Positions 1 to 64,000 of a stretch of 64,000 nucleotides of DNA are shown here, piece by piece. Numbering within the stretch: the stretch's first letter is position 1; each line of letters begins with the position of its first letter. Source of the stretch: Rhodothermaceae bacterium bin80 (GTDB lineage Bacteria; Bacteroidota; Rhodothermia; Rhodothermales; Bin80); the NCBI GenBank assembly GCA_002238805.1, contig MPNB01000004.1, positions 1 through 64,000 on the forward strand. Reading direction: 5' to 3'. The position numbers and the translations under genes are program-made. Below the pieces are notes generated by a model. That model had not been told where the DNA came from and made no database searches. It was given only the letters and a program-made list of their open reading frames with translations.

Positions 1-128
1 TTCATACCGTTCACCTGATTCGGAGTCAACTGCGAACCCATCAGATCCATCATAGCTGGGGAACCCTCAAAGTGAAGCTCAACCACCAGAACCGGGTGAC
101 CACCGTACTTCCACAAAATAAAACCCAT
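1..128 (-). CDS. Possible partial hypothetical ORF at the window edge
   Basis: An open frame on the minus strand begins at an ATG at 128 and runs off the left edge, giving about 42 residues starting MGFILWKYGGHPVLVVELHF. I do not recognise a family. It could be a real N-terminus or a chance frame next to the IS1595 relic. Only the open frame and a plausible hydrophobic pattern support it. Confidence 0.2.
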   Translation of the reverse strand, partial: MGFILWKYGGHPVLVVELHFEGSPAMMDLMGSQLTPNQVNGM

Positions 129-360
129 TGTATCCTGCTCAAACAGGATGCAGATCTGAAACCATTCCAGCGAAAAGTCTTTCAGGCCATGGGACTTAAC
201 ACCGGAAATTATACCCGACGAATCAAGGCGAAACGCCCTCCAAAAGAGGGCGCCAACATGTAAGAAAAGAACGAAAAAATAGCCCTTTTTGAACTCCCCT
301 GAAAAATAGGGGACAGCAAAGATCCGCGAAAAAATCCACTACAATTGCAAACTTGCGCTT

Positions 361-646
361 CGATGTTAATGCACAAGATTCGAGGGAGTTTTATTGACAC
401 AAATGATGCCGAACTTTCCGGGGTGGTGGAGGTTGATGAAGTTTGGGTTGGCAGCGAGCGCAAGAACAAACAGGTGAAACGCGACATGCCCTGCGCGGCA
501 CCATGGCCGACAAGTACATGGTAGTGGAGCGATTGAACGCGGCGGTGAGGCCGTTATGAGGCAAATCCCGGCCATGACCAGTGAGACTCTTGTGCCCCTC
601 GTAGACCCCGGCTCAAAGGTGTTCACGGACAAAAACGAATCGTATA
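361..646 (+). pseudogene. Degenerate IS1595-family (ISXO2-like) transposase fragment
   Basis: Pieces of an ISXO2-like DDE transposase can be read in successive frames. The first carries GVVEVDEVWVGSERKNKQ, the family's catalytic 'VEVDE..VG' region. The second carries GTMADKYMVVER. The third carries ETLVPLVDPGSKVFTDK, around the second catalytic Asp. At least two frameshifts separate them, and both ends of the gene are missing. It is a dead insertion sequence remnant. No terminal repeats were recognised. Confidence 0.75.
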
Positions 647-652
647 ATTGGG

Positions 653-898
653 ATGTCTGAAGTTGAACAGTTGAAAGCAAGGATTAGCAGGTTGGAATAC
701 CAGCTTTATCGAACCAAATCGATGTTGTTCAGTGTTGCAATGCAGTGCGGTGTAAAGACGGTGAATATAAAGTGGCCGGGTGGCAAGGGAGAAAATTTGT
801 TTGTGGAGGCATTTGCAGCAGTCCTCGTGGAGTCGGAGGAATTGCGGTTAAGGGCTGAGTCCGGTACGAATGAAGTCGAAGATCCTGCAAGCAAGTGA
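653..898 (+). CDS. Small hypothetical protein, 81 aa
   Basis: An ATG at 653 opens an 81-residue frame directly after the IS1595 relic. The first 25 residues (MSEVEQLKARISRLEYQLYR) look like a short coiled coil, followed by a mixed region and an acidic tail. I know no family for it. It may be a small cargo ORF of the dead element or a chance frame. The TAA before rdgB leaves about 115 bp without a gene. Confidence 0.3.
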   Translation: MSEVEQLKARISRLEYQLYRTKSMLFSVAMQCGVKTVNIKWPGGKGENLFVEAFAAVLVESEELRLRAESGTNEVEDPASK

Positions 899-1013
899 TT
901 ACAGCATCAATTGGAAAACATAATCTTTTGACTCCGACGCTCTTGCATACAATTCTCCTTTCATTCATAAATCTTCCAAATAGCTGTCAAGCTATCTACC
1001 TTAATCCCGATCA

Positions 1014-1619
1014 TTAAGCCTGTATTTCATTGAGAAAGTTCAAGAGCTTTGCTGCACTGAGTCCTCGGTGACTGATTCTGTTTTTTTCTTCGCGGGAAAG
1101 CTGTGCAAGGCTAATATTGAACCCCTCTGGAACGAAGATCGACTCGTAGCCAAAGCCTCGCGTCGACATCGTAGATGTTGCAATATGACCATGCAGGCAT
1201 CCCTCAAAGTACTCGAGACCGTCAGGGTATGCCAAGGCCAATATCGTAATAAATTGGGCACTGCGGTTTGTTTCATTTGCGAGCATCCTAAGCACTAGGG
1301 CGCGGTTGGTCGTGTCATCCGTATTCATGCCAGCAAAGCGAGCGGAACGTACGCCAGGTTGCCCATTGAGGGCATCAATGCATAGTCCGGTATCGTCACC
1401 AAGTGCCCAAAGTCCCGTGTGTTCATGTGCACTTAGGGCTTTCAGTGCTGCGTTTTTTTCGAGTGAGGAAGCGGTCTCGTCCACTGATGGGGCGTCTGGA
1501 AAGGCAGACAAATCTATGACATCAGCGGATGCAGAAGCTAGAAGCAGTTTAAGTTCAGCCGCTTTATGAGTATTTCGAGTAGCTAGAACCAGTTTTGGAG
1601 GTGAGCAAATGCTTGCCAT
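1014..1619 (-). CDS. rdgB: RdgB/HAM1 dITP/XTP pyrophosphatase
   Basis: Hydrolyses non-canonical purine nucleoside triphosphates (ITP, dITP, XTP) to monophosphates, keeping them out of DNA and RNA. The N-terminus has the family motif KLVLATRNTHKAAEL (T-x-N-x-x-K-x-x-E), followed by the central ALGDDTGLCIDALNG acidic metal-binding loop and a C-terminal HRGLSAAK stretch. The length of about 201 aa is normal for Ham1. I chose the ATG at 1619; an in-frame GTG at 1625 is the alternative. It faces away from glyS across about 210 bp in which I saw no other gene. Confidence 0.93.
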   Translation of the reverse strand: MASICSPPKLVLATRNTHKAAELKLLLASASADVIDLSAFPDAPSVDETASSLEKNAALKALSAHEHTGLWALGDDTGLCIDALNGQPGVRSARFAGMNTDDTTNRALVLRMLANETNRSAQFITILALAYPDGLEYFEGCLHGHIATSTMSTRGFGYESIFVPEGFNISLAQLSREEKNRISHRGLSAAKLLNFLNEIQA

Positions 1620-1830
1620 CAACACGATTGTTGTTTGACAGAAATATCGACTATTGAGTTGAATTCCCGTTAATGAGGCTGGGATGGAATGGTTTTAGGA
1701 GAGGAGATATTTTGTATTTAGTTGGCTCTCCTTGAGTTTCAGCCCGATGAAGCTCAACCTGGAATCTATCCAGTAGCTGCTCTCCCTAGAGTTAGTGTTG
1801 ATCATTGACCGGCGCTAATGGTTTACGCGC

Positions 1831-3285
1831 ATGGCATTCAAACCGCAGCCAATGAGCAGCACACGATTTGATGAGATTACGGCACTCTGCAAGCGCAGAG
1901 GTTTTGTTTTTCAGTCTTCCGAGATCTATGGTGGACTGGGAGCCACCTATGACTATGGTCCCCTGGGCGTGGAACTGAAGCGAAATGTGCGCGAGCAGTG
2001 GTGGCGTGACATGGTTTATGCTAACAAAAACATCGAAGGCATAGATGCAGCAATTCTGATGCATCCCAAAGTATGGAAAGCTTCCGGGCATGTTGATGCA
2101 TTTCACGACCCATTGATTGATGACAAAGCATCAAAGCGTCGATATCGTGCTGATCAACTTATTGAGCAACACATAGATCGTCTGCGATCAAAAGGCAAAA
2201 CGGAACGTGCAGACACAGTGCAAAAGCGGTTCACGGAAGCGCTCAATGCAGAGGATATGCCAAAGGCGCTCCATTCGCTTATTCTGTCCGAAGAAATTCG
2301 TGGTCCTGACTCGGGAGCGTTCGACTGGACTGATGTACGTCAGTTCAACATGATGTTCGAAACGAAAGTAGGAGCACTCGCTGGTGAGGACTCTTCCATT
2401 TATCTACGCCCCGAAACTGCACAGGGTATCTTCGTGAACTTCCAGAATGTATTGGCGACTTCACGCGTGCAGATTCCATTTGGCATTGCTCAAATCGGCA
2501 AAGCCTTCCGCAATGAAATTGTTGCACGGCAGTTCATTTTCCGGATGCGTGAGTTTGAGCAAATGGAAATGCAATACTTCGTGCAGCCGGGCACACAACT
2601 TGAAGCGTACGAATTGTGGCGTTCGCGCAGATGGGACTGGCATGTACGGAATGGTATCCCGGCATCGAAACTCCGCTGGCATGTCCACGAAAAACCTGCC
2701 CATTACGCCGATGCCGCCGTCGATATCCAGTACGAATTCCCAATTGGATGGCAGGAGATCGAGGGCATTCACTCCCGGACTGACTATGACCTCAGCAGAC
2801 ACCAGGAATATTCTGGCAAAAAGATGCAAATCTTTGACCAGGCATCGGGTAGCAGGTTCATTCCGTATGTGGTTGAAACTTCTGCTGGATTAGACCGAAC
2901 GGTCTTGATGCTGCTTTGCGAAGCTTATCGTAAAGATGTCGTTGAAGGGCGAAGTCGTACGGTCATGGCCTTCGCACCATCTGTAGCTCCCATAAAGGTT
3001 GGTGTATTTCCATTGCTGCGTAAAGATGGTATGCCGGAGCGTGCCCGTGCCATTACAGATGCACTCAGATGCGAATGGAACGTTTTCTATGACGAAAAAG
3101 GATCCATAGGTAAGCGTTACCGCAGAATGGATGAGGCGGGTGCGCCACTATGCATTACGATTGATCGCGATACCCTCGAAGGGGAGGGGGTGACTGTTCG
3201 CAACCGAGATACACTGGAGCAGGTACGGGTAGCCGATGATCAGGTGCCAGCATTCGTTTCGGATGCCATGCGAGGTGCGGCGTAG
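1831..3285 (+). CDS. glyS: Glycine--tRNA ligase, single-chain (alpha2) type
   Basis: Class II synthetase that charges tRNA-Gly. This is the eukaryote/archaea-like dimeric form (often glyQS), not the alpha2beta2 enzyme. The N-terminus carries ICGGLxATYDYGPLG-like residues (YGGLGATYDYGPLG, about residues 33-46). The motif 2 region includes LRPETAQGIFVNFQN near residue 191 and FRNEIVARQFIFRMREFEQ near residue 229. The C-terminal anticodon-binding domain follows. The 484 aa length is typical. The ATG at 1831 has no clear Shine-Dalgarno; a second ATG lies 7 codons on. Its 3' end overlaps the convergent dipeptidase gene by 46 bp. Confidence 0.97.
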   Translation: MAFKPQPMSSTRFDEITALCKRRGFVFQSSEIYGGLGATYDYGPLGVELKRNVREQWWRDMVYANKNIEGIDAAILMHPKVWKASGHVDAFHDPLIDDKASKRRYRADQLIEQHIDRLRSKGKTERADTVQKRFTEALNAEDMPKALHSLILSEEIRGPDSGAFDWTDVRQFNMMFETKVGALAGEDSSIYLRPETAQGIFVNFQNVLATSRVQIPFGIAQIGKAFRNEIVARQFIFRMREFEQMEMQYFVQPGTQLEAYELWRSRRWDWHVRNGIPASKLRWHVHEKPAHYADAAVDIQYEFPIGWQEIEGIHSRTDYDLSRHQEYSGKKMQIFDQASGSRFIPYVVETSAGLDRTVLMLLCEAYRKDVVEGRSRTVMAFAPSVAPIKVGVFPLLRKDGMPERARAITDALRCEWNVFYDEKGSIGKRYRRMDEAGAPLCITIDRDTLEGEGVTVRNRDTLEQVRVADDQVPAFVSDAMRGAA

Positions 3286-4463
3286 CTGGCGGCTTGGTCC
3301 TCAACTGCTTGCCAGACTCTGAGTGCATTGCCTCCGAGAATTTTGCCAATATCTTCGTCGGAATAGCCGCGGTGGAGTAACTCGGCAACCAGGCTGGGGT
3401 ACGTCGATGCATCCTCTAGGTCTTTGGGCAGTGCGGTCACCCCGTCAAAATCACTGCCAATACCGACGTGGTCGATGCCAACCAGTTCGACAACATGATC
3501 GATGTGGTCTACTACCTCCTGCAACGTACCTAACGGATTTGATTTGCGCTGCGATTCACGATAGCGTACGCCCTCTTCGCTGTCGGGGGCAATATTATTT
3601 TCTTCCAGATGGGTTTCAATCGCAGCAGCCAGAGCGCGTCCGGGTTCCAAGTATTCGCCACGAACGAAAGAGGAGCCGTAGTTGATCATGATTACTCCAT
3701 CTTTGGCAGCCATTGCCCGAATGAGCTCGTCGCTCAAGTTGCGTTCCCAGCCCGGTGTAAAATGTCGGGCAGAAGAATGTGAAGCAAGTACGGGTGCACT
3801 GCTGCGACGCAAGATTTGGGAGATCGTGCTGTCGGTCAGATGGGAGATATCTATGATTATGCCCAATCGATTCATATGATCTACGATCTCTTCTCCAAGC
3901 GGACTGAGTCCACCCCATGTTCGTGTTGAATCGTAGGAGGAGTCACACAGCTGATTGTCTCTCCCGTGCGTGAGTGTTATGTAGCGGATGCCCCGTGCGT
4001 AGTAATGCTCCAGATCTGCCACACTCTGAATCGGGGCACCATTCTCCATGCCCATAGGCAGCGAAATCAGCCCTGCTGCTTTATGCTCGGCCAAATCAGA
4101 TGACTGCGTGGCGATGGCAAATTTATTCGGTGCATGTGCAACAAACCCCTCTACCATGTTAATCAGTGAATCTGCGAGGCTTTGAGCTGATTCAGGAACA
4201 TCCTGACGTGCGCTTGGGATGTAAATCGACATGAATGGGGCATTCAACCCACCTGCAACTGCTCTCGGATAGTCAAAATCACCCCCAAAGGTTTCCTGAC
4301 TGATATCCTCTGTATATCTAGTCATGCGGTAGGGAACGTCGATATGTCCGTCAATAATGAGATACTCTTGTGCAAGCGCACGCGCACGTTCCATGGTGTC
4401 GTCGGTATTGTCTTGTGCGCAGCTTGCCAGCAGGAGTAGGGACAGAATAACCAGTCGTTGCAT
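3240..4463 (-). CDS. Membrane dipeptidase (peptidase M19), lipoprotein
   Basis: Zinc dipeptidase of the renal-dipeptidase family. A lipoprotein signal starts at the ATG at 4463 (MQRLVILSLLLLASC, lipobox Cys15). It implies an exported, lipid-anchored enzyme that cleaves dipeptides in the envelope. Visible motifs are the zinc ligand pair in DGHIDVPYRM, the ASHSSAR segment, and HVGIGSDFDGV near the C-terminus. The start lies 7 nt after the rny stop, so the two are probably cotranscribed. A 13-codon longer frame would spoil the signal peptide and was rejected. The 3' end overlaps the convergent glyS by 46 bp. Confidence 0.93.
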   Translation of the reverse strand: MQRLVILSLLLLASCAQDNTDDTMERARALAQEYLIIDGHIDVPYRMTRYTEDISQETFGGDFDYPRAVAGGLNAPFMSIYIPSARQDVPESAQSLADSLINMVEGFVAHAPNKFAIATQSSDLAEHKAAGLISLPMGMENGAPIQSVADLEHYYARGIRYITLTHGRDNQLCDSSYDSTRTWGGLSPLGEEIVDHMNRLGIIIDISHLTDSTISQILRRSSAPVLASHSSARHFTPGWERNLSDELIRAMAAKDGVIMINYGSSFVRGEYLEPGRALAAAIETHLEENNIAPDSEEGVRYRESQRKSNPLGTLQEVVDHIDHVVELVGIDHVGIGSDFDGVTALPKDLEDASTYPSLVAELLHRGYSDEDIGKILGGNALRVWQAVEDQAASYAAPRMASETNAGT

Positions 4464-4470
4464 AATAGTC

Positions 4471-6147
4471 TTATCGGGCAGTAGCTTGTCCACGGACTTC
4501 ACGTATAACCGTCACATTTACTTGACCGGGGTATGTGAGCTCACTTTGGATTCGTGAAGATATGTTTTCTGCAAGTTCACGCGTCCCTTGGTCGGATATC
4601 CTTGTGTGCTGAACGATAACACGAAGTTCTCGTCCTCCCTGGATCGCGTAGGCCAGCCCAACCCCGTCGAATGATTTGGCGATCTCTTCCATGTCCTTCA
4701 GGCGTTCGAGATATTCTTCTCGGCGTATATGGCGTGCACCTGGCCGGGCCCCACTGATGGCATCGCACACCTGTACAATAGGTGCGTACAGTGTGGTCAT
4801 TTCGATCTCGTCGTGGTGGGAGCCTACGGCATTGCAAACAGTCGGATGTTCTTTATAGCGTTTGCAGTACTCCATGCCGACGAGTGCATGGGGTTGATCG
4901 TCAGATTCCTGGAGGACTTTGCCAATGTCGTGCAACAGGCCCGCACGCCGGGCCGTACGGGCATCGAGGCCCATTTCCGCCGCCATAAGTGAGCAGAGAC
5001 GTGCTACCTGAATACTGTGGCTGAGTAGACTTTGGCCATAGCTCGTTCGGTATTTCATTTTCCCGACGATTGAAGTGAGGTCTTTTTTCATTCCGCGTAA
5101 CCTCAGCTCAAGAGCAGTGCGTTCGCCTATTTCCCGGATTTCCTCCTCAACAGTTTTTTTGGCTTTATTTACGAATCGTTCGACGCTTGCAGGATGAATT
5201 CGGCCATCTCGTATGAGCCTACTCAAAGCTATTCGTGCTATTTCGCGCCGATAGGGATCAAATGAGCTGACTACGACTGCGCCGGGGGTATCGTCAATCA
5301 GTAGATCCACTTTTGCAACTGCTTCGAATGCACGAAGATTTCGGCCTTCCCTTCCGATAATGCGCCCCTTAATGCTTTCGGAGGGCACGGGAACCACTGA
5401 TACCGAGTTCGGCTCAACCTCGTCTGTCGCGAGCCGTTGCATCGTGGTGAGGACGATTTTTTGCGCTTCATGTTTGGCGGTACGCTCTTTCTCGTCCCGT
5501 ATTTCCAATAGCTCTAAGGCAGCATCTTCCTGCGCCTTCCCAATGATTTCCTCGCGTAGATGCTGATGTGCCTGCTCTTGGGTCAGGCCTGCGATAACCT
5601 CCAGCTTCTCAATGCGATCGTTGATGAGCGAATTGAGTTGATGCTCCTTGGCATCCAAGTCACCAATACGCTGAGATGCCTGTTGCATTAGCTTATCAGC
5701 GCTCGCACGCAGGCTCTCCGCCTGGCGGTTGATCTTTTCACTTTCTGCTTGAAGTATCGCAATCGCTTCCGCGGCGTTCCCCAAGAGTTTTTGTTTTTTT
5801 GTTAAGCGCCGGTTCCTGTTGCTGAGCTTCTTGCGTTGGCGATCGTTCTTTGCTCTGAACTGTTGTTTATCCTGGTCCAGTTTTGCCCGTTCCTTCTCCA
5901 AGGCGGTACGTTGAGCATAAAATTCAGCACGTTCATTGTCGAGCTCTGTTCTAGCCTTCTTGACAATCCTTGCCTTCAAGGCGGTAGATTCTCCTTCTGC
6001 TAGGGTTATAATTGCTGATGCTTGTTCGCGTGCACTTCTAAGTTTACCCTTGGCAGTTCTAGCAGATATCCACCAAGCAGACCCCAAACCTGCACTAAAC
6101 GCTACGATGGCAACGGCCAACAACAGGACGGCTTGCATACCGTCCAT
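4471..6147 (-). CDS. rny: Ribonuclease Y (first paralogue, normal length)
   Basis: Membrane-anchored endoribonuclease that starts mRNA decay. Order: one N-terminal transmembrane helix (about residues 5-27), a long charged coiled coil, a KH domain (KGRIIGREGRNLRAFE), and an HD domain with GLLHDIGKV and ending in the family-typical VNVTVIREVR tail. At 558 aa it is slightly longer than the usual 510-520. The coiled coil contains one copy of the 21-residue unit (ELDNERAEFYAQRTALEKERA) that is expanded in its paralogue. It lies downstream of that paralogue across 252 bp with nothing recognisable, and upstream of the dipeptidase. Confidence 0.95.
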   Translation of the reverse strand: MDGMQAVLLLAVAIVAFSAGLGSAWWISARTAKGKLRSAREQASAIITLAEGESTALKARIVKKARTELDNERAEFYAQRTALEKERAKLDQDKQQFRAKNDRQRKKLSNRNRRLTKKQKLLGNAAEAIAILQAESEKINRQAESLRASADKLMQQASQRIGDLDAKEHQLNSLINDRIEKLEVIAGLTQEQAHQHLREEIIGKAQEDAALELLEIRDEKERTAKHEAQKIVLTTMQRLATDEVEPNSVSVVPVPSESIKGRIIGREGRNLRAFEAVAKVDLLIDDTPGAVVVSSFDPYRREIARIALSRLIRDGRIHPASVERFVNKAKKTVEEEIREIGERTALELRLRGMKKDLTSIVGKMKYRTSYGQSLLSHSIQVARLCSLMAAEMGLDARTARRAGLLHDIGKVLQESDDQPHALVGMEYCKRYKEHPTVCNAVGSHHDEIEMTTLYAPIVQVCDAISGARPGARHIRREEYLERLKDMEEIAKSFDGVGLAYAIQGGRELRVIVQHTRISDQGTRELAENISSRIQSELTYPGQVNVTVIREVRGQATAR

Positions 6148-6399
6148 ATTCCCATGACTTTTTCCTAAAGTACGGTTACCGTTCGGGTCTGGAAGGGTTC
6201 CTTAGGAGGCGAAGGACGTCAGTGGTCTGGCAGTATCATAGACTGTGTCTTCCCACGGAAGGTTAACACAATGTCGACATGAAGTCGGATAGGTGCTGTA
6301 CAGGCCTTGGCCAATCTGGTAGTGCATCTTAAGGCAGCGTCATTCATGTATTCCCGTTCATGGCCCACCAACGGAAGGACGCGTATTTATCCAAAAGCA

Positions 6400-8571
6400 T
6401 TATCGGGCAACCGATCTTCCTCGGACTTCACGTATAACGTCCACATTTACTTGGCCGGGGTACTGGAGCTCCTTCTGAATTCGAGTGGATATGTTGTGTG
6501 ATAGCGTATAGACTTCCCGTTCGCCTACATCCGTATAATTGACCATAACATGGAGCTCTCGTCCTCCTTTGACTGCGTAGGCATCACTAACACCATCAAA
6601 TGACTTGGCGATCTTTTCCATATCCCGTAAGCGTTCAAAGTGTTTCTCATCATCGATATTACGTGCGCCCGGACGGGCTGCACTGATAGCATCGCACACC
6701 TGAACAATGTGTGCGTACGGTGTAGTCTTTTCGAGCTTATCGTGGTGGGCTCCCACGGCATTACAAATTGTTTCGTGCTCTCCATAACGTTTGCAATATT
6801 CCATGCTGACCAGTTCATGGGAGCGATCCGCAGACTCGGGTACTACTTTGCCAATATCATGCAATAAGCCGGCACGCCGGGCTAGATGGGCGTCGAGTTC
6901 CATTTCTGCGGCCATGAGTGAGCATAGACGCGCTACTTCGATACTGTGGTCGAGCAGGTTCTGGCCATAACTCGTCCGGTATTTCATTTTCCCGACAACT
7001 TGTACGAGTGTGTCATCCATGCCACGAAGTTCCAGGTCAAGGAGTGCACGCTTACCAACATCCTGGATCTCTTCTCCGACAGCTTTTTGGGCCTGTTCGA
7101 CGAGTTGTTCAATTTTTCTAGGATCAATGCGGCCATCTCGTATGAGCTCACGCAAAGCTATCCGGGCTACCTCGCGTCGATAGGGATCAAAGGAACTGAT
7201 TATGATTGCGTCGGGAGTATCGTCAATCAGTAGATCCACTTTTGCAGCTGCTTCGAATGCACGAAGGTTTCGGCCGTCCTTTCCGATAATGCGTCCCTTA
7301 ATGTTTCCGGAGGGCACGGAGACCGCTGATACCGAGTTTGACTTGACCTCTTTTGTCGCGAGCCGCTGCATCGTGGTAAGGGCGATTTTTCGTGCTTCTT
7401 GTTTAGCATTGCTCTCCACTTTGTCCCGGATTCGCAGTAGTTCCAGGGAAGCATCTTTTTGCGCCTGCTCAATGAGTTCATCGCGCAGATGCTGACGAGC
7501 TTCGTCGCGCGTCAGCCTCGCGGTGGTTTCCAGTCTTTTGATACGCTGATCGATAAGCCTGTCAAGTTTGAGCTCCTTGGCATCTAGGTCAGCAGTGCGT
7601 CGATCTGCCTCCTGCATGCATTCATCTGCGCGTTCATGAAGGTGCTCGGCCTGATGCTTCAACGCTTCATTTTCTGAGTAGCTTATCCCAAGCTGTTGCC
7701 GTTCTTCGAGTAGTTGATCTTCTTTTTTTCGTAACTGACTCCTCCGCTTGTCATGTTTCTCGTTCAGGCGCGCGGTTTTTTGCTCTAGTTGTTGGCGGCG
7801 TCGATCCAGCTTTGCACGTTCGTTCTCTAGGGCAGAGCGTTGTGCATCAAGTTCGGCACGTTCCTGATCATGCTCTTTTCTGACATCCTCCAGGGCGGAG
7901 CGCTGGGCGTCGAATTGGGCGCGCCGATTGTCGAGCTCATTTCTGGTATCCTCCAGGGCGGAGCGCTGCGTATCTAAATTGGCGCGTTCTTTGTCAAGCT
8001 CTCGCCTGATTTCCCCCAAAGCAGCGTACTGCTCATCTAGTTTAGTGCGTTTATTATCGAATTCCCGTACAGCCTTGTCCAAAGCATTAAGTCTCGCATC
8101 AAGTTCAGCGTTTTTGTTTTCAGACTCCTTCCTGATCTTTTCCAGGTTGGATTGTTGTACATCAAAAGCTATACGTTCATTAGCGAGTTCCTGTGAAGAT
8201 TCCACCAAGGCAGCGTGTTGCGCATTGAGCTCTGCATTTTTGTTTTCGAGATTTTTTTCTAGTTCTTCCAAGTGGGTGCACAGCGTAGCGAGTTCTGTAC
8301 GCTCACTATGGAGTTCTTGTGTGGTTTTCTCCAAGGTTGCATGTTGCAAATTGAGTGCAGCATGCTTCTGGTTCAGTTCTTTATTGACCTTTTTGAGGGT
8401 TGCTTCTCTCAGGGCGGCGGCTTCTTCCTCCGCCAGGGTTAAGGTTTCCGATGCATGCTCACGTGCTTTTCTGAGACTACTGCGGGCGCTTCTCGTCGAG
8501 ATTATCCAAGCGATGCTTAGTCCCACACCAAACGCTATGAGGGCCATAGCTAACAACTGAGCAACTTGCAT
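6400..8571 (-). CDS. Ribonuclease Y paralogue with expanded coiled coil
   Basis: A second complete RNase Y: N-terminal membrane helix (about residues 4-25), coiled coil, KH domain (KGRIIGKDGRNLRAFEAAAK), HD domain with GLLHDIGKVVPES, and the same C-terminal tail. The HD and KH residues look intact, so it is probably active. It has 723 aa against 558 for its neighbour. The excess of about 165 residues is accounted for by roughly nine tandem 21-residue repeats (residues about 65-251), e.g. ELDKERANLDTQRSALEDTRN and ELDNRRAQFDAQRSALEDVRK. Three heptads per unit imply a much longer parallel coiled-coil stalk. It probably arose by local gene duplication. Confidence 0.93.
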   Translation of the reverse strand: MQVAQLLAMALIAFGVGLSIAWIISTRSARSSLRKAREHASETLTLAEEEAAALREATLKKVNKELNQKHAALNLQHATLEKTTQELHSERTELATLCTHLEELEKNLENKNAELNAQHAALVESSQELANERIAFDVQQSNLEKIRKESENKNAELDARLNALDKAVREFDNKRTKLDEQYAALGEIRRELDKERANLDTQRSALEDTRNELDNRRAQFDAQRSALEDVRKEHDQERAELDAQRSALENERAKLDRRRQQLEQKTARLNEKHDKRRSQLRKKEDQLLEERQQLGISYSENEALKHQAEHLHERADECMQEADRRTADLDAKELKLDRLIDQRIKRLETTARLTRDEARQHLRDELIEQAQKDASLELLRIRDKVESNAKQEARKIALTTMQRLATKEVKSNSVSAVSVPSGNIKGRIIGKDGRNLRAFEAAAKVDLLIDDTPDAIIISSFDPYRREVARIALRELIRDGRIDPRKIEQLVEQAQKAVGEEIQDVGKRALLDLELRGMDDTLVQVVGKMKYRTSYGQNLLDHSIEVARLCSLMAAEMELDAHLARRAGLLHDIGKVVPESADRSHELVSMEYCKRYGEHETICNAVGAHHDKLEKTTPYAHIVQVCDAISAARPGARNIDDEKHFERLRDMEKIAKSFDGVSDAYAVKGGRELHVMVNYTDVGEREVYTLSHNISTRIQKELQYPGQVNVDVIREVRGRSVAR

Positions 8572-8639
8572 GCTATATATATACTGGGACGATGTACCGC
8601 GGTGGGATAAAAGCTGTTCTAGCTTAGAGAGCTCCGATT

Positions 8640-8860
8640 AATTGGAGAGGTATCCACAGGCGTCCGCAGCGGCGGGTGTGAACCCCAAAGTACAAGATTG
8701 GGAGTTGCCCAAACCCTTCCATCGTCCCCTGCGTGATCACGACCTGTATAAGGTTGGGGCCTGATGTCCAAGTCTGAAGTGTAACTCCCTTTAATTGATA
8801 GTGTCGGTTCACGTGCCTAGACCACTACGGACGCTCGAGGACAGGCGGGATACAGTGCTG
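8640..8860 (-). ncRNA. ssrS: 6S RNA (ssrS) candidate
   Basis: The 300-bp gap between zapA and rny has no gene but folds as a long interrupted rod on the minus strand. TATCC (8651-8655) pairs with GGATA (8848-8852). A 9-10 bp stem joins about 8661-8670 with 8824-8834. GTGAACC/GGTTCAC pairs across the middle, then GGGAGTT/AACTCCC further in. A weak hairpin plus T-run (AAGCT..AGCTTTTA, near 8606-8625) could end it. Rod shape, length of about 180-210 nt and a position just downstream of zapA are the classic context of 6S RNA, which sequesters housekeeping RNA polymerase. I could not test it against a covariance model. Confidence 0.55.
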
Positions 8861-8875
8861 CCGCAATGCAGTTCC

Positions 8876-9187
8876 CTATTCTTGGATAGAAGCTGGATCG
8901 ATCTCCTCTAATACTTCGGCTAATATGTGGTCAAGATGATCTGTTTCGCGATCAAGAGCAGTCACTAAGGCATCAGATGCTTCTTTTGCACCAAGCAGTT
9001 CTTCGGCCAGTTGCAAAGCTGTTATCACAGCAGCTACAAGATCCGGCTCGCCCCGATTTTGATTCTTAAATGCTTGCATGCGCTGATCCACATCCTGCGC
9101 AACATTCCGCATAGTCTCTACATCACTGGCTTGCACCCGTAGAGGATAATCACGGCCAAGAATGCGCACTTTGAGAGGTTGGGGCAT
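8876..9187 (-). CDS. zapA: Cell division protein ZapA
   Basis: Small FtsZ-ring accessory protein that cross-links FtsZ filaments at mid-cell. The start (PLKVRILGRDYPLRVQASDVETMRNVAQDVDQRM) matches the ZapA beta-hairpin followed by helix, with a C-terminal coiled coil (LVAAVITALQLAEELLGAKE). 103 aa is normal for the family. It follows the coiled-coil ORF with a 3-nt gap and precedes the 6S RNA candidate. Zap proteins beside pheT and rny recur in Bacteroidota-type genomes. Confidence 0.85.
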   Translation of the reverse strand: MPQPLKVRILGRDYPLRVQASDVETMRNVAQDVDQRMQAFKNQNRGEPDLVAAVITALQLAEELLGAKEASDALVTALDRETDHLDHILAEVLEEIDPASIQE

Positions 9188-9190
9188 GAG

Positions 9191-9523
9191 TCAGTCCACC
9201 TTCGTTTCAAAGACTAAATAATTGTCTATGGTCTTAATGAACTTATTGATCCGATCAAGAAGTTCCTGCTCGTCTTCGTCAAAGGTAAGCACCGCTGTTG
9301 TGGGCTTCATATCCGAGGCAGCCTCGAGCTCTGCAATCCGCTCTGCGAGTTTTCGATTCTGTTGCCTCAGATGTTTGATCTCTCGCACGGCGGCTTCAAC
9401 ACGATCACGTAGTTGCCGCAGTGACTTGGCTCCCCGCAGCGCGATGGCAGGTTGCATATCGAACCCTTGGTCAACAGGAGGGTGGTCAGGCTTCTGCGTC
9501 TGAGACAGATTTTTTTCGGTCAT
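9191..9523 (-). CDS. Coiled-coil protein, possible ZapB-like division partner
   Basis: A 110-aa soluble protein with a basic, Gln-rich central coiled coil (LRQLRDRVEAAVREIKHLRQ, then RKLAERIAELE) and a C-terminal segment DEQELLDRINKFIKTIDNYL. It sits between pheT and zapA, 3 nt from zapA, and is probably translated together with it. Size, coiled-coil content and location suggest a ZapB-like role in Z-ring organisation, but no diagnostic motif was seen. It could equally be a lineage-specific ZapA partner. Confidence 0.65.
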   Translation of the reverse strand: MTEKNLSQTQKPDHPPVDQGFDMQPAIALRGAKSLRQLRDRVEAAVREIKHLRQQNRKLAERIAELEAASDMKPTTAVLTFDEDEQELLDRINKFIKTIDNYLVFETKVD

Positions 9524-9598
9524 GCTATAAATATCCTCGACCGGACCTTCAACTACTCAGTTTAAGGTAATGGTTCAAATTAAAGTTGTCAAATACCC

Positions 9599-12046
9599 TC
9601 AAGCACGTAACTCTGCGTCAAATTGCGCAGAAAGAGAACTAACAATTTTTTGAACTATGTGGTCAATCTCTTTATCGCGGAGGGTCCGATTTGCACCGAA
9701 GCGTAATGAAAATGCTACACTTTTTTTGTCTGGTGCAATTCCCTTACCCTTGTAGACATCAAATATATCTGTGCTCTTAAGAAGGGGCTGGCCAGCCTTG
9801 CGCACTTTGTTGATCATGGGGCCAACAGGCTGTTGCGAATCCACGACTATAGCAATATCCCGCTCAACAACAGGGTAACGTGGTACTGGCGTGTAGACGG
9901 TAGCTGGTTGTTCTTCACACATCAGTGCCAGTCTTGTCCAGTTAAATGTAGCAAAGAAAACGGGATCAGGTAAATCGTTGGCTGCCTGCATCTCATCCGA
10001 AAGACGGGCAATAGTCCCCACCCATTTTTTGTTCGCGCGAAGTGTTATGTGATGGGCTGTAATCTTTGTCGGCTCGAAGCTTGGCTCCATGCTCAGAGAA
10101 TCAAGGTTCAATATGCTCAACAGCTTCTCTACATCGCCCTTGATGTCAAAGAAATCTGCCAAAGGTATGCTACCATCCCAGCTCTGTGGTCGTATAGGGC
10201 CGCTTACACCAAAGAGGAGCACTTCATATTCGGAGTAATTTTCTATAAAGGTTGCTTCATGTTCGCTGAGATGAAATACATGTCCGAACTCGTAGAACCG
10301 GAGTGTCCGTTGTCCGTGATGAGTATTGTGCTGCATGGCATTCAGCATACCCGGAAGGAGTGAAGGCCGCAAGGTTGCCATGGAGCGGGATACCGCATTC
10401 AAGGTGCGTACAGGCGGATAGGCTGCTTCAATGACCGCTTGGCTGAACTGCATAGCCTGTTCATCAGGCAATAGGCTGTTTGTATAGATTTCCCGGAATC
10501 CATGACCGTTCAGGTAGGCGTGAACACGTTCGCGCATTAGGTCAATGGGGCGCGTGACCGGAACGGATGCAGGTAACGGTACAGATCGCGATTCTTTGAT
10601 TTGATCGAATCCGTAGATGCGTGCGATCTCCTCAATCAGATCAATCTCTAAATGGATGTCAGGCCGGTATGTAGGTACCGTGCACGAGATTACGTCACCT
10701 GCTTCATAGGGGTCAAATCCCAGAGATCCAAGGATTCGAAGGATATCCTTACATGGTATTTGTATGCCCAGAATTTTGGGTACACGGGCGAGCCGTAAAT
10801 TAAGCTTGGTTGTTGCCGGGGGTTGAGGATGCACATCCACAATACCGGGGGTAACCGATCCACCTCCCAGCTCTGCAATCAGTGCGGCTACATGTGCTGT
10901 GGCCCATGGCTGACTCGCTGTATCTACACCACGTTCGAATCTGTAGGATGCATCTGTTGCAATGCCCAGTGCTTTGGCAGATCGTCTTGTCCGGGACGGA
11001 CAGAACCAAGCTCCTTCAATTAATACATTGGAAGTAGCATCGTCGACCTCAGAGTTTTCTCCACCCATGATGCCTCCAATCGCAACAGGTCGCTCACCAT
11101 CACAAATCAGGATAACCCCCTCATTCAACGTATGCTTTTTGCCATCGAGTGTGGTAAATTCCTCCCCCTCGACGGACTCTCGGACAGTAATTCGTTGTCG
11201 AGCGATACGGTCATAGTCGAATGCGTGTAGAGGTTGTCCGCATTCATACATAACAAAATTGGTCGCATCGACAACATTGTTGATGGAGCGAAGCCCGATG
11301 GCTTCCAGTCGTCGCTTTAACCAGATAGGGGAGGGGCCGATTTTTACGCCTGTGACAATCATTGCCACGTATCGGTGGCACAAGTCAGGGCATTGAATAT
11401 CGACCTTGATGTGTTGTATCGTCTCACCGCCGTCCGAAGGAATGGTAACTTTGGGACGTTTTAGTGGCACATTTTGCAGTGCGGATACGTCTCGGGCTAT
11501 TCCTATGTGGCTGATTGCATCCGCCCGGTTTGGCGTGATGGCAACATCCAGTACAGTATCATTCACCTCCTGCCCTTCTCTCAGCAGATAGTCAAGCAGT
11601 GATTCACCGATAACAGCGGTTTCGGATAGAACCATGATACCGCTGTGGTCGTCAGACAACCCAAGCTCATCTTCTGCGCAGATCATCCCCATGGAGACCT
11701 GCCCACGTATTTTGGATTTTTTGATCTTGAGTACTTTTTCGCCCATGACCAGACGAGTCCCAATCGTTGCTACGGGTACCCGTTGGTCAGCTGCAACATT
11801 GGGGGCACCACAAACGATAGGGATCAATTCATCAGTTCCCAAATCAATATCGCAAAGCCTCAGGCGGTCAGCGTTGGGGTGCGGACGCACCGACTCCACG
11901 CGTCCGACGAATATGCCATCCAATGATGGACCAAGATGCAGCATGTCTTCAACCTCGAGTCCAGACATGGTCAAGGCATGTGCAAGGCCCTCCGGGGATA
12001 GTTCATGTGCCACGTACTCGGACAGCCAATTATAAGAGATCTTCAT
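9599..12046 (-). CDS. pheT: Phenylalanine--tRNA ligase beta subunit
   Basis: Large subunit of the alpha2beta2 enzyme that charges tRNA-Phe. The start MKISYNWLSEYV is typical. Order: EMAP/Trbp-type tRNA-binding domain (about residues 40-150, IVCGAPNVAADQRVPVA), B3/B4 editing domain, B5 domain, the core-like domain, and the C-terminal ferredoxin-fold anticodon-binding domain (VPRYPVVERDIAIVVD). The 815 aa length is normal. It begins 5 nt after pheS and is under the same predicted Phe attenuator. Confidence 0.97.
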   Translation of the reverse strand: MKISYNWLSEYVAHELSPEGLAHALTMSGLEVEDMLHLGPSLDGIFVGRVESVRPHPNADRLRLCDIDLGTDELIPIVCGAPNVAADQRVPVATIGTRLVMGEKVLKIKKSKIRGQVSMGMICAEDELGLSDDHSGIMVLSETAVIGESLLDYLLREGQEVNDTVLDVAITPNRADAISHIGIARDVSALQNVPLKRPKVTIPSDGGETIQHIKVDIQCPDLCHRYVAMIVTGVKIGPSPIWLKRRLEAIGLRSINNVVDATNFVMYECGQPLHAFDYDRIARQRITVRESVEGEEFTTLDGKKHTLNEGVILICDGERPVAIGGIMGGENSEVDDATSNVLIEGAWFCPSRTRRSAKALGIATDASYRFERGVDTASQPWATAHVAALIAELGGGSVTPGIVDVHPQPPATTKLNLRLARVPKILGIQIPCKDILRILGSLGFDPYEAGDVISCTVPTYRPDIHLEIDLIEEIARIYGFDQIKESRSVPLPASVPVTRPIDLMRERVHAYLNGHGFREIYTNSLLPDEQAMQFSQAVIEAAYPPVRTLNAVSRSMATLRPSLLPGMLNAMQHNTHHGQRTLRFYEFGHVFHLSEHEATFIENYSEYEVLLFGVSGPIRPQSWDGSIPLADFFDIKGDVEKLLSILNLDSLSMEPSFEPTKITAHHITLRANKKWVGTIARLSDEMQAANDLPDPVFFATFNWTRLALMCEEQPATVYTPVPRYPVVERDIAIVVDSQQPVGPMINKVRKAGQPLLKSTDIFDVYKGKGIAPDKKSVAFSLRFGANRTLRDKEIDHIVQKIVSSLSAQFDAELRA

Positions 12047-12051
12047 GGCAA

Positions 12052-13083
12052 TTAGAATTGCGCCAAAAATCGCGAATCGTTTTCGTAAAAGATGCGGATA
12101 TCATCGATGCCGTAGCGGAGCATGGCTGGGCGCTCTATGCCCATGCCGAAGGCGTATCCGGTATAGCGTTCGGAGTCAATACCTACGGCTTCAAGAACGT
12201 TAGGGTGTACCATGCCGCTACCCAGGATTTCCATCCAGCGTCCGCCCTTTGGATGATCAGGTAAGTTCCACCAGATGTCTACCTCACCACTCGGCTCCGT
12301 GAACGGAAAGAAGCTGGGACGGAATCGCATCTTGACATCGTTGCCGAAGAATGCACGTGCAAAATTGGAGAGCGTGTGTTTAAGGTCGACCATGGTTACG
12401 CCGTCATCGACGACTAGTCCTTCCACTTGATGAAACAGACAGTAGGACTTATAGGTGATTGCTTCATTGCGAAAAACTCGACCGGGTGCGATCAGGCGGA
12501 ATGGGGGCTCCCCGGCAACCATTGTTCGAATCTGCACGGGGGATGTATGTGTGCGCATCATAGCCCCGGCCCGGCCTTCTCCCGGCTCTTCAATGAAGAG
12601 TGTGTCCTGCATGTCGCGGGCGGGATGATCTGCCGGGAAATTCAACGCGGTGAAGTTATGCCAGTCATCCTCAATTTCAGGCCCCTCGGCGACCGCGAAG
12701 CCCATGTGTTCGAATATATCTGTGATCTTGGCCAAGGCAAGCGTAATGGGATGTCGGGATCCTGCCCACTGACTGTGTCGACCGGGGAGTGTAAGGTCAA
12801 TATCACGGGTATTTGTAGTTGTCACGCGGTGTTGCTCAATGGCAGATTCAAGCGCGGTTTGGGCTTTTTTACGCAGAGCATTGAGCAGCAGTCCGGCGCT
12901 GCGCCGGTCCTGTTTGGGTAGATGCGGAATGGTCTTGAAGAGTTGGGGGATCACACCACGTCTCTGCCCCAGGAACCGGATACGGAATTCTTCGGACTTG
13001 GCAGACGTGTCAAGTTTTGCTGCTGCAATCTCCTCTGTGAAGCTTGCAGTGGCTTTTTTCAGATACTCTAGATTTGTCTCCAT
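12052..13083 (-). CDS. pheS: Phenylalanine--tRNA ligase alpha subunit
   Basis: Catalytic class II subunit of PheRS. It has the N-terminal coiled coil that contacts tRNA, then the aminoacylation core with HPITLALAKITDIFEHMGF, the motif 2 region (RTHTSPVQIRTM, PGRVFRNEAITYKSYCLFHQ) and motif 3 (GYAFGMGIERPAMLRYGI). I chose METNLEYLKK at 13083 as start. A 20-residue upstream extension would run through the attenuator hairpin and its T-run, which argues against it. 343 aa is normal. Confidence 0.97.
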   Translation of the reverse strand: METNLEYLKKATASFTEEIAAAKLDTSAKSEEFRIRFLGQRRGVIPQLFKTIPHLPKQDRRSAGLLLNALRKKAQTALESAIEQHRVTTTNTRDIDLTLPGRHSQWAGSRHPITLALAKITDIFEHMGFAVAEGPEIEDDWHNFTALNFPADHPARDMQDTLFIEEPGEGRAGAMMRTHTSPVQIRTMVAGEPPFRLIAPGRVFRNEAITYKSYCLFHQVEGLVVDDGVTMVDLKHTLSNFARAFFGNDVKMRFRPSFFPFTEPSGEVDIWWNLPDHPKGGRWMEILGSGMVHPNVLEAVGIDSERYTGYAFGMGIERPAMLRYGIDDIRIFYENDSRFLAQF

Positions 13084-13087
13084 TCTA

Positions 13088-13129
13088 CCAAAACAAGAAA
13101 CCCGCCAAGCCTGCACGAGCAGGGGCGGG
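13088..13129 (-). terminator. Predicted intrinsic terminator of the pheST attenuator
   Basis: On the minus strand CCCGCC (13124-13129) pairs with GGCGGG, with an inner CCTGC/GCAGG stem and TCGT loop, followed by a T-rich tract (TTTCTTGTTTT, 13088-13100). It ends 5 nt before the pheS start. Its left arm is shared with the alternative antiterminator, so it looks conditional. Confidence 0.75.
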
Positions 13130-13159
13130 AATGTTCTCACCAATCTACATTCGGCCCCT
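13121..13159 (-). promoter_or_regulatory. Predicted antiterminator for pheST
   Basis: AGGGGC, starting at the second base of the leader stop codon (13159 downward), can pair with GCCCCT, the left arm of the terminator. GAATGT pairs with ACATTC just inside. That gives about 12 bp with a small internal loop, mutually exclusive with the terminator. A ribosome at the leader stop codon would cover its first arm; one stalled on the Phe codons would leave it free. Confidence 0.6.
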
Positions 13160-13208
13160 AGCCAAGTGAGGTGCCGCTAAAAAAGAATGAACTAGATACG
13201 TGTGCCAT
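13158..13208 (-). CDS. Phe leader peptide controlling pheST
   Basis: A 16-codon frame, MAHVSSSFFFSGTSLG then TAG, starts 2 nt after the rplT stop. It holds three consecutive Phe codons (TTC TTT TTT) just upstream of a terminator/antiterminator pair. This is the layout of amino-acid attenuators, such as the E. coli pheM leader of pheST. The sequence differs from PheM, so the similarity is of design rather than evident homology. Translation may depend on reinitiation by ribosomes finishing rplT. When Phe-tRNA is scarce, stalling on FFF should favour the antiterminator and pheST expression. Confidence 0.7.
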   Translation of the reverse strand: MAHVSSSFFFSGTSLG

Positions 13209-13210
13209 CG

Positions 13211-13561
13211 TCAAGTCCCATGAGCTTCCTGAACAACACGGGTAAAGATTGCAGGCTCATTCATGGCTAAATCTGCAAGCACCTTTCGATTGAGAGCGAT
13301 CCCCTCTTTACGAAGAGCGCCGGCTAGACGGGAATAAGTTGTGCCGTTCAGCCGGGCAGCTGCATTTATTCGTACAATCCAGAGTCGACGGAACTGCTGT
13401 TTACGTTTGCGGCGATCCCGATACGAGTATTGGAGTCCCTTTTCGACCGCATGTTTAGCTACGGTGTAGACCTTACTCCGGCTACCCCAATATCCTTTGG
13501 CCATACCAAGGATCTTCCTGCGTCGTTGTCGTGAAGCTACTCTATTGCGTGCGCGTGGCAT
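13211..13561 (-). CDS. rplT: Large ribosomal subunit protein bL20
   Basis: Basic 116-aa protein of the 50S subunit, needed early in assembly. The start [26 protein letters not shown] is typical of L20, with the [20 protein letters not shown]-binding stretch and [19 protein letters not shown]. It follows rpmI within 33 bp in the conserved infC-rpmI-rplT order. In other bacteria L20 (or L20/IF3) represses this operon; I did not identify an L20-binding structure here. Confidence 0.97.
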
Positions 13562-13593
13562 AATTTTCAGCGAATTTAGGGATCACCTATTGA

Positions 13594-13794
13594 TCACTTG
13601 GAGGCACCCAGTAGACGATTCATGCGAGGCTCATCGCTTTTGTCGACGAGCGTCTTCTTACCAAGCTCCCGTTTGCGTTTGCGGCTCTTCTTGGTCAGTA
13701 TATGACTCTTGAAGGCATGCGCGCGCTTCAGGCGCCCGGATGCAGTGCGGACAAATCGTTTTTTGGCTCCGCTGTTGGATTTCGTCTTCGGCAT
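13594..13794 (-). CDS. rpmI: Large ribosomal subunit protein bL35
   Basis: 66-aa very basic 50S protein. I chose [14 protein letters not shown] at 13794 because it matches the family start; 11 further in-frame codons upstream read poorly. [20 protein letters not shown] is the typical L35 core. It lies between infC and rplT in the usual order. Confidence 0.95.
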
Positions 13795-13863
13795 GGTTCC
13801 GAAATAATCAAGACGCAGGTTAACCACGACAAGATCTATTCTGTTCCATCAAAGGGCAGCCCC

Positions 13864-14382
13864 TCACTTGGTTTTCAGGGGAGTAAGGATGGCGGTCATG
13901 CGCCGGCCTTCCATTCGGGGTTCCTGATCCAGTTTTGCAACGTCTTTCAGTGCATCAACGAAGCGTGCAAGGATGACCATCCCCTGTTCCTTGTAGATAA
14001 TATCCCGCCCTCTGAACTGCACATAGGCACGCACCTTGTGGCCGTCGGAGAGGAATTCGTGGGCGTGCTTTGTTTTGAACTGGAAGTCATGCGTATCGGT
14101 GCGAGGTCGAAACCGGATTTCTTTGAGTTGCGTGTGATGCTGCCTTTTGCGAGCATCGCGCTCCTTCTTATTCTTCTCGTAGAGAAACTTGCCGTAGTCC
14201 ATAATCTTACAGACTGGAGGATCGGCATTTGGTGCAATTTCTACGAGATCCATGGACTGCTCTCCAGCCATATCCAAGGCTTTCTGCAGTTGGTACACGC
14301 CATGCTTACCTCCCGGATCAACTACGCGGACTACGTCTGCCTCAATGGCGTCGTTAATACGTGTTTGTATACGTTTTGCGAT
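13864..14382 (-). CDS. infC: Translation initiation factor IF-3, non-canonical start codon
   Basis: IF3 binds the 30S subunit and checks start-codon and initiator-tRNA pairing. The core is clear: MDLVEIAPNADPPVCKIMDY, LYEKNKKERDARKR linker, and the C-terminal KEIRFRPRTDTHDF domain. The family's N-terminal segment (RINDAIEADVVRVVDPGGK) continues upstream of the first GTG (14298) up to an in-frame TAA at 14391-14393. In this interval no ATG, GTG or TTG exists. The start must therefore be ATC (14382 or 14385) or ATT (14358), or the protein would lose its N-terminal strand. AUU starts on infC are known from E. coli, where they allow autoregulation. About 172 aa results. Confidence 0.9.
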   Translation of the reverse strand: MAKRIQTRINDAIEADVVRVVDPGGKHGVYQLQKALDMAGEQSMDLVEIAPNADPPVCKIMDYGKFLYEKNKKERDARKRQHHTQLKEIRFRPRTDTHDFQFKTKHAHEFLSDGHKVRAYVQFRGRDIIYKEQGMVILARFVDALKDVAKLDQEPRMEGRRMTAILTPLKTK

Positions 14383-14434
14383 GATGTTATGAGTTTATGT
14401 TTTGAAGAAAGACAACCCAAGGCATTTACCTTGG

Positions 14435-14511
14435 TGGTGGGTCCTAATGGATTCGAACCATCGACCTCTACGATGTCAACGTAGCGCTCTAACCAACTGA
14501 GCTAAGGACCC
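14435..14511 (-). tRNA. tRNA-Val (anticodon GAC), CCA encoded
   Basis: Cloverleaf on the minus strand: acceptor GGGTCCT/AGGACCC, D stem GCTC/GAGC, anticodon stem CTACG/CGTAG with loop TTGACAT (anticodon GAC), T loop TTCGAAT, and an encoded CCA. Length 77 nt. It lies upstream of infC on the same strand and may share its transcript. Confidence 0.95.
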
Positions 14512-14613
14512 CTACACACTGCATTGCAAATTACGGCTTTTAACGCATTAGATGTATTATGTGTGCAGGGCCAAGATATTGATGTGGCAAACTATATTGG
14601 CTGTACACATTGA

Positions 14614-15243
14614 TTATAGTGTAAGCGCAAGTTTGAGGGTTGGTCCAGGGGTAACAGCAACTTGCAATGAGCTCTCACGCTTACGCCGAGTGGTAAGCAA
14701 GGCTGATACGGCAGAAATCAAACGGTTAGCCACGAGTGCGGCGATAAAGCTGCCCCGTCGTTGCGCCCAGGATTCAGCATCTCCCCGAAGATTTCTATAC
14801 CGTTGAAAATCCCGCTCGCTAGTCCAGGCCCATTGAAATGCCGGATCATCCACGTATGAGACCAGATCTACGCGTCGGCTGCGCAGTTGTGCTTCGCGGT
14901 AATCATGGGAGGAGAGGTGATTGCCGATTGTAACATAGAACCGTCGGTCTTTCCCGGTGGTTGACACCCCCGCGTAGGATGCCGCCCATGATTGATAGCT
15001 TTGAACCAGCTGACCGCGTTGCCATTCACTGGTCACAAGCCCGGCCAGGAGTACGGCATCGGCGATAGTGTAGAGAGCGGCGCGCCGATTCCACTTGTTT
15101 CCATTAGCATACCTATGCCCCAAACCCGGCAAAGCAATACTGTAAGCCGCTGCTTTTGCGGGGCGCAAAGGGGCTTGAGCAACGGACTCAACTGTACTTA
15201 GCAAAAAGAATACAAGGAAAATTAAGGGGATTAATGAGCGCAT
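14614..15243 (-). CDS. DUF5683-like membrane-associated protein
   Basis: 209 aa with a signal peptide (MRSLIPLIFLVFFLLSTVES, cleavage near AQA) followed by KAAAYSIALPGLGHRYANGN, the 'PGxGxxYxG' motif seen in Bacteroidota proteins of the DUF5683 type. A hydrophobic segment (ALYTIADAVLLAGLV) and a polar middle follow, then a second hydrophobic region near residues 165-185. Function unknown; probably an envelope protein. It is probably a single-gene unit, with tRNA-Val downstream on the same strand. Confidence 0.7.
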   Translation of the reverse strand: MRSLIPLIFLVFFLLSTVESVAQAPLRPAKAAAYSIALPGLGHRYANGNKWNRRAALYTIADAVLLAGLVTSEWQRGQLVQSYQSWAASYAGVSTTGKDRRFYVTIGNHLSSHDYREAQLRSRRVDLVSYVDDPAFQWAWTSERDFQRYRNLRGDAESWAQRRGSFIAALVANRLISAVSALLTTRRKRESSLQVAVTPGPTLKLALTL

Positions 15244-15436
15244 GCACCGGTAAGTCGAGGTAGTAACGCGTGTGTGCTGAGTTTGTGTTCGCCAGATTAT
15301 TTATAGTGTTCCGTATAAGGGATCAACATCGGTGGTACAACGGGCAGCATGTGGGGTTGCTTGTCGGGCTGCTGGCAAGGCTCGAGGAAAAAGTAGGTCA
15401 GTGATTTGCAGGCAAAGAATAATGATTTGTAGCTAC

Positions 15437-17857
15437 TCAAAATGATGTTCGCAGTCGCAGGTTAATCGTACGAGGCGTAAGGCGCGTCGGGATGCGTTGC
15501 CAGATGCCGGTCGCGTCTGGTAGCCAAGAATATGCAACCGTATTGGTGATATCAAATATGTTCAGCATTTCGGCAGTTACTTCCAACTGAAGAGCTCGTT
15601 CACGCTGGCTCAGCGTGATGATCTTCGTGACTCCAAAATCAACCCGGCGGAACTCGGGATATCGGGCCGAGTGCCGTGCTCCCGGAATCTGTGTAACGAT
15701 GCTTCCCACACGTTTGCCCGGAATCGGGGGCGTGTACGGGATCCCGCTTCCAAACAGTGCACGCATATGCAGTTTCCATGTAGGATCCATTGGAATATAG
15801 TCCTGCACAAAAAGGGCAACTGTGTGGCGCTGGTCAGTTGGCCTGGGTAGCAGACCTGCGTTAAGATCGGTGATGTATTGAGGCAGGAACTGTTCGCGTG
15901 CAACCATAAAGCTGTAGTTGAGCCAGCTTTCCATGCCGGGTACAAACTCGCCTCTCACCTGGAGGTCCAATCCATAAAGATGTCCAGATGCGTCGTTCAA
16001 CCCACTGTAGTTGATCCTCACATTCTCAAGTGAATAGCTGATTACGTTGGTTAGCTGCTTGTAGTATGCTTCTCCACGCAGGTACAACCTTTTCCGTGGT
16101 ACAAACAATTCTGCACCAGCGATAATCTGAGTCGAGCGCTGTGACCGCAGATTGTTGTTCAGAGACTCATTAAGTGGTATATCTGGACTGGGAGTACCGC
16201 GCAGTTCGCGGTATGTGGGCTGTTGATAGTATACACCGGCAGATGCAGTCAGCGTCAATTGTTCAGAGGCTTCATAGCGCAGGCTAGCCCGGGGCGAAAA
16301 AGTCCATTCACGATTAAAATCATACCAGTTTACCCGTAGGCCTGCACTGAGCAGGAAATCAGCACTTATACTGTAGGTGTCTTCTGCATGGAAGCTCAGC
16401 TGAGATGCATCCAGCTTCACTGCTCCCTCGAGGCTATCTACGACTAGCCGTACCGGTTCCTGGTCGATTCCCCTGCCGGTAACAATGGACTCCTCCTTGA
16501 GCACATCCTCAAAAGTCAAACGTCTCAAGCTCCAGCCAGCTTCTCCCGCATGCAGTTCTCCGGTCCAGTTATATAGGCCGCGGCCGGTCAGCGTGGTAAC
16601 TGAAATTTTATTATTTGCAAAATCTTCCTGACGGGCCATACCTCTCGGTACTTCTATCCGATCTGCGTCGTTAGTAACGATGTCGTACAGGATTGCATCA
16701 CCTTCCAGAAAGAAGGATTCAGTTTCCTGGGTAGTGTAGAGGCTTACGTCGTGTTGTAGTGTCCATCGTGTTCCGATACGACTTCGGAGGCGCAGTCCGG
16801 CAACACCCGTTTGGTACCCATCCTGTTCTGTACTTTCGTTAGAGTACGAAAGCCATACAGAACGAATATCTGCGGGGCCATCGTTTGCGGAAACTGTTCC
16901 ATAAAAGGTTCGCCGTCCACGCGGATCCAGGCGGAACACATGATCGGCATAAAGTCCAATGAACTCGATCTCCTGCTGCGATGTCGGCGAGTAGGTCAGA
17001 CGTACCTGTACATCCTCATAATCAGGCTGGTAGTTGCCTTTTAGCTCCTGGGTAGAGAAAAATCGTCGTGCACGTGCCTTGCGCAACCCAATCTGCCATG
17101 AGAATACGTCAGTAGAGGATGAGGCCGTAGCTGTGCCATCCAGAAGAGATAGGGTTGCGCTTGTAGTGAAGTCATCTGTTGCCGCGTATTCGATGTCTAA
17201 TGCAGAGGAAATCTTGCCGCCATACCGAGCGGGAAATCCTCCCGTGTATAATGTAATTCGCCGTGACAATTCTGGATTGAACAGGCCAATACCTTCCTGT
17301 TCTCCTTGTCTGGGGCGGAATGGCATATGGATTTCGAAGCCGTTAAGAAAGATTAGGTTCTCATTAAATCCACCGCCGCGTACAGAATATTGGTTGGACA
17401 GTTCGTTATTGGCGGATACCCCAGGCAGGACCAGGAGTGCTTGGAAACCCTTGAAGGGGGAGGGCATACGGCGCACCTGTTCCGGTGTGATCTGTTGCAC
17501 ACCGGCTCCGAGTGCCATTTCATCTTCAACGATGATTTCTCCCGCATCAAGCACAGCGGGGGCGAGTGCGATATCCAGGGTTGTTTCGGTACGTGCAGAG
17601 ATGATCACGGAGTCAATGCGAGTGACAAAACCCACAAAAGAAAATCGCATTGCGTACCGGCCTACTGGAAGTCGCAGGGTATATCTGCCAGATTCGTCCG
17701 AGGCGGTTCCAAAATTGGTTTCGTTTACGAGGATGCTGACCCCCGGGAGTGGCAGACCTGTGTCGGTTTCCACCACGGTACCGCGCACGTTACCCCAAGA
17801 CTGTGCAGAGACCTGCGCGGCAAACAGTAGAGGAATCAAGTAGGTAATACGATACAT
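15437..17857 (-). CDS. TonB-dependent receptor with CarboxypepD_reg-like N-terminus
   Basis: Outer-membrane TonB-gated transporter. I chose the start at 17857, which gives a signal peptide (MYRITYLIPLLFAAQVSAQ). Then comes a carboxypeptidase regulatory-like beta-sandwich (GTVVETDTGLPLPGVSILVN...FVGFVTR), a plug domain (RMPSPFKGFQALLVLPGV, YSVRGGGFNENLIFLNGFEI) and a 22-strand barrel region to the C-terminal LRLRTSF. About 806 aa. The frame stays open to 17977, which would overlap the upstream aldo/keto reductase and lack a signal peptide. The substrate cannot be told from the sequence. Confidence 0.93.
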   Translation of the reverse strand: MYRITYLIPLLFAAQVSAQSWGNVRGTVVETDTGLPLPGVSILVNETNFGTASDESGRYTLRLPVGRYAMRFSFVGFVTRIDSVIISARTETTLDIALAPAVLDAGEIIVEDEMALGAGVQQITPEQVRRMPSPFKGFQALLVLPGVSANNELSNQYSVRGGGFNENLIFLNGFEIHMPFRPRQGEQEGIGLFNPELSRRITLYTGGFPARYGGKISSALDIEYAATDDFTTSATLSLLDGTATASSSTDVFSWQIGLRKARARRFFSTQELKGNYQPDYEDVQVRLTYSPTSQQEIEFIGLYADHVFRLDPRGRRTFYGTVSANDGPADIRSVWLSYSNESTEQDGYQTGVAGLRLRSRIGTRWTLQHDVSLYTTQETESFFLEGDAILYDIVTNDADRIEVPRGMARQEDFANNKISVTTLTGRGLYNWTGELHAGEAGWSLRRLTFEDVLKEESIVTGRGIDQEPVRLVVDSLEGAVKLDASQLSFHAEDTYSISADFLLSAGLRVNWYDFNREWTFSPRASLRYEASEQLTLTASAGVYYQQPTYRELRGTPSPDIPLNESLNNNLRSQRSTQIIAGAELFVPRKRLYLRGEAYYKQLTNVISYSLENVRINYSGLNDASGHLYGLDLQVRGEFVPGMESWLNYSFMVAREQFLPQYITDLNAGLLPRPTDQRHTVALFVQDYIPMDPTWKLHMRALFGSGIPYTPPIPGKRVGSIVTQIPGARHSARYPEFRRVDFGVTKIITLSQRERALQLEVTAEMLNIFDITNTVAYSWLPDATGIWQRIPTRLTPRTINLRLRTSF

Positions 17858-17943
17858 ACCACGCACGGTGTGACCGGTAATGACCAGTAGTTTAGCGGGG
17901 TAGCAACGGAACAGATCGTAATGTGCTAGGGAGATAGGACGGA

Positions 17944-18915
17944 TTACTGAGACCAGGAAGTCGGTTCGCGGTCCCACCGATGTGTATACAAAGCTTCAAG
18001 CAATGATGATTCCAGGGGGCCTTTGTCGCTGGTGGCAATATTGGCTTCCACATGGTGTAATTTGCGCATCCCTGGTATCGTTGTGCTAACGATGGGGTTG
18101 CTCAGGATGAAACGGAGTGCCATTTCAGGCATGGTACTGTCTGGAGGTACTAAAGCCCGTAATGGTTCTGCGTGTGCTACGCTGCTGCGCAGATTTTCCT
18201 TGACAAAGTAAGTATTCCGCCAATCTTCCGTGGGCCATGTGGAGTCAAGTGTGATATTGCCTGTCAGCGTGCCTTCATCGAAGGGTACCCGGGCAATGAC
18301 TCCGACATGATGTTCCTGACAGGCAGGAAACAGCTCATCTACAGGGTTTTGATCAAAGATGTTGTAGATCACCTGTACGCAGTCCACGAGCCCGCTGCGC
18401 ACGGCTTGGATTCCATTCCAAGGTTCCCATCTGTTGAGACTGATACCGATTGCGTTAATCTGCCCGTTATTCTTGGATCGTTGGAGTTCCTGTATCCAAC
18501 GATCATCTTGTAGCCATGAATCCTCCCATGTGTGGAGTTGCATTACATCCAGCTGTTCCAGGCCGGTGTTCTGGAGGCTTTGCTCAATATATTCACGAAC
18601 ATAGCTGGGAGGATAGCAGTTTTCGAGTGTATGCTCACGGCGGCTGGGCCAGGTGCGATTCTTTGGTGGCACCTTGGAGGCCGTGTAGAGACGCTTATCA
18701 GGATTGGCGCGCACAAGTTTCCCCAGGAGCTCTTCGCTGTGACCGTTACCGTATGCCCAGGCTGTATCAAAGAAGGTACACCCGAGGTCAACCGCCCGTT
18801 GCATGGACCGCATGGACTGCGCGTCTTCTGAGCCTGTCCAACCTGCCATGCCCCACATTCCGTAACCGATTTCGCTTACGGGAAATCCGGTTTGACCTAG
18901 TGTTCGATAATTCAT
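17944..18915 (-). CDS. Aldo/keto reductase
   Basis: NADPH-dependent (beta/alpha)8 oxidoreductase. The start MNYRTLGQTGFPVSEIGYGMWG is typical. The catalytic tetrad is visible: Asp and Tyr in FFDTAWAYGNG, Lys in LYTASKVPP, and His in MQLHTWED. A cofactor-binding C-terminal part (IVSTTIPGMRKLHHVEAN) follows. At 323 aa it resembles the AKR groups often annotated as general stress proteins. Physiological substrate unknown. It lies 86 bp upstream of the TonB receptor on the same strand. Confidence 0.93.
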   Translation of the reverse strand: MNYRTLGQTGFPVSEIGYGMWGMAGWTGSEDAQSMRSMQRAVDLGCTFFDTAWAYGNGHSEELLGKLVRANPDKRLYTASKVPPKNRTWPSRREHTLENCYPPSYVREYIEQSLQNTGLEQLDVMQLHTWEDSWLQDDRWIQELQRSKNNGQINAIGISLNRWEPWNGIQAVRSGLVDCVQVIYNIFDQNPVDELFPACQEHHVGVIARVPFDEGTLTGNITLDSTWPTEDWRNTYFVKENLRSSVAHAEPLRALVPPDSTMPEMALRFILSNPIVSTTIPGMRKLHHVEANIATSDKGPLESSLLEALYTHRWDREPTSWSQ

Positions 18916-19344
18916 GTGCTTGATTTATGCAACTGGTTGCGCTCTGATGCAGAGGCAATAGGAAATTATGTACTTAACTGTAACTCGCGAGAACCTTTCC
19001 GGCAGGCGAAAGGCATACGGACACACTGAGCCAGATGACAGTCCGAACCCAGTGCTTACCATAACATCACTCGCTAAGTGATGCCATGACCGTTTCCCGG
19101 TTTACTAAATTTTAGATCGTTTGTTTATGAACGAAACGGCGAGTACCTATTCACAACACTCGCGGTAGAACCCTAATTTTAAAGTGATGATTGTTGATGA
19201 GGCATAGCTTTTGGGGAAAGCAAATCACGATGCGTCTGGTTTTTTCCAAAAGAGTACCATGTATTCTATCAATGGGGCGAAACGAATAGCACTAGGGTTT
19301 GTATTATTGTCGCGGGCTCACTACTCCTTCTTGACCAGAGCAAA
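18916..19344. other. Intergenic region, divergent, nothing identified
   Basis: 429 bp between the leftward aldo/keto reductase and the rightward antitoxin gene. I saw no ORF, tRNA or clear terminator. It must hold the promoters for both directions, but I could not assign them. It marks the entry into the eroded accessory region. Confidence 0.5.
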
Positions 19345-19992
19345 ATGATCTACGGCGAGGTTTCCGTGCAGGAGTATCCCCTTTACTCCCGTCGAGACGT
19401 GTCCGAAGCCCTGCGGATGTCGCACTCCACACTATATTGGTGGTTAAGGAGCAACCACAGGGGATCTGTGATATCGGTATCGCGTCACGACCGGGCGCTG
19501 AACTTTCTCCAGCTTTCGGAGGCGTTTGCAATAGCCCACATGAGGAAAACTCTGGGGATTTCCCTCTCCAAAATACGGCAAGCCTCGGAATACCTAAGAA
19601 ATAACCTTGGAATCCGCTATCCCCTGATCAATCCAGGGATTCGTGTTGGAACCGATGTTTACTTTAGACACGCCAGGGATATTTTGTTGAATGCGTCACG
19701 TCATGGACAAGTAGAGTCAGAAGAGCTTATTGGCGAGTACATTAGTCGGATTGCGTTTGGAGAGGAGGATCTCCCCGACGCAGTGTATCCCTGGATCCCG
19801 GGTAATGAAAGAAGGAGTATTCAGATTAATCCTCGAATCCGGTTTGGGCAGCCCACCATAGCGGGGACTGGAATATCCGTCGCGGCTGTACGAGGCAGGT
19901 TCGAGGCCGACGAATCCCCGGAAGACATTGCGGAAAGCTATGAAATTAGCCACGCCAGAGTTGAGGATGCCCTAGCTTACGCCGCGTGCTAG
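19345..19992 (+). CDS. HTH plus DUF433 antitoxin (VapB45-like)
   Basis: 215 aa in two parts. Residues about 10-75 look like a MerR-type winged helix-turn-helix (YSRRDVSEALRMSHSTLYWW). The C-terminal 60 residues form a DUF433 domain (INPRIRFGQPTIAGTGISV...SPEDIAESYEISHARVEDAL). Such proteins are predicted antitoxins that neutralise a DUF5615 PIN-like toxin encoded directly downstream and repress their own operon. The expected toxin is present here but broken. Confidence 0.8.
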   Translation: MIYGEVSVQEYPLYSRRDVSEALRMSHSTLYWWLRSNHRGSVISVSRHDRALNFLQLSEAFAIAHMRKTLGISLSKIRQASEYLRNNLGIRYPLINPGIRVGTDVYFRHARDILLNASRHGQVESEELIGEYISRIAFGEEDLPDAVYPWIPGNERRSIQINPRIRFGQPTIAGTGISVAAVRGRFEADESPEDIAESYEISHARVEDALAYAAC

Positions 19993-20410
19993 TGAGCCTA
20001 AGTTCTACGTAGACGAGTGCCTTGACAGCAACCATTTTATTGAGTCTCTAAGGGGCGCTGGGTTGGAGATAGTTAGGCATAGGGATATACTTGATAGGGG
20101 TGTGCCCGATGAAGAGTGGATTAGAAAAGTGTCCGGGGCGGAGTATTTCGCAGTAACTTAAGATTACAAGATTATGCGAAATGCATATCAGTCTGGACTT
20201 ATCATGAACAGCCGCTTGGGGCTATTTATTGTTCGGTACAGGGATCGCGCGCACGCAGAGGAAGGGGAATTGGTAGTCCAAAACAGCACAAAATTGCTCA
20301 GATTTATCAGAAAAAACCATCGCCCTTTCATTGCTACAATAACGCCCTCAGGGGTGCATGGGCGCAGGCCACAAGGCAGGAACTGGGGACGAAGGTACGT
20401 AGAAACTTAG
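19984..20410 (+). pseudogene. Broken DUF5615/VapC45-like PIN toxin
   Basis: Directly after the antitoxin, one frame reads FYVDECLDSNHFIESLRGAG, then DRGVPDEEWIRKVSGAEYFA, then a TAA stop (20159-20161) exactly where the family has a Lys (usually VxTKD). The same frame continues DYKIMRNAYQSG...PFIATITPSG to 20410. Acidic PIN-like residues (D of VDE, D of PDEEW, D of the T-D-Y segment) are retained. No ATG, GTG or TTG precedes the fragment in frame. One A-to-T change and the missing start would silence the toxin. The part after the stop could be translated alone but would lack the active site. Confidence 0.75.
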
Positions 20411-20815
20411 TAGGGTACTCCTTTCGGAGAATGCGCACAGTGCCGCGTGGTGTTGGCTCAACTGTAATTCCGGAGTCTTGCCAATCTTTGTGTTGGGCAC
20501 TTCACGTGTCTATACTTGCTGGGGCGCACCTATGGGAACAGTGGAAAAACCAACCCCGCCGATACCGAGCACTGCGGAAGCTAGATGTTCACCACGAGTT
20601 GGCGGCTAACTTGGCTGGCAGTGGACGTGGCGCATGGCGGCTCAATTTATCGCCCGCATTCTGCTATGCGCTTCCGAACGCGCTCTTCGCCCAACTCGGA
20701 CTGGTGCAGTTAGCCCCAGAACCGAACCGCTAATATCCATGAACCGTCGTGTACGGATCCGTACGAACGGTGGTGTGGGGAGGGAGGGGGCGGCGAGTCT
20801 CCTCCCTATCCTGAT
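20411..20815 (+). mobile_element. 3' relic of a group II intron (domains V and VI)
   Basis: A strong group II intron domain V is at 20741-20777. An 8-bp stem (ACCGTCGT with ACGGTGGT, allowing G-T) is followed by a 2-nt bulge on the 3' strand, a GTACG/CGTAC stem and a 4-nt loop. Domain VI (20777-20815) is a GC-rich hairpin ending CTCCCTATCCTGAT. The 300 bp upstream read ELAANLAGSGRGAWRLNLSP and ALPNALFAQLG, like short frames often found after group II intron reverse transcriptases. The reverse transcriptase itself and the 5' domains are gone. Confidence 0.6.
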
Positions 20816-21286
20816 CAATGCCAGTTGGATCAAATGCTGGACTACAAATGTCGTGAGATGATAAGGTCAAGCGGCGTATACGAGTCAGCGGTGTTATTTG
20901 TGTGGGCAGACCAGAGCAGGTAATCGTAAGACGCAACTCAAATCCGAGTGTATGGCCTGGCCATGCGGGCCTGAATGCGGACGCAAACATACGGGTCTCG
21001 GGGATTGGGGCAACTGCAAGGCGACGGGCGTTCGGGTTACCGACCCCTATGACCCGTGAAATTGGTACAGTGCAGTTAGGTACATATCCTCTGATAATGA
21101 CATGTTCCACATCGTGGAAACACGGCGGTTTCTATCTTGGCTGTAACAATGGTCCGATATTTGCGGTTACCACAGGCAGGCCTGTATGCTACCTTTTAGG
21201 TACGAATGGCGTCTAAGCATTAAACAGGGACCAAACACCGCAAGAACCAGTTAATTTCCCGTATCCAGATATAAATCGCCGATCCC
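20816..21286. other. Intergenic region with no recognisable gene
   Basis: About 470 bp between the intron relic and the lipoprotein gene. Open frames exist on both strands, the longest 126 codons on the minus strand crossing domain V. They show no family resemblance, and that one is probably an artefact of the structured RNA. I saw no repeat or terminator. Confidence 0.4.
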
Positions 21287-22555
21287 ATGACAGAGTATTT
21301 GCACAAGTTCGTTAATGGTAAATCTTTCGTACGGTTCAGCCCGGTTTTGGGCATACTGTTATTGACTGCGGGGTGCTACACGCAATTGGGCGTCGGGTAT
21401 TTCGAGAGGGAGCCTGATTATCAGGAGGTCACGGAATATGATACTCCGTATGGAGACAGTGTGGTGGTTGATAACTATTACTATGACAGCCATGATGGCT
21501 ACTACGACCACTACTATCCCCGCACCTTTCGTTATCGCAGGCATTTTTCCACATTTTACGGGCATCCGTACACTGTTATAGATCCGTATTACGATCCTTT
21601 CTGGTATGATCCGTTCTACGATGACTTCTGGTATGGTCGATCCAGTTTGCATCTGAGTTTTGGCTGGGGTAGATCGTTCTTTGGGTCACCATTGGGCTAC
21701 GGTTGGCATCACCCCTATCGGTATGATCCCTATTTCTATTCTGGTGGATATCATGGTGGATGGTACGGTGGTGGATGGTACAATACGCCTGGGGTCTACT
21801 GGAGCGGCCGATCGGGCCATTATGGTCCCAGGGGATCACGTATTGGGCGTGGCGGCGTTGCAGCGGGTGGCCGCTATGGGATTGCCGAAGACGATTTGCG
21901 TGTTGGCCGGCGCAACGCACCGAACAATCAGGGCAAGGGCACAAGTGCACTGGCCAGGAGCCGAACCCGTAGTGGAGTAGTGGCAGGTGGCACAACCTTA
22001 CGTGGTGTGCAGCGCTCAGGTGGTAGTGCAGAACCTTCACGGACGCGTGGTGGGGTTGTACGCAGCACATCAGGTAGCGGCACCACTCGCTCAAGGCCTA
22101 CGACACGTTCAACAACGCGCACACGCGGCACTGTGCGTTCGACACCTACGACACGTTCAACAACGCGCACACGCGGCACTGTGCGTTCGACACCTACGAC
22201 ACGTTCAACAACGCGCACACGCGGTACTGTGCGTTCGACACCTACGACACGTTCAACAACGCGCACACGCGGTACTGTACGTTCTGTACCTACGACTCGT
22301 TCAACGCCGCGTACACGCAGTTCAGGCGGCAGTACACGCTCAACGCCCACGACGCGTTCGACGCCACGTACACGCAGTTCAGGCGGCAGCAGTCGTTCAA
22401 CACCAACGACGCGTTCAACGCCGCGTACACGCAGTTCAGGCGGCAGCAGTCGTTCGACGCCTGCAACGCGTTCGTCACCACGAAGCGGTAGTACATCCAA
22501 GGCACCTGCGAGAAGTTCGAGCAGAGGTTCTTCGTCCCGTCGAGGAGGAAACTAG
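21287..22555 (+). CDS. Lipoprotein with Tyr/Asp-rich middle and Thr/Arg-rich tandem repeats
   Basis: 422 aa. The N-terminus is a lipoprotein signal (FSPVLGILLLTAGC, lipobox Cys about residue 29). Residues about 45-165 are very rich in Tyr, Asp, Phe, Gly and Trp (e.g. DPYYDPFWYDPFYDDFWYG). The C-terminal half is strongly basic and low-complexity, with 16-residue units (STPTTRSTTRTRGTVR) turning into 19-residue units (STPTTRSTPRTRSSGG). No family assignment is possible. The cationic tail could bind LPS, DNA or polysaccharide, but this is speculation. It is a single-gene unit upstream of the FadL-like porin. Confidence 0.75.
   Translation: MTEYLHKFVNGKSFVRFSPVLGILLLTAGCYTQLGVGYFEREPDYQEVTEYDTPYGDSVVVDNYYYDSHDGYYDHYYPRTFRYRRHFSTFYGHPYTVIDPYYDPFWYDPFYDDFWYGRSSLHLSFGWGRSFFGSPLGYGWHHPYRYDPYFYSGGYHGGWYGGGWYNTPGVYWSGRSGHYGPRGSRIGRGGVAAGGRYGIAEDDLRVGRRNAPNNQGKGTSALARSRTRSGVVAGGTTLRGVQRSGGSAEPSRTRGGVVRSTSGSGTTRSRPTTRSTTRTRGTVRSTPTTRSTTRTRGTVRSTPTTRSTTRTRGTVRSTPTTRSTTRTRGTVRSVPTTRSTPRTRSSGGSTRSTPTTRSTPRTRSSGGSSRSTPTTRSTPRTRSSGGSSRSTPATRSSPRSGSTSKAPARSSSRGSSSRRGGN
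22091..22470 (+). repeat. Coding tandem repeats (48-bp then 57-bp units)
   Basis: Four nearly identical 48-bp units (about 22091-22282), each encoding TTRSTTRTRGTVRSTP with a few synonymous changes, pass into about three 57-bp units (about 22283-22470) encoding TRSTPRTRSSGGS-type blocks. Near identity at the DNA level suggests recent expansion by slippage or unequal recombination, so copy number may vary between strains. Confidence 0.85.
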
Positions 22556-22682
22556 CGTCCTTCGGTTAGAAGAGCAGGGTACACTCAAGAACGCATCGTG
22601 ACGAACCTGTCAGACACTTGAACCCAGTGAGGGGTAGGGGGCGTACGCACCATAAACAATCACCAAGAGCACATTTCTTTCA

Positions 22683-24293
22683 ATGAAGCAGCTGAGCAGT
22701 AACATCATCAGAATTTTCATGGGTAGCATTGTAGCTATCATGACGATTACAGTGTCTTCGGCAGACGCACAAAGTGCCGGTGATGCCTTGAGATTCAGTC
22801 AGCGAGAAATATCTGTCGGCGCACGCATGACTGGAATGTCCACGCGTGGCTTTGCAGGAATCGGAGACTACAATGCCATGCACAGTAATCCAGCCGGGAT
22901 TGGATACATCAGTGATTCGCAATTTAACATATCCATAAGGGGAAATACTGTTGATGACGAATTTGAGACCGGGAGTGGAGGGCTTAGACTCGACAATGGT
23001 ATGTCAACTGCCGAGCAATCGGGGTTGGGGAATATAGCCATTCTATATGATGTGCCCGTGACGCAAGGGTCACTCGTTGTCGGGCTTGGCCTTAGCCGGG
23101 TACGTGATTTTACACGCGAGTTGGATTTTTCAGGAGTGAATTCCACGAGTACCATCTCCTCATCGTTCCTGCCATTCGATAACGAATACAGGATAGATGA
23201 AAACGGCAACCTTGAGGAACTGAATGACCTACCATTTGCGGCTTTTAACGCCGGTATATTTGAATATTACCAAGATCTCCATTTACAGGGTGAGTATCCG
23301 TTCTTAGAGGCTGTTGTGCCTGGTACCTCAATTGAGCAGTTAGGGGTTGTGACGGAAGCAGGGGGGTTATATGAAGCTACCGGAGCGATAGCTTGGCAGG
23401 CAACTAGAGAGGTGATGGTCGGTGTTTCGGCAAACCTGATTCTTGGTAATTACCGTTTCGATTACAGCCTCACGGAAAGGGATATCTTTAACGAGAACAC
23501 TAGCGAGCACTATGATGTGCTTCTTGATGATGGCAGCCTATTACAGGGCTTCAATGAGCTCGGCTATGAGCAGCAATTACGGAGTGATATGGTCGGACTT
23601 AATTTTCGGACCGGTATCAGTACAACACTAGGTAGGGCATTCCGTGTTGGAGTCACATTTGAATCTCCTACCTGGACCTATATAGAGGAGAGCTATGGAG
23701 AGCAGTTTGTTACACGGTTTGATGTCGGAGGTGAGCTTAGCTACGGAGAGCTCAATGATGATATTGGCAGTGGTGTCTTTGAGTACTCATTACGTTCGCC
23801 GTGGCGTTTAGGCGCTGGACTACAGTTTTCCAGCGGGTCGTTTACACTTACTGCGGAAGGGGAGCTAGTTGACTGGGGCCAGCTTAAACTAAGTTCAGAT
23901 GAAGGCGGAGATGTTTTTCGCGAAACAAATCGTGTGATTGAGAACACGTACGAAATGGTTATAAACGCTGCCCTAGGTGCTGAATGGAAAATTGGTAGGT
24001 TTGATATTCGGGGCGGCGTTGCTGTTCGTCCTGCGCCACATGAATCTGGCCTACTGGAAATTACGGCCTCGGATGCTCTGGAATTGGGAGAACGTATTGC
24101 CGTATCCCTCGGGCTTGGGTTCCGGTTCACAGACAGTGTTCGTATGGATCTCGGCTTACAGACAGTAAGAACGGAGGATTACTGGCATGCTTACCCTTCG
24201 GATGCTGGAGGACCAAGGCAGGATGCACAGGTTCAGATCAATGAAACGCTGACCAAAGATGTAGCTGTACTTGAACTTACCTGGAAATTCTAG
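22683..24293 (+). CDS. Outer-membrane transport protein, OmpP1/FadL/TodX type
   Basis: 536 aa. Signal peptide (FMGSIVAIMTITVSSADAQ) and then the family's N-terminal pattern: ALRFSQREISVGARMTGMST and DYNAMHSNPAGIGY ('NPAG' hatch-like region). Long alternating beta-strands follow and the chain ends in an aromatic residue (LELTWKF). FadL-type barrels move hydrophobic compounds across the outer membrane; the substrate is unknown here. The downstream lipoprotein fragment begins 57 bp later. Confidence 0.82.
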   Translation: MKQLSSNIIRIFMGSIVAIMTITVSSADAQSAGDALRFSQREISVGARMTGMSTRGFAGIGDYNAMHSNPAGIGYISDSQFNISIRGNTVDDEFETGSGGLRLDNGMSTAEQSGLGNIAILYDVPVTQGSLVVGLGLSRVRDFTRELDFSGVNSTSTISSSFLPFDNEYRIDENGNLEELNDLPFAAFNAGIFEYYQDLHLQGEYPFLEAVVPGTSIEQLGVVTEAGGLYEATGAIAWQATREVMVGVSANLILGNYRFDYSLTERDIFNENTSEHYDVLLDDGSLLQGFNELGYEQQLRSDMVGLNFRTGISTTLGRAFRVGVTFESPTWTYIEESYGEQFVTRFDVGGELSYGELNDDIGSGVFEYSLRSPWRLGAGLQFSSGSFTLTAEGELVDWGQLKLSSDEGGDVFRETNRVIENTYEMVINAALGAEWKIGRFDIRGGVAVRPAPHESGLLEITASDALELGERIAVSLGLGFRFTDSVRMDLGLQTVRTEDYWHAYPSDAGGPRQDAQVQINETLTKDVAVLELTWKF

Positions 24294-24350
24294 AACCTGT
24301 ACTTCAACCCGAAGTTGGAGAGACTTCCAAGTTCAAAAGGTTGAGCTATA

Positions 24351-24764
24351 ATGCACCTCTCTCGAACGTTCCGTTTTGTTTGGTTTGGGTGCCTGATCCT
24401 GGTTGCGTCATGTAGGGTCGAATCCACGGACAATCCAAGCGTACGAAGTGGTACAATGCACCCCACACCAGACAATATTCCTGGTGTTGACGAGGTCACA
24501 CACACACTCCGACCAAGTTCATCTCCCCAGTCCTTGTTCATTCCGGCCCCTTCGGACAGTATAGGAAAGGATTCGGGAGAGGACTATGAGATGATCGGTG
24601 AAATTCGAGCCCTGGAGGTTGATGATACTGGGCGTATTTTCATATTGGCCCATAATATTCATGTGAGATCAGTTAGTGAGTTTGGCAAAACCAATGATGA
24701 GCCTTTGTCTCTTGTTTTCGTTCCAATGAAAAGGGCGTATCACGCCTGTTTCCACGGGTTTTGA
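24351..24764 (+). pseudogene. Truncated lipoprotein (6-bladed beta-propeller type N-terminus)
   Basis: The N-terminus is a lipoprotein signal (FVWFGCLILVASC) followed by a linker and the start of an NHL-like first blade (MIGEIRALEVDDTGRIFIL). At 24649 the sequence enters a 173-bp repeat found again at 26493, and the reading continues 38 unrelated codons to a stop. The normal gene would be about 350-400 aa. A frame at about 24850-24990 (DLFDSTDYWVSSMNQMGSPS...) might be a displaced piece of the same or another gene. Cut by insertion or rearrangement. Confidence 0.65.
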
Positions 24765-24821
24765 CTTGATTACGCCCTGTTGCGGCCTTGCCCATTTTTG
24801 CCGTGCGCCGTGGAAAGGCGC
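24649..24821 (+). repeat. 173-bp direct repeat, copy 1
   Basis: Begins CCCATAATATTCATGTGAG and ends GTGGAAAGGCGC. It differs from copy 2 (26493-26665) at only a handful of positions. It contains AGGGCGT/ACGCCCT and, only in this copy, a complete GCCGTGCGCC/GGCGCACGGC perfect inverted repeat at its right edge. It truncates the lipoprotein gene. No terminal inverted repeats or target duplication were found. Confidence 0.85.
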
Positions 24822-25125
24822 ACGGCAAAGTCGGGCTAAGTTCCAACTAACCTTGGTACCACGCCGGACCTATTTGATTCGACCGATTATTGGGTCTCGT
24901 CCATGAACCAAATGGGATCGCCTAGCTGGGAATGGCTATTTTCGGAATCAGAAAGGTTGACAAGGTGGTCTGTGATCACGCGGATGGAATGGTAGATGGC
25001 AGGCACTCATCGTGCACAGGCAACAATCGGGGGATTCCCAAGCATTCGGGACACAACGGATCAAGGGAGGAAGCATATAGGTCTGGTGAGGCAATCATGA
25101 TCAGACGAAGCGGTGCACAATTCCT

Positions 25126-25476
25126 TTAGCCAGGAAATAAGCGCAACGCAGCGAAAAGGAGCCCCATGCCACTGAAAAATGTTACAACCATCCAGCGCAA
25201 AAGCCGGACTTCTAGAGTTTTTATTTCAGTGCGTACAGTACCTATTTGCGTGTTCATGTCACCGCGCAAATCGCTTATTTGCGTGTTCATGTCACCGCGC
25301 AAATCGCTTATTTCGGCGCGTACAGTTTGGATTTGACTAGTCACAAAATCCTTGGTTGCAAGATCTTGCTGTTGTTTTTCGGTGGAATCCGCAATCGCTT
25401 TGGCATGTGCTTGTGCGTGTTCCCATTTAACCCCCGCGGCTTTGAGATCGCGAGCAACTGCAAGAGTATCTATCAT
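25126..25476 (-). CDS. DUF1640-like coiled-coil membrane protein
   Basis: About 116 aa from the ATG at 25476: IDTLAVARDLKAAGVKWEHA, then a charged coiled coil with repeated ISDLRGDMNTQ units and one C-terminal transmembrane helix (WMVVTFFSGMGLLFAALRL). Coiled coil plus C-terminal anchor matches the DUF1640 (CCDC90-like) group; function unknown in bacteria. A 33-bp exact tandem duplication (25245-25277 and 25278-25310) makes two identical 11-residue units. It lies within the segment bounded by the 173-bp repeats. Confidence 0.65.
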   Translation of the reverse strand: MIDTLAVARDLKAAGVKWEHAQAHAKAIADSTEKQQQDLATKDFVTSQIQTVRAEISDLRGDMNTQISDLRGDMNTQIGTVRTEIKTLEVRLLRWMVVTFFSGMGLLFAALRLFPG

Positions 25477-25681
25477 GTTCTTACAATAATGTGATATTTT
25501 CACAAAAACACTCACCGGGCCTACGCCCATCCAGAGTTATTGGTTCCCCGCTTGTATCTGTGTTAGAACGATACTTCCGGTTTCAAAGTGAGGAATAGAA
25601 ATTTTCGCTTCATTGAATTCGCGTAAATGAGGATGGACCTTGGGCAGAGTATTTTGGATGGATCGTCATCTTGGTCGTGCA

Positions 25682-26484
25682 CTAAGCTACGGAGCTATCA
25701 AACACGATGTTGATGGGAGTTCCTCTTTGAATATGAAGGAGTGTCCCCGCATTGCCTTGATTTACGGCAACCTCAAGTAGATTGCTGCTCCCAAATAACA
25801 TTAAAGTTTCTCCCACAGGCACATCGCTATAGGTGTGATGAATGTTGCGAATGATCCCACTTCCGACATAGCCCGTTACATCTCTGCCTACAGAATGCCT
25901 CGCGAAAAGGGTACGCGAAATATTCGTGATGCAGTTGCCAAAGTGGTCAACATACACGACCCAGCCTCGAATGCCTTCTTCATCATCCATCGGCAACGCC
26001 CAGTGAAGTAGCTCCAAGTGCGAAGCAGGGGAGCCCAGGTCTTCGGGTGGGACCCCACTTGCCAATCTTGCAGCTGCAGGCGCAAAAAATCTCTACCGTG
26101 AAAGGTAGAAGAGAGCGGCTGCTCCTTATCCACCTTCAATTCGACCACTTGATCTGGTGTCTCCGTTTCCAGAAGGAGTGCAAACAATCCGTTGTTCGGG
26201 CCAACAAAATAATGGTCATTATGCCTCAATGCGACGGCACGACGCTCATATCCAACGCCGGAGTCTACGACAACCAGATGAACGGCTCCCGAATGAAAGT
26301 ATTGTAGGGACTGCTGCATCACAAATGCCGCCGCCATTACATCAAAGCCTTGAACTTCATGGGTAATATCAACCAGCGTCAAATTCGGGTTGATGCCGAG
26401 CATCATGCCCTTCATGGCACCAACATAACCTTCGCGAGTGCCAAAATCTGTCGTCAGAGTTACAATAGGAGTACGGCGATCCAT
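25682..26484 (-). pseudogene. Frameshifted SAM hydrolase (DUF62 / SAM hydroxide adenosyltransferase)
   Basis: The N-terminal half (from ATG 26484) reads PIVTLTTDFGTREGYVGAMK...VHLVVVDSGVGYERRAVAL...FVGPNNGLFALLL, the SAM-hydrolase/chlorinase-fluorinase fold. The usual FHGRD(I/F)FAPAAA segment is reached, but after FHGRD the frame is lost in a run of six T (A6 on plus, 26084-26089). One more T restores FAPAAARLASGVPPEDLGSP and the C-terminal beta domain to 25682 (WVVYVDHFGNCITNI). Either a recent inactivation, a sequencing error, or slippage in the homopolymer. Family enzymes split SAM to adenosine and methionine. Confidence 0.85.
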
Positions 26485-26492
26485 GAGTTAGA

Positions 26493-26665
26493 CCCATAAT
26501 ATTCATGTGAGATCAGTTAGTGAGTTTGGCAAAACCAATGATGAGCCTTTGTCTCTTGTTCTCGCTCCAATGAAAAGGGCGTATCACGCCTGTTTCCACG
26601 GGTTTTGGCTTGATTACGCCCTGTTGCAGCCTTGCCCATCTTTGCCGTGCGCCGTGGAAAGGCGC
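26493..26665 (+). repeat. 173-bp direct repeat, copy 2
   Basis: Near-identical to 24649-24821, same length and orientation. It starts 9 bp upstream of the SAM hydrolase start codon. At the right edge the hairpin is shortened to GCGCC/GGCGC and followed by TTTT, giving a terminator-like end. A group II intron-like 5' end begins 13 bp further on. Confidence 0.85.
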
Positions 26666-26678
26666 TTTTCTGTGGCGG

Positions 26679-27000
26679 GTGCGAACCCCGCCCAACACCT
26701 GTCGCTCCGGTTGGTAGCGGCCTTAGCGCATTATGGAGGTAACGAAATGATATGAAGAACTGAGGTTTAACGAGCTACGCGAGTAGCTTAGCGACCATGC
26801 GGGTCGGAACGTGCAGTGAGCACCGAGCAGGCCTCGAAACGGGTAATGTGTGTGTTGACCTTCCGGCAATATGGGGAAGACCGAAGCGTCTCGGGAAGTC
26901 CCATTTTATTCATCACGATTTGGATACAGGCTACAAAGTGTGAATTTGGTTGGGGGGTGCGTCAGGATTTCCAGTGCGGGATGAAAAGTAAGCACTAGCC
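26679..27000 (+). mobile_element. 5' relic of a group II intron (domain I-like)
   Basis: Starts with GTGCG, the typical group II 5' end. It continues with features resembling domain I: GGAGGTAACG, a TGAAGAACTGAGGTTTAACG segment, an AGCTACGCGAGTAGCT hairpin, and an AAACGGGTAATGTGTG stretch. It ends before any reverse transcriptase, where sequence near the IS1380 element takes over. It lies just after a terminator-like hairpin, a preferred target of some (class C) introns. The right limit is approximate. It need not be the other half of the relic at 20.4-20.8 kb. Confidence 0.45.
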
Positions 27001-27159
27001 TTAGCGACCAAGCGTCAAATGTAGCATTGCTGCCTGTTTTTCAGCTTGGTTTGGGGAAAGGCCAAGGGTGCACATGTCGCAAGTGCAGTCCAGTCCCATG
27101 CGATGTGTGATGTTGTTCTCCACCATTTCCGTGGGACACCTCAGATGAGGTGCACGGGT

Positions 27160-28764
27160 TTAGAGGTCAGGCACAGATTGCCAGTGTAATTGCCGAAGGG
27201 GTTTCCAGAAACGCTTCCATGCCTGCACCGCGAACAGGGCGATATAGAATGTGACATAGCGGGCATGACGTGCCAGGGTTGCATCAACCTTCAGCATTTG
27301 CAGTCTGAAAGTGCAAAGGTGCATGTGAGGGAGTTCCGATGAGGACGAATCCGTGTCTGTTGCAGAACTGCCGTCCGCCTCCATCGCCGTCTCCGAGAAC
27401 GCATCGGTTGATTCGTCCAACGCAGCTTCTGTTCCAGAAGACCGCGGACACGTGTCGTGCTGTCCCTCGGCCAACGGTGCCATCTCATCGGGTTCGGACC
27501 CCACCGGTGGGGGCGGGCTATGCAAGAGGCATCGACCGATGTGAAGAAGCTGGTAGACCAACATGTAGACCTGAAGACGCACGGCATTCTCCGCCTGAAC
27601 CTCAGCATCCTCATCGGTCTCGGCAATATTCTCACGCTCAATCGGTACGTTGCAGTAATGCGACTTGGCGCGTGGCGATGACGAAAACGACAGGGTACAG
27701 ATCGCTTTGATCTCGCCCTGGTGCATCTCCGCCTTCCCGCGCCGACCGTACAGGGCAGCCAGAACCTCCCCCGAATGCGTATCCGCGTCAAGATTGGTGA
27801 CCAAAAAGTAGAACTCATTGAATAACTCCCCCGGACGCGGTTTTACCACCAGGATCACGCGACGGGTCTTCCCCCAGGACTGCGCACCATACTCGAGTTC
27901 AACGTACGTCTTCGTCTCATACGAGCAATCCTCAACGTACGGGGCAGCCAACGCCTCCAACACCTTGTTCTTGCGCAAACGCATCACGTAGTGAAGACCT
28001 TCTGCCTCCAGCCGTGTAAATACAACCCCACTATTGAACCCTGCATCCAAACGAATAATGACGCGGTCAGCGGCGTGCTGGCGCACGCCATCGGCCACGG
28101 AAACCATGAAGTCTTCGCAGTCGGTGACTTCGCGCCGGTTACCTGGACGCAACTGCGCCCCGAGTACATCCCCGGTCTCCCCGCATGAAGCAATCAGCGG
28201 CAAGAAAACCGTACGCTTATAGTGCCCATGATATGCATTGCTAAGTTGCTTGCCATGCGCATCCACCAGCACAGCGTCCACATCAATGACCACTTCATCA
28301 CGGCGCCGGCCACCGTTGCGAACCAGCATATGCTCAATCGCCAACTTTTGAACCGCCGCCTCCAAGTGCGACGGACTGTCCTCTTTGCTGAGCAGCCCCA
28401 ACAGACGGGATATGGTCGGCTGCGAGGCCAACATACGACCCGCTTCGACCGCACCCCGTTTGATGCTGGTGGACGTGCCAAATGCTGCATCGGCGTTCAA
28501 CTGCTCTGTCCATAGGGCACTCCATCCCTGAATCAACTGTAGCAGCCACTGCAAAAGTAACTGCGCCTGACTATACCGTATACGATACTGTTTCCGGGGA
28601 TCGTACAGCCGCTCGGTCAGAAATTCAATGAGCCCCGTTCGCGCGATCACCGACCGTATCAACAATGCCCCCGCATCAGATGTCGTGTGGTTGTTGCAGG
28701 CCGCCTTGATCCGAACCGACTGGTTGTAGGGAAGCACAAAAAGAGTCTCCGTAGACTTTGCCAT
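27160..28764 (-). mobile_element. IS1380-family transposase, intact
   Basis: 534-aa DDE transposase. Family signatures: EVVIDVDAVLVDAHGKQ (first Asp), SNAYHGHYKRTVFLPLIASC, DVLGAQLRPGNRREV, RVIIRLDAGFNSG (second Asp), and RRGKAEMHQGEIKAIC (Glu). A C-terminal Ser/Asp-rich insert precedes RYVTFYIALFAVQAWKRFW. No stop or frameshift is visible, so it may still be active. I could not define the terminal inverted repeats or a target duplication. It separates the intron relic from the tatA housekeeping block. Confidence 0.9.
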
Positions 28765-28861
28765 GATCTCACCTCCAAGGTGAACTTTTTAGATGACTTT
28801 GAAAGGTCGCTTACGCATGTGATCCACAGTAGAAACAAGTCCCTATTCGGTCAAAATCCGC

Positions 28862-28887
28862 AAAAAAAGGGCAATAGGCCCTTTTTT
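28862..28887. terminator. Bidirectional intrinsic terminator
   Basis: A7-GGGC-AATAG-GCCC-T6: a short GC stem flanked by an A-run on one side and a T-run on the other, so it can act on both strands. It lies about 100 bp upstream of the IS1380 transposase start and may insulate the element. The remaining DNA to 29164 shows nothing I can name. Confidence 0.6.
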
Positions 28888-29164
28888 ATGGAACGTACAA
28901 TGGACACGAAAGCTTTGGATTGGTCAGGCTATCTAGAAAAATTGAATTGAGATGAATATTGTGGGATTTATTCTTATTTCTCTTGGTCGTACATTCTCTT
29001 TACAGGCGAGAGTTAGCATTCGTGCATGACATCTTGCTATGTTTTGCGCACCTATCTTTTAGTTTTGCCCCGTATTTCGGCTGGATCGAAGTCTAGGGGA
29101 ACCCAAGGGAAGCGTAAATGTACAGCTTGGTCGTCGTGGTGTCAACTTAATACCTGAGAGTGAA

Positions 29165-29446
29165 ATGATACTGTTATTTGGACTTGGATCATGGGAAATA
29201 GCAGTAATACTGCTCCTAGTTCTACTAATATTTGGAGCCAAGCGTATACCGGAGGTCGCGCGTGGTCTCGGCAAAGGCATTCGGGAATTCAGGTCTGCCA
29301 CGAGTGAAATCAGCCGTGAGCTCACGTTGGAAGACCGCCCACCCGCATATCGCCCCCCTGCATCACAACAGGGACAGAACTATGCGTCACAACCGCCATC
29401 TCAGGGGACGTCGCAGTCGACCAACCCTACGCCTCCCTCCCAATAG
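29165..29446 (+). CDS. tatA: Twin-arginine translocase TatA/E family subunit
   Basis: 93 aa. An N-terminal hydrophobic helix (WEIAVILLLVLLIF) is followed by the hinge-amphipathic motif FGAKRIPEVARGLGKGIREF that defines TatA, and a Pro/Gln/Ser-rich disordered tail. TatA oligomers form the pore for folded proteins with twin-arginine signals. No TatC is in the window. It lies 34 bp upstream of gatA. Confidence 0.92.
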   Translation: MILLFGLGSWEIAVILLLVLLIFGAKRIPEVARGLGKGIREFRSATSEISRELTLEDRPPAYRPPASQQGQNYASQPPSQGTSQSTNPTPPSQ

Positions 29447-29480
29447 CCCTCTTTGGCCCAGGCACGGTCACTGAACGCTG

Positions 29481-30929
29481 ATGGCTTTGCCGTTGTTTGC
29501 TGATTGCAGGCGTGCTTTGTTTGAGAGGCAGACGAGTTGCACAGAGGTTGCACAACTGGCTCTGGACGTGATTCGGGCAAAAAATCCAGCACTTAACGCG
29601 TTCACATACGTGGATGCTGCGTCCGTACATCGTTCGGCGGAGGCTATTGATGACGCACTGGCTCAGGGTTCGGAGTTGCCATTGGCTGGACTGGTGCTTG
29701 GTGTTAAAAATGTATTGAGTACATTGGACTGGCCGGTTACGTGTGCATCAAGAATACTCCAAGGGTATTGTCCACCGTTTGAGGCTACCTCGGTAAAGCG
29801 CCTGCGTGCAGCAGGTGCCTTACTCATTGGGCGGACCAATTGCGACGAGTTCGCCATGGGCTCAACGACTGAGTCCTCTGCAGAGGGGCCCACGCTAAAT
29901 CCCTGGAATGGAGAATATGTCCCCGGAGGCTCATCCGGGGGATCTGCAGCCGCAGTCGCAGCGGGCATGTGTCATGCTGCACTTGGCACCGATACAGGTG
30001 GATCTGTACGTCAACCGGCAGCTTTTTGTGGTATCCTTGGACTTAAACCAACATATGGATTGGTGAGTCGCTATGGTCTGATTGCGTATGCATCTTCGTT
30101 TGACTGTGTCGGACCACTTGCCCGCAATGCAGAGGTGGCTTCGCTTATCCTGTCACAGATGGCCGGAACGGACTCCAACGACGCAACTTGTGTAGATCAC
30201 GCTGTCGATCACAAGCGTGGCCTGGAAGAAGGGTCTATTTTCGGTCTGCGCATTGGGCTACCTAGGGAGTACTATGATCAAGGGCTTAACAGCGAAGTGC
30301 GACAGATCATTGAAAGGACAGCCAAAAACCTGGAGTCTATGGGAGCGAAACTTGTGCCGATGTCCATGCCTCATACTGCTTATGGTGTGGCGGCCTACTA
30401 CATCCTTGCAGCAGCAGAAGCATCCAGTAATCTATCTCGCTACGATGGTGTGAAATATGGACTGCGATTGGAGGGCAAAGGTACTTCTATTGATAGCATG
30501 TACACCAGAACACGGAGTCGCGGATTTGGGTTTGAGGTGAAAAGGCGGATTATGCTTGGCACTTATGTACTTTCTGCAGGGTACTACGATGCCTACTACG
30601 GCAAGGGGCAGCGCGTCCGTTCGTTGATCCGGCAGGATTTTGATGAAGCATGGGAGCGTGTAGACATACTCTTGACCCCTGTTACCCCCTCGGCAGGGGC
30701 GCGTATTGGCGAATGGGGTCAGGATCCACTGCAGATGTACTTAAGCGATGTATATACGGTGACCGCGAATCTAGCAGGTGTGCCCGGTTTGTCCGTTCCT
30801 GTGGGAAAAACATCTGAGGAACTTCCTGTTGGTGTGCAGCTTTTAGGACCGCCGTTCAGCGAGCATAAGCTCCTCGGTATAGGAAAGGCAATGATGGAAT
30901 CGATAGGAAATACGTACCAAGTACAGTAA
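29481..30929 (+). CDS. gatA: Asp-tRNA(Asn)/Glu-tRNA(Gln) amidotransferase subunit A
   Basis: Glutaminase subunit of GatCAB, which converts mischarged Glu-tRNA-Gln and Asp-tRNA-Asn to the amidated form. Amidase signature with the Ser-cisSer-Lys triad: Lys in LGVKNVLSTLDW, cis-Ser and the Gly/Ser-rich stretch VPGGSSGGSAAAVAAG, and nucleophilic Ser in GTDTGGSVRQPA. The 482 aa length is normal. gatB and gatC are not in the window, so the complex is encoded at separate loci. Confidence 0.96.
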   Translation: MALPLFADCRRALFERQTSCTEVAQLALDVIRAKNPALNAFTYVDAASVHRSAEAIDDALAQGSELPLAGLVLGVKNVLSTLDWPVTCASRILQGYCPPFEATSVKRLRAAGALLIGRTNCDEFAMGSTTESSAEGPTLNPWNGEYVPGGSSGGSAAAVAAGMCHAALGTDTGGSVRQPAAFCGILGLKPTYGLVSRYGLIAYASSFDCVGPLARNAEVASLILSQMAGTDSNDATCVDHAVDHKRGLEEGSIFGLRIGLPREYYDQGLNSEVRQIIERTAKNLESMGAKLVPMSMPHTAYGVAAYYILAAAEASSNLSRYDGVKYGLRLEGKGTSIDSMYTRTRSRGFGFEVKRRIMLGTYVLSAGYYDAYYGKGQRVRSLIRQDFDEAWERVDILLTPVTPSAGARIGEWGQDPLQMYLSDVYTVTANLAGVPGLSVPVGKTSEELPVGVQLLGPPFSEHKLLGIGKAMMESIGNTYQVQ

Positions 30930-30973
30930 TTAGTTGGTACAATAGACAAATAAACTAGTCAAGCAACAGGTTG

Positions 30974-31843
30974 ATGAGCATACTGATTGACAGAAATACA
31001 AGGCTCGTGGTACAGGGGTTCACGGGCAAAGAGGGGTCATTTCATGCGGAACAGATGATCGAATTTGGTACCACGGTGATTGGTGGAGTTACACCAGGTA
31101 AGGGAGGCCGACGACATCTTGACCGTCCGGTGTTCGATACGGTTGCTGAAGCCGTGGAATGTGAGGGTGCGAATACCTCGGTCATTTTTGTCCCACCGGC
31201 TTTTGCCAAAGATGCCATAATGGAAGCAGCAGGGGCCGGGATAGGATTGATAATATGCATCACTGAGGGTATACCTGTGCAGGATATGGTAGAGGCCTAC
31301 CACTATGTGGAGTCCAAAGGGACCCGTTTGGTTGGCCCCAACTGTCCAGGTGCCCTAACACCCGGTCAGGCCAAGGTCGGCATTATGCCAGCCATGATCT
31401 TTGCCGAAGGCCCTGTGGGGGTCATTTCCCGCTCGGGCACACTGACATATGAAGCAGTTGACCAGCTTACACGCCAGGGTTATGGCCAAACCACGGCGGT
31501 AGGGATAGGAGGGGATCCGGTGATTGGTACTCGGTTTACAGATGCGCTACAGCTTTTCGAGAAAGACCCGGAAACCGCCGCAGTTGTTCTCATCGGAGAA
31601 ATCGGGGGGACAGACGAAGAGGATGCAGCTGCATACATCAAAGCTCGCATGACCAAGCCGGTCATTGCCTTTATTGCCGGAGCAACGGCGCCACCAGGAC
31701 GTCGTATGGGTCATGCAGGAGCCATTATTGCGGGGGGGAAGGGCACCGCAGAGGATAAGTTTACAGCACTGGAAGATGCAGGAGCCTACGTGGTTCGTAA
31801 TCCCGCGCATATAGGCCAAGCCGTTCAGAGTGCGGGAGTTTGA
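30974..31843 (+). CDS. sucD: Succinate--CoA ligase subunit alpha
   Basis: TCA-cycle enzyme that makes ATP or GTP from succinyl-CoA with the SucC beta subunit. CoA-binding Rossmann domain ([32 protein letters not shown]-type loop) and the ligase domain with [13 protein letters not shown] and active-site His in [11 protein letters not shown]. 289 aa is normal. The ATG at 30974 is preferred; an adjacent TTG could also serve. Its stop overlaps the possible TTG start of engB. Confidence 0.96.
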
Positions 31844-32454
31844 GTTCTGACAGTCCGATGAATATTCGAAGCATCCGCTTTATGAAGAGTGCGGAAAGCA
31901 TGGATCAGCTACCGAATGAAGAATTTCCGGAAATCGCCTTTGTCGGACGCTCCAATGTGGGTAAGAGCGCACTACTTAATATGTTGGCTCGAAGAAATGC
32001 ACTTGCACGAATCAGTGCAAAGCCGGGCAAGACACAGACATTTAACTTCTATTGTGTCAATGAAGGAGTATACTTTGTTGATATTCCAGGGTATGGTTAC
32101 GCAAAGGTCAGTAAAAAGAAAAGGGCTCAATGGGCAAGGAGGATTGGCGCTTACCTGACCGGTCGGACTACATTAAGCCTTGTGCTTCACCTTGTAGACA
32201 GTCGGCATCCACCTACAAGTCTGGACAAGGAGATTATGTTGCTTTTATGCGAAAATCACGTGCAGAGTCTTTTGGTGCTCACGAAAGCAGATAAGTTGTC
32301 GGGAAATGGGATTACCAAGAGCATCCAGAGGGTGCGAAAGGATCTGACTGCCCATGGAATGGAATTACCAATTGTTGTGACGTCTGCACTTGGTTCTACA
32401 GGGCGGAACGAGTTGCTGGATCGAATAGGGAACGCGCTTCCCGCCGTTTCATGA
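31840..32454 (+). CDS. engB: Ribosome biogenesis GTPase EngB (YsxC)
   Basis: GTPase of the TrmE-Era-EngA-EngB group, needed for 50S assembly. Motifs: G1 [15 protein letters not shown]2 around [13 protein letters not shown]3 [10 protein letters not shown]4 LTKADKL, G5 VTSALG. About 198-204 aa. A TTG at 31840 overlaps the sucD stop by 4 nt; an ATG at 31858 is also possible. Confidence 0.95.
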
Positions 32455-32824
32455 AGCAGCGGGAGGTGTTGGAATATTTATGAGCGCGGTGCACATATTT
32501 TGTGCACAATGCTTATATTAGTGAAACTCCCGCAAGCGGCCGGGGCTTAACGATATGGGTGTGCATAAGTATTGATTATGTCGTATCTTGTCCCCATGTG
32601 CTGTGCACGGAGTTTAACCGGACATACACCACTCACTAGATAAATCACGAATCTGGAACAGCTACCGCAATCCTCTTGATGACACTCCCTCTCCGTACTG
32701 TAGGACGCCGATTGTTGCGTCCCGAACCGCACGGTCATGGGGAGTTCGGTCGTTGAACCAGTTATGTGCCGCGACTCAGGCGCATGAACCCATGAACATA
32801 AATCACAAACAGCAGAGGTCCAAT
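32455..32824. other. Intergenic leader upstream of the TonB receptor
   Basis: 370 bp with no convincing gene. It contains two GTGCAC hexamers 7 bp apart (about 32490-32508) that could be an operator-like or structured site, and must carry the promoter of the secretion group. No known riboswitch fold was recognised. A frame open from 32753 would add 24 codons before the receptor's signal peptide and is unlikely. Confidence 0.4.
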
Positions 32825-35800
32825 ATGCTACGTAAATTGAGTGTACTCATACTCATCGCTTTGGTACTGCCTGTGGCAGTGCTCGCCCAGACTACGGGCA
32901 AGATTGCCGGGCAGGTAACTGACGCGGAGACAGGGGAGACATTGCCTGGAGCGTCAGTAGTCGTAGTCGGTACTACGCTAGGTTCCGCCACGGACATTGA
33001 CGGAAACTACTACATCATTGGCATTCCTGTGGGTGACTATTCCATACAGGCGCAATTCGTCGGCTTCCAGACAGAAACAGTAGTTGGTGTTGAGGTCACT
33101 CCTGACCACACACGTGAGTTGAATTTTGAACTCACTCCAGGTGTCGAACTTGAGGAGATAGTGGTTCAATATGAACGCCCACTAATTCAGAAGGACGCAG
33201 TCGGTGTTCTGAAAAGCTTGAACGCTGAGGAAATCCAGACACTTCCGGTTCGAGGTGCCGCCGAAGTAGCCAAACTTCAGGCTGGGGTTGTTAGCAAAGA
33301 GGGTTCAAATACGCTGAACATCCGTGGTGGGCGTGGTGGAGAAGTCACCTATTATGTGGATGGGGTTAAGAGTGGAGACGGCTCACCCGGCGTACCCCAA
33401 GGAGCAGTGCAGCAGCAGGAAATGCTGATTGGCAGCATTAATGCGCGGTACGGGGATGCCATGAGTGGGATCATCAACATTACCACCAAATCGGGTAGAT
33501 CGAATTACTTCGGCTCGTTGGAAGCATTGTCTTCTACACAAACTGATTCGTATGGCTATAATCTGGCATCCGCAACGATTGGTGGTCCGATCATTCAGGA
33601 TAAGCTCAGCTTCTTTTTTGCCGGCGAATACAATGGTTGGGCAGACCGTGATCCGCGGAACATTACTACGCCTCGGCTTTCACAGTCCCAACTTGACGAT
33701 CTGTGGGGAGCACCGGCTGGGCTCACCGTGATGGATGCCGGCGGAAATGAATCTGTCGTGGGGATCCCGATCACCTTGGCAGATGGGGCAAGGCTCATGG
33801 TTGATAACACCGGAGCACCTGACTTGAGTGGCGGTGGATTAACCTTTGATGACGGCACGGTCATTCCAGTTGCAGAAGGCAGCACGGTAGCGCTCAATCC
33901 AGTCGCTCGTGCAGAGCAGCTGACCGCTAACGATTTTACGCACAGCTATAAAAAGCCGATGCGGTCTAATAACAACTACAGCTTCAGCGGGAATATAACT
34001 TGGAGTGTCTTTGAGAGCGGACGACTAAGACTTGGTGGCACGTATCGCAATTTGACAGGAGAGGATTCTTCCTGGCCGCGGGAGATATTCTCTCCCCAGG
34101 TCGTCCAACGTTATGATGACCATCGGTACTCGGCCTTTGCAACCTGGACACAGTACCTGTCAAGCTCGACTTTCTATCAGATACAGGGCAGCTGGAGGAG
34201 TTACTTTGAGGAGGATTATGATCCACGCTTCGGTCGCACGCTCAATGATATTTGGAGTTATGGAGACATTGACCATCCGGTTCATGCAACGCTCGCGGGA
34301 TACAGGAATCTGAGCTATGTTGAGGAAACCCGTAATGATGATCATGGGACCCCCGATGATCCGAGTGATGACACTGAGGTCACGGTACAGGTACCGACTT
34401 ATGTTCGCAGATACGAGGATGGACTTCGTATCGCGAACGCAACCACGGCAGGCTTGGTTGGTGTTATTGGTGGTGGCCGGCTTAATTTTCGGAAAGATAA
34501 TGGACACACATACAGGGTAGCTGCTTCAGCTACCACCCAAGTCGGCCTGAACCAGTTGGAGTTTGGCGCCGAGTACGAGACCAGTGTAAGCCGGTCCTGG
34601 TATATTGACGAGGAGTATTTGGCCCGGGTTTTTGCAGATGGTAACCCCGAAAATATTGCTTCGGATGACCCGGATCTGAACACTTCTGGCTATACGAGCT
34701 TGTCTGAATTGCCTACCCATATCCTTGCACGGATTATGTGTTTCTCACTAGAACGGCCTAATTGTGGGGCCGGTTATAACCTACTGGGTACAGAGCAACA
34801 CAGTTCTGAGAACTTTGAGGGTTACCTGGACGTCAGTAGGGGTAAACCGGAATCGCATTACTACAAGGCCCCCCATAAGCCAATCTATTACGGAGCGTTC
34901 GTCCAGAACAAGATTGAGTTTCGGGATATAGTCCTGAACATGGGACTTCGTGTGGATGTATGGGATAACAACCGCCCGGTCCTGAAGGATAAATACGCGC
35001 GTCGTCCGATTAAGCGGGCCGGAGATTTGGGCGTAGGCCTACCCTCAGGCATAGGATCGGAGTATGCGGTGTACTTCAGCGGCAGTGATGTCGTGGGTTA
35101 CCGCGATTATGAGGGGAATTTCTTTGATAGCAACGGTAATCCGGCAGGTGCTGGCGACATTCTACTGAATGGTCTTGTGGACTACACGGGCTCGCAGATC
35201 ACGGCGGATATGCTTGAAGACTATGAGCCGCAGGTAACATTCATGCCGAGGATTGGGGTAAGTTTCCCTATCACTGACAGGGCACTCTTCTTTGCCAGCT
35301 ATGGTGTTGTCTCCAAGCGCCCCTCTGAAGGTGCGGGCTTGTTGAATTGTCTGGCGGCCACGGCCTGCAATGCCAATAATAGCCTGCTCCCGGAAAACAC
35401 GACGAAGTACGAGCTGGGATTCCGGCAACGTTTGGGTGCTCGCCAAGCATTCACGGTCAGTGGATTTTTCCACCAGATCGACAACCTCATACAAATCCGT
35501 GACATTCGTGGTGCAAGCCCGGCTACATATTCGCGATATGAGAATGTTGATTTTGGCACCGTCAAGGGACTTGAGTTTGATTATGATCTTCGGAGAACCC
35601 AGGGCGTAGCTATGCGGGCAAACTACACGTTGTCCTTTGCTCAGGGAACGGGATCCGGATCGAGGACGACAAGTGCCATTGTGTGGATTGACGAAACACC
35701 TCCAAACTTCATCAGCCCGCTTAACTTTGATCAGCGGCACAAGATTAATGTTACGCTCGATTACAGCTTGGGTGAAGGAGAGGGACCAACGCTTGTGGGT

Positions 35801-36235
35801 ACGCAGCTTCTGCAGAATTTCGGTTTCAACGTACTCTTTACTGCAGGCAGCGGCTTCCCATATACCGGCGTGCAATATCCACTCCCTGTGAATGTTAGTC
35901 GTGCTCCACTCCCACGTGGTGGTATCAACGAAGATCGGATGCCATGGACAAACCGGATTGATCTCAGGATTCAGCGACGGTTCCCGGTCAGTTCCAAGGG
36001 GACGATCACAGCGTTTCTGTGGATGCAAAATGTCTTGAACACCGTCAATGTTCAGAATGTGTATAGATATTCAGGCTCGCCGGATGACGATGGATTCCTG
36101 TCAACGGCCGGTGGAGTTCAGTTCCTGGATTCTGCGCAGCCCGTTTCAGAGCTGCTCTACAGCTTCAGGAACCGACAATTGGGTAGCGTAGGAAGACCAC
36201 GTTTGACCCGGCTCGGTGTTCGCTTCGACTTTTGA
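32825..36235 (+). CDS. TonB-dependent receptor with CarboxypepD_reg-like domain
   Basis: About 1136 aa. I chose the start at 32825: signal peptide LSVLILIALVLPVAVLAQ, then a regulatory beta-sandwich (GKIAGQVTDAETGETLPGAS...VGDYSIQAQFVGFQ). The plug domain follows (LPVRGAAEVAKLQAGVVSKE, LNIRGGRGGEVTYYVDGV), then a large barrel ending TRLGVRFDF. OmpA- or SusC-type features beyond this were not seen. It directly precedes a T9SS cargo and a PorV-like protein, and such receptors in Rhodothermota often neighbour secreted proteins. Substrate unknown. Confidence 0.93.
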   Translation: MLRKLSVLILIALVLPVAVLAQTTGKIAGQVTDAETGETLPGASVVVVGTTLGSATDIDGNYYIIGIPVGDYSIQAQFVGFQTETVVGVEVTPDHTRELNFELTPGVELEEIVVQYERPLIQKDAVGVLKSLNAEEIQTLPVRGAAEVAKLQAGVVSKEGSNTLNIRGGRGGEVTYYVDGVKSGDGSPGVPQGAVQQQEMLIGSINARYGDAMSGIINITTKSGRSNYFGSLEALSSTQTDSYGYNLASATIGGPIIQDKLSFFFAGEYNGWADRDPRNITTPRLSQSQLDDLWGAPAGLTVMDAGGNESVVGIPITLADGARLMVDNTGAPDLSGGGLTFDDGTVIPVAEGSTVALNPVARAEQLTANDFTHSYKKPMRSNNNYSFSGNITWSVFESGRLRLGGTYRNLTGEDSSWPREIFSPQVVQRYDDHRYSAFATWTQYLSSSTFYQIQGSWRSYFEEDYDPRFGRTLNDIWSYGDIDHPVHATLAGYRNLSYVEETRNDDHGTPDDPSDDTEVTVQVPTYVRRYEDGLRIANATTAGLVGVIGGGRLNFRKDNGHTYRVAASATTQVGLNQLEFGAEYETSVSRSWYIDEEYLARVFADGNPENIASDDPDLNTSGYTSLSELPTHILARIMCFSLERPNCGAGYNLLGTEQHSSENFEGYLDVSRGKPESHYYKAPHKPIYYGAFVQNKIEFRDIVLNMGLRVDVWDNNRPVLKDKYARRPIKRAGDLGVGLPSGIGSEYAVYFSGSDVVGYRDYEGNFFDSNGNPAGAGDILLNGLVDYTGSQITADMLEDYEPQVTFMPRIGVSFPITDRALFFASYGVVSKRPSEGAGLLNCLAATACNANNSLLPENTTKYELGFRQRLGARQAFTVSGFFHQIDNLIQIRDIRGASPATYSRYENVDFGTVKGLEFDYDLRRTQGVAMRANYTLSFAQGTGSGSRTTSAIVWIDETPPNFISPLNFDQRHKINVTLDYSLGEGEGPTLVGTQLLQNFGFNVLFTAGSGFPYTGVQYPLPVNVSRAPLPRGGINEDRMPWTNRIDLRIQRRFPVSSKGTITAFLWMQNVLNTVNVQNVYRYSGSPDDDGFLSTAGGVQFLDSAQPVSELLYSFRNRQLGSVGRPRLTRLGVRFDF

Positions 36236-36315
36236 CAAAGCAGACAATAGGTGAACCAACAGCGGGCCCGTCAGGGCCCCAAGTTGCTACTCTCATCCAA
36301 TTAAAGACGACAAAA

Positions 36316-39300
36316 ATGAGCAAACGCAAATATTTACTTTCACTGGTCTTGCTGGTTGTACTGGGACTTGGTTCAGTACTCGAGGCGCGTGCACAAGTTG
36401 GAACATGCACTGTGGCGCTAGGCGAGTCCTACCTGGACATCAACAACGTTCGGGCTCGTATTTTCAACAACGGCAACCTGTTCTGGCGTGGAAGTCCACA
36501 CGTCTACAATGTACCGAAGGGTGGGGGAGCGCAGGCTATCTTTACCGGTGGTATATGGGTTGGCGGTAATGTAGGTGGACAGTTGCGTGTAGCGGCAGCA
36601 CGTTACGGTAACTATCACTTTTGGGCTGGTCCGTTGGATGACAATGGAGCCCCTCCAGATGACTGTGCAGATTTCGATCGACTCTTCAAAGTGAGCATTG
36701 ATGATATTCAGGATTACGCAGCTACGGGAGTAACCACTCCAGACCTACGTGATTGGCCCACGGGCTTAGGAGCTCCCACCTATGCTCCCCCTGGCAATGG
36801 GGTTGACGATGACGGAGATGGAGAGATTGACGAGTCTGGCGAAACGATCTTTGTCTTGAATCAGCCTCTTGCGCAACGGGTGAGCCGAGTGATTGATCTG
36901 GCCGGCGGAGAGCGACCAGCAATCCTCGGAGACCAGTCGATCTGGTGGGTCATGAATGATCGCGGGAACGAGCATAACGGAGCATCTTCGCCACCGATTG
37001 GTCTGGAAGTGCACGTTACAGCATTTGCGTTCAGGACCGCAGGAGACATTGGTAATACAACATTCTATAAGTACGATATTTACTACAAAGGAAATCAGCC
37101 ATTTACTGATGTGCATATGGCGATTTTTTCCGATCCCGATCTGGGAAACTTCCAGGATGACTGGGTAGGTTCAGATACGACATTGGGGGTCGGTTATGTA
37201 TGGAATTCGGACAATGAGGATGAAGGAAGTGATGGTTATGGTTCTCCTGTTCCGGCTGCTGGATATGACTTTTTCCAGGGACCGATCGTGCCATCGCCTG
37301 GTGATTCGGCCAAGGTGAGCGCTGACTGGGTTCAAGATTTCAAGAATCTTGAAATGACCTCGTTCACCTTCTATAACAATGATGGAACAGTCACAGGAGA
37401 CCCCAGTACTGCCCTGGACCACTACAACTATACGCGCGGGCGCTGGAAGGATGGCAAGTGTATTACGGAGGGAGGGAATGGCCGAGATTTCTCGGAGGAC
37501 TGCACCGCATACATGTTCCCGGGAGATCCTGGTGCCAGCGACGATAACTGCCAGTACTGGTCTGAGTGCAATTCAGACGGTGCGGGGACGAACATTGAGG
37601 CAGCGGACAGGCGCTTTGTTATGGGAACCGGGCCGTTCACGATAAATCCGGGCGATTTTCAGCAGATTGTCTATGGATTAGTTTGGGCTCAGGGAGCAGA
37701 CAACTTTGATTCAGTTCAGAAGATGAAAGCGGCAAGCGCACTTGCCCAGGCGGCATACGACATTGATTTTCAGATTCCGGCACCGCCGGCTCCACCCCGG
37801 GTAACAGTTACTGCTGTGGATGGAGGTGCAGTTCTAGAGTGGACCAATACACCTCAGTCGAATAACTTCCTTGAGTCTTATCGGGTTGAAGACCCATTTG
37901 CGCCAGGGGATAATAATGAGGTAGTATTCGAGGGGTATGAGGTAATCCAATATTCGAGTGCTTTGGATCAAGTGGGTACAACGGTAGCGGTATACGACGT
38001 AGTTAATGGAGTAACGCGCGTCATCGATGGAGGCCAGTTGGTTCTTGATGGATTGATCCAGGAGGAGCAGACGGTTGTGGCGAACGGAACGGATCGTGGT
38101 GTCCAAAACTTCCATGTGGCAACGGGTTTAACGAATTACACCACCTACTTTTTTGGTGTTCAGGCATACGCACAGAATTACGACAATCCTGGTCGTAAGA
38201 TTACCCGCGGACCAGTTACTCGTGTAGAGGTTACTCCAACCAGACCGACGCTGGAAATCGCAGATGCCGCTATCGCCGCAGCTGAAGACTTTGATGAGTC
38301 TGATTTTGCGGCAACGAAAGAAGGTATTGGGGATGGTTTTGTGACCGCAGACATAGTCAATCCGGCTGCGATTAAGGAGGCCACTTATACGGTTGAATTT
38401 TTTGAGCACGATGTTCCAGGCAAGACTTTGGGTTCTGCTTCTGTGGCGGTGGACGAGAATGAGCCTGATCCGATCAGTGCGGTAGAGGCACGCCAGAAAA
38501 TTGACGATATCAATGCGAGTGTGATTACGTACAGGGTCAAGCGTGACGATACGGTGCTGTTTGATGGTGCATCCATTGATTATGCTGCTCCACAGCGGGA
38601 TAATGTTATGGTACTTGACGGATTGCTGTTCACGATTCGGGGGCCGGATCCGGGTTTCAAGGATTTCCAGGTTACAGCTAATGCTGGTGGGCCTGTAGAT
38701 CCACCTGCTTATGCCGCAATAACGTGGAACAACTTCCCCAATTTTCAAGGTGTAGGGCTCGACCGAGCGAGGCAACAAACCAATGGAGCAATTTGGATGA
38801 TCCATGCGGGTGGCGCTACGCAGCCGTTTGCATCTTTTGTTGCTCGCAGCACGCGTAACGGTGGTAATACACCTTACATTGGAATCACAGATTACGAGAT
38901 GCGCTTCACCGAGCGTTGTGCAAACACGATCAATGGCACAATTGAGGCGGCAGACTGCTTGGGCTTCCGTGGGTTTAGCGATGGCTCGTTGATGGAACTT
39001 CCATTTGAGCTATGGGATGCTGGGATCGCCACGCCGAATGATGCCAGTGATGATGTACGTCTTCTTCCGCTTATTTGTGATACGAACACCTGTGGAGGGG
39101 GAACCGAGCACGGTGTATTTGATATCGGCAGCGATCATCCTGCTTCGAGTGCTGCCAATGATCCCTTTACGGATTGGGTCTACTGGTATCCACCTGCGGA
39201 CCTGACCCCCGGCGAGATCGGTTATAATGAGTTTTTTGCCGGAAACGGTGGGATAGGACATGAAATCATTGCCAGGATGGTACTTGTGGGGTGGAATATT

Positions 39301-39771
39301 GGTACTGCACCTCCGTACGATCCCGATATGGCGGAGTTGGGTACAGTATTCAGGATCGTCACCTCCAAGCCTAACCAACCCGGAGATGTGCATACCTTCT
39401 CAACCGAAGGTTATGCTGCGACGGAGTTTGACCTGGCAAGCAAGCAACTTCGCTTGGAGGATATAGGAATTGTGCCGAACCCGTACAAGGGCTCGTCTTC
39501 CTACGAGGTGAGTCAGCTCACCGATGAGGTGCGCTTCACGAACCTGCCCGACGTAGCGACTATTCGTGTGTTTACGCTCAACGGTACGCTTATTAAGACG
39601 ATCAATAAGCAATCGCCGGGTGTGGCCACCATTTCATGGAATTTGGCGACGGATCAAAATCTGCCCATAGCAAGTGGGATGTATCTGATTCATGTTGAGG
39701 TCCCCGGTGTAGGTTCGCATACCATGAAATTCGCCGTAGTCAAAAAACGCATTCAGCTGAACGTGTACTAA
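36316..39771 (+). CDS. Large secreted protein with T9SS type A sorting domain
   Basis: About 1151 aa from the ATG at 36316: signal peptide YLLSLVLLVVLGLGSVLEARA, then a long beta-rich extracellular region (GGIWVGGNVGGQLRVAAARY; a Cys-containing middle; a fibronectin-like PPAPPRVTVTAVDGGAVLEW segment). The last 90 residues match a type A C-terminal sorting domain: VPNPYKGSS, TIRVFTLNGTLIKTI, NLPIASGMYLIHVEV, MKFAVVK. T9SS would export it and attach or release it at the surface. No catalytic motif was found. Acidic loops (DDDGDGEID) may bind calcium. An upstream TTG-type extension to 36232 was rejected. Confidence 0.88.
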   Translation: MSKRKYLLSLVLLVVLGLGSVLEARAQVGTCTVALGESYLDINNVRARIFNNGNLFWRGSPHVYNVPKGGGAQAIFTGGIWVGGNVGGQLRVAAARYGNYHFWAGPLDDNGAPPDDCADFDRLFKVSIDDIQDYAATGVTTPDLRDWPTGLGAPTYAPPGNGVDDDGDGEIDESGETIFVLNQPLAQRVSRVIDLAGGERPAILGDQSIWWVMNDRGNEHNGASSPPIGLEVHVTAFAFRTAGDIGNTTFYKYDIYYKGNQPFTDVHMAIFSDPDLGNFQDDWVGSDTTLGVGYVWNSDNEDEGSDGYGSPVPAAGYDFFQGPIVPSPGDSAKVSADWVQDFKNLEMTSFTFYNNDGTVTGDPSTALDHYNYTRGRWKDGKCITEGGNGRDFSEDCTAYMFPGDPGASDDNCQYWSECNSDGAGTNIEAADRRFVMGTGPFTINPGDFQQIVYGLVWAQGADNFDSVQKMKAASALAQAAYDIDFQIPAPPAPPRVTVTAVDGGAVLEWTNTPQSNNFLESYRVEDPFAPGDNNEVVFEGYEVIQYSSALDQVGTTVAVYDVVNGVTRVIDGGQLVLDGLIQEEQTVVANGTDRGVQNFHVATGLTNYTTYFFGVQAYAQNYDNPGRKITRGPVTRVEVTPTRPTLEIADAAIAAAEDFDESDFAATKEGIGDGFVTADIVNPAAIKEATYTVEFFEHDVPGKTLGSASVAVDENEPDPISAVEARQKIDDINASVITYRVKRDDTVLFDGASIDYAAPQRDNVMVLDGLLFTIRGPDPGFKDFQVTANAGGPVDPPAYAAITWNNFPNFQGVGLDRARQQTNGAIWMIHAGGATQPFASFVARSTRNGGNTPYIGITDYEMRFTERCANTINGTIEAADCLGFRGFSDGSLMELPFELWDAGIATPNDASDDVRLLPLICDTNTCGGGTEHGVFDIGSDHPASSAANDPFTDWVYWYPPADLTPGEIGYNEFFAGNGGIGHEIIARMVLVGWNIGTAPPYDPDMAELGTVFRIVTSKPNQPGDVHTFSTEGYAATEFDLASKQLRLEDIGIVPNPYKGSSSYEVSQLTDEVRFTNLPDVATIRVFTLNGTLIKTINKQSPGVATISWNLATDQNLPIASGMYLIHVEVPGVGSHTMKFAVVKKRIQLNVY

Positions 39772-39848
39772 GCTCGCATTTGGCCGGCGGCTGAAATGTC
39801 CGCCGGCCAGTGTGACAACATCCATAGCACAGAAAACATTAGCGAGAC

Positions 39849-40937
39849 ATGAAAACTTATCGACGTTTCTTTCAACTGAGTGCTGGAATCCTGGCAATAA
39901 CTGGGCTGGTACTCATGACCGGTGGTACCGTATTCGCCCAAGGTGTGACCGATCTTGGTGGTGGTATCGACAAACCTAACACAAACCGGGCGGGTACGAA
40001 CGGTGCAGCAGAGTTGTTAGTGCCGCTCACCGCACGCTACAGTGCACTCGGAGGTGCTACCACAAGTGTTCTCTCTCAGATGAATGGGCTTGAGGCACTA
40101 TATGCGAACCCGGCTGGGTTGATAAACAACCAAAGCACGTCTGCACTCTTTAGTCGGCTTCAGTACGTTGACGACATTGGAGTAAACTACTTCGCGTTAG
40201 GGCAGCGGTTCGGGGATAACAACGTGGCCCTAGCCATATCGGCATGGGATATGGGGGATATCCACCGGCAAACTGAGCTCAACCCCGAGAAGACAGAGGC
40301 CACTTTCCGAGTATCCTTCATCAATGTAGGGTTAACCTACGCACGGACGCTCACAGACCGCATTGCGGCTGGTGCGACGCTCAAAATCGTCAATCACACG
40401 ATTGACGATCTAACGGCTAGTGGCATCGTGTTCGACGCGGGTATGACTTACGTGGTCGGTGAAACGGGCTTGCGCTTGGGCGTTGCCCTGAAGAATATTG
40501 GCAATGAGCTCCAGTACTCCGGCACAGGCCTCGGACGCCGCGTGCGGCTGCCCGATCAACCTACTGATGCCAGTGTTAACACTGTTCAACTTGAATCTGA
40601 AGGCGTTCAGTATCCGACACTGCTCAATTTTGGGGTTGCCTACGAGCGCGAGATGGTTGCGGGGGCATCAGCGACACTACTGGGTAATTTCCGGTCAAAC
40701 AGTTTTGAGGATGATCAATTCAGTGGTGCCCTTGAGCTTGGATTCAGGAACGTGCTCTACGTACGTGGTGGTTACGAGTATACCCGTCAGAACAACGAGA
40801 CCTTCTACAAGGGTTACTCCTTTGGTGGTGGGTTACAGTTGGATTTTGCTGGGACCGAGATAACCCTAGATTACTCTATGCTTCCGACTGATTATTTCGA
40901 CAACATTCAGTTCATTACAGTATCTGCACAGCTGTAG
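39849..40937 (+). CDS. PorV/PorQ-family outer-membrane protein
   Basis: 362 aa: signal peptide (GILAITGLVLMTGGTVFAQ), then the family pattern LLVPLTARYSALGGATTSVL and GLEALYANPAGLINNQ, and a 14-strand barrel-like remainder (LDYSMLPTDYFDNIQFITV near the end). PorV shuttles T9SS cargo from the translocon to the attachment complex. Its location right after a sorting-domain protein suggests a dedicated or main shuttle for that cargo. The strong terminator 43 bp downstream ends the unit. Confidence 0.85.
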   Translation: MKTYRRFFQLSAGILAITGLVLMTGGTVFAQGVTDLGGGIDKPNTNRAGTNGAAELLVPLTARYSALGGATTSVLSQMNGLEALYANPAGLINNQSTSALFSRLQYVDDIGVNYFALGQRFGDNNVALAISAWDMGDIHRQTELNPEKTEATFRVSFINVGLTYARTLTDRIAAGATLKIVNHTIDDLTASGIVFDAGMTYVVGETGLRLGVALKNIGNELQYSGTGLGRRVRLPDQPTDASVNTVQLESEGVQYPTLLNFGVAYEREMVAGASATLLGNFRSNSFEDDQFSGALELGFRNVLYVRGGYEYTRQNNETFYKGYSFGGGLQLDFAGTEITLDYSMLPTDYFDNIQFITVSAQL

Positions 40938-40979
40938 CGAACCATATTCGGAATTTAGTCGTCGAGCACGACTAGAAAA

Positions 40980-41020
40980 GGGAGGGGTTGTTCTCACGCG
41001 AACAACCCCTCCCTAATTTT
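40980..41020 (+). terminator. Strong intrinsic terminator after porV
   Basis: A perfect 14-bp stem (GGGAGGGGTTGTTC with GAACAACCCCTCCC), TCACGC loop, then TAATTTT. It ends the TonB receptor-cargo-PorV transcription unit. Confidence 0.9.
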
Positions 41021-41202
41021 ATGGCTCTCCCTAAAAAGATGAAGAGTCAAATTCGAGGATCTTTCTCAGTTACAGCTGTATGGAGCTACAGTGGTGTAGG
41101 AGGCCAGCATCCAGGATGCCAAGGATGCGCGCCTCAGGGTATTCCTGTAACCGCAATGGCACAAAAAAACCAACACTCCCAAGGGAATGTCGGTTTTAGT
41201 TG

Positions 41203-41548
<346 letters not shown>

Positions 41549-41708
41549 GTAGCAAGGGATTCTACGGCAGAGAAATGAGGAAGGTTCCGTTTTTTGCAGT
41601 TTAATTGGCACAGCTAGTCGTCCTGTTTGTTCAACCAGCGGGCTGTCCAATTCGGGCCGTCCTGTCTGATTTTTTGGAAACCCATAGAAATACTTACTCC
41701 TTGATCAA

Positions 41709-42899
41709 ATGGCCCTAATCAAAGCCTTTGCCGCACTCAGGCCTCTTCCTGAAGTGGCTGGACGAGTAGCTTCCGTACCTTACGACGTCGTCGACGCGAG
41801 CGAGGCGCGCGTGTTGGCAAAAGGATGTCCACATAGTTTTCTTCACATTATCCGCCCGGAAATTGACCTGAACCCAGGCATAGACGAGTATGATAGTGCT
41901 GTGTACAACAAAGGAGCAGAGAACCTGCATTGTTTTGCTATGGGTGATTACAGCTGCCAAGAGGTTGCCCCGGCACTGTATCTGTACCGGCTTCGGATGG
42001 GAGAGCATGAGCAAATTGGTATTTATGGTCTGGTTTCGGTTGAGGAATACAAGCGAGGGATCATTCTGAAGCACGAAAATACTCGTCCTCCCAAAGTGGC
42101 TGATCGAACTAAGCATATTCTCGCACAACGTGCACATGCGGAGCCGGTAATCTTAATGTTCAGGGATGATGCTTCCGTTACAAGCTTGGTGACTGAGGCT
42201 ACAGAGGGAGAGCCTCTATTTGATTTTACAGCGGAGGATGGAATCCAGCATACTATTTGGAAATTCTCCGACCACGAACCTGTTTTGGAGGCCTTTGCTG
42301 ATGTCAGCGCACTGTATATAGGTGATGGACACCATCGTTGTGAGGCTGCATGGCAGGCATGGTCTGAACAAAGATTGCCAGACAGCGATTTTTTTCCGGC
42401 CGTCTGTTTCCCCGTGAGCAATATGTATATTATGCCATATAACCGGGTGGTTCGTGTACCTGATGTGCGTGAGTTGATTGAGAAGATTGGTTCTCTTGGT
42501 GTGCTTGAGAAAGCAAGTGGAAGGGAGGTACCGGCCGCACGGGGAGAGGTCTCCCTCTATGCAGATGGAGCATGGCATACAATCACATTACCCCCAACCA
42601 GACGTTCTGGTGTGGCTGATGGTCTGGATGTTGCCCGTTTGGGGGAATTTATTCTGGAACCATTCCTGGGAATCATCGACCAGCGCACAGATCCAAATAT
42701 CACTTTTATAGGTGGGAGTCGGGGTGTTGAAGGGCTCGTAAACCACGTTGACCAAACGCCCGGGACTGTTGCTTTCTCAATGTTTGAAACCAGCATGGAT
42801 CAGCTTTTGGATGTGTCAGACGCGGGTGAGCTTATGCCGCCCAAATCGACTTGGTTTGAACCCAAGCTCCGTAGTGGACTTCTCATACATCGATTCTGA
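41709..42899 (+). CDS. DUF1015 family protein linked to serine biosynthesis genes
   Basis: 396 aa, cytosolic. Family features: FAALRPLPEVAGRVASVPYDVV at the N-terminus, HENTRPPKVADRTKHIL, a YIGDGHHRCEAAW motif (residues about 204-216), and a C-terminal GGSRGVEGL. DUF1015 genes are often found beside serA/serC in bacteria, and its neighbours here are exactly those. The GDGHHR motif suggests a nucleotide or phosphate site; the reaction is not established to my knowledge. No serB phosphatase is in the window. It ends 7 nt before serA. Confidence 0.88.
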   Translation: MALIKAFAALRPLPEVAGRVASVPYDVVDASEARVLAKGCPHSFLHIIRPEIDLNPGIDEYDSAVYNKGAENLHCFAMGDYSCQEVAPALYLYRLRMGEHEQIGIYGLVSVEEYKRGIILKHENTRPPKVADRTKHILAQRAHAEPVILMFRDDASVTSLVTEATEGEPLFDFTAEDGIQHTIWKFSDHEPVLEAFADVSALYIGDGHHRCEAAWQAWSEQRLPDSDFFPAVCFPVSNMYIMPYNRVVRVPDVRELIEKIGSLGVLEKASGREVPAARGEVSLYADGAWHTITLPPTRRSGVADGLDVARLGEFILEPFLGIIDQRTDPNITFIGGSRGVEGLVNHVDQTPGTVAFSMFETSMDQLLDVSDAGELMPPKSTWFEPKLRSGLLIHRF

Positions 42900-42906
42900 A
42901 ATAGCC

Positions 42907-44109
42907 ATGCGCGTACTTATTGCCGACAAACTACCTGAAAGCAGTATCAATGCTTTGAGGGAATCGGGGCATGTAGTGGTTATTGAAATTTGCTCGGATG
43001 ACGAGTTGCAGGAGGCTTTGACGAAGCATTCGATCGAGGCTTTGGTGGTGCGCTCAACCAAAGTGACACGAAAGATGCTGGAGTCTGCATCATCACTGGA
43101 ATTAATCGTGCGGGCGGGAGCCGGCTATGATTCAATTGATGTAGAAGCAGCTTCTGAGCGTGGTATATTTGTAGCCAATTGTCCGGGCAAGAACTCCAGC
43201 GCAGTTGCCGAATTAACCATCGGCCTCATGGTTTCGTTGGATCGGCGGATTGCAGACAATGTTTTGGATGCTCGTGCGGGTCAATGGGAAAAAGGCAAGT
43301 ATGCCAAAGCCCGAGGACTTAAGGATCGGGTATTGGGGGTTGTGGGGATGGGACAGATTGGACGGCTTGTCGCTCAGATGGCACAGGGTATGGGGCTTAG
43401 GGTTATCGCCTGGAGTCGCTCGCTTACCCCCGACGATGCATCAGCGTTTGGCGTAACGTATGCGGATAGCCCAATCAAAGTAGCTTCACAGGCTGATATC
43501 GTGTCCCTACACGTAGCGGCAACACAACAGACGCACCACCTTGCTGATGCGGACTTTTTTTCGGCTATGAAAACTGGGGCTTTCTTTATCAATACGACAC
43601 GTGGCAGTGTAGTTGACGAAAATGCGTTACTAGCTGCCTTGGATAACAAGGGTATTCGGGCTGGTCTTGATGTATTTGCGGGAGAGCCATCCTATAAGAA
43701 AGGCGCACTGGAAACCAGTCTTTGCAACCATAGATCGGTTTACCTTACGCACCATATTGGAGCATCAACGATGCAGGCACAAGAGGCTACAGGAGCTGAA
43801 GCCGTACGTGTTATCAATACATATACCAATAGTAGTGTTGTGCCAAACTGCATAAATATTGCAGTACAATCTTCTGCGACACATCTGCTGATTGTTCGGC
43901 ATTTGGATAAGGTTGGTGTGCTCGCCAGGGTTCTGGATGTTGTGCGAAAGTGCAACCTCAATGTACAGGAAATGGAAAACCACGTTTTTACCGGGCCCAT
44001 ACATGCCGCCGTTGCTAGAATTCGTCTAGTGGGTATTCCCCCGAAAGAACTCACGGGTCTGCTTGAAGGCATTCAGGATGTATTGGCTGTTTCTCAAATC
44101 AAAATCTAA
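42907..44109 (+). CDS. serA: D-3-phosphoglycerate dehydrogenase
   Basis: First enzyme of the phosphorylated serine pathway: 3-phosphoglycerate to 3-phosphohydroxypyruvate with NAD+. Start MRVLIADKLPE at 42907. Substrate-binding part (VRAGAGYDSIDVEAASERGI), Rossmann motif VLGVVGMGQIGRLVAQMAQG, catalytic Arg/Glu/His segments (NTTRGSVVDE, LDVFAGEP, LTHHIGASTMQAQE), and a C-terminal ACT-like domain (HLDKVGVLARVLDVV) that could give serine feedback control. 400 aa. A longer frame from 42748 lies inside DUF1015 and is not real. Confidence 0.96.
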   Translation: MRVLIADKLPESSINALRESGHVVVIEICSDDELQEALTKHSIEALVVRSTKVTRKMLESASSLELIVRAGAGYDSIDVEAASERGIFVANCPGKNSSAVAELTIGLMVSLDRRIADNVLDARAGQWEKGKYAKARGLKDRVLGVVGMGQIGRLVAQMAQGMGLRVIAWSRSLTPDDASAFGVTYADSPIKVASQADIVSLHVAATQQTHHLADADFFSAMKTGAFFINTTRGSVVDENALLAALDNKGIRAGLDVFAGEPSYKKGALETSLCNHRSVYLTHHIGASTMQAQEATGAEAVRVINTYTNSSVVPNCINIAVQSSATHLLIVRHLDKVGVLARVLDVVRKCNLNVQEMENHVFTGPIHAAVARIRLVGIPPKELTGLLEGIQDVLAVSQIKI

Positions 44110-44114
44110 ACCCA

Positions 44115-45203
44115 ATGAGATCACATAGAACCGGGCGCTTGCATAATTTTTCAGCTGGCCCCGGTGCACTACCTTTGCCGGTCCTTGAAGATGTGCGCAA
44201 TGAGTTACCCGTGTATCGGGAGACCGGCGCGTCGGTTATGGAAATATCGCATAGATCGCCATCCTATATGCAGATTGAGGCCTCTGCCCGTGAGCGGATT
44301 CGAAGCCTTCTGGGCCTAACGACCGACTGGCACGTCCTGTTCTTGGGAGGCGGTGCGTCAATGCAATTCCATCAGGTAGCCTTAAACTTTCTTCCCCCAA
44401 GTGGACAGGCGGGTTATCTGTTGACTGGAACCTGGGCCAAAAAAGCACATGCGGAAGCTGTACGGATCGGTAATGGGCGAGTAGTAGCTTCGAGTGCGGA
44501 TGCTGCATTTAACCATATCCCCAACCCCGCTCATTGGGATCTGGATTCCAGAGATGTCTATGTTCATTTTACGTCCAATAACACGGTCTATGGGACGCAG
44601 TTTCAGTACACTCCAGACGTAAGTTGTCCATTGGTTTGTGACGCATCAAGTGATTTCCTTAGTCGCCCAATCGAACAGGAGCACTATGGCCTGATTTATG
44701 CCGGAGCTCAAAAGAACATCGGTCCTGCCGGGGTTACGATCGTTTTAGTTAGAAACGATTTCCTGGAAAAGCGTAACATGAACCTGCCAACAATGTTAGA
44801 TTACGGCACACATGCGACAAAATGCTTCAACACCCCTCCGGTATTCGCAATTTACATTGTGGAAAAGGTGCTTCGTTGGCTGGAAGGTGCAGGAGGCATA
44901 CCTGGAATTCAGACGGCGAACAGAAGAAAAGCAGATCTTTTGTACAGTGCTATTGATAGTAGTGAGTTCTACAGAGGTACTGCAGAGACTAAGTCCAGAT
45001 CCCTCATGAATGTAACATTCCGCCTGGCCAAAGAGGAACTGGAAACGACCTTTATTGAGCGGGCGGCTGGGCACGGACTGGTTGCACTCAAGGGGCATCG
45101 TTCCGTAGGTGGTATGCGTGCATCCATATACAATGCCTGCTCCTTTGAATCGGTAGAGGTACTGGTTGACTTTATGAAGGACTTTGAGCAACGCAATAGC
45201 TAA
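44115..45203 (+). CDS. serC: Phosphoserine aminotransferase
   Basis: PLP enzyme converting 3-phosphohydroxypyruvate and glutamate to phosphoserine. Motifs: HNFSAGPGALPLPVLE at the start, MEISHRSPSY, FLGGGASMQFHQVALNF, the PLP-Lys segment YGLIYAGAQKNIGPAG, and the C-terminal GHRSVGGMRASIYNA. 362 aa is normal. It begins 5 nt after serA, so both are probably translated from one mRNA. The frame AT-rich stretch after it separates it from pntA by 69 bp. Confidence 0.96.
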   Translation: MRSHRTGRLHNFSAGPGALPLPVLEDVRNELPVYRETGASVMEISHRSPSYMQIEASARERIRSLLGLTTDWHVLFLGGGASMQFHQVALNFLPPSGQAGYLLTGTWAKKAHAEAVRIGNGRVVASSADAAFNHIPNPAHWDLDSRDVYVHFTSNNTVYGTQFQYTPDVSCPLVCDASSDFLSRPIEQEHYGLIYAGAQKNIGPAGVTIVLVRNDFLEKRNMNLPTMLDYGTHATKCFNTPPVFAIYIVEKVLRWLEGAGGIPGIQTANRRKADLLYSAIDSSEFYRGTAETKSRSLMNVTFRLAKEELETTFIERAAGHGLVALKGHRSVGGMRASIYNACSFESVEVLVDFMKDFEQRNS

Positions 45204-45272
45204 TCAATTGCGCATAAATATCAAGAATAGCCACCAATCATTAGTATATTGGGCTTTGAAGATTTCTGATCT

Positions 45273-46400
45273 ATGACATTAGGGACGGTTCGAGCTTCAA
45301 CACTAGGCGAACGTCGCGTGGCACTCGTGCCCCAGGTCGTTTCAGCGTTGTCTAAAAAGGGTCTGGAGGTTCTTGTACAGTCGAACGCTGGTCGAGAAGC
45401 CGGCATTAGTGATGACGCTTTTCGTGAAGCGGGGGTCCGGATTGTATCGGAAACGGAAGCGTGGGAGTCTGACATACTCGCGTTGGTTACCCCGCCTTCT
45501 GACGAAGAGATCGCCCGATTACCTTCGGGGGCTATAGTGGTCGGGTTTATGCAGCCGCTTGATGTACCTGAGCGGATTGCCCGGTTAGCCGACCAGGGGA
45601 TAACTGCTCTCGCGATGGAACTGGTACCTAGGATATCGCGGGCACAGAAGATGGATGCACTGAGTGCAATGGCCTCATTGGCGGGCTACAAAGCTACACT
45701 GGTTGCCGCTAACCGGCTTCCGAGATTCTTCCCTCTGTTAACAACTGCAGCAGGAACAGTCCGTCCGGCCAACGTAACGATCTTAGGGGCGGGTGTGGCA
45801 GGGTTGCAGGCAATTGCCACAGCCCGCAGGCTTGGTGCTCGTGTATGGGGTTACGATATTCGCGAAGCTGCCAGAGAGGAGGTCAAGAGCCTCGGAGCGC
45901 AGTTCGTTGAGCTGGATCTGGAAATGGAGGATATGCAGGATGAAGGTGGCTATGCCAAGGCATTGATGGCCGCGAAGGCAGAGCAGCAGGTAGAATTGCT
46001 TGTGCCCCATCTAGCCAACTCGGATGTTGTCATTACCACAGCGTTGATCCCAGGACGCAGGGCGCCAACTTTAGTGAGTGAGGCGGCCGTAAAAGCCATG
46101 AAACCAGGCAGTGTCATTGTCGACTTAGCTGCGGCCAGTGGAGGTAATTGTGTGCTGACCGCGCCGGACAGCGTCACGACGCATCATGATGTGCAAATTA
46201 TTGGGTACACCAATCTTCCATCCACTGTGCCGACAGATGCCAGTTTTTTGTATGCTCGGACGGTATCAGCGATGATAGGTGAGTTTGTGGAGGATGGAGT
46301 TTTTGGGGCCAATTTTGAGGATGAGATTTTCAAGTCTGCTTGTGTCTGTCACGAAGGGCAGGTAGTGCATGAGCGTGTCCGCAGTCTGATCAACAGTTAA
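45273..46400 (+). CDS. pntA: NAD(P) transhydrogenase subunit alpha, soluble dI part
   Basis: NAD(H)-binding component of proton-translocating transhydrogenase, which makes NADPH from NADH using the proton gradient. Related to alanine dehydrogenase. Motifs: GERRVALVPQVV, the RISRAQKMDALSAMASLAGYKA stretch, GAGVAGLQAIATARRLGA (nucleotide loop), and VITTALIPGRRAPTLV. 375 aa ends before the membrane part, which is a separate gene (pntAb), so this is the three-subunit form. 5 nt separate it from pntAb. Confidence 0.95.
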   Translation: MTLGTVRASTLGERRVALVPQVVSALSKKGLEVLVQSNAGREAGISDDAFREAGVRIVSETEAWESDILALVTPPSDEEIARLPSGAIVVGFMQPLDVPERIARLADQGITALAMELVPRISRAQKMDALSAMASLAGYKATLVAANRLPRFFPLLTTAAGTVRPANVTILGAGVAGLQAIATARRLGARVWGYDIREAAREEVKSLGAQFVELDLEMEDMQDEGGYAKALMAAKAEQQVELLVPHLANSDVVITTALIPGRRAPTLVSEAAVKAMKPGSVIVDLAAASGGNCVLTAPDSVTTHHDVQIIGYTNLPSTVPTDASFLYARTVSAMIGEFVEDGVFGANFEDEIFKSACVCHEGQVVHERVRSLINS

Positions 46401-46404
46401 AACG

Positions 46405-46686
46405 ATGCTTCCGTATACGACGTTTTTTGTATTGTCCATGTTTATTGGACGTGAGGTGCTAAGCAAGGTCCCACAGACGCTTCATACTCCACTCATGTCT
46501 GGGTCCAATGCCATAAGTGGGATCACAATTATTGGTGCGCTGGTCTCAGCAGGGATGGTAGGGGGAGTATGGGCAAAGTGGATTGGTGTTATAGCTCTGG
46601 TTGCTGCAACCATTAATGTAGTGGGAGGATTTATGGTCACCGATCGGATGCTGGAAATGTTCAAGAAGAAATCCCAGGATGCTTAG
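46405..46686 (+). CDS. pntAb: NAD(P) transhydrogenase subunit alpha, membrane part
   Basis: 93 aa with about three transmembrane helices (TTFFVLSMFIGREVL, ISGITIIGALVSAGMV, WIGVIALVAATINVVGGFMV) and the family motif VPQTLHTPLMSGSNAISGI. Part of the proton channel together with PntB. It overlaps pntB by 8 nt, indicating translational coupling. Confidence 0.93.
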   Translation: MLPYTTFFVLSMFIGREVLSKVPQTLHTPLMSGSNAISGITIIGALVSAGMVGGVWAKWIGVIALVAATINVVGGFMVTDRMLEMFKKKSQDA

Positions 46687-48082
46687 TACAGGATTCATTG
46701 CCGGGGCTTACCTCGTAGCGGCAATACTTTTTATTCAGGGTTTAAAAAAATTGCAGTCTCCTGTTACTGCACGGTGGGGTAATCGTCTCGCAGCAATTGG
46801 GATGCTTTTGGCCATTGTGGCTACGTTGTTCAGTCAAAAAATCCTGACCCCCGCAGAGATGATTGGTGGCTTGGTAGTTGGTGGTTTTTTTGGGGCGGTC
46901 ATGGCGAAGCGCGTGAAAATGACCGGTATGCCGGAGTTGGTGGCCGCCTTCAATGGTTTTGGAGGGTTAGCTTCGGCACTGGTAGCCGGTGCAGAGATAG
47001 CCCGGATGGTGGAGCAACAGCTTGAATTTGCAGATCCAGTCAATAATATTGGTGCCTATTTGAGTATTCTCGTGGGCATGGTCACCTTTTCTGGCAGCTT
47101 TATCGCTTTCCTGAAGCTCAGTGGGAAGATGTCAGGTAACCCCATTCAGTTCACGGGTCGATACATTGTTCTGGCCACATGTGCAGCTGCCATTGTGGGT
47201 TCTATCGTTTGGATCGTCCTAGGGGGGGATATGATCTTATTGATCACAATCCTTGCCGGCTTATCGTTGACTCTGGGGATACTGCTGGTTCTCCCCATTG
47301 GCGGTGCAGATATGCCGGTTATTGTGGCGTTCCTTAATGCGATGTCTGGGCTGGCTGCGGCAGCAACCGGTTTTGTGTTATCCAACACAGTTTTGATTAT
47401 TAGCGGTGCACTCGTTGGGGCTTCGGGAATGATGCTGACCGGAATCATGTGTGTTGCAATGAATCGCAGGCTGTGGCATGTACTGGTCGGAGGGTTTGGT
47501 GGTGATTCAGATGATTCAAGTGATGGCGCAAAACAGCTGGCAGATGGACGGACGATTACGTCCACTACAGCGGATGACACGGCGATCTTGCTCAGTTATG
47601 CCCGTAAGGTGATTATTGTGCCGGGCTATGGATTGGCGGTTGCGCAAGCCCAGCATCAGGTGCGCGAATTGGCTGATGTGCTACAGGAGCACGGAGTGGA
47701 GGTCAAATATGCAATTCATCCTGTAGCCGGGCGGATGCCGGGGCATATGAATGTGCTTCTGGCGGAAGCCAATGTGCCTTACGATTTGTTGTTTGAGATG
47801 GATGACATCAACCGTGAATTTGAATCCACCGATGTTGCACTCGTTGTTGGGGCCAATGATGTCGTGAATCCTGCCGCACGCCATGATCAGTCAAGTCCGA
47901 TCTACGGAATGCCGATCCTGAATGTGGATCAGGCAAAGACCGTGATCTTTCTCAAGCGGAGCATGCGCCCGGGATACTCAGGTGTACCTAACCTGCTCTT
48001 CTTTGAGCCGAACACACGAATGCTCTTCGGAGATGCAAAAGATTCAGTAACAGATTTGGTTACCGAGGTTAAGGCCGTCTGA
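46679..48082 (+). CDS. pntB: NAD(P) transhydrogenase subunit beta
   Basis: 467 aa: about eight transmembrane helices (dII) followed by the NADP(H)-binding dIII domain (VIIVPGYGLAVAQAQHQVRE, AIHPVAGRMPGHMNVLLAEA, VALVVGANDVVNPAA). GGADMPVIVAFLNAMSGLAAA is a characteristic membrane stretch. Forms the complete enzyme with PntA and PntAb. Confidence 0.96.
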   Translation: MLSTGFIAGAYLVAAILFIQGLKKLQSPVTARWGNRLAAIGMLLAIVATLFSQKILTPAEMIGGLVVGGFFGAVMAKRVKMTGMPELVAAFNGFGGLASALVAGAEIARMVEQQLEFADPVNNIGAYLSILVGMVTFSGSFIAFLKLSGKMSGNPIQFTGRYIVLATCAAAIVGSIVWIVLGGDMILLITILAGLSLTLGILLVLPIGGADMPVIVAFLNAMSGLAAAATGFVLSNTVLIISGALVGASGMMLTGIMCVAMNRRLWHVLVGGFGGDSDDSSDGAKQLADGRTITSTTADDTAILLSYARKVIIVPGYGLAVAQAQHQVRELADVLQEHGVEVKYAIHPVAGRMPGHMNVLLAEANVPYDLLFEMDDINREFESTDVALVVGANDVVNPAARHDQSSPIYGMPILNVDQAKTVIFLKRSMRPGYSGVPNLLFFEPNTRMLFGDAKDSVTDLVTEVKAV

Positions 48083-48084
48083 GT

Positions 48085-48546
48085 GTGAATAAGCAACCGA
48101 ACAGCGATCACTGTTTCGTGTGTGGACGAAACAATCCGCGTGGACTCTACATGACTTTCTACGACAACGGGGACGACGTTGTCGAGTCGCATTATACTAT
48201 CCCTGCGTTGTTTCAGGGCTATCCGGGTATCGTGCACGGTGGTGTTCAGGCGTCAATTCTGGATGAGATTGCAGGACGTATTTCCCTGATTGCGGATACG
48301 CATGCCTTTATGATGTCAGTACGACTTGACGTCAAGTATCGGCATCCGGTTCCTATTGAGGAGCCGCTACATATAATTGCCAGACGGAAATATTTAAGTG
48401 GCCGTTATGGTCAGGCCCAGTGCATGATTTATTTGGCCGATAGTAAGTTAGCCTCAGAGGCATTTGTGAAGCTGGTCCGGCTTCCCGAAGAAGCGCGTAT
48501 CAGTGGAGATTCGAGCCATGTGTTGGGTTGGCGAGTAGATCCATGA
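48085..48546 (+). CDS. PaaI-type hotdog thioesterase
   Basis: 153 aa hotdog fold acyl-CoA thioesterase. Signature GYPGIVHGGVQASILDEIAG (active-site region) and a VRLDVKYRHPVPIEEPL strand. The GTG start lies 2 nt after the pntB stop, so it is probably coupled to the pnt genes. An N-terminal CFVCGRNNPRGL segment with two Cys is common in this subgroup. Physiological acyl-CoA not identifiable. Confidence 0.88.
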   Translation: MNKQPNSDHCFVCGRNNPRGLYMTFYDNGDDVVESHYTIPALFQGYPGIVHGGVQASILDEIAGRISLIADTHAFMMSVRLDVKYRHPVPIEEPLHIIARRKYLSGRYGQAQCMIYLADSKLASEAFVKLVRLPEEARISGDSSHVLGWRVDP

Positions 48547-48859
48547 GCACTTATTGAGAACCTACGACTAACTGTTCTGAGCAACATCGGAGCACAGTGA
48601 TATCGCAGTTTTTCTGTTGCTCAGGAGTCACCTGCTGCATGGATTGAGTTCGTGCCGGGGAGATATTATTTGAGGGATTATATAGATCTGTATAGGATAA
48701 CAGGTTCCATCTATGGGCGAAATGTGCACGAATTTCTTGCCGATGACTTTCTGATGCACCGAAATAGGCTTTTTGATGCTGAAATCAACGTTTCTTGGCT
48801 ATTCGGGTACGTTCTGAGAAGCACCGAAAGCACTATGGCGCATGAGTTTGGGGCACTAC

Positions 48860-49540
48860 TCATACAATCGGGTCTAACCCTTCGAGCCGTTCTATCCAAT
48901 TGTTAAAGTGAGGACACTCAGCCCGGATGCAGTCCATCCCAATCATTTCCGCAATCAACTCCCCGAAGAATCGCTTATCATAGGCTGGGTACAAATGGTA
49001 TAGTCTTTTAGATGGTGCCGTTGTCGGATCGTCGTCGATTAATTCTGGATTCTCAAACTTTTCCATTATCTGACGCAACTCACTAAGCTTGCTCACTGAC
49101 GTGAGAGCAGTCAGTTCATTATCCAGGATATTAACGTTGCTGAAGAGTATCGCTTCAAACTCGTGTAGTTGTAGATGCGGGATAAACCCACGCGGATTAC
49201 CTAAGTCTGTGCTAAATGCTTGTTCCAAATGCCGGATTCGCTGGCAGGGTGTAGATCTAGGGGGGATATCACTCATGCCCGGAAAATCTGTCGGGAGAGC
49301 ATAGAGGTCAAACATTGTTGTACAATACGCTGATTTGTCCTGCCTCATCCATTGCTGAATATCCCGTTTTGGCTGTGTATAGTTGCGCATTCCGCCCCGT
49401 GCAGTTGATCCTCTGGAGCGTTTAAGAAGGACACATCGAGGAGTCACTACGATATTTCTTTTGAACAGATACGGATAAAGTACTCCTTTAACAAAGGCCT
49501 CTTCGGTTTCCCCCTCGACCACGACATTCACACGAATCAT
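48860..49540 (-). CDS. DUF4276 protein, TOPRIM-like, partner of the AAA ATPase
   Basis: 226 aa from the ATG at 49540, which overlaps the ATPase stop (ATGA). The N-terminal VNVVVEGETEEAFVK matches a TOPRIM-type Glu motif, the middle has TTMFDLYALPTDFPG (Asp-x-Asp-like acidic stretch), and IPHLQLHEFEAILFSN is typical of DUF4276. Likely a metal-dependent nuclease. With the upstream ATPase it resembles two-gene ATPase plus TOPRIM defence systems (PARIS and the AbiL layout are analogues). I infer an antiphage role. The target is unknown. Confidence 0.8.
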   Translation of the reverse strand: MIRVNVVVEGETEEAFVKGVLYPYLFKRNIVVTPRCVLLKRSRGSTARGGMRNYTQPKRDIQQWMRQDKSAYCTTMFDLYALPTDFPGMSDIPPRSTPCQRIRHLEQAFSTDLGNPRGFIPHLQLHEFEAILFSNVNILDNELTALTSVSKLSELRQIMEKFENPELIDDDPTTAPSKRLYHLYPAYDKRFFGELIAEMIGMDCIRAECPHFNNWIERLEGLDPIV

Positions 49541-50739
49541 GGTCGCCCTCCAAGGACATTCATCTCCCAAAGCTCACCAAGAGAGTATGCATTCAACCAT
49601 TCTCTCAGGGATTCACCATCGTGCTTCCTAAATACCGATTCTCCCAATCCATAACGAAAGTCACCTGCCGATAGGGCAGTTGAATCTCTGCGTTCGACGG
49701 TGATGATATCTTCAGGCTCAAACTCATTGAGAAAGGATACGGACTGCGTTGTTAGAATAAGCTGGGCGCGGCTCGAGGCGCTACGCACCAATCCAGCCAG
49801 TACAGTCAAGGCGCTTGGGTGCAGTCCTAATTCTGGTTCATCGATCAGAAGTGTAGAAGGCAAATTTGGTTGCAGTAGAAGCGTTGCTAAACCCATGAAC
49901 CGTAGCGTTCCGTCAGAAAGCTGGTGTGGCCCGAACCGGTAATTCGAGCCGTGTTCCTGCCATTCAAGGCGGATCTTGTCTGGATTGAGTGGGCTGGGAC
50001 GCAATGCAAAATCCTTAAATCTCGGAAAAATTCGACGCACTGCACCTCGGATCAACTTATAGTTCTGGGAATGTCTCTCGTGCAACATGTAGAGAAAAGC
50101 GGGCAAATTACCAGCATCATGCTCCAATCGATCATTTTCATGGAGATCACCTGTTTGCTTAATACGAGCCGCCGAACTAGTGTCATTGAAGTGATATACT
50201 TTCCAAGGGCCGAGCTTGGGCGCACCATGTTTAAACACGTCAAACATGGATTCATCATGCTCTCCAGAGGCAAGAGCCTCTGAATGTCCGCTTCCCATCG
50301 CTTCTTCGTAGAGAGATTCAACCTCTTCGGGGGTAAGAGCTTTCTTATGTCCGCTTTCCAGTCCTTCTTTGTGGGGATATTCCGGTGGGGTCTTGAAGAT
50401 TGCAATTTCGGTTCCAAACACCAGCCTGTCATCTTCAGTTGGTGTGAGTTGGATCTTATAGCCAGCATGATTATTGCTGGGACGGTCAAAGTATAATTCT
50501 GCATTGATGCAGTTGGTCACTTTTGTTCCGTAGTGCAGCATCGCATTTGCGCCACCGGAACGAGCAACGAAAAGCTGAAGATGCCCTTCAATCAACTCAT
50601 CTAACATTCGGAAGAAGCTGACGAAGTTGCTCTTTCCCGCTCCATTAGATCCGATCAGTACATTGATAGGTCTCAATCCAATATTAAGCTCCTTGATAGA
50701 CTTAAAGCCCTTGAGTTCTATGTAGGTGAGTCCCGACAT
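49537..50739 (-). CDS. AAA family (AAA_21/OLD-like) ATPase
   Basis: About 400 aa from the ATG at 50739: MSGLTYIELKGFKSIKELNI, Walker A (VLIGSNGAGKSNFVSFF), a signature-like LSDGTLRFMGLATLLL, Walker B (TLLIDEPELGLHPSAL) and the downstream LILTTQSVSFLNEF. This ABC/SMC-like single ATPase domain is typical of ATPases in defence operons. The frame is open 47 codons upstream, but the family start and an in-context ATG support 50739. Translationally coupled to DUF4276. Confidence 0.88.
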   Translation of the reverse strand: MSGLTYIELKGFKSIKELNIGLRPINVLIGSNGAGKSNFVSFFRMLDELIEGHLQLFVARSGGANAMLHYGTKVTNCINAELYFDRPSNNHAGYKIQLTPTEDDRLVFGTEIAIFKTPPEYPHKEGLESGHKKALTPEEVESLYEEAMGSGHSEALASGEHDESMFDVFKHGAPKLGPWKVYHFNDTSSAARIKQTGDLHENDRLEHDAGNLPAFLYMLHERHSQNYKLIRGAVRRIFPRFKDFALRPSPLNPDKIRLEWQEHGSNYRFGPHQLSDGTLRFMGLATLLLQPNLPSTLLIDEPELGLHPSALTVLAGLVRSASSRAQLILTTQSVSFLNEFEPEDIITVERRDSTALSAGDFRYGLGESVFRKHDGESLREWLNAYSLGELWEMNVLGGRP

Positions 50740-50929
50740 GTGCTGTCGAACCCTTTTAATAAAGAGAGGTTTTCCACGCATGAGACCCCAGCTTTGCACA
50801 TCCTTCATGATGGCCCAGGAAAAGATATGATAGTGTGGGAAGGTTCCGCAGCTGGGCCTTATCATCCTGGTGCTGAACATAACCTTCCATCACATGCTAT
50901 CTCAACTTACATCTTCTTCTCGGACGCGT

Positions 50930-51282
50930 TACTTTGCTGCAATTGACGTTCAACGTGATAAGGTTGTGTCGTGCGTTTATGATGCGGACCTGCGGCGTCC
51001 CTGCGATGAGCGGGAATTTTGACTTCGGAGACGGCGCCGATCCGTTATGTCACTGAGTGCCTGCACGACCCAAGTATTTGTTGTTAGAGGAATCTTCATT
51101 GACCGGCTGAATTGCTCGGCACTGCGTCCGTATGTAACCCAGTTGATCGTTTGTGATCCTCGGCACAATGGGCTCATCAGTCGTGGAAACAAGAATGACC
51201 GCAGAGATGCCTTTGATCTCCGCCGGCTACTTCGATTGGGGGAATTCGTTGAAGTGTTTCACTCAGATCAAGCGCGCTGAAC
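50930..51282 (+). pseudogene. IS110-family transposase relic (N-terminal part)
   Basis: Fragments YFAAIDVQRDKVVSCVYDADL and, in another frame, LIVCDPRHNGLISRGNKNDRRDAFDLRRLLRLG match the N-terminal DEDD catalytic region of IS110 transposases (D-P-R-H-N...DRRDA). They are separated by stops and frameshifts, and the C-terminal Ser domain is missing. Dead. Confidence 0.7.
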
Positions 51283-51469
51283 GGATTTCAAGATAGCTGC
51301 ATATTCCAAGCTTCATCCCCCCTCAAAGGCACAGGGGTTTAGTGGCGATTGAAAGATAGAGATAGTCCAGGAGGAGATAATGGTGAATGGATTGAGTATG
51401 ATATTTCCCTTTTGATACATCTTTATGAAACTATCAAATCAATCAAGGATGTTCTCCAGATAATCCACC

Positions 51470-51960
51470 TCAATCAGGGACGATCTGAGAATAATAGCGC
51501 AGAGGAATAGACACAGCTTCGAAGATGTCTCTCTGAGCTTTCCCCTGCCCACTTGCGACCAAGTGTGTCTGCCGAGGTTTTGTAGCCTCCATTATACTCT
51601 CATCGGCCCTCAGGCACATTTCAACAGCCCCTATTTCTCCACTATCTTCCCTCAGAGGTTCTCGGTACGAGTCCCTTCTCCTTAGAAACGTGATCAACTT
51701 CCTCCCCTACGCACTTCCCCTTTCGCAAAGCTCGTCAAAGACCGCAAGCTTATCTTGGCATCCTTGTATAAACCCCCAAGCATATCCTGCTACGATTCAC
51801 CTATGAGATTCAGATCGGGAATCTAGAAACCAGGCTGCTTACCGCCAAAAGGTCCCGGTCTTTCAGTTGCGAGCGTTTCTGGTCAATCACGTCAAGGTCT
51901 TCCTCAACATTTCAACCGAACTATTCGACTACTTGCAGTCGGTGGAGATAAAATCTCGCT
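51470..51960 (-). pseudogene. Possible decayed ORF downstream of the methyltransferase
   Basis: On the methyltransferase strand a fragment NVEEDLDVIDQKRSQLKDRD (about 51840-51915) is followed, after stops and frame changes, by EIGAVEMCLRADESIMEATK...QRDIFEAVSIPLRYYSQIV ending at 51470. The pieces look protein-like but I cannot name a family. It may be a third, lost member of the methyltransferase operon, or chance frames. Between 51283 and 51470 I see nothing else. Confidence 0.25.
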
Positions 51961-51966
51961 CGGTGT

Positions 51967-53139
51967 TCAAGCAGCAGGCCGTAGGGTTAGTACCGTTTCA
52001 ATGCGAATACGAGTATCCAGGGCGTTCTTTCCATCACCCGGCGGCGGTAGGTAACGCCGGCGTGCCGGTATTTCACGGGTTCTTCGGTCTTGGATTTTGA
52101 ATCCGTTCCTGATAGCCAACGCCTCAATGAGTTGTGCGTTATTGACTCTAGCCCCACGAATGAACGAGTTGCCGAGAACCATAACAACATATCCATTCTC
52201 CTTAACGGTTCTGTGTACTTGCCGAAGAACTGCCTCCATATCAACTGCGTACCGCCGAATCCATCCTAGATGCCGTGAACCGATAGTTGAACCGTCAGCC
52301 TGGCTCACATAAGGCGAGATTTCGGGGGACTTCGGATGGCGGGCCATGATTCGTTCCGCCCCCACATTGGAGGCGCGTGTCTTCCTTAGTGACGCCATCA
52401 TATGCCCCATCCATACCAAGGACAATCTGTGCCCCCTTATGTAATCAATTGCATTGAGATATGGTGGTGACGTAAGCACCAGATCAAACTCATTGTCGCC
52501 TATTCCATCGAGAGTACGTGCATCGCCGAGGCGAATGGAAGCCTCACCAACGATACGTTCTGGTTCGAGTCGGCGGGCGACCAGTTGGGCAGACCTTTGG
52601 AACCCGGAATAAACATCGAAATCGTTTTCCTCCGCGACCTTATGTGGTCGGCTGTGGGATGTGTCCTGCGCCAGCGAGGCCATCATTTTCTTTGACACGA
52701 TGATACGGCTAAGTGCAATCATCAAAGCGGGCTTCGTCGGCACGTTATGCCGTCGTAGCACCGTCGTAAGCCGCGCAAGTTCGTCTTCCTGTTTGGCTGC
52801 GAACCAATACGAGATAAACTTTCGGGTTTCCTGATCGGTCGGTCGCTGCACGGTGCTGGGGTGGAGTGACTCTGCTCTCTGAACCAAGTCCACGGCATCG
52901 CCAACGATTGCCTCCGGGTCCAAGCGACTTGTCCATACCTGAGACATCGTCACTGCTAGTGGGTCAATGTCCACGCCGACGCATTCATGCCCCGCTTCTA
53001 CGGCCGCTCGAGGAACCGTTCCAGAACCACACATTGGGTCAAGGACTCGCCCGCCCACCGGTACGACTTCGAGTGCCTCACGCACAAGTTCCGGCGCCAT
53101 ACGTGCCGGAAATGGGTGTATGGTCGCGAGTTTCATCAC
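51967..53139 (-). CDS. DNA methyltransferase (N6-adenine/N4-cytosine type)
   Basis: 390 aa SAM-dependent amino-methyltransferase. Motif X-like HPFPARMAPELVREAL near the N-terminus, SAM motif I VLDPMCGSGTVPRAA (about residues 34-48) with GVDIDPLAV, then catalytic motif IV LVLTSPPYLNAIDYI (about residues 228-242). The spacing leaves about 190 residues between the two, enough for target recognition. The GTG start at 53139 (or ATG at 53136) overlaps the stop of the upstream GHKL ATPase gene, so both are translated together. Probably protects host DNA from the partner's nuclease-like domain. Confidence 0.88.
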   Translation of the reverse strand: MMKLATIHPFPARMAPELVREALEVVPVGGRVLDPMCGSGTVPRAAVEAGHECVGVDIDPLAVTMSQVWTSRLDPEAIVGDAVDLVQRAESLHPSTVQRPTDQETRKFISYWFAAKQEDELARLTTVLRRHNVPTKPALMIALSRIIVSKKMMASLAQDTSHSRPHKVAEENDFDVYSGFQRSAQLVARRLEPERIVGEASIRLGDARTLDGIGDNEFDLVLTSPPYLNAIDYIRGHRLSLVWMGHMMASLRKTRASNVGAERIMARHPKSPEISPYVSQADGSTIGSRHLGWIRRYAVDMEAVLRQVHRTVKENGYVVMVLGNSFIRGARVNNAQLIEALAIRNGFKIQDRRTREIPARRRYLPPPGDGKNALDTRIRIETVLTLRPAA

Positions 53140-55589
53140 CTAGAGACTTCTTGCCGAATGCGCTCATCCGATGAATCCAATAAACCAATCTGGCGGCTAA
53201 GCTCCGTCAGGATCTGGTTACCTGTCTGATGCATGATAACATCATCAGAGTCGTTTATCTTAAGCCATCTCTCTCCAATAATGGTCTCCACTGCCTTCAG
53301 GCGGGCGCTCAGCCGCTCCGGTGAGAATTCTTGTAGGCCTGGGGTTGTGGCACGGGCAACCTTGACGTTCGGGACAGCCTTTGTGTCACTCTTCAAGCGT
53401 TCAAGCGCACTAATCAAGATGGCCAGGGGGACATCACTCCTCGAGAGACTGTGTTGCATGTCAGCGATCCACTGGTCTACATCAGTGACGGTTCGGCACT
53501 CTTTAAACATCTTCCATAGGTCCGTGAGAGTCAGTCCATGGTACAAGTGCAGTTGGATCAGTCGTTCCAGATGCTCGACTTTGAGCAAAGTCAGTTTCTG
53601 ATAGGATGACTGGGGCGACTCTGGAAACATCTTTCGATTCATCTTCCCCTCCGGCTCCTCTTCAGCTGCGTACTTCTCAGCGATAAAGAAGCCATACGCT
53701 GCACCCTCGTCGGAGCGAAAGGATTCCAAGCTCGACGGATCGATTTTGTCTGCCGGAACGGATGGCTTCTCCGTATGCTTGGCATCGTACACTAGTTTGT
53801 AGTCCCGATGGCCATATGCCGCATCACCGTGTCGGCCTAAGCGGGCAAAGAGGACGCCGTCCGTTCCAGGCCGACTGCCTCCCCTGCGCTCGTAACGAAA
53901 TCCAAGAATGCGAAATGTAGCGCCCGTCGCACGCTCCAGTGCATTCTCATTCTGATTGGCAACCTGAAGCAGCCTAACGGCTTCAGTCGCACTTGGTGGT
54001 GCGTCGCCTGCCATAAGTCGCAGGATGCGGTCGCGGTCGCGAAGAAAGTCTGCAATGGTCGCATTATCAAAACCTTGTTCTTGAAGCAGTCCTTCCAATA
54101 GAACTTCTGATGAGGCGAACAGCTTTGCCGGATTTCGATTTTTGCCGTCGCCAGTCAGCTTGTCGACGAAAGGATGCTCAAGGTTGATTGCGAGTCTCCG
54201 CGTACTGGGATCGTATTGTACCGCAGCGGCATGAGGGCCATATTGGACGAAAGTCGGGGTTTCAAATGGCTTGCTCTCGAACTTGGTGCGAAAATCGTCC
54301 AACCATTCCGACGCGCCATCCATGGCAAGGTCCTTGGGGGCAGCAATGTAAAACGACTCCTCACCTGATTCAACAGCGGTACGAACTCCACGAAGCAATG
54401 GCTCAAGAATATGTATGCTTGGTTCGTCGGAAAGGAGCAAATGGATATCCAGATCCTCGATTTGGGCCCGTTCCCACTTGCTAAAAGCGTTACGGCATTG
54501 ATTAAACACCTCCAACAAGTATTTACGAAACTTCCGTACCGGCTTTGAGTCCCTTACGCCTTCGCGTGAAGACAAAAGATGTTCTCGCAATCCCTCGACA
54601 TGCACATCCAAAGCAAATCTAGTCCAAGCCGCGTGATTTGGCTGAGCAATTCCGAATAATTCATCTTCGAGATTGATGACACGTTTGCGGACCCGTACGA
54701 AGAATCCGTGACTGCGGGCAAGATCGGCTGATTTCCCACTCGTTAGTGGCTTCTCGTATATCCGGGCATTGCCTTTGATAACACCGATGTCTGGTAGATC
54801 GTGGTCAATCTCAATAGATTCGATTGTCTCAAGTTTCTCCTTGCTGGAAACGACAGACTGCCTGTTGAGACAGATTTCAAAATCTGAATGGAGGGGAAGT
54901 CCGGTACTCAACACCCATCGCAATGTCCCGGCTGAAAGCCGACTGTACAAGTCGCGGAAATCAGACAAACCCGCCACAGTCCACGATTTGACAGTATTTT
55001 CTCCAAACAAGAAGTCCCAAGCGCTGGGGTCGCGTACTTTGACATCGCTCAGAAGCATCCTCGCCGTTTGCTCACTAACTTCACGAAGCGAGATCTTAGC
55101 TGGCTTCGGATGGTCGGCTTGTCGTTCCGTGACGGTTCGAAAATTCATTGCCGTCAGAAGGAATTTATCATGGACACGACTTAGGTGCATGAGGCGCCAT
55201 GCAAGGACATAGGCTGCTAGTTTTCCGATGCCAAATTGGCCGATTGGAAGGCGCCCGTTTGATGGAGATGCGTTGACCTTGTCGGAGTCTGCAACCCGCC
55301 AGAGTTGACGGAAGCCATCGACGTCCATTCCGTGGCCGTCGTCGATAACCCAAAGCGGAGAGAGTGGACCCGTTCCGTTCTCCGGGTCTGGAAGGAGCAC
55401 ATGGACACGGCTAGCCTGGGCATCGTAGCTGTTGCTCACAAGCTCCTCTATAGCCTTATGCGGACTCTTGTACAATCCTTCCGAGAAGAGGCGAATAATA
55501 TCGAAACTTATGGAAACAGGAATCTCGGCGATTTCATAGCCGGCGTCTTCGAAACCAAAATGTCCGAGCTCATCGCTGTTTTCTTTCAT
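53136..55589 (-). CDS. GHKL (MORC/Hsp90-like) ATPase fused to a PD-(D/E)xK-like nuclease domain
   Basis: 817 aa. GHKL ATPase at the N-terminus: Glu/Asn motif I in KAIEELVSNSYDA (E49, N53), motif II VIDDGHGMD (residues about 81-89), motif III GQFGIGKLAAY. The middle has an S5-like transducer region. Around residues 575-605 GTDGVLFARLG and YKLVYDAKHTEK give a D-x(n)-D-A-K pattern like a restriction endonuclease. A helical C-terminus follows. Prokaryotic MORC/MutL-type ATPases linked to methyltransferases have been described as restriction-like systems. I infer that this protein senses or cuts DNA, with the coupled methyltransferase as guard. Confidence 0.82.
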   Translation of the reverse strand: MKENSDELGHFGFEDAGYEIAEIPVSISFDIIRLFSEGLYKSPHKAIEELVSNSYDAQASRVHVLLPDPENGTGPLSPLWVIDDGHGMDVDGFRQLWRVADSDKVNASPSNGRLPIGQFGIGKLAAYVLAWRLMHLSRVHDKFLLTAMNFRTVTERQADHPKPAKISLREVSEQTARMLLSDVKVRDPSAWDFLFGENTVKSWTVAGLSDFRDLYSRLSAGTLRWVLSTGLPLHSDFEICLNRQSVVSSKEKLETIESIEIDHDLPDIGVIKGNARIYEKPLTSGKSADLARSHGFFVRVRKRVINLEDELFGIAQPNHAAWTRFALDVHVEGLREHLLSSREGVRDSKPVRKFRKYLLEVFNQCRNAFSKWERAQIEDLDIHLLLSDEPSIHILEPLLRGVRTAVESGEESFYIAAPKDLAMDGASEWLDDFRTKFESKPFETPTFVQYGPHAAAVQYDPSTRRLAINLEHPFVDKLTGDGKNRNPAKLFASSEVLLEGLLQEQGFDNATIADFLRDRDRILRLMAGDAPPSATEAVRLLQVANQNENALERATGATFRILGFRYERRGGSRPGTDGVLFARLGRHGDAAYGHRDYKLVYDAKHTEKPSVPADKIDPSSLESFRSDEGAAYGFFIAEKYAAEEEPEGKMNRKMFPESPQSSYQKLTLLKVEHLERLIQLHLYHGLTLTDLWKMFKECRTVTDVDQWIADMQHSLSRSDVPLAILISALERLKSDTKAVPNVKVARATTPGLQEFSPERLSARLKAVETIIGERWLKINDSDDVIMHQTGNQILTELSRQIGLLDSSDERIRQEVSR

Positions 55590-55754
55590 CTTGTTCGGAG
55601 TTGGCCGACGGATCCGGCAGCGCGTTCACGATCTTCTAGGTCACGACGCTGAGGTAGACGATTCGCTGGATACCTGACGGTAATCAGATTCTAAGTCGGC
55701 AACAATTAAAGGTTTCATCAGAGGGAGCGGTCCTCGACGAGCAGGCACTCTCTC

Positions 55755-55985
55755 ATTCGGTGATGGCCTTAGTCAGCTGCTCGACTGGATTCTCGCCCCT
55801 GCGGACCGTGATGCTACGCACATTGCAGTCGCCATGGAGCTTCCTCATGGTCCCGTTGTAGATGGTTCGTGGATTGCGGCTTCCGGGTTTTCTTGATTAG
55901 CCCCAATCAGTTGAACTGTTTCCGGGATCGATTTTCGCCTGCAGGCCAAGGATGACCGTCGGGCTGCGCGCATCCTGTCAGTGTC
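55755..55985 (+). pseudogene. Second IS110-family transposase relic
   Basis: The frame reads GDGLSQLLDWILAPADRDAT, HIAVAMELPHGPVVDG, then (after frameshifts) SPNQLNCFRDRFSPAG and AKDDRRAARILS, the IS110 hallmark 'AMExPHG...NPxQ..RFRDR..PAGAKDDRRDA'. Only the N-terminal catalytic region survives. It ends where the decayed ATPase/TOPRIM relic on the other strand begins, suggesting an insertion into that gene. Confidence 0.75.
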
Positions 55986-56474
55986 GTATAGTAACCACTT
56001 CAACGACATTTTCTTTTCCGTCAGCTACCTTGATCCGACAGTCGTCACAATCCACCAAATGGTTTCAAGAACAGTCGGTCATTTCGGCCCTCAACAATCA
56101 GGAAGCATCCCTTGTAGAGTTGGTATTTCAACCGGATTGCATTAGCCGTACTGGTTGGCTTGCGATGCATCAGCCTTCGTTCCGACTGTGCAACTCAACG
56201 GCGAGATACTATCTGTCTCCGATAACCTTGGGCGAATGCGTGGCGACAATTGCTCGAAGTCGGAGAGCTTGCCATCTCTTCAAGCCACTGCTCTTGCCAA
56301 GCGAGTGGAGTGAGAATTCCGGCTCATCATGAGAATGAGGGGGTTACTCAACTCGCACAACAACAACCCGTAAAGCAGAACAAGTTCATGTTGTTCTCCT
56401 GAGGAGAGTTTCGCCAGATCCAGATTGGTACTGTCGTCCTTAGCGGCTAGCAATCCCTCGGCACTCACCGTCAC
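55985..56474 (-). pseudogene. Decayed AAA ATPase plus TOPRIM (DUF4435-like) gene
   Basis: On the minus strand 56474-56235 reads LAKLSSGEQHELVLLYGLLL then, after frameshifts, DEPEFSLH, WQEQWLEEMA and IVATHSPKVIGD: signature, Walker B and switch region of an AAA_15/21 ATPase. Further on (56118-55985) FLIVEGRNDRLFLKPF and KVADGKENVVEVVTI look like the start of a DUF4435 TOPRIM domain. This ATPase-TOPRIM order is that of PARIS-like systems. Stops and frameshifts throughout show it is dead. The N-terminus is missing, and the IS110 relic cuts the other end. Confidence 0.6.
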
Positions 56475-56647
56475 CTACTTGTGACTAAAGCGGGAGTTAA
56501 CAATTCTCTTGAGGATTAATACTTTTTCGTGACATCATCCCCCTCAATCCACATTCGTGCATTAATTTTGCTCAAATTGTAGCATTTCAGCTGTTTCTAA
56601 ATCCTTCCAACTGTGTGTAAGACCGTGAGAAATCAACTAATACGGCA

Positions 56648-56977
56648 ATGCACACATTCTTCCAGAGAGCACTATACCTATCGGTTGCAACCGCGATAGC
56701 GACTGCAACAATTTTATTTCCGGTCGTGGCCGATGCCAGCGGCATCGGAGGCGTCCGGGTTGCAACTTCCACGGTATCCAAGATCGTGGGGTTATTGACC
56801 GGCGATCTTGCTACCGCGGCATTTCTTTTGATCATTGTTCTGGGCGGACTCGCCTGGTGGATAACCCGGTCCAGTCGCGCCGGCGAAATCCTCGGCCGTA
56901 CGGTGTTGGGGGCGGTGATCATTTTCGGGGCCGTTCAGATCAGTGAGTTCTTTTCTTTTCAGGGGGCGGTTATCTGA
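56648..56977 (+). CDS. trbC: Conjugal pilin TrbC (VirB2 family)
   Basis: 109 aa: signal segment (LYLSVATAIATATILFPVVADA), then two hydrophobic helices (AAFLLIIVLGGLAWWI; TVLGAVIIFGAVQI), the usual layout of TrbC/VirB2 pilins. First gene of the mating-pair module, 170 bp after the defence relics. The stop overlaps the trbD start by one base. Confidence 0.85.
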   Translation: MHTFFQRALYLSVATAIATATILFPVVADASGIGGVRVATSTVSKIVGLLTGDLATAAFLLIIVLGGLAWWITRSSRAGEILGRTVLGAVIIFGAVQISEFFSFQGAVI

Positions 56978-57306
56978 TGTCTGCTGTAGACAAAGCACTG
57001 GACGCAGCCCCTGTACATGTATCGCTCCAGCGGCGACCGAGCATGGGTGGACTGCCGCAGGACGCGTTCCTCTTACTAACGCTGGTCATGGTGACCATGG
57101 GCATCGCTGCTCGTCTGGATCCCAAGGTACTGGCGGGCTGTGCACTCGCATACGTCATACTCCTCCCATTCCTGCGGAAGTTATTCGAAAAAGATCCATT
57201 CTTTATGGTTGTGGTTCCGCGGGCGCTGAGGTACGCTCCTCGTTACCCTCGACAGGCAAGGGAAGTGAAGCGTCGCTGGCGTGATAGAGTTTTGAGGCGG
57301 CGCTGA
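56977..57306 (+). CDS. trbD: Conjugal transfer protein TrbD (VirB3 family)
   Basis: 109 aa with one or two membrane helices (FLLLTLVMVTMGIAA; ALAYVILLPFLRKLF) and a basic C-terminus, matching TrbD/VirB3 in size, order and pattern (start ...VHVSLQRRPSMGGLPQD). The frame overlaps trbC and trbE by one base on each side, so all three are coupled. Confidence 0.83.
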   Translation: MSAVDKALDAAPVHVSLQRRPSMGGLPQDAFLLLTLVMVTMGIAARLDPKVLAGCALAYVILLPFLRKLFEKDPFFMVVVPRALRYAPRYPRQAREVKRRWRDRVLRRR

Positions 57307-59732
57307 TGGATCCATTAACTTTTGGACTAGGCACACTAACCGGTGCCGGTACAGCCTGGTTTGTGAATCGCCTGCACCGCTTGCGCACCCCCACCGAAGG
57401 GCTCGGTGACCTGTTAGGCTGGGCATTCCTGATAGACGAAGGTGTCATCCTGATGAAGGACGGATCCTTTTTGTCTGGATTTGAGCTTGATCCCCCCGAT
57501 CTGGAAACCACGACTGCCGCCGAAGCCAATAGCGTGGCGGATACGGTCCACGATATGCTAATGCTTCTGGGTGAGGGTTATGGGCTTGAAGTGAATGTGC
57601 ATCGGTACCACAGCACTACTTATCCTCTGCACGGTCGACACAGTTTTCCTACGGTCTCCCTTCGCGCGATGGAGCGCGAGCGCCGCAGGCAGTACTGGGA
57701 GAAAGGGAACCACTACAGCCTCCGGCGGACGGTCCTCATCACACACACACCTCCGCGTGAACTTTGGTCACGTTGGGAAGCCCCTATGATCCAGAGTGCT
57801 CAGAAGGGCCTCGACTACGCACATATACTTGCTGGGTTCAAGCAAACGGTTAAAGAAGTGCGCGCACTCCTGGGAAGCAGGTTCACAGTTAAATCTCTCA
57901 GCAGCACGGGCCTCCTGACCGAATGTCATCGTACACTGACCGACCATAGTGACCAGGTTTTATCGCCTCCGCACAGCTACCTCAGCCATGCACTGGCATC
58001 TGATGATTTTCAGACCGGGTTCTATCCGGTCATTGGAGGAGAGCATGTATTTGTGAGTACAATCACCTCACTCGGATCCCATACGAATGTGGGAGATGGG
58101 ATTTTCTTTAATCGTATCGAGGGCGAGGGGCGGTGGCACATGCGATTTACTGGTCTCAGTCGTCATGCGGCAGGTCGTCGTATTCGGCGTCTGCAGACCA
58201 GTTGGTTTCACCAGCGACGCGGACTGCGGAAGCTGATTGCTCCCGGTGAAGAGGGTTTTGAAGATATGGACGCCGTGGCCATGCAACAGGAATCCGCTTC
58301 TGCACATGCAGAGTCTGCCAGTGGTCGCGTACGATTTGGATACTTCACCAATGCTTTCGTGCTGCGTGATGAACAGATGCAGCGCGGTTTAGCGCGCAGC
58401 CAGACACTCTTACAGGCCTTGCGTGATCAGGGTTACACCTGCGCTTTAGAAACGATCAATGCCACTGATGCCTTTATTGGAACGCTCCCCGGTCATGGAT
58501 ACGCGAACCTTCGCCGTCCGCTTCTATCCAGTCGTAATGTTGCCCATCTCTTTCCTGTTTCGGCGCCATGGAGAGGGCGGGCGAAGTGCCCGAACCCGCT
58601 TTTCCCGGATCGTAGTCCGGCGCTGGCCTGTGCGCGAACGCCGGGCCGCGTACCCTTTATGGTCAATCTTCACCAGGGGGATGTTGGGCATACACTGGTT
58701 ATTGGAGCTACCGGTGCGGGCAAGAGCGTACTCGTCGGATGGTTGGCGCTCAATTTTCTGCGCTATGCAAAGAGCCGCGTCCACATATTCGATGTAGGGC
58801 TGTCACATGAAGTGCCTTGTCTTGCTGCGGGTGGGATCCATTTCGCATTCGGTGAGACCGGCGCCCGTCCATTGCAACCCCTTCGTCATATTGATGAGGA
58901 GGCGGAAAGGTTGTGGGCACTGGCCTGGCTGGATACGGTCTACGACCTTGCCAATGAGCTGCCGGATGCAGAGGGTCGGCTATCCCTCGCGGAAACGCTC
59001 AATCTGTTGAGTCAATCAGCAGCGGAGCATCGAACACTGTCAGCCCTCCATCTTATCCTGCCGCAGCCACTGAAGAGTACTATTGCCAGATACACGATGG
59101 ATGGCCCCTATGGTGCGCTGTTTGACGGCAATGACTCGCCGGTTTCTTCATCGCGCATGCAAGTCTACGAACTGGGTCATGTACTTGATCAGGGCGACGC
59201 GGTCGTTGTGCCGCTGCTTCTGGCACTGTTCCGCACCATCGAACGCAAACTAGATGGCAACCCGACTCTCATCATAATTGAGGAAGCCTGGGCCGCGTTA
59301 CTGCGGTCACGCTTCGCAGAGCGAATCAAGGCTTGGCTCCTGACGCTTCGCAAACGTAATGCAGCGGTCCTTTTGGTCGCGCACTCTCCCGCACAGATTG
59401 CGATGCTGCCTAATGCTGCTCTGATCACAGAGTCATGCCCAACGAAGATTATTCTGCCGAACCCGGAGGCACGGACTCCAGAGGGTACATCAATGTATCG
59501 TGCGCTGGACCTAAGTGCGCGTGCAATCGAGGTCATTGCTTCGGCAAAACCAAAGTGTGATTACCTCTACAAGAGCCCCCAGGGCAGTCGACTCTTCGAG
59601 CTCAATCTTGGGCGGGTTGCGCGCACGTTACTCATGCCGCTGCCCGGTATGAGCGCCGAAGTATCCCGTGCTCAAATACGATCGGCAATGCGTGAGCATG
59701 GAGAGGATTTTCTTAACCACATACAATACTGA
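57306..59732 (+). CDS. trbE: Conjugal transfer ATPase TrbE (VirB4 family)
   Basis: 808 aa T4SS ATPase that powers pilus assembly. The N-terminal VirB4 domain is followed by Walker A VIGATGAGKSVLVGWL near residue 468 and Walker B TLIIIEEAWAALLRS near residue 660, and a C-terminal AHSPAQIAML motif. Length and order are normal for TrbE. trbJ begins 4 nt after it. Confidence 0.95.
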   Translation: MDPLTFGLGTLTGAGTAWFVNRLHRLRTPTEGLGDLLGWAFLIDEGVILMKDGSFLSGFELDPPDLETTTAAEANSVADTVHDMLMLLGEGYGLEVNVHRYHSTTYPLHGRHSFPTVSLRAMERERRRQYWEKGNHYSLRRTVLITHTPPRELWSRWEAPMIQSAQKGLDYAHILAGFKQTVKEVRALLGSRFTVKSLSSTGLLTECHRTLTDHSDQVLSPPHSYLSHALASDDFQTGFYPVIGGEHVFVSTITSLGSHTNVGDGIFFNRIEGEGRWHMRFTGLSRHAAGRRIRRLQTSWFHQRRGLRKLIAPGEEGFEDMDAVAMQQESASAHAESASGRVRFGYFTNAFVLRDEQMQRGLARSQTLLQALRDQGYTCALETINATDAFIGTLPGHGYANLRRPLLSSRNVAHLFPVSAPWRGRAKCPNPLFPDRSPALACARTPGRVPFMVNLHQGDVGHTLVIGATGAGKSVLVGWLALNFLRYAKSRVHIFDVGLSHEVPCLAAGGIHFAFGETGARPLQPLRHIDEEAERLWALAWLDTVYDLANELPDAEGRLSLAETLNLLSQSAAEHRTLSALHLILPQPLKSTIARYTMDGPYGALFDGNDSPVSSSRMQVYELGHVLDQGDAVVVPLLLALFRTIERKLDGNPTLIIIEEAWAALLRSRFAERIKAWLLTLRKRNAAVLLVAHSPAQIAMLPNAALITESCPTKIILPNPEARTPEGTSMYRALDLSARAIEVIASAKPKCDYLYKSPQGSRLFELNLGRVARTLLMPLPGMSAEVSRAQIRSAMREHGEDFLNHIQY

Positions 59733-59736
59733 GCTG

Positions 59737-60480
59737 ATGAAAAGACTCATTCTATCTCTTTTGGTCGTTGCGAGTGCAACCGTGGCACGTGCACAGATCC
59801 CCGTTGTCGATGTGGCCTCCTTGGCGCAGGCAGCTGCTACAGTGATTGAATTGCGTAATCAGGTGGACCTGTTATTGAAGGAGGTTGCTCTGGCAGAAGA
59901 AATCAGGCATAATGCAGAGAGCCACCTGCGCCGGTATGAGCGTGCATTGGCAAAGCGGGGCATCATTCCATCCAAATCATTGGGTACCCAGGTTGATCAT
60001 ATTCAGCAGGCGTATCAGGTCCCGGGCAGCATTACCTGGAGTAATCCCGGAGCATTGGAAGACGCTTTTCTGATGTATGAAGATCCGCCAAACCCGCTGC
60101 AGTCCCAGCGGGATGCAGACGAGAAAACTATGGCCACAATGCAGGGCACACTCGCGTCCCTGCAGGCCCACAGTGCATCTTTAGCACAGGCCCACGAAGA
60201 GCTTGAACGCTTCAAGACTGAGATCCAGCGCGCTAAAGAGCCACAGCAAATGCGCGATGTGCAGGCTAACCTTCAGATCATGCATGCTCGTGAGCTGTTG
60301 CTCAACCGCCAGGCTTTAATGACGCTTACCAACATGGAGGCAGTCCGTGCTGCGGATGCTGTCAGCCAGGAAGCACAGGAGCGCATGCGCTATGATGCTT
60401 TTGTTGGAGGGGCAGAATGGTTGGGTAATCCCAATCAGTACAGGGTCAAACGCTTCCTCAAAATGCCCAACCATCCATAA
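59737..60480 (+). CDS. trbJ: Conjugal transfer protein TrbJ (VirB5 family)
   Basis: 247 aa from the ATG at 59737: signal peptide (LILSLLVVASATVARA) and then a mostly helical, Gln/Glu-rich periplasmic protein (VIELRNQVDLLLKEVALAEE, a coiled coil at residues 150-195). TrbJ/VirB5 proteins are minor pilus components. A 23-codon longer frame lies inside trbE and lacks a good signal. Confidence 0.85.
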   Translation: MKRLILSLLVVASATVARAQIPVVDVASLAQAAATVIELRNQVDLLLKEVALAEEIRHNAESHLRRYERALAKRGIIPSKSLGTQVDHIQQAYQVPGSITWSNPGALEDAFLMYEDPPNPLQSQRDADEKTMATMQGTLASLQAHSASLAQAHEELERFKTEIQRAKEPQQMRDVQANLQIMHARELLLNRQALMTLTNMEAVRAADAVSQEAQERMRYDAFVGGAEWLGNPNQYRVKRFLKMPNHP

Positions 60481-60573
60481 CAGATCACTTCCTGGAGGGG
60501 CACGGTGCAATAGATCGGACGCCATTCAGATTGGTCTTCGCACCGTGCCCTTCGAGGAAGTAGCCCACGATTC

Positions 60574-61482
60574 ATGCAGGTACAACAGGCCATGCAAGGC
60601 TGTGCACCCACGATGTTTTTCGATTGTGCACAGGAGATCTTTCGACTCACAACAGAGGCGTGGCTTACCCGTGCACTGGATGCAGCGCAGACGCTCTTTC
60701 TTAGTCTTGCACTCTTGGAGATTGTCGTGACCGGTTATATGGTCTGGATTGGGCGCAATAAACAGGGCGGAGATCTTATCAGCCAGTTCGCACTCAAGAT
60801 CGGGCTACTGGCGTTTGTGCTCGGGCTCCTTTCCACCTACCACAGGTGGTTGCCCATGATTGTCCAGGGATTTGGAGAAACTGCAGTCTACATTGGTGGA
60901 AGCAATGTTACACACCTGTCACCAACCCATCTCCTGAACATTGGACTGAGCATGTTGCTGAGTGTGATGCAGTCTGTGGGATTGGTTTCTGACCTTGTGA
61001 CCTCTCTTGCCGTGATCCCTGGGCTCATTATGCTTTTATGTTTCGTGGCGCTTGCGGCACATCTTCTTGTTGCCATGATAGAGAGCTATGTAGTTGTGAC
61101 AGGAGGGCTCTTATTTGTTGGATTCATGGCTTTTCGAGGGACGGCTCCGCTCGGTGAAGGATACCTGAAATACGTGGTTTACGTCGGAGTCAAGCTATTT
61201 TTCATCATTCTGATAGCGAGCGTCGCCGCATCAATCGGTGACGATATGGTTGCACTGCTGCAATCCTATGACAATCTGTGGTTGGAATCCTTCGAGCAGC
61301 TTTTTTCCGGTAATCCCGGCGGGGCAGCTAATGCGGTTTCTTCGCGGCTGGGGTTTCTGTGGTCAACTACGGCGGTAGCCATTCTACTGGCAGGATTGGG
61401 GTTATACATGCCGGGGCGGATTGCAACGCAGCTTAGCCAAGGCCTTACCATAAACTTCAAAAAAGCACTGGAGCGTCTGTAA
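60574..61482 (+). CDS. trbL: Conjugal transfer membrane protein TrbL (VirB6 family)
   Basis: 302 aa with a Cys pair near the N-terminus and at least five transmembrane segments, including ALLEIVVTGYMVWIG-type, LALKIGLLAFVLGLL-type, AVIPGLIMLLCFVALAAHLL and FFIILIASVAASI. Typical of TrbL/VirB6 inner-membrane channel proteins. The 93-bp gap after trbJ holds no ORF large enough for TrbK. The last base overlaps trbF. Confidence 0.85.
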   Translation: MQVQQAMQGCAPTMFFDCAQEIFRLTTEAWLTRALDAAQTLFLSLALLEIVVTGYMVWIGRNKQGGDLISQFALKIGLLAFVLGLLSTYHRWLPMIVQGFGETAVYIGGSNVTHLSPTHLLNIGLSMLLSVMQSVGLVSDLVTSLAVIPGLIMLLCFVALAAHLLVAMIESYVVVTGGLLFVGFMAFRGTAPLGEGYLKYVVYVGVKLFFIILIASVAASIGDDMVALLQSYDNLWLESFEQLFSGNPGGAANAVSSRLGFLWSTTAVAILLAGLGLYMPGRIATQLSQGLTINFKKALERL

Positions 61483-62144
61483 TGGCACAGGAGGGACATC
61501 CTTATTTGGATGGACGATACGCTTTCGAGCGGCTTTTCGGCGACCTTGCAAGAGGCAAGCGCTCATGGCAATCAGTCGCATTCATTGCATTGTTATTGAA
61601 TCTTGTCCTGACCGTAGGTTACGTGTATCTGGCTTCTCAACACAAGGTGGTGCCTTATGTAGTGGAGTTGGATGCATTGGGGGAGATGCGTGCAGCAGGG
61701 CGGCTCTCTGTACGTGATATCCCCGAACGGGCAATTACCGCTGTTCTGCGCCGCTTTGTGCACAACTTGCGAACGGTACCTACCGACACCCGTCTGCTGA
61801 ACGTGCGTCTGCAGGATGCACACACACATGTACATGGTCGTGCAGCGAAGACCCTTGTAACCGATCTGGAGCGTGATCGTGAAAACCTGGAGCGCATGCT
61901 CCAGCGTGGAGATACGCGCTACGTGGAGGAGATCAGCAGCGTCCTGAAAGTGCCCGGTGAGGGCATACTCTATCGGGTATCCTGGCGGGAGCTTACCAGG
62001 ATCGGGCATGAGGAAAGCGTATCGTCTTATGAAGGTCATTTCCAGGTTCGTGTTGAGCCTGCCGAAGACGAAGATGTGCTCAGTAGTAATCCATTGGGCA
62101 TCTACATCATGGACTACACCCTAACGCAGGTCAGTACACTGTAA
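61482..62144 (+). CDS. trbF: Conjugal transfer protein TrbF (VirB8 family)
   Basis: 220 aa: short cytoplasmic N-terminus (YLDGRYAFERLFGDLARGKR), one transmembrane helix (IALLLNLVLTVGYVYLA) and a periplasmic VirB8-like domain (VVPYVVELDALGEMRAAGRL ... YRVSWRELTRIG, ending IMDYTLTQVSTL). Bridges the inner-membrane channel to the outer parts. trbG and trbI, which usually follow, are not found before the mobilisation genes. Confidence 0.88.
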   Translation: MAQEGHPYLDGRYAFERLFGDLARGKRSWQSVAFIALLLNLVLTVGYVYLASQHKVVPYVVELDALGEMRAAGRLSVRDIPERAITAVLRRFVHNLRTVPTDTRLLNVRLQDAHTHVHGRAAKTLVTDLERDRENLERMLQRGDTRYVEEISSVLKVPGEGILYRVSWRELTRIGHEESVSSYEGHFQVRVEPAEDEDVLSSNPLGIYIMDYTLTQVSTL

Positions 62145-62300
62145 CCAGCATGTAAATGAGTCCTAAAGGCCTGACGGTTTTTGATGTAATTGTTAGCCTT
62201 CGCCTGTCAATCAGGTCAGCTCCGGTGCTTGCCCGGATGCAGCAGTTCGTGCGCTTCAATCAGCCAGTATTCCCTGCGACCAGAACGTGTACATCAGATC

Positions 62301-62582
62301 ATGGATAAGCGGAGGCGCTCAATCAGAGTTTCAGTACGGATGACAACAGACGAGAAACGAGCGTTGGAGCGCAGAGCGCAAGCTTTGGGCGTAAGTATTC
62401 CTGTATTTTTGCGGGGAATAGGAATAAACCCCCAGCGAAGCACCGAAGAGATTCTCGCACGTGAGTGGGTGTCTGTTGCACTCCAGCTTCGAAAGATACA
62501 GTCGGATGGTTCAGAGAAGCAGCAGATACAGGAAATCCTGGAGCAGATAAAGCTTTTGATTGCACAGACGATTTCCAGGTAG
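62301..62582 (+). CDS. MobC-like ribbon-helix-helix mobilisation protein
   Basis: 93 aa from the ATG at 62301: basic start, then SIRVSVRMTTDEKRALERRAQALGVSIPVFLR, a ribbon-helix-helix plus MobC-like pattern, and a C-terminal helix. MobC proteins nick-site-bind next to the relaxase. It precedes the relaxase by 46 bp. The true start is taken at MDKRRRS, since the upstream codons read poorly. Confidence 0.75.
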   Translation: MDKRRRSIRVSVRMTTDEKRALERRAQALGVSIPVFLRGIGINPQRSTEEILAREWVSVALQLRKIQSDGSEKQQIQEILEQIKLLIAQTISR

Positions 62583-62628
62583 CGTGGTTGGATTTATGCA
62601 GGATACAGACATTTTGCGAGGTTATTAG

Positions 62629-63627
62629 ATGATCTGTAGAAGTAGATTTGTTCATAGTTTTCGCGGTGTTGCCCGCTATCTGGAAACCCCAAAGTCTCAT
62701 CGGGAAGATCAGGTACGCGTTGCCTGGATCGAAGCACGCAACGTTGTCTCTGACGATAATCTTAGCGTCGCCTCCCGGGAAATGACGTTAGTTGCGGCGG
62801 GTAGCCTCCGTGTCAAACGCCCGTGCCTGCACTTATCTGTTTCCTGGGCACCGGAGGATAATCCTTCCAGGGCCCAAATGACAGAAGTATCGGATCGTAT
62901 ACTGGCATCGCTCAAACTGAACGAGCACCAGGCAATGCTCGTTGCGCATGGAGATGAGCACTATGCACATCTTCATGTCATGGCGAATCGTGTGCACCCG
63001 ATAACGCGCATCCCCCGTCGGCAGACATTCTTCTACCGTGAAATTCAGGAGACGCTGCGCAAGACCGAACGCGAAATGAATTTCCGCGAAACACCAGGCC
63101 ATCAGTATCAGCTGCCCGGACAAAGCGCCCCCGACCCTAGAGAATCCCTTTCAAAGCGGGCTCTCAAGGCTACACAGTCAAGGGGAGAAATACCCTTCCA
63201 ACTACTTGTTCGTGATGCAGCGGAGGCGGATTTTGATGCTGCTCAGAGCTGGAAAGATCTACATACACGACTCGAGGGGCATGGGTTGAAGCTTATTCCC
63301 CGTGGTACTGGTCTCGTGGTAACCGACGGTCACGAATACGCCAAGTGCAGCAGCGTTGCCAGAGATGCATCTCTGCGCAAACTGGAGGCGCGGTTCAATG
63401 CGCCATGGAGTAGTGCAGAGAAGTGCTCCCTCGACCATAGCATCCAGAGGCTCGGACAGGTCATGTCGAAGGACTTGACGGCTTCAAGCAAGCGCACACT
63501 GGTAAAGGAGTTCATTCGTTTGGATGCCCAGACGGGTGGATTAAAGACCAGATTAACCCGGGCGGTCTATGATTCGCTCAGAACGTTGGCCAACGATGAA
63601 CAGCAGCGGAGAGACCTCGGGCGCTGA
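62629..63627 (+). CDS. Relaxase (MobA/VirD2 type)
   Basis: 332 aa. The N-terminal relaxase domain has a candidate Tyr in FRGVARYLETPK (residue about 17), PCLHLSVSWAPEDNPS (motif II-like), and the HUH pair in GDEHYAHLHVMANRVHP (motif III). A C-terminal extension with SLSKRALKATQSRGEIPF follows. It nicks oriT and pilots the strand to the T4SS. oriT should lie just upstream, around 62145-62300, but I could not define a nic site. Confidence 0.85.
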   Translation: MICRSRFVHSFRGVARYLETPKSHREDQVRVAWIEARNVVSDDNLSVASREMTLVAAGSLRVKRPCLHLSVSWAPEDNPSRAQMTEVSDRILASLKLNEHQAMLVAHGDEHYAHLHVMANRVHPITRIPRRQTFFYREIQETLRKTEREMNFRETPGHQYQLPGQSAPDPRESLSKRALKATQSRGEIPFQLLVRDAAEADFDAAQSWKDLHTRLEGHGLKLIPRGTGLVVTDGHEYAKCSSVARDASLRKLEARFNAPWSSAEKCSLDHSIQRLGQVMSKDLTASSKRTLVKEFIRLDAQTGGLKTRLTRAVYDSLRTLANDEQQRRDLGR

Positions 63628-63958
63628 ACCACTTAGCCTGCGCGAGCGCACGGCAAACGCCACGACAGCGCATATCCGTAAGGAACTGGCGCCGGTCATT
63701 ACAACATTAGAGAAAAATCAGGAGGAGCTACAGTCCTGTACACGCCAGACAAAGCTGCTGCTGGAAATGCAGCAGCAACCTTGGAGAAAAGCGGGTGCCA
63801 TGTTGTGGGGTATGGTGATGGGTGCACTCATATTCGCATTTCTGCAGCCTCGGGTCAAGCACTCCGGCAATGCCTGTACACTGGGGGGTAAGGTATTGAC
63901 GGAATGGTCAAAACTCTCTGCCGCAGAACGTGCTGTGATTGAGAAAATTATTGAATAA
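63596..63958 (+). CDS. Predicted membrane protein of the mobilisation module
   Basis: About 120 aa from the ATG at 63596, overlapping the relaxase end by 32 bp. A helical, charged N-terminal half (RERTANATTAHIRKEL, then a Gln-rich coiled coil) is followed by one transmembrane segment (AGAMLWGMVMGALIFAFLQP) and a short tail. No family recognised; position suggests a mobilisation accessory protein (MobB/MbeB-like in layout only). Confidence 0.6.
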   Translation: MNSSGETSGAEPLSLRERTANATTAHIRKELAPVITTLEKNQEELQSCTRQTKLLLEMQQQPWRKAGAMLWGMVMGALIFAFLQPRVKHSGNACTLGGKVLTEWSKLSAAERAVIEKIIE

Positions 63959-64000
63959 TGCCTAACAGAGAACCACGTATTTTCGGTTTTTTGCTTTTTC
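63958..64000 (+). CDS. Start of a further gene, cut by the window edge
   Basis: An ATG overlaps the upstream TAA (TAATG) and opens MPNREPRIFGFLLF, running off the window. A hydrophobic N-terminus after a relaxase would fit a VirD4/TraG-type coupling protein, but 14 residues cannot show this. Confidence 0.45.
   Translation, partial: MPNREPRIFGFLLF

Follow-up and report, generated by a model that had tools for sequence, protein, structure and literature searches.

A predicted phenylalanine-codon attenuator between rplT and pheST in Rhodothermales

In E. coli, pheST-ihfA is controlled by the pheM attenuator (Rfam Phe_leader, RF01859), whose leader peptide is Phe-rich and 14 residues long. The classical trpL and hisL attenuators of Proteobacteria likewise combine a cognate-codon leader peptide with RNA segments pairing as 1:2, 2:3 and 3:4. 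In 2010, leader-peptide systems were on record in Proteobacteria and Actinobacteria only, before the Firmicutes case presented in that year's paper (PMC2965389). Within the wider Bacteroidota group, the transcriptome of Flavobacterium psychrophilum strongly suggested leader-peptide attenuation upstream of amino-acid biosynthesis operons, unlike the case described here, and pheS is unmentioned in the main text of that study (PMC9723704). Our literature search, whose coverage was incomplete so that an earlier mention may exist, found none of pheST attenuation in Rhodothermales. Here we describe a locus of this order for which ribosome-mediated transcription attenuation of pheST by charged tRNA-Phe is the best explanation, with a probability of roughly 0.88 as judged from sequence comparison and folding models. 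It shares with trpL and hisL the cognate-codon leader and the three alternative pairings; it differs in operon and amino acid and, from its sequence, in having the leader inside an operon and not at a promoter.

The window, that is, the whole stretch of 64,000 nucleotides analysed, comes from a genome belonging to Rhodothermales. The gene order on its minus strand is tRNA-Val, infC, rpmI, rplT, leader, pheS, pheT, a ZapB-like ORF (score under the Pfam cut-off) and zapA. The features of the rplT-pheT region are as follows.

13211..13561, minus strand: rplT, upstream gene, its stop codon abutting the leader (Pfam Ribosomal_L20)
13158..13208, minus strand: leader peptide ORF, 16 codons plus TAG, MAHVSSSFFFSGTSLG, conserved in 49 rplT-pheS gaps of the order
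13179..13187, minus strand: regulatory codons TTC TTT TTT (Phe8-Phe10), read directly
13169..13176, minus strand: segment 1, putative protector arm CGGCACCT, pairing with 13159-13152; 1:2 covariation in relatives
13147..13163, minus strand: segment 2, antiterminator 5′ arm by duplex folding, including the leader stop codon
13118..13134, minus strand: segment 3, antiterminator 3′ arm, sharing 13129-13119 with the terminator
13090..13129, minus strand: intrinsic terminator (segments 3:4), 11 bp stem, 4-nt loop, 3-nt bulge, then TTTCTTGTTTT
12052..13083, minus strand: pheS, first gene of the predicted regulated pair (Pfam tRNA-synt_2d, Phe_tRNA-synt_N)
9599..12046, minus strand: pheT, second gene of the predicted regulated pair (Pfam B3_4, tRNA_synthFbeta, FDX-ACB, B5)

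Direct reading of the minus strand gave the leader as ATG GCA CAC GTA TCT AGT TCA TTC TTT TTT AGC GGC ACC TCA CTT GGC TAG, with the ATG at 13208-13206 and the TAG at 13160-13158. It starts 2 nt past the rplT stop (TGA, 13213-13211) and ends 74 nt before the pheS start (ATG, 13083-13081), so the 16-codon leader with three Phe codons reported 2 nt after rplT by the first-pass annotation was found as described. So was the terminator placed just ahead of pheS, the first structural gene: its stem CCCGCC-CCTGC-tcgt-GCAGG-ctt-GGCGGG occupies 13129-13101 and its tail TTTCTTGTTTT 13100-13090, ending 6 nt from the pheS ATG. It has an energy of -19.9 kcal/mol and is kept in almost all relatives. The antiterminator proposed to exclude it does take up the terminator's 5′ arm, but by duplex folding it measures 15 bp (GGC/AGGGGC/GAATGT at 13163-13147 with ACATTC/GCCCCTGCT at 13134-13118) and not about 12, and its first arm starts 3 nt ahead of the leader's stop codon, not at it. 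The protector, absent from the earlier annotation, begins right after the Phe codons and is weak in the window (CGGCaCCT at 13176-13169 with AGGgGCCG at 13159-13152). Taken alone, the window sequence is no more stably folded than shuffled versions (z -0.60), and it is the comparison with relatives that settles the case for an attenuator.

Further upstream on the minus strand, infC (13864-14385) has no in-frame ATG, GTG or TTG after the preceding stop and ahead of the conserved N-terminal part of IF3. Its start codon must, as read, be ATC, ATA or ATT, and is likely the ATC at 14385. This recalls E. coli IF3, whose start codon is also non-standard; there, autoregulation uses the AUU start. A small hairpin with a T-rich tail at 14417-14434 (minus), between tRNA-Val(GAC) and infC, may be a terminator of the tRNA or a leader element of infC. 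Elsewhere in the window, 26673-26814 on the plus strand matched an Rfam group II intron (D1-D4-4, 54.6 bits).

The proposed mechanism would run as follows. Since a weak search for the Bacteroidota-type promoter element TAnnTTTG found none on the minus strand in 12900-14700, transcription is assumed to come from upstream of infC. On transcripts passing through rplT, the leader would be translated by ribosomes finishing that gene, a coupling that is probable in view of the 2-nt spacing or, in other leaders, an ATGA overlap. With ample Phe-tRNA, the ribosome would reach the leader stop codon inside segment 2, so that segment 3 would be free, terminator 3:4 would form and pheST would go untranscribed. 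With scarce Phe-tRNA, the ribosome would stall at the Phe codons and cover segment 1, so that segment 2 would be free for segment 3 and pheST would be transcribed. With no ribosome, 1:2 pairing and termination would be expected in most relatives; the window has a weak protector.

Ninety rplT loci of the order were read, 87 of them with pheS directly downstream. A leader ORF of 12-21 codons was called in 49 of the 87 readable rplT-pheS gaps and none in the other 38; one uncertain possible leader (L139) was left out of the 49. These 49 Phe leaders before pheS would each provide a short ORF with cognate codons upstream of the predicted regulated gene. Phe makes up 99 of their 791 residues (12.5%), encoded by TTT 71 times and TTC 28 times, TTT being favoured relative to a 31% background. 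The last Phe lies 5-7 codons ahead of the leader stop in 39 of the 49. In 32 the leader starts no more than 8 nt from the rplT stop, with an exact ATGA overlap in 12, and three close relatives (L006-L008) have their leader start codon within rplT. The peptides themselves are diverse (e.g. MKQVGSTRFFSVRATGL, MSNPIQYRFFTITPIAC, MRITRRFSSCPTR, MPNPFFFLGALLG); constant despite this diversity are Phe, the Phe-to-stop distance and a stop codon at or close to where segment 2 begins. The first-pass annotation had proposed aligning the rplT-pheS gaps of relatives for conserved Phe codons and compensatory stem changes, and both were found.

In the f13 subclade a single Phe codon is left, the preceding Arg codon CGA being equally conserved. 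A subclade comprising L131-L150 and L166 has just one Phe codon (e.g. MRITRRFSSCPTR) but retains every part of the attenuator; in theory, a single regulatory codon lowers sensitivity (PMC1183508). Outside the window's family, in leaders L098-L166, the regulatory Phe is preceded by an Arg codon that is nearly always CGA, wobble base included, and CGA is rare, accounting for 7.8% of the Arg codons of rplT and pheS. Pausing or a nucleotide-level constraint are the only explanations that we can offer for it.

Arms 1 and 2 were found to pair despite strong divergence, as in GCGTTCGCGCC/GGGGCGCTGAACGT (L102), CAACAGCCCTACC/GGTGGTGCTGTT (L134) and CGGCACCTT/AGGGGCCG (L006), and likewise arms 2 and 3, as in AGGGGCCGAATG/CATTCCCGCCCCT (window), GTTGAAGGTGG/CCTCCTTCAAC (L134) and GTAACCGGGGCG/CGCCCCTGTTA (L102). 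Helices were counted in an alignment of 33 sequences, and the counts compared with slid and shuffled controls. For the 1:2 helix, 72.7% of cells were paired versus at most 57.8% when slid, and the covariation score was 0.258 versus 0.193 shuffled (1/500). For the 2:3 helix, 75.9% of cells were paired versus at most 58.9% when slid, with both-side changes of AU/UA, GC/AU and AU/CG; its covariation score reached only 28/500 against shuffle control (a), and two other 2:3 measures gave no excess over shuffles in this alignment. These counts support both helices, 1:2 more strongly than 2:3. When arms were swapped among 17 clusters, own pairing exceeded swapped pairing for 1:2 (-20.3 versus -18.1, 23/20000) and for 2:3 (-17.6 versus -16.4, 246/20000), the compared sequences being related, so that these conservation and covariation statistics are not independent. 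Mean fold z over 33 representatives was -1.13 (1:2) and -1.04 (2:3); in gaps as rich in GC as these, duplex z-scores against shuffled upstream sequence alone are noisy. The terminator arms are nearly invariant and therefore give no covariation evidence. RNAalifold on the 33-sequence alignment recovered the invariant terminator alone, since the register of arms 1 and 2 differs from family to family, and for this reason the counts of named structures and the swap tests were used instead.

The switch was also modelled by folding transcripts cut off at the terminator loop under three conditions, with a ribosome mask over the last Phe codon, with one over the stop codon and with none, taking as readout the partition-function probability that upstream sequence holds the terminator's 5′ arm. 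Mean antitermination over 34 representatives was 0.68 (Phe), 0.34 (stop) and 0.42 (no ribosome), and in 48 of the 49 leaders a mask on the last Phe codon gave more antitermination than one on the stop. In the same representatives the Phe-minus-stop difference was +0.335 (shuffled, 0.02 to 0.16) and the Phe-minus-none difference +0.263 (shuffled, -0.06 to +0.03); the latter rise is not trivial, as masking normally removes pairing partners. Shuffling the stretch from the Phe codons to the terminator abolished the switch. In this model, antiterminator and protector would exclude each other and a stalled ribosome would free segment 2, with the protector weak in the window. The window's own sequence gave 0.80 with no ribosome, 0.80 for Phe and 0.57 for stop, a modest drop, and is thus predicted to be read through without any translation.

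All 20 class outgroups sampled, and many Rhodothermales, have a plain terminator in this gap, and the single-sequence fold of the window is not significant, as would be expected if the hairpin were a constitutive infC-rpmI-rplT terminator, pheS had its own promoter and the ORF were a chance frame. Conservation of the leader, its Phe codons, the stop-to-helix geometry and both alternative helices, with compensatory changes, makes this very improbable; the lack of a TAnnTTTG element speaks, weakly, against the separate promoter. The very short rplT-leader spacing could also mean that rplT ribosomes reinitiate at the leader and aid pheS translation without attenuation, and a reinitiation role has been proposed for leader genes lying about 10-11 nt from the next gene start (PMC4833913). 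Here the 74 nt to pheS contain a strong terminator, and neither Phe codons nor switching helices would be explained, so we regard this as highly improbable.

An equally slim chance attaches to a switch that senses L20, a small ligand or a T-box-like tRNA contact, the Phe codons being incidental. The f13 leaders, with one Phe codon and a CGA as conserved as it, would fit such a switch. Against it, no Rfam model, T-box and ribosomal-protein leaders included, matched the region at E<=10, and hence no T-box lies before pheS by covariance search; the window's family retains Phe while using both of its codons; and the mask model switches by ribosome position alone. For attenuation by charged tRNA-Phe, a tentative and rather doubtful extension is a dual-input attenuator in a ribosomal-protein operon, responding to Phe-tRNA charging and to rpmI-rplT translation, with one subclade using a single Phe after the conserved rare CGA. 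In E. coli, L20 represses rpmI-rplT translation; were the leader translated by rplT-arriving ribosomes only, as the ATGA overlap suggests, pheST read-through would depend on both inputs.

Comparison with E. coli pheM found the same regulated genes, place after rplT, Phe-rich leader, terminator/antiterminator logic and R-F-F motif. The ribosomal-protein-operon setting, pointed out in the first-pass annotation, is shared, pheM-pheST directly following rplT there too. The spacings differ, being 122 nt (rplT-pheM) and 283 nt (pheM-pheS) in E. coli versus 2 and 74 nt in the window, and the start of the Rhodothermales leader adjoins the rplT stop or overlaps it. RF01859 exceeded its gathering cut-off in none of 114 genomes of the order, the E. 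coli control matching, and did not match the window at E<=10. One sub-threshold match (L172) was rejected as a bidirectional terminator at an unrelated place. Among the relatives read, the leader is confined to Rhodothermales, the outgroups being leaderless. By these searches the Rhodothermales attenuator is a separate family, not recognisably homologous to the proteobacterial one, which bears out the suggestion of an independent Phe-codon attenuator of pheST outside Proteobacteria. Within the source genome no further attenuators were found: pheA directly follows argS without a leader, and His-codon runs, examined as attenuator leaders, proved not to be leaders.

The alternative suggestion of an ancient attenuator was not supported. 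In the class's other families, 20 of 20 sampled loci carry a plain terminator with no leader ahead of it, and a plain terminator likewise fills the gap in those read from Chlorobiota, Ignavibacteria and Balneola. Most likely, then, the leader arose inside Rhodothermales. The shared CGATTT core suggests that this probably happened once and was followed by repeated losses. In the L20+PheS tree (107 rows) the first-branching clade within the order has no leader, and 11 changes of the leader label are required, of which well-supported branches force at least 6; the number would be lowered by L104, leaderless in the tree and later called a leader.

The outgroups thus display how an attenuator may be assembled: a plain terminator came first, one lineage then probably put a Phe-codon leader ahead of it, and several lineages afterwards seem to have dropped the leader and kept the terminator. 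The outcome is an apparent convergence, in another phylum, on the logic, gene and neighbourhood of E. coli pheM. Its 49 natural variants, those with a single Phe codon included, may serve for relating sensitivity to regulatory codons.
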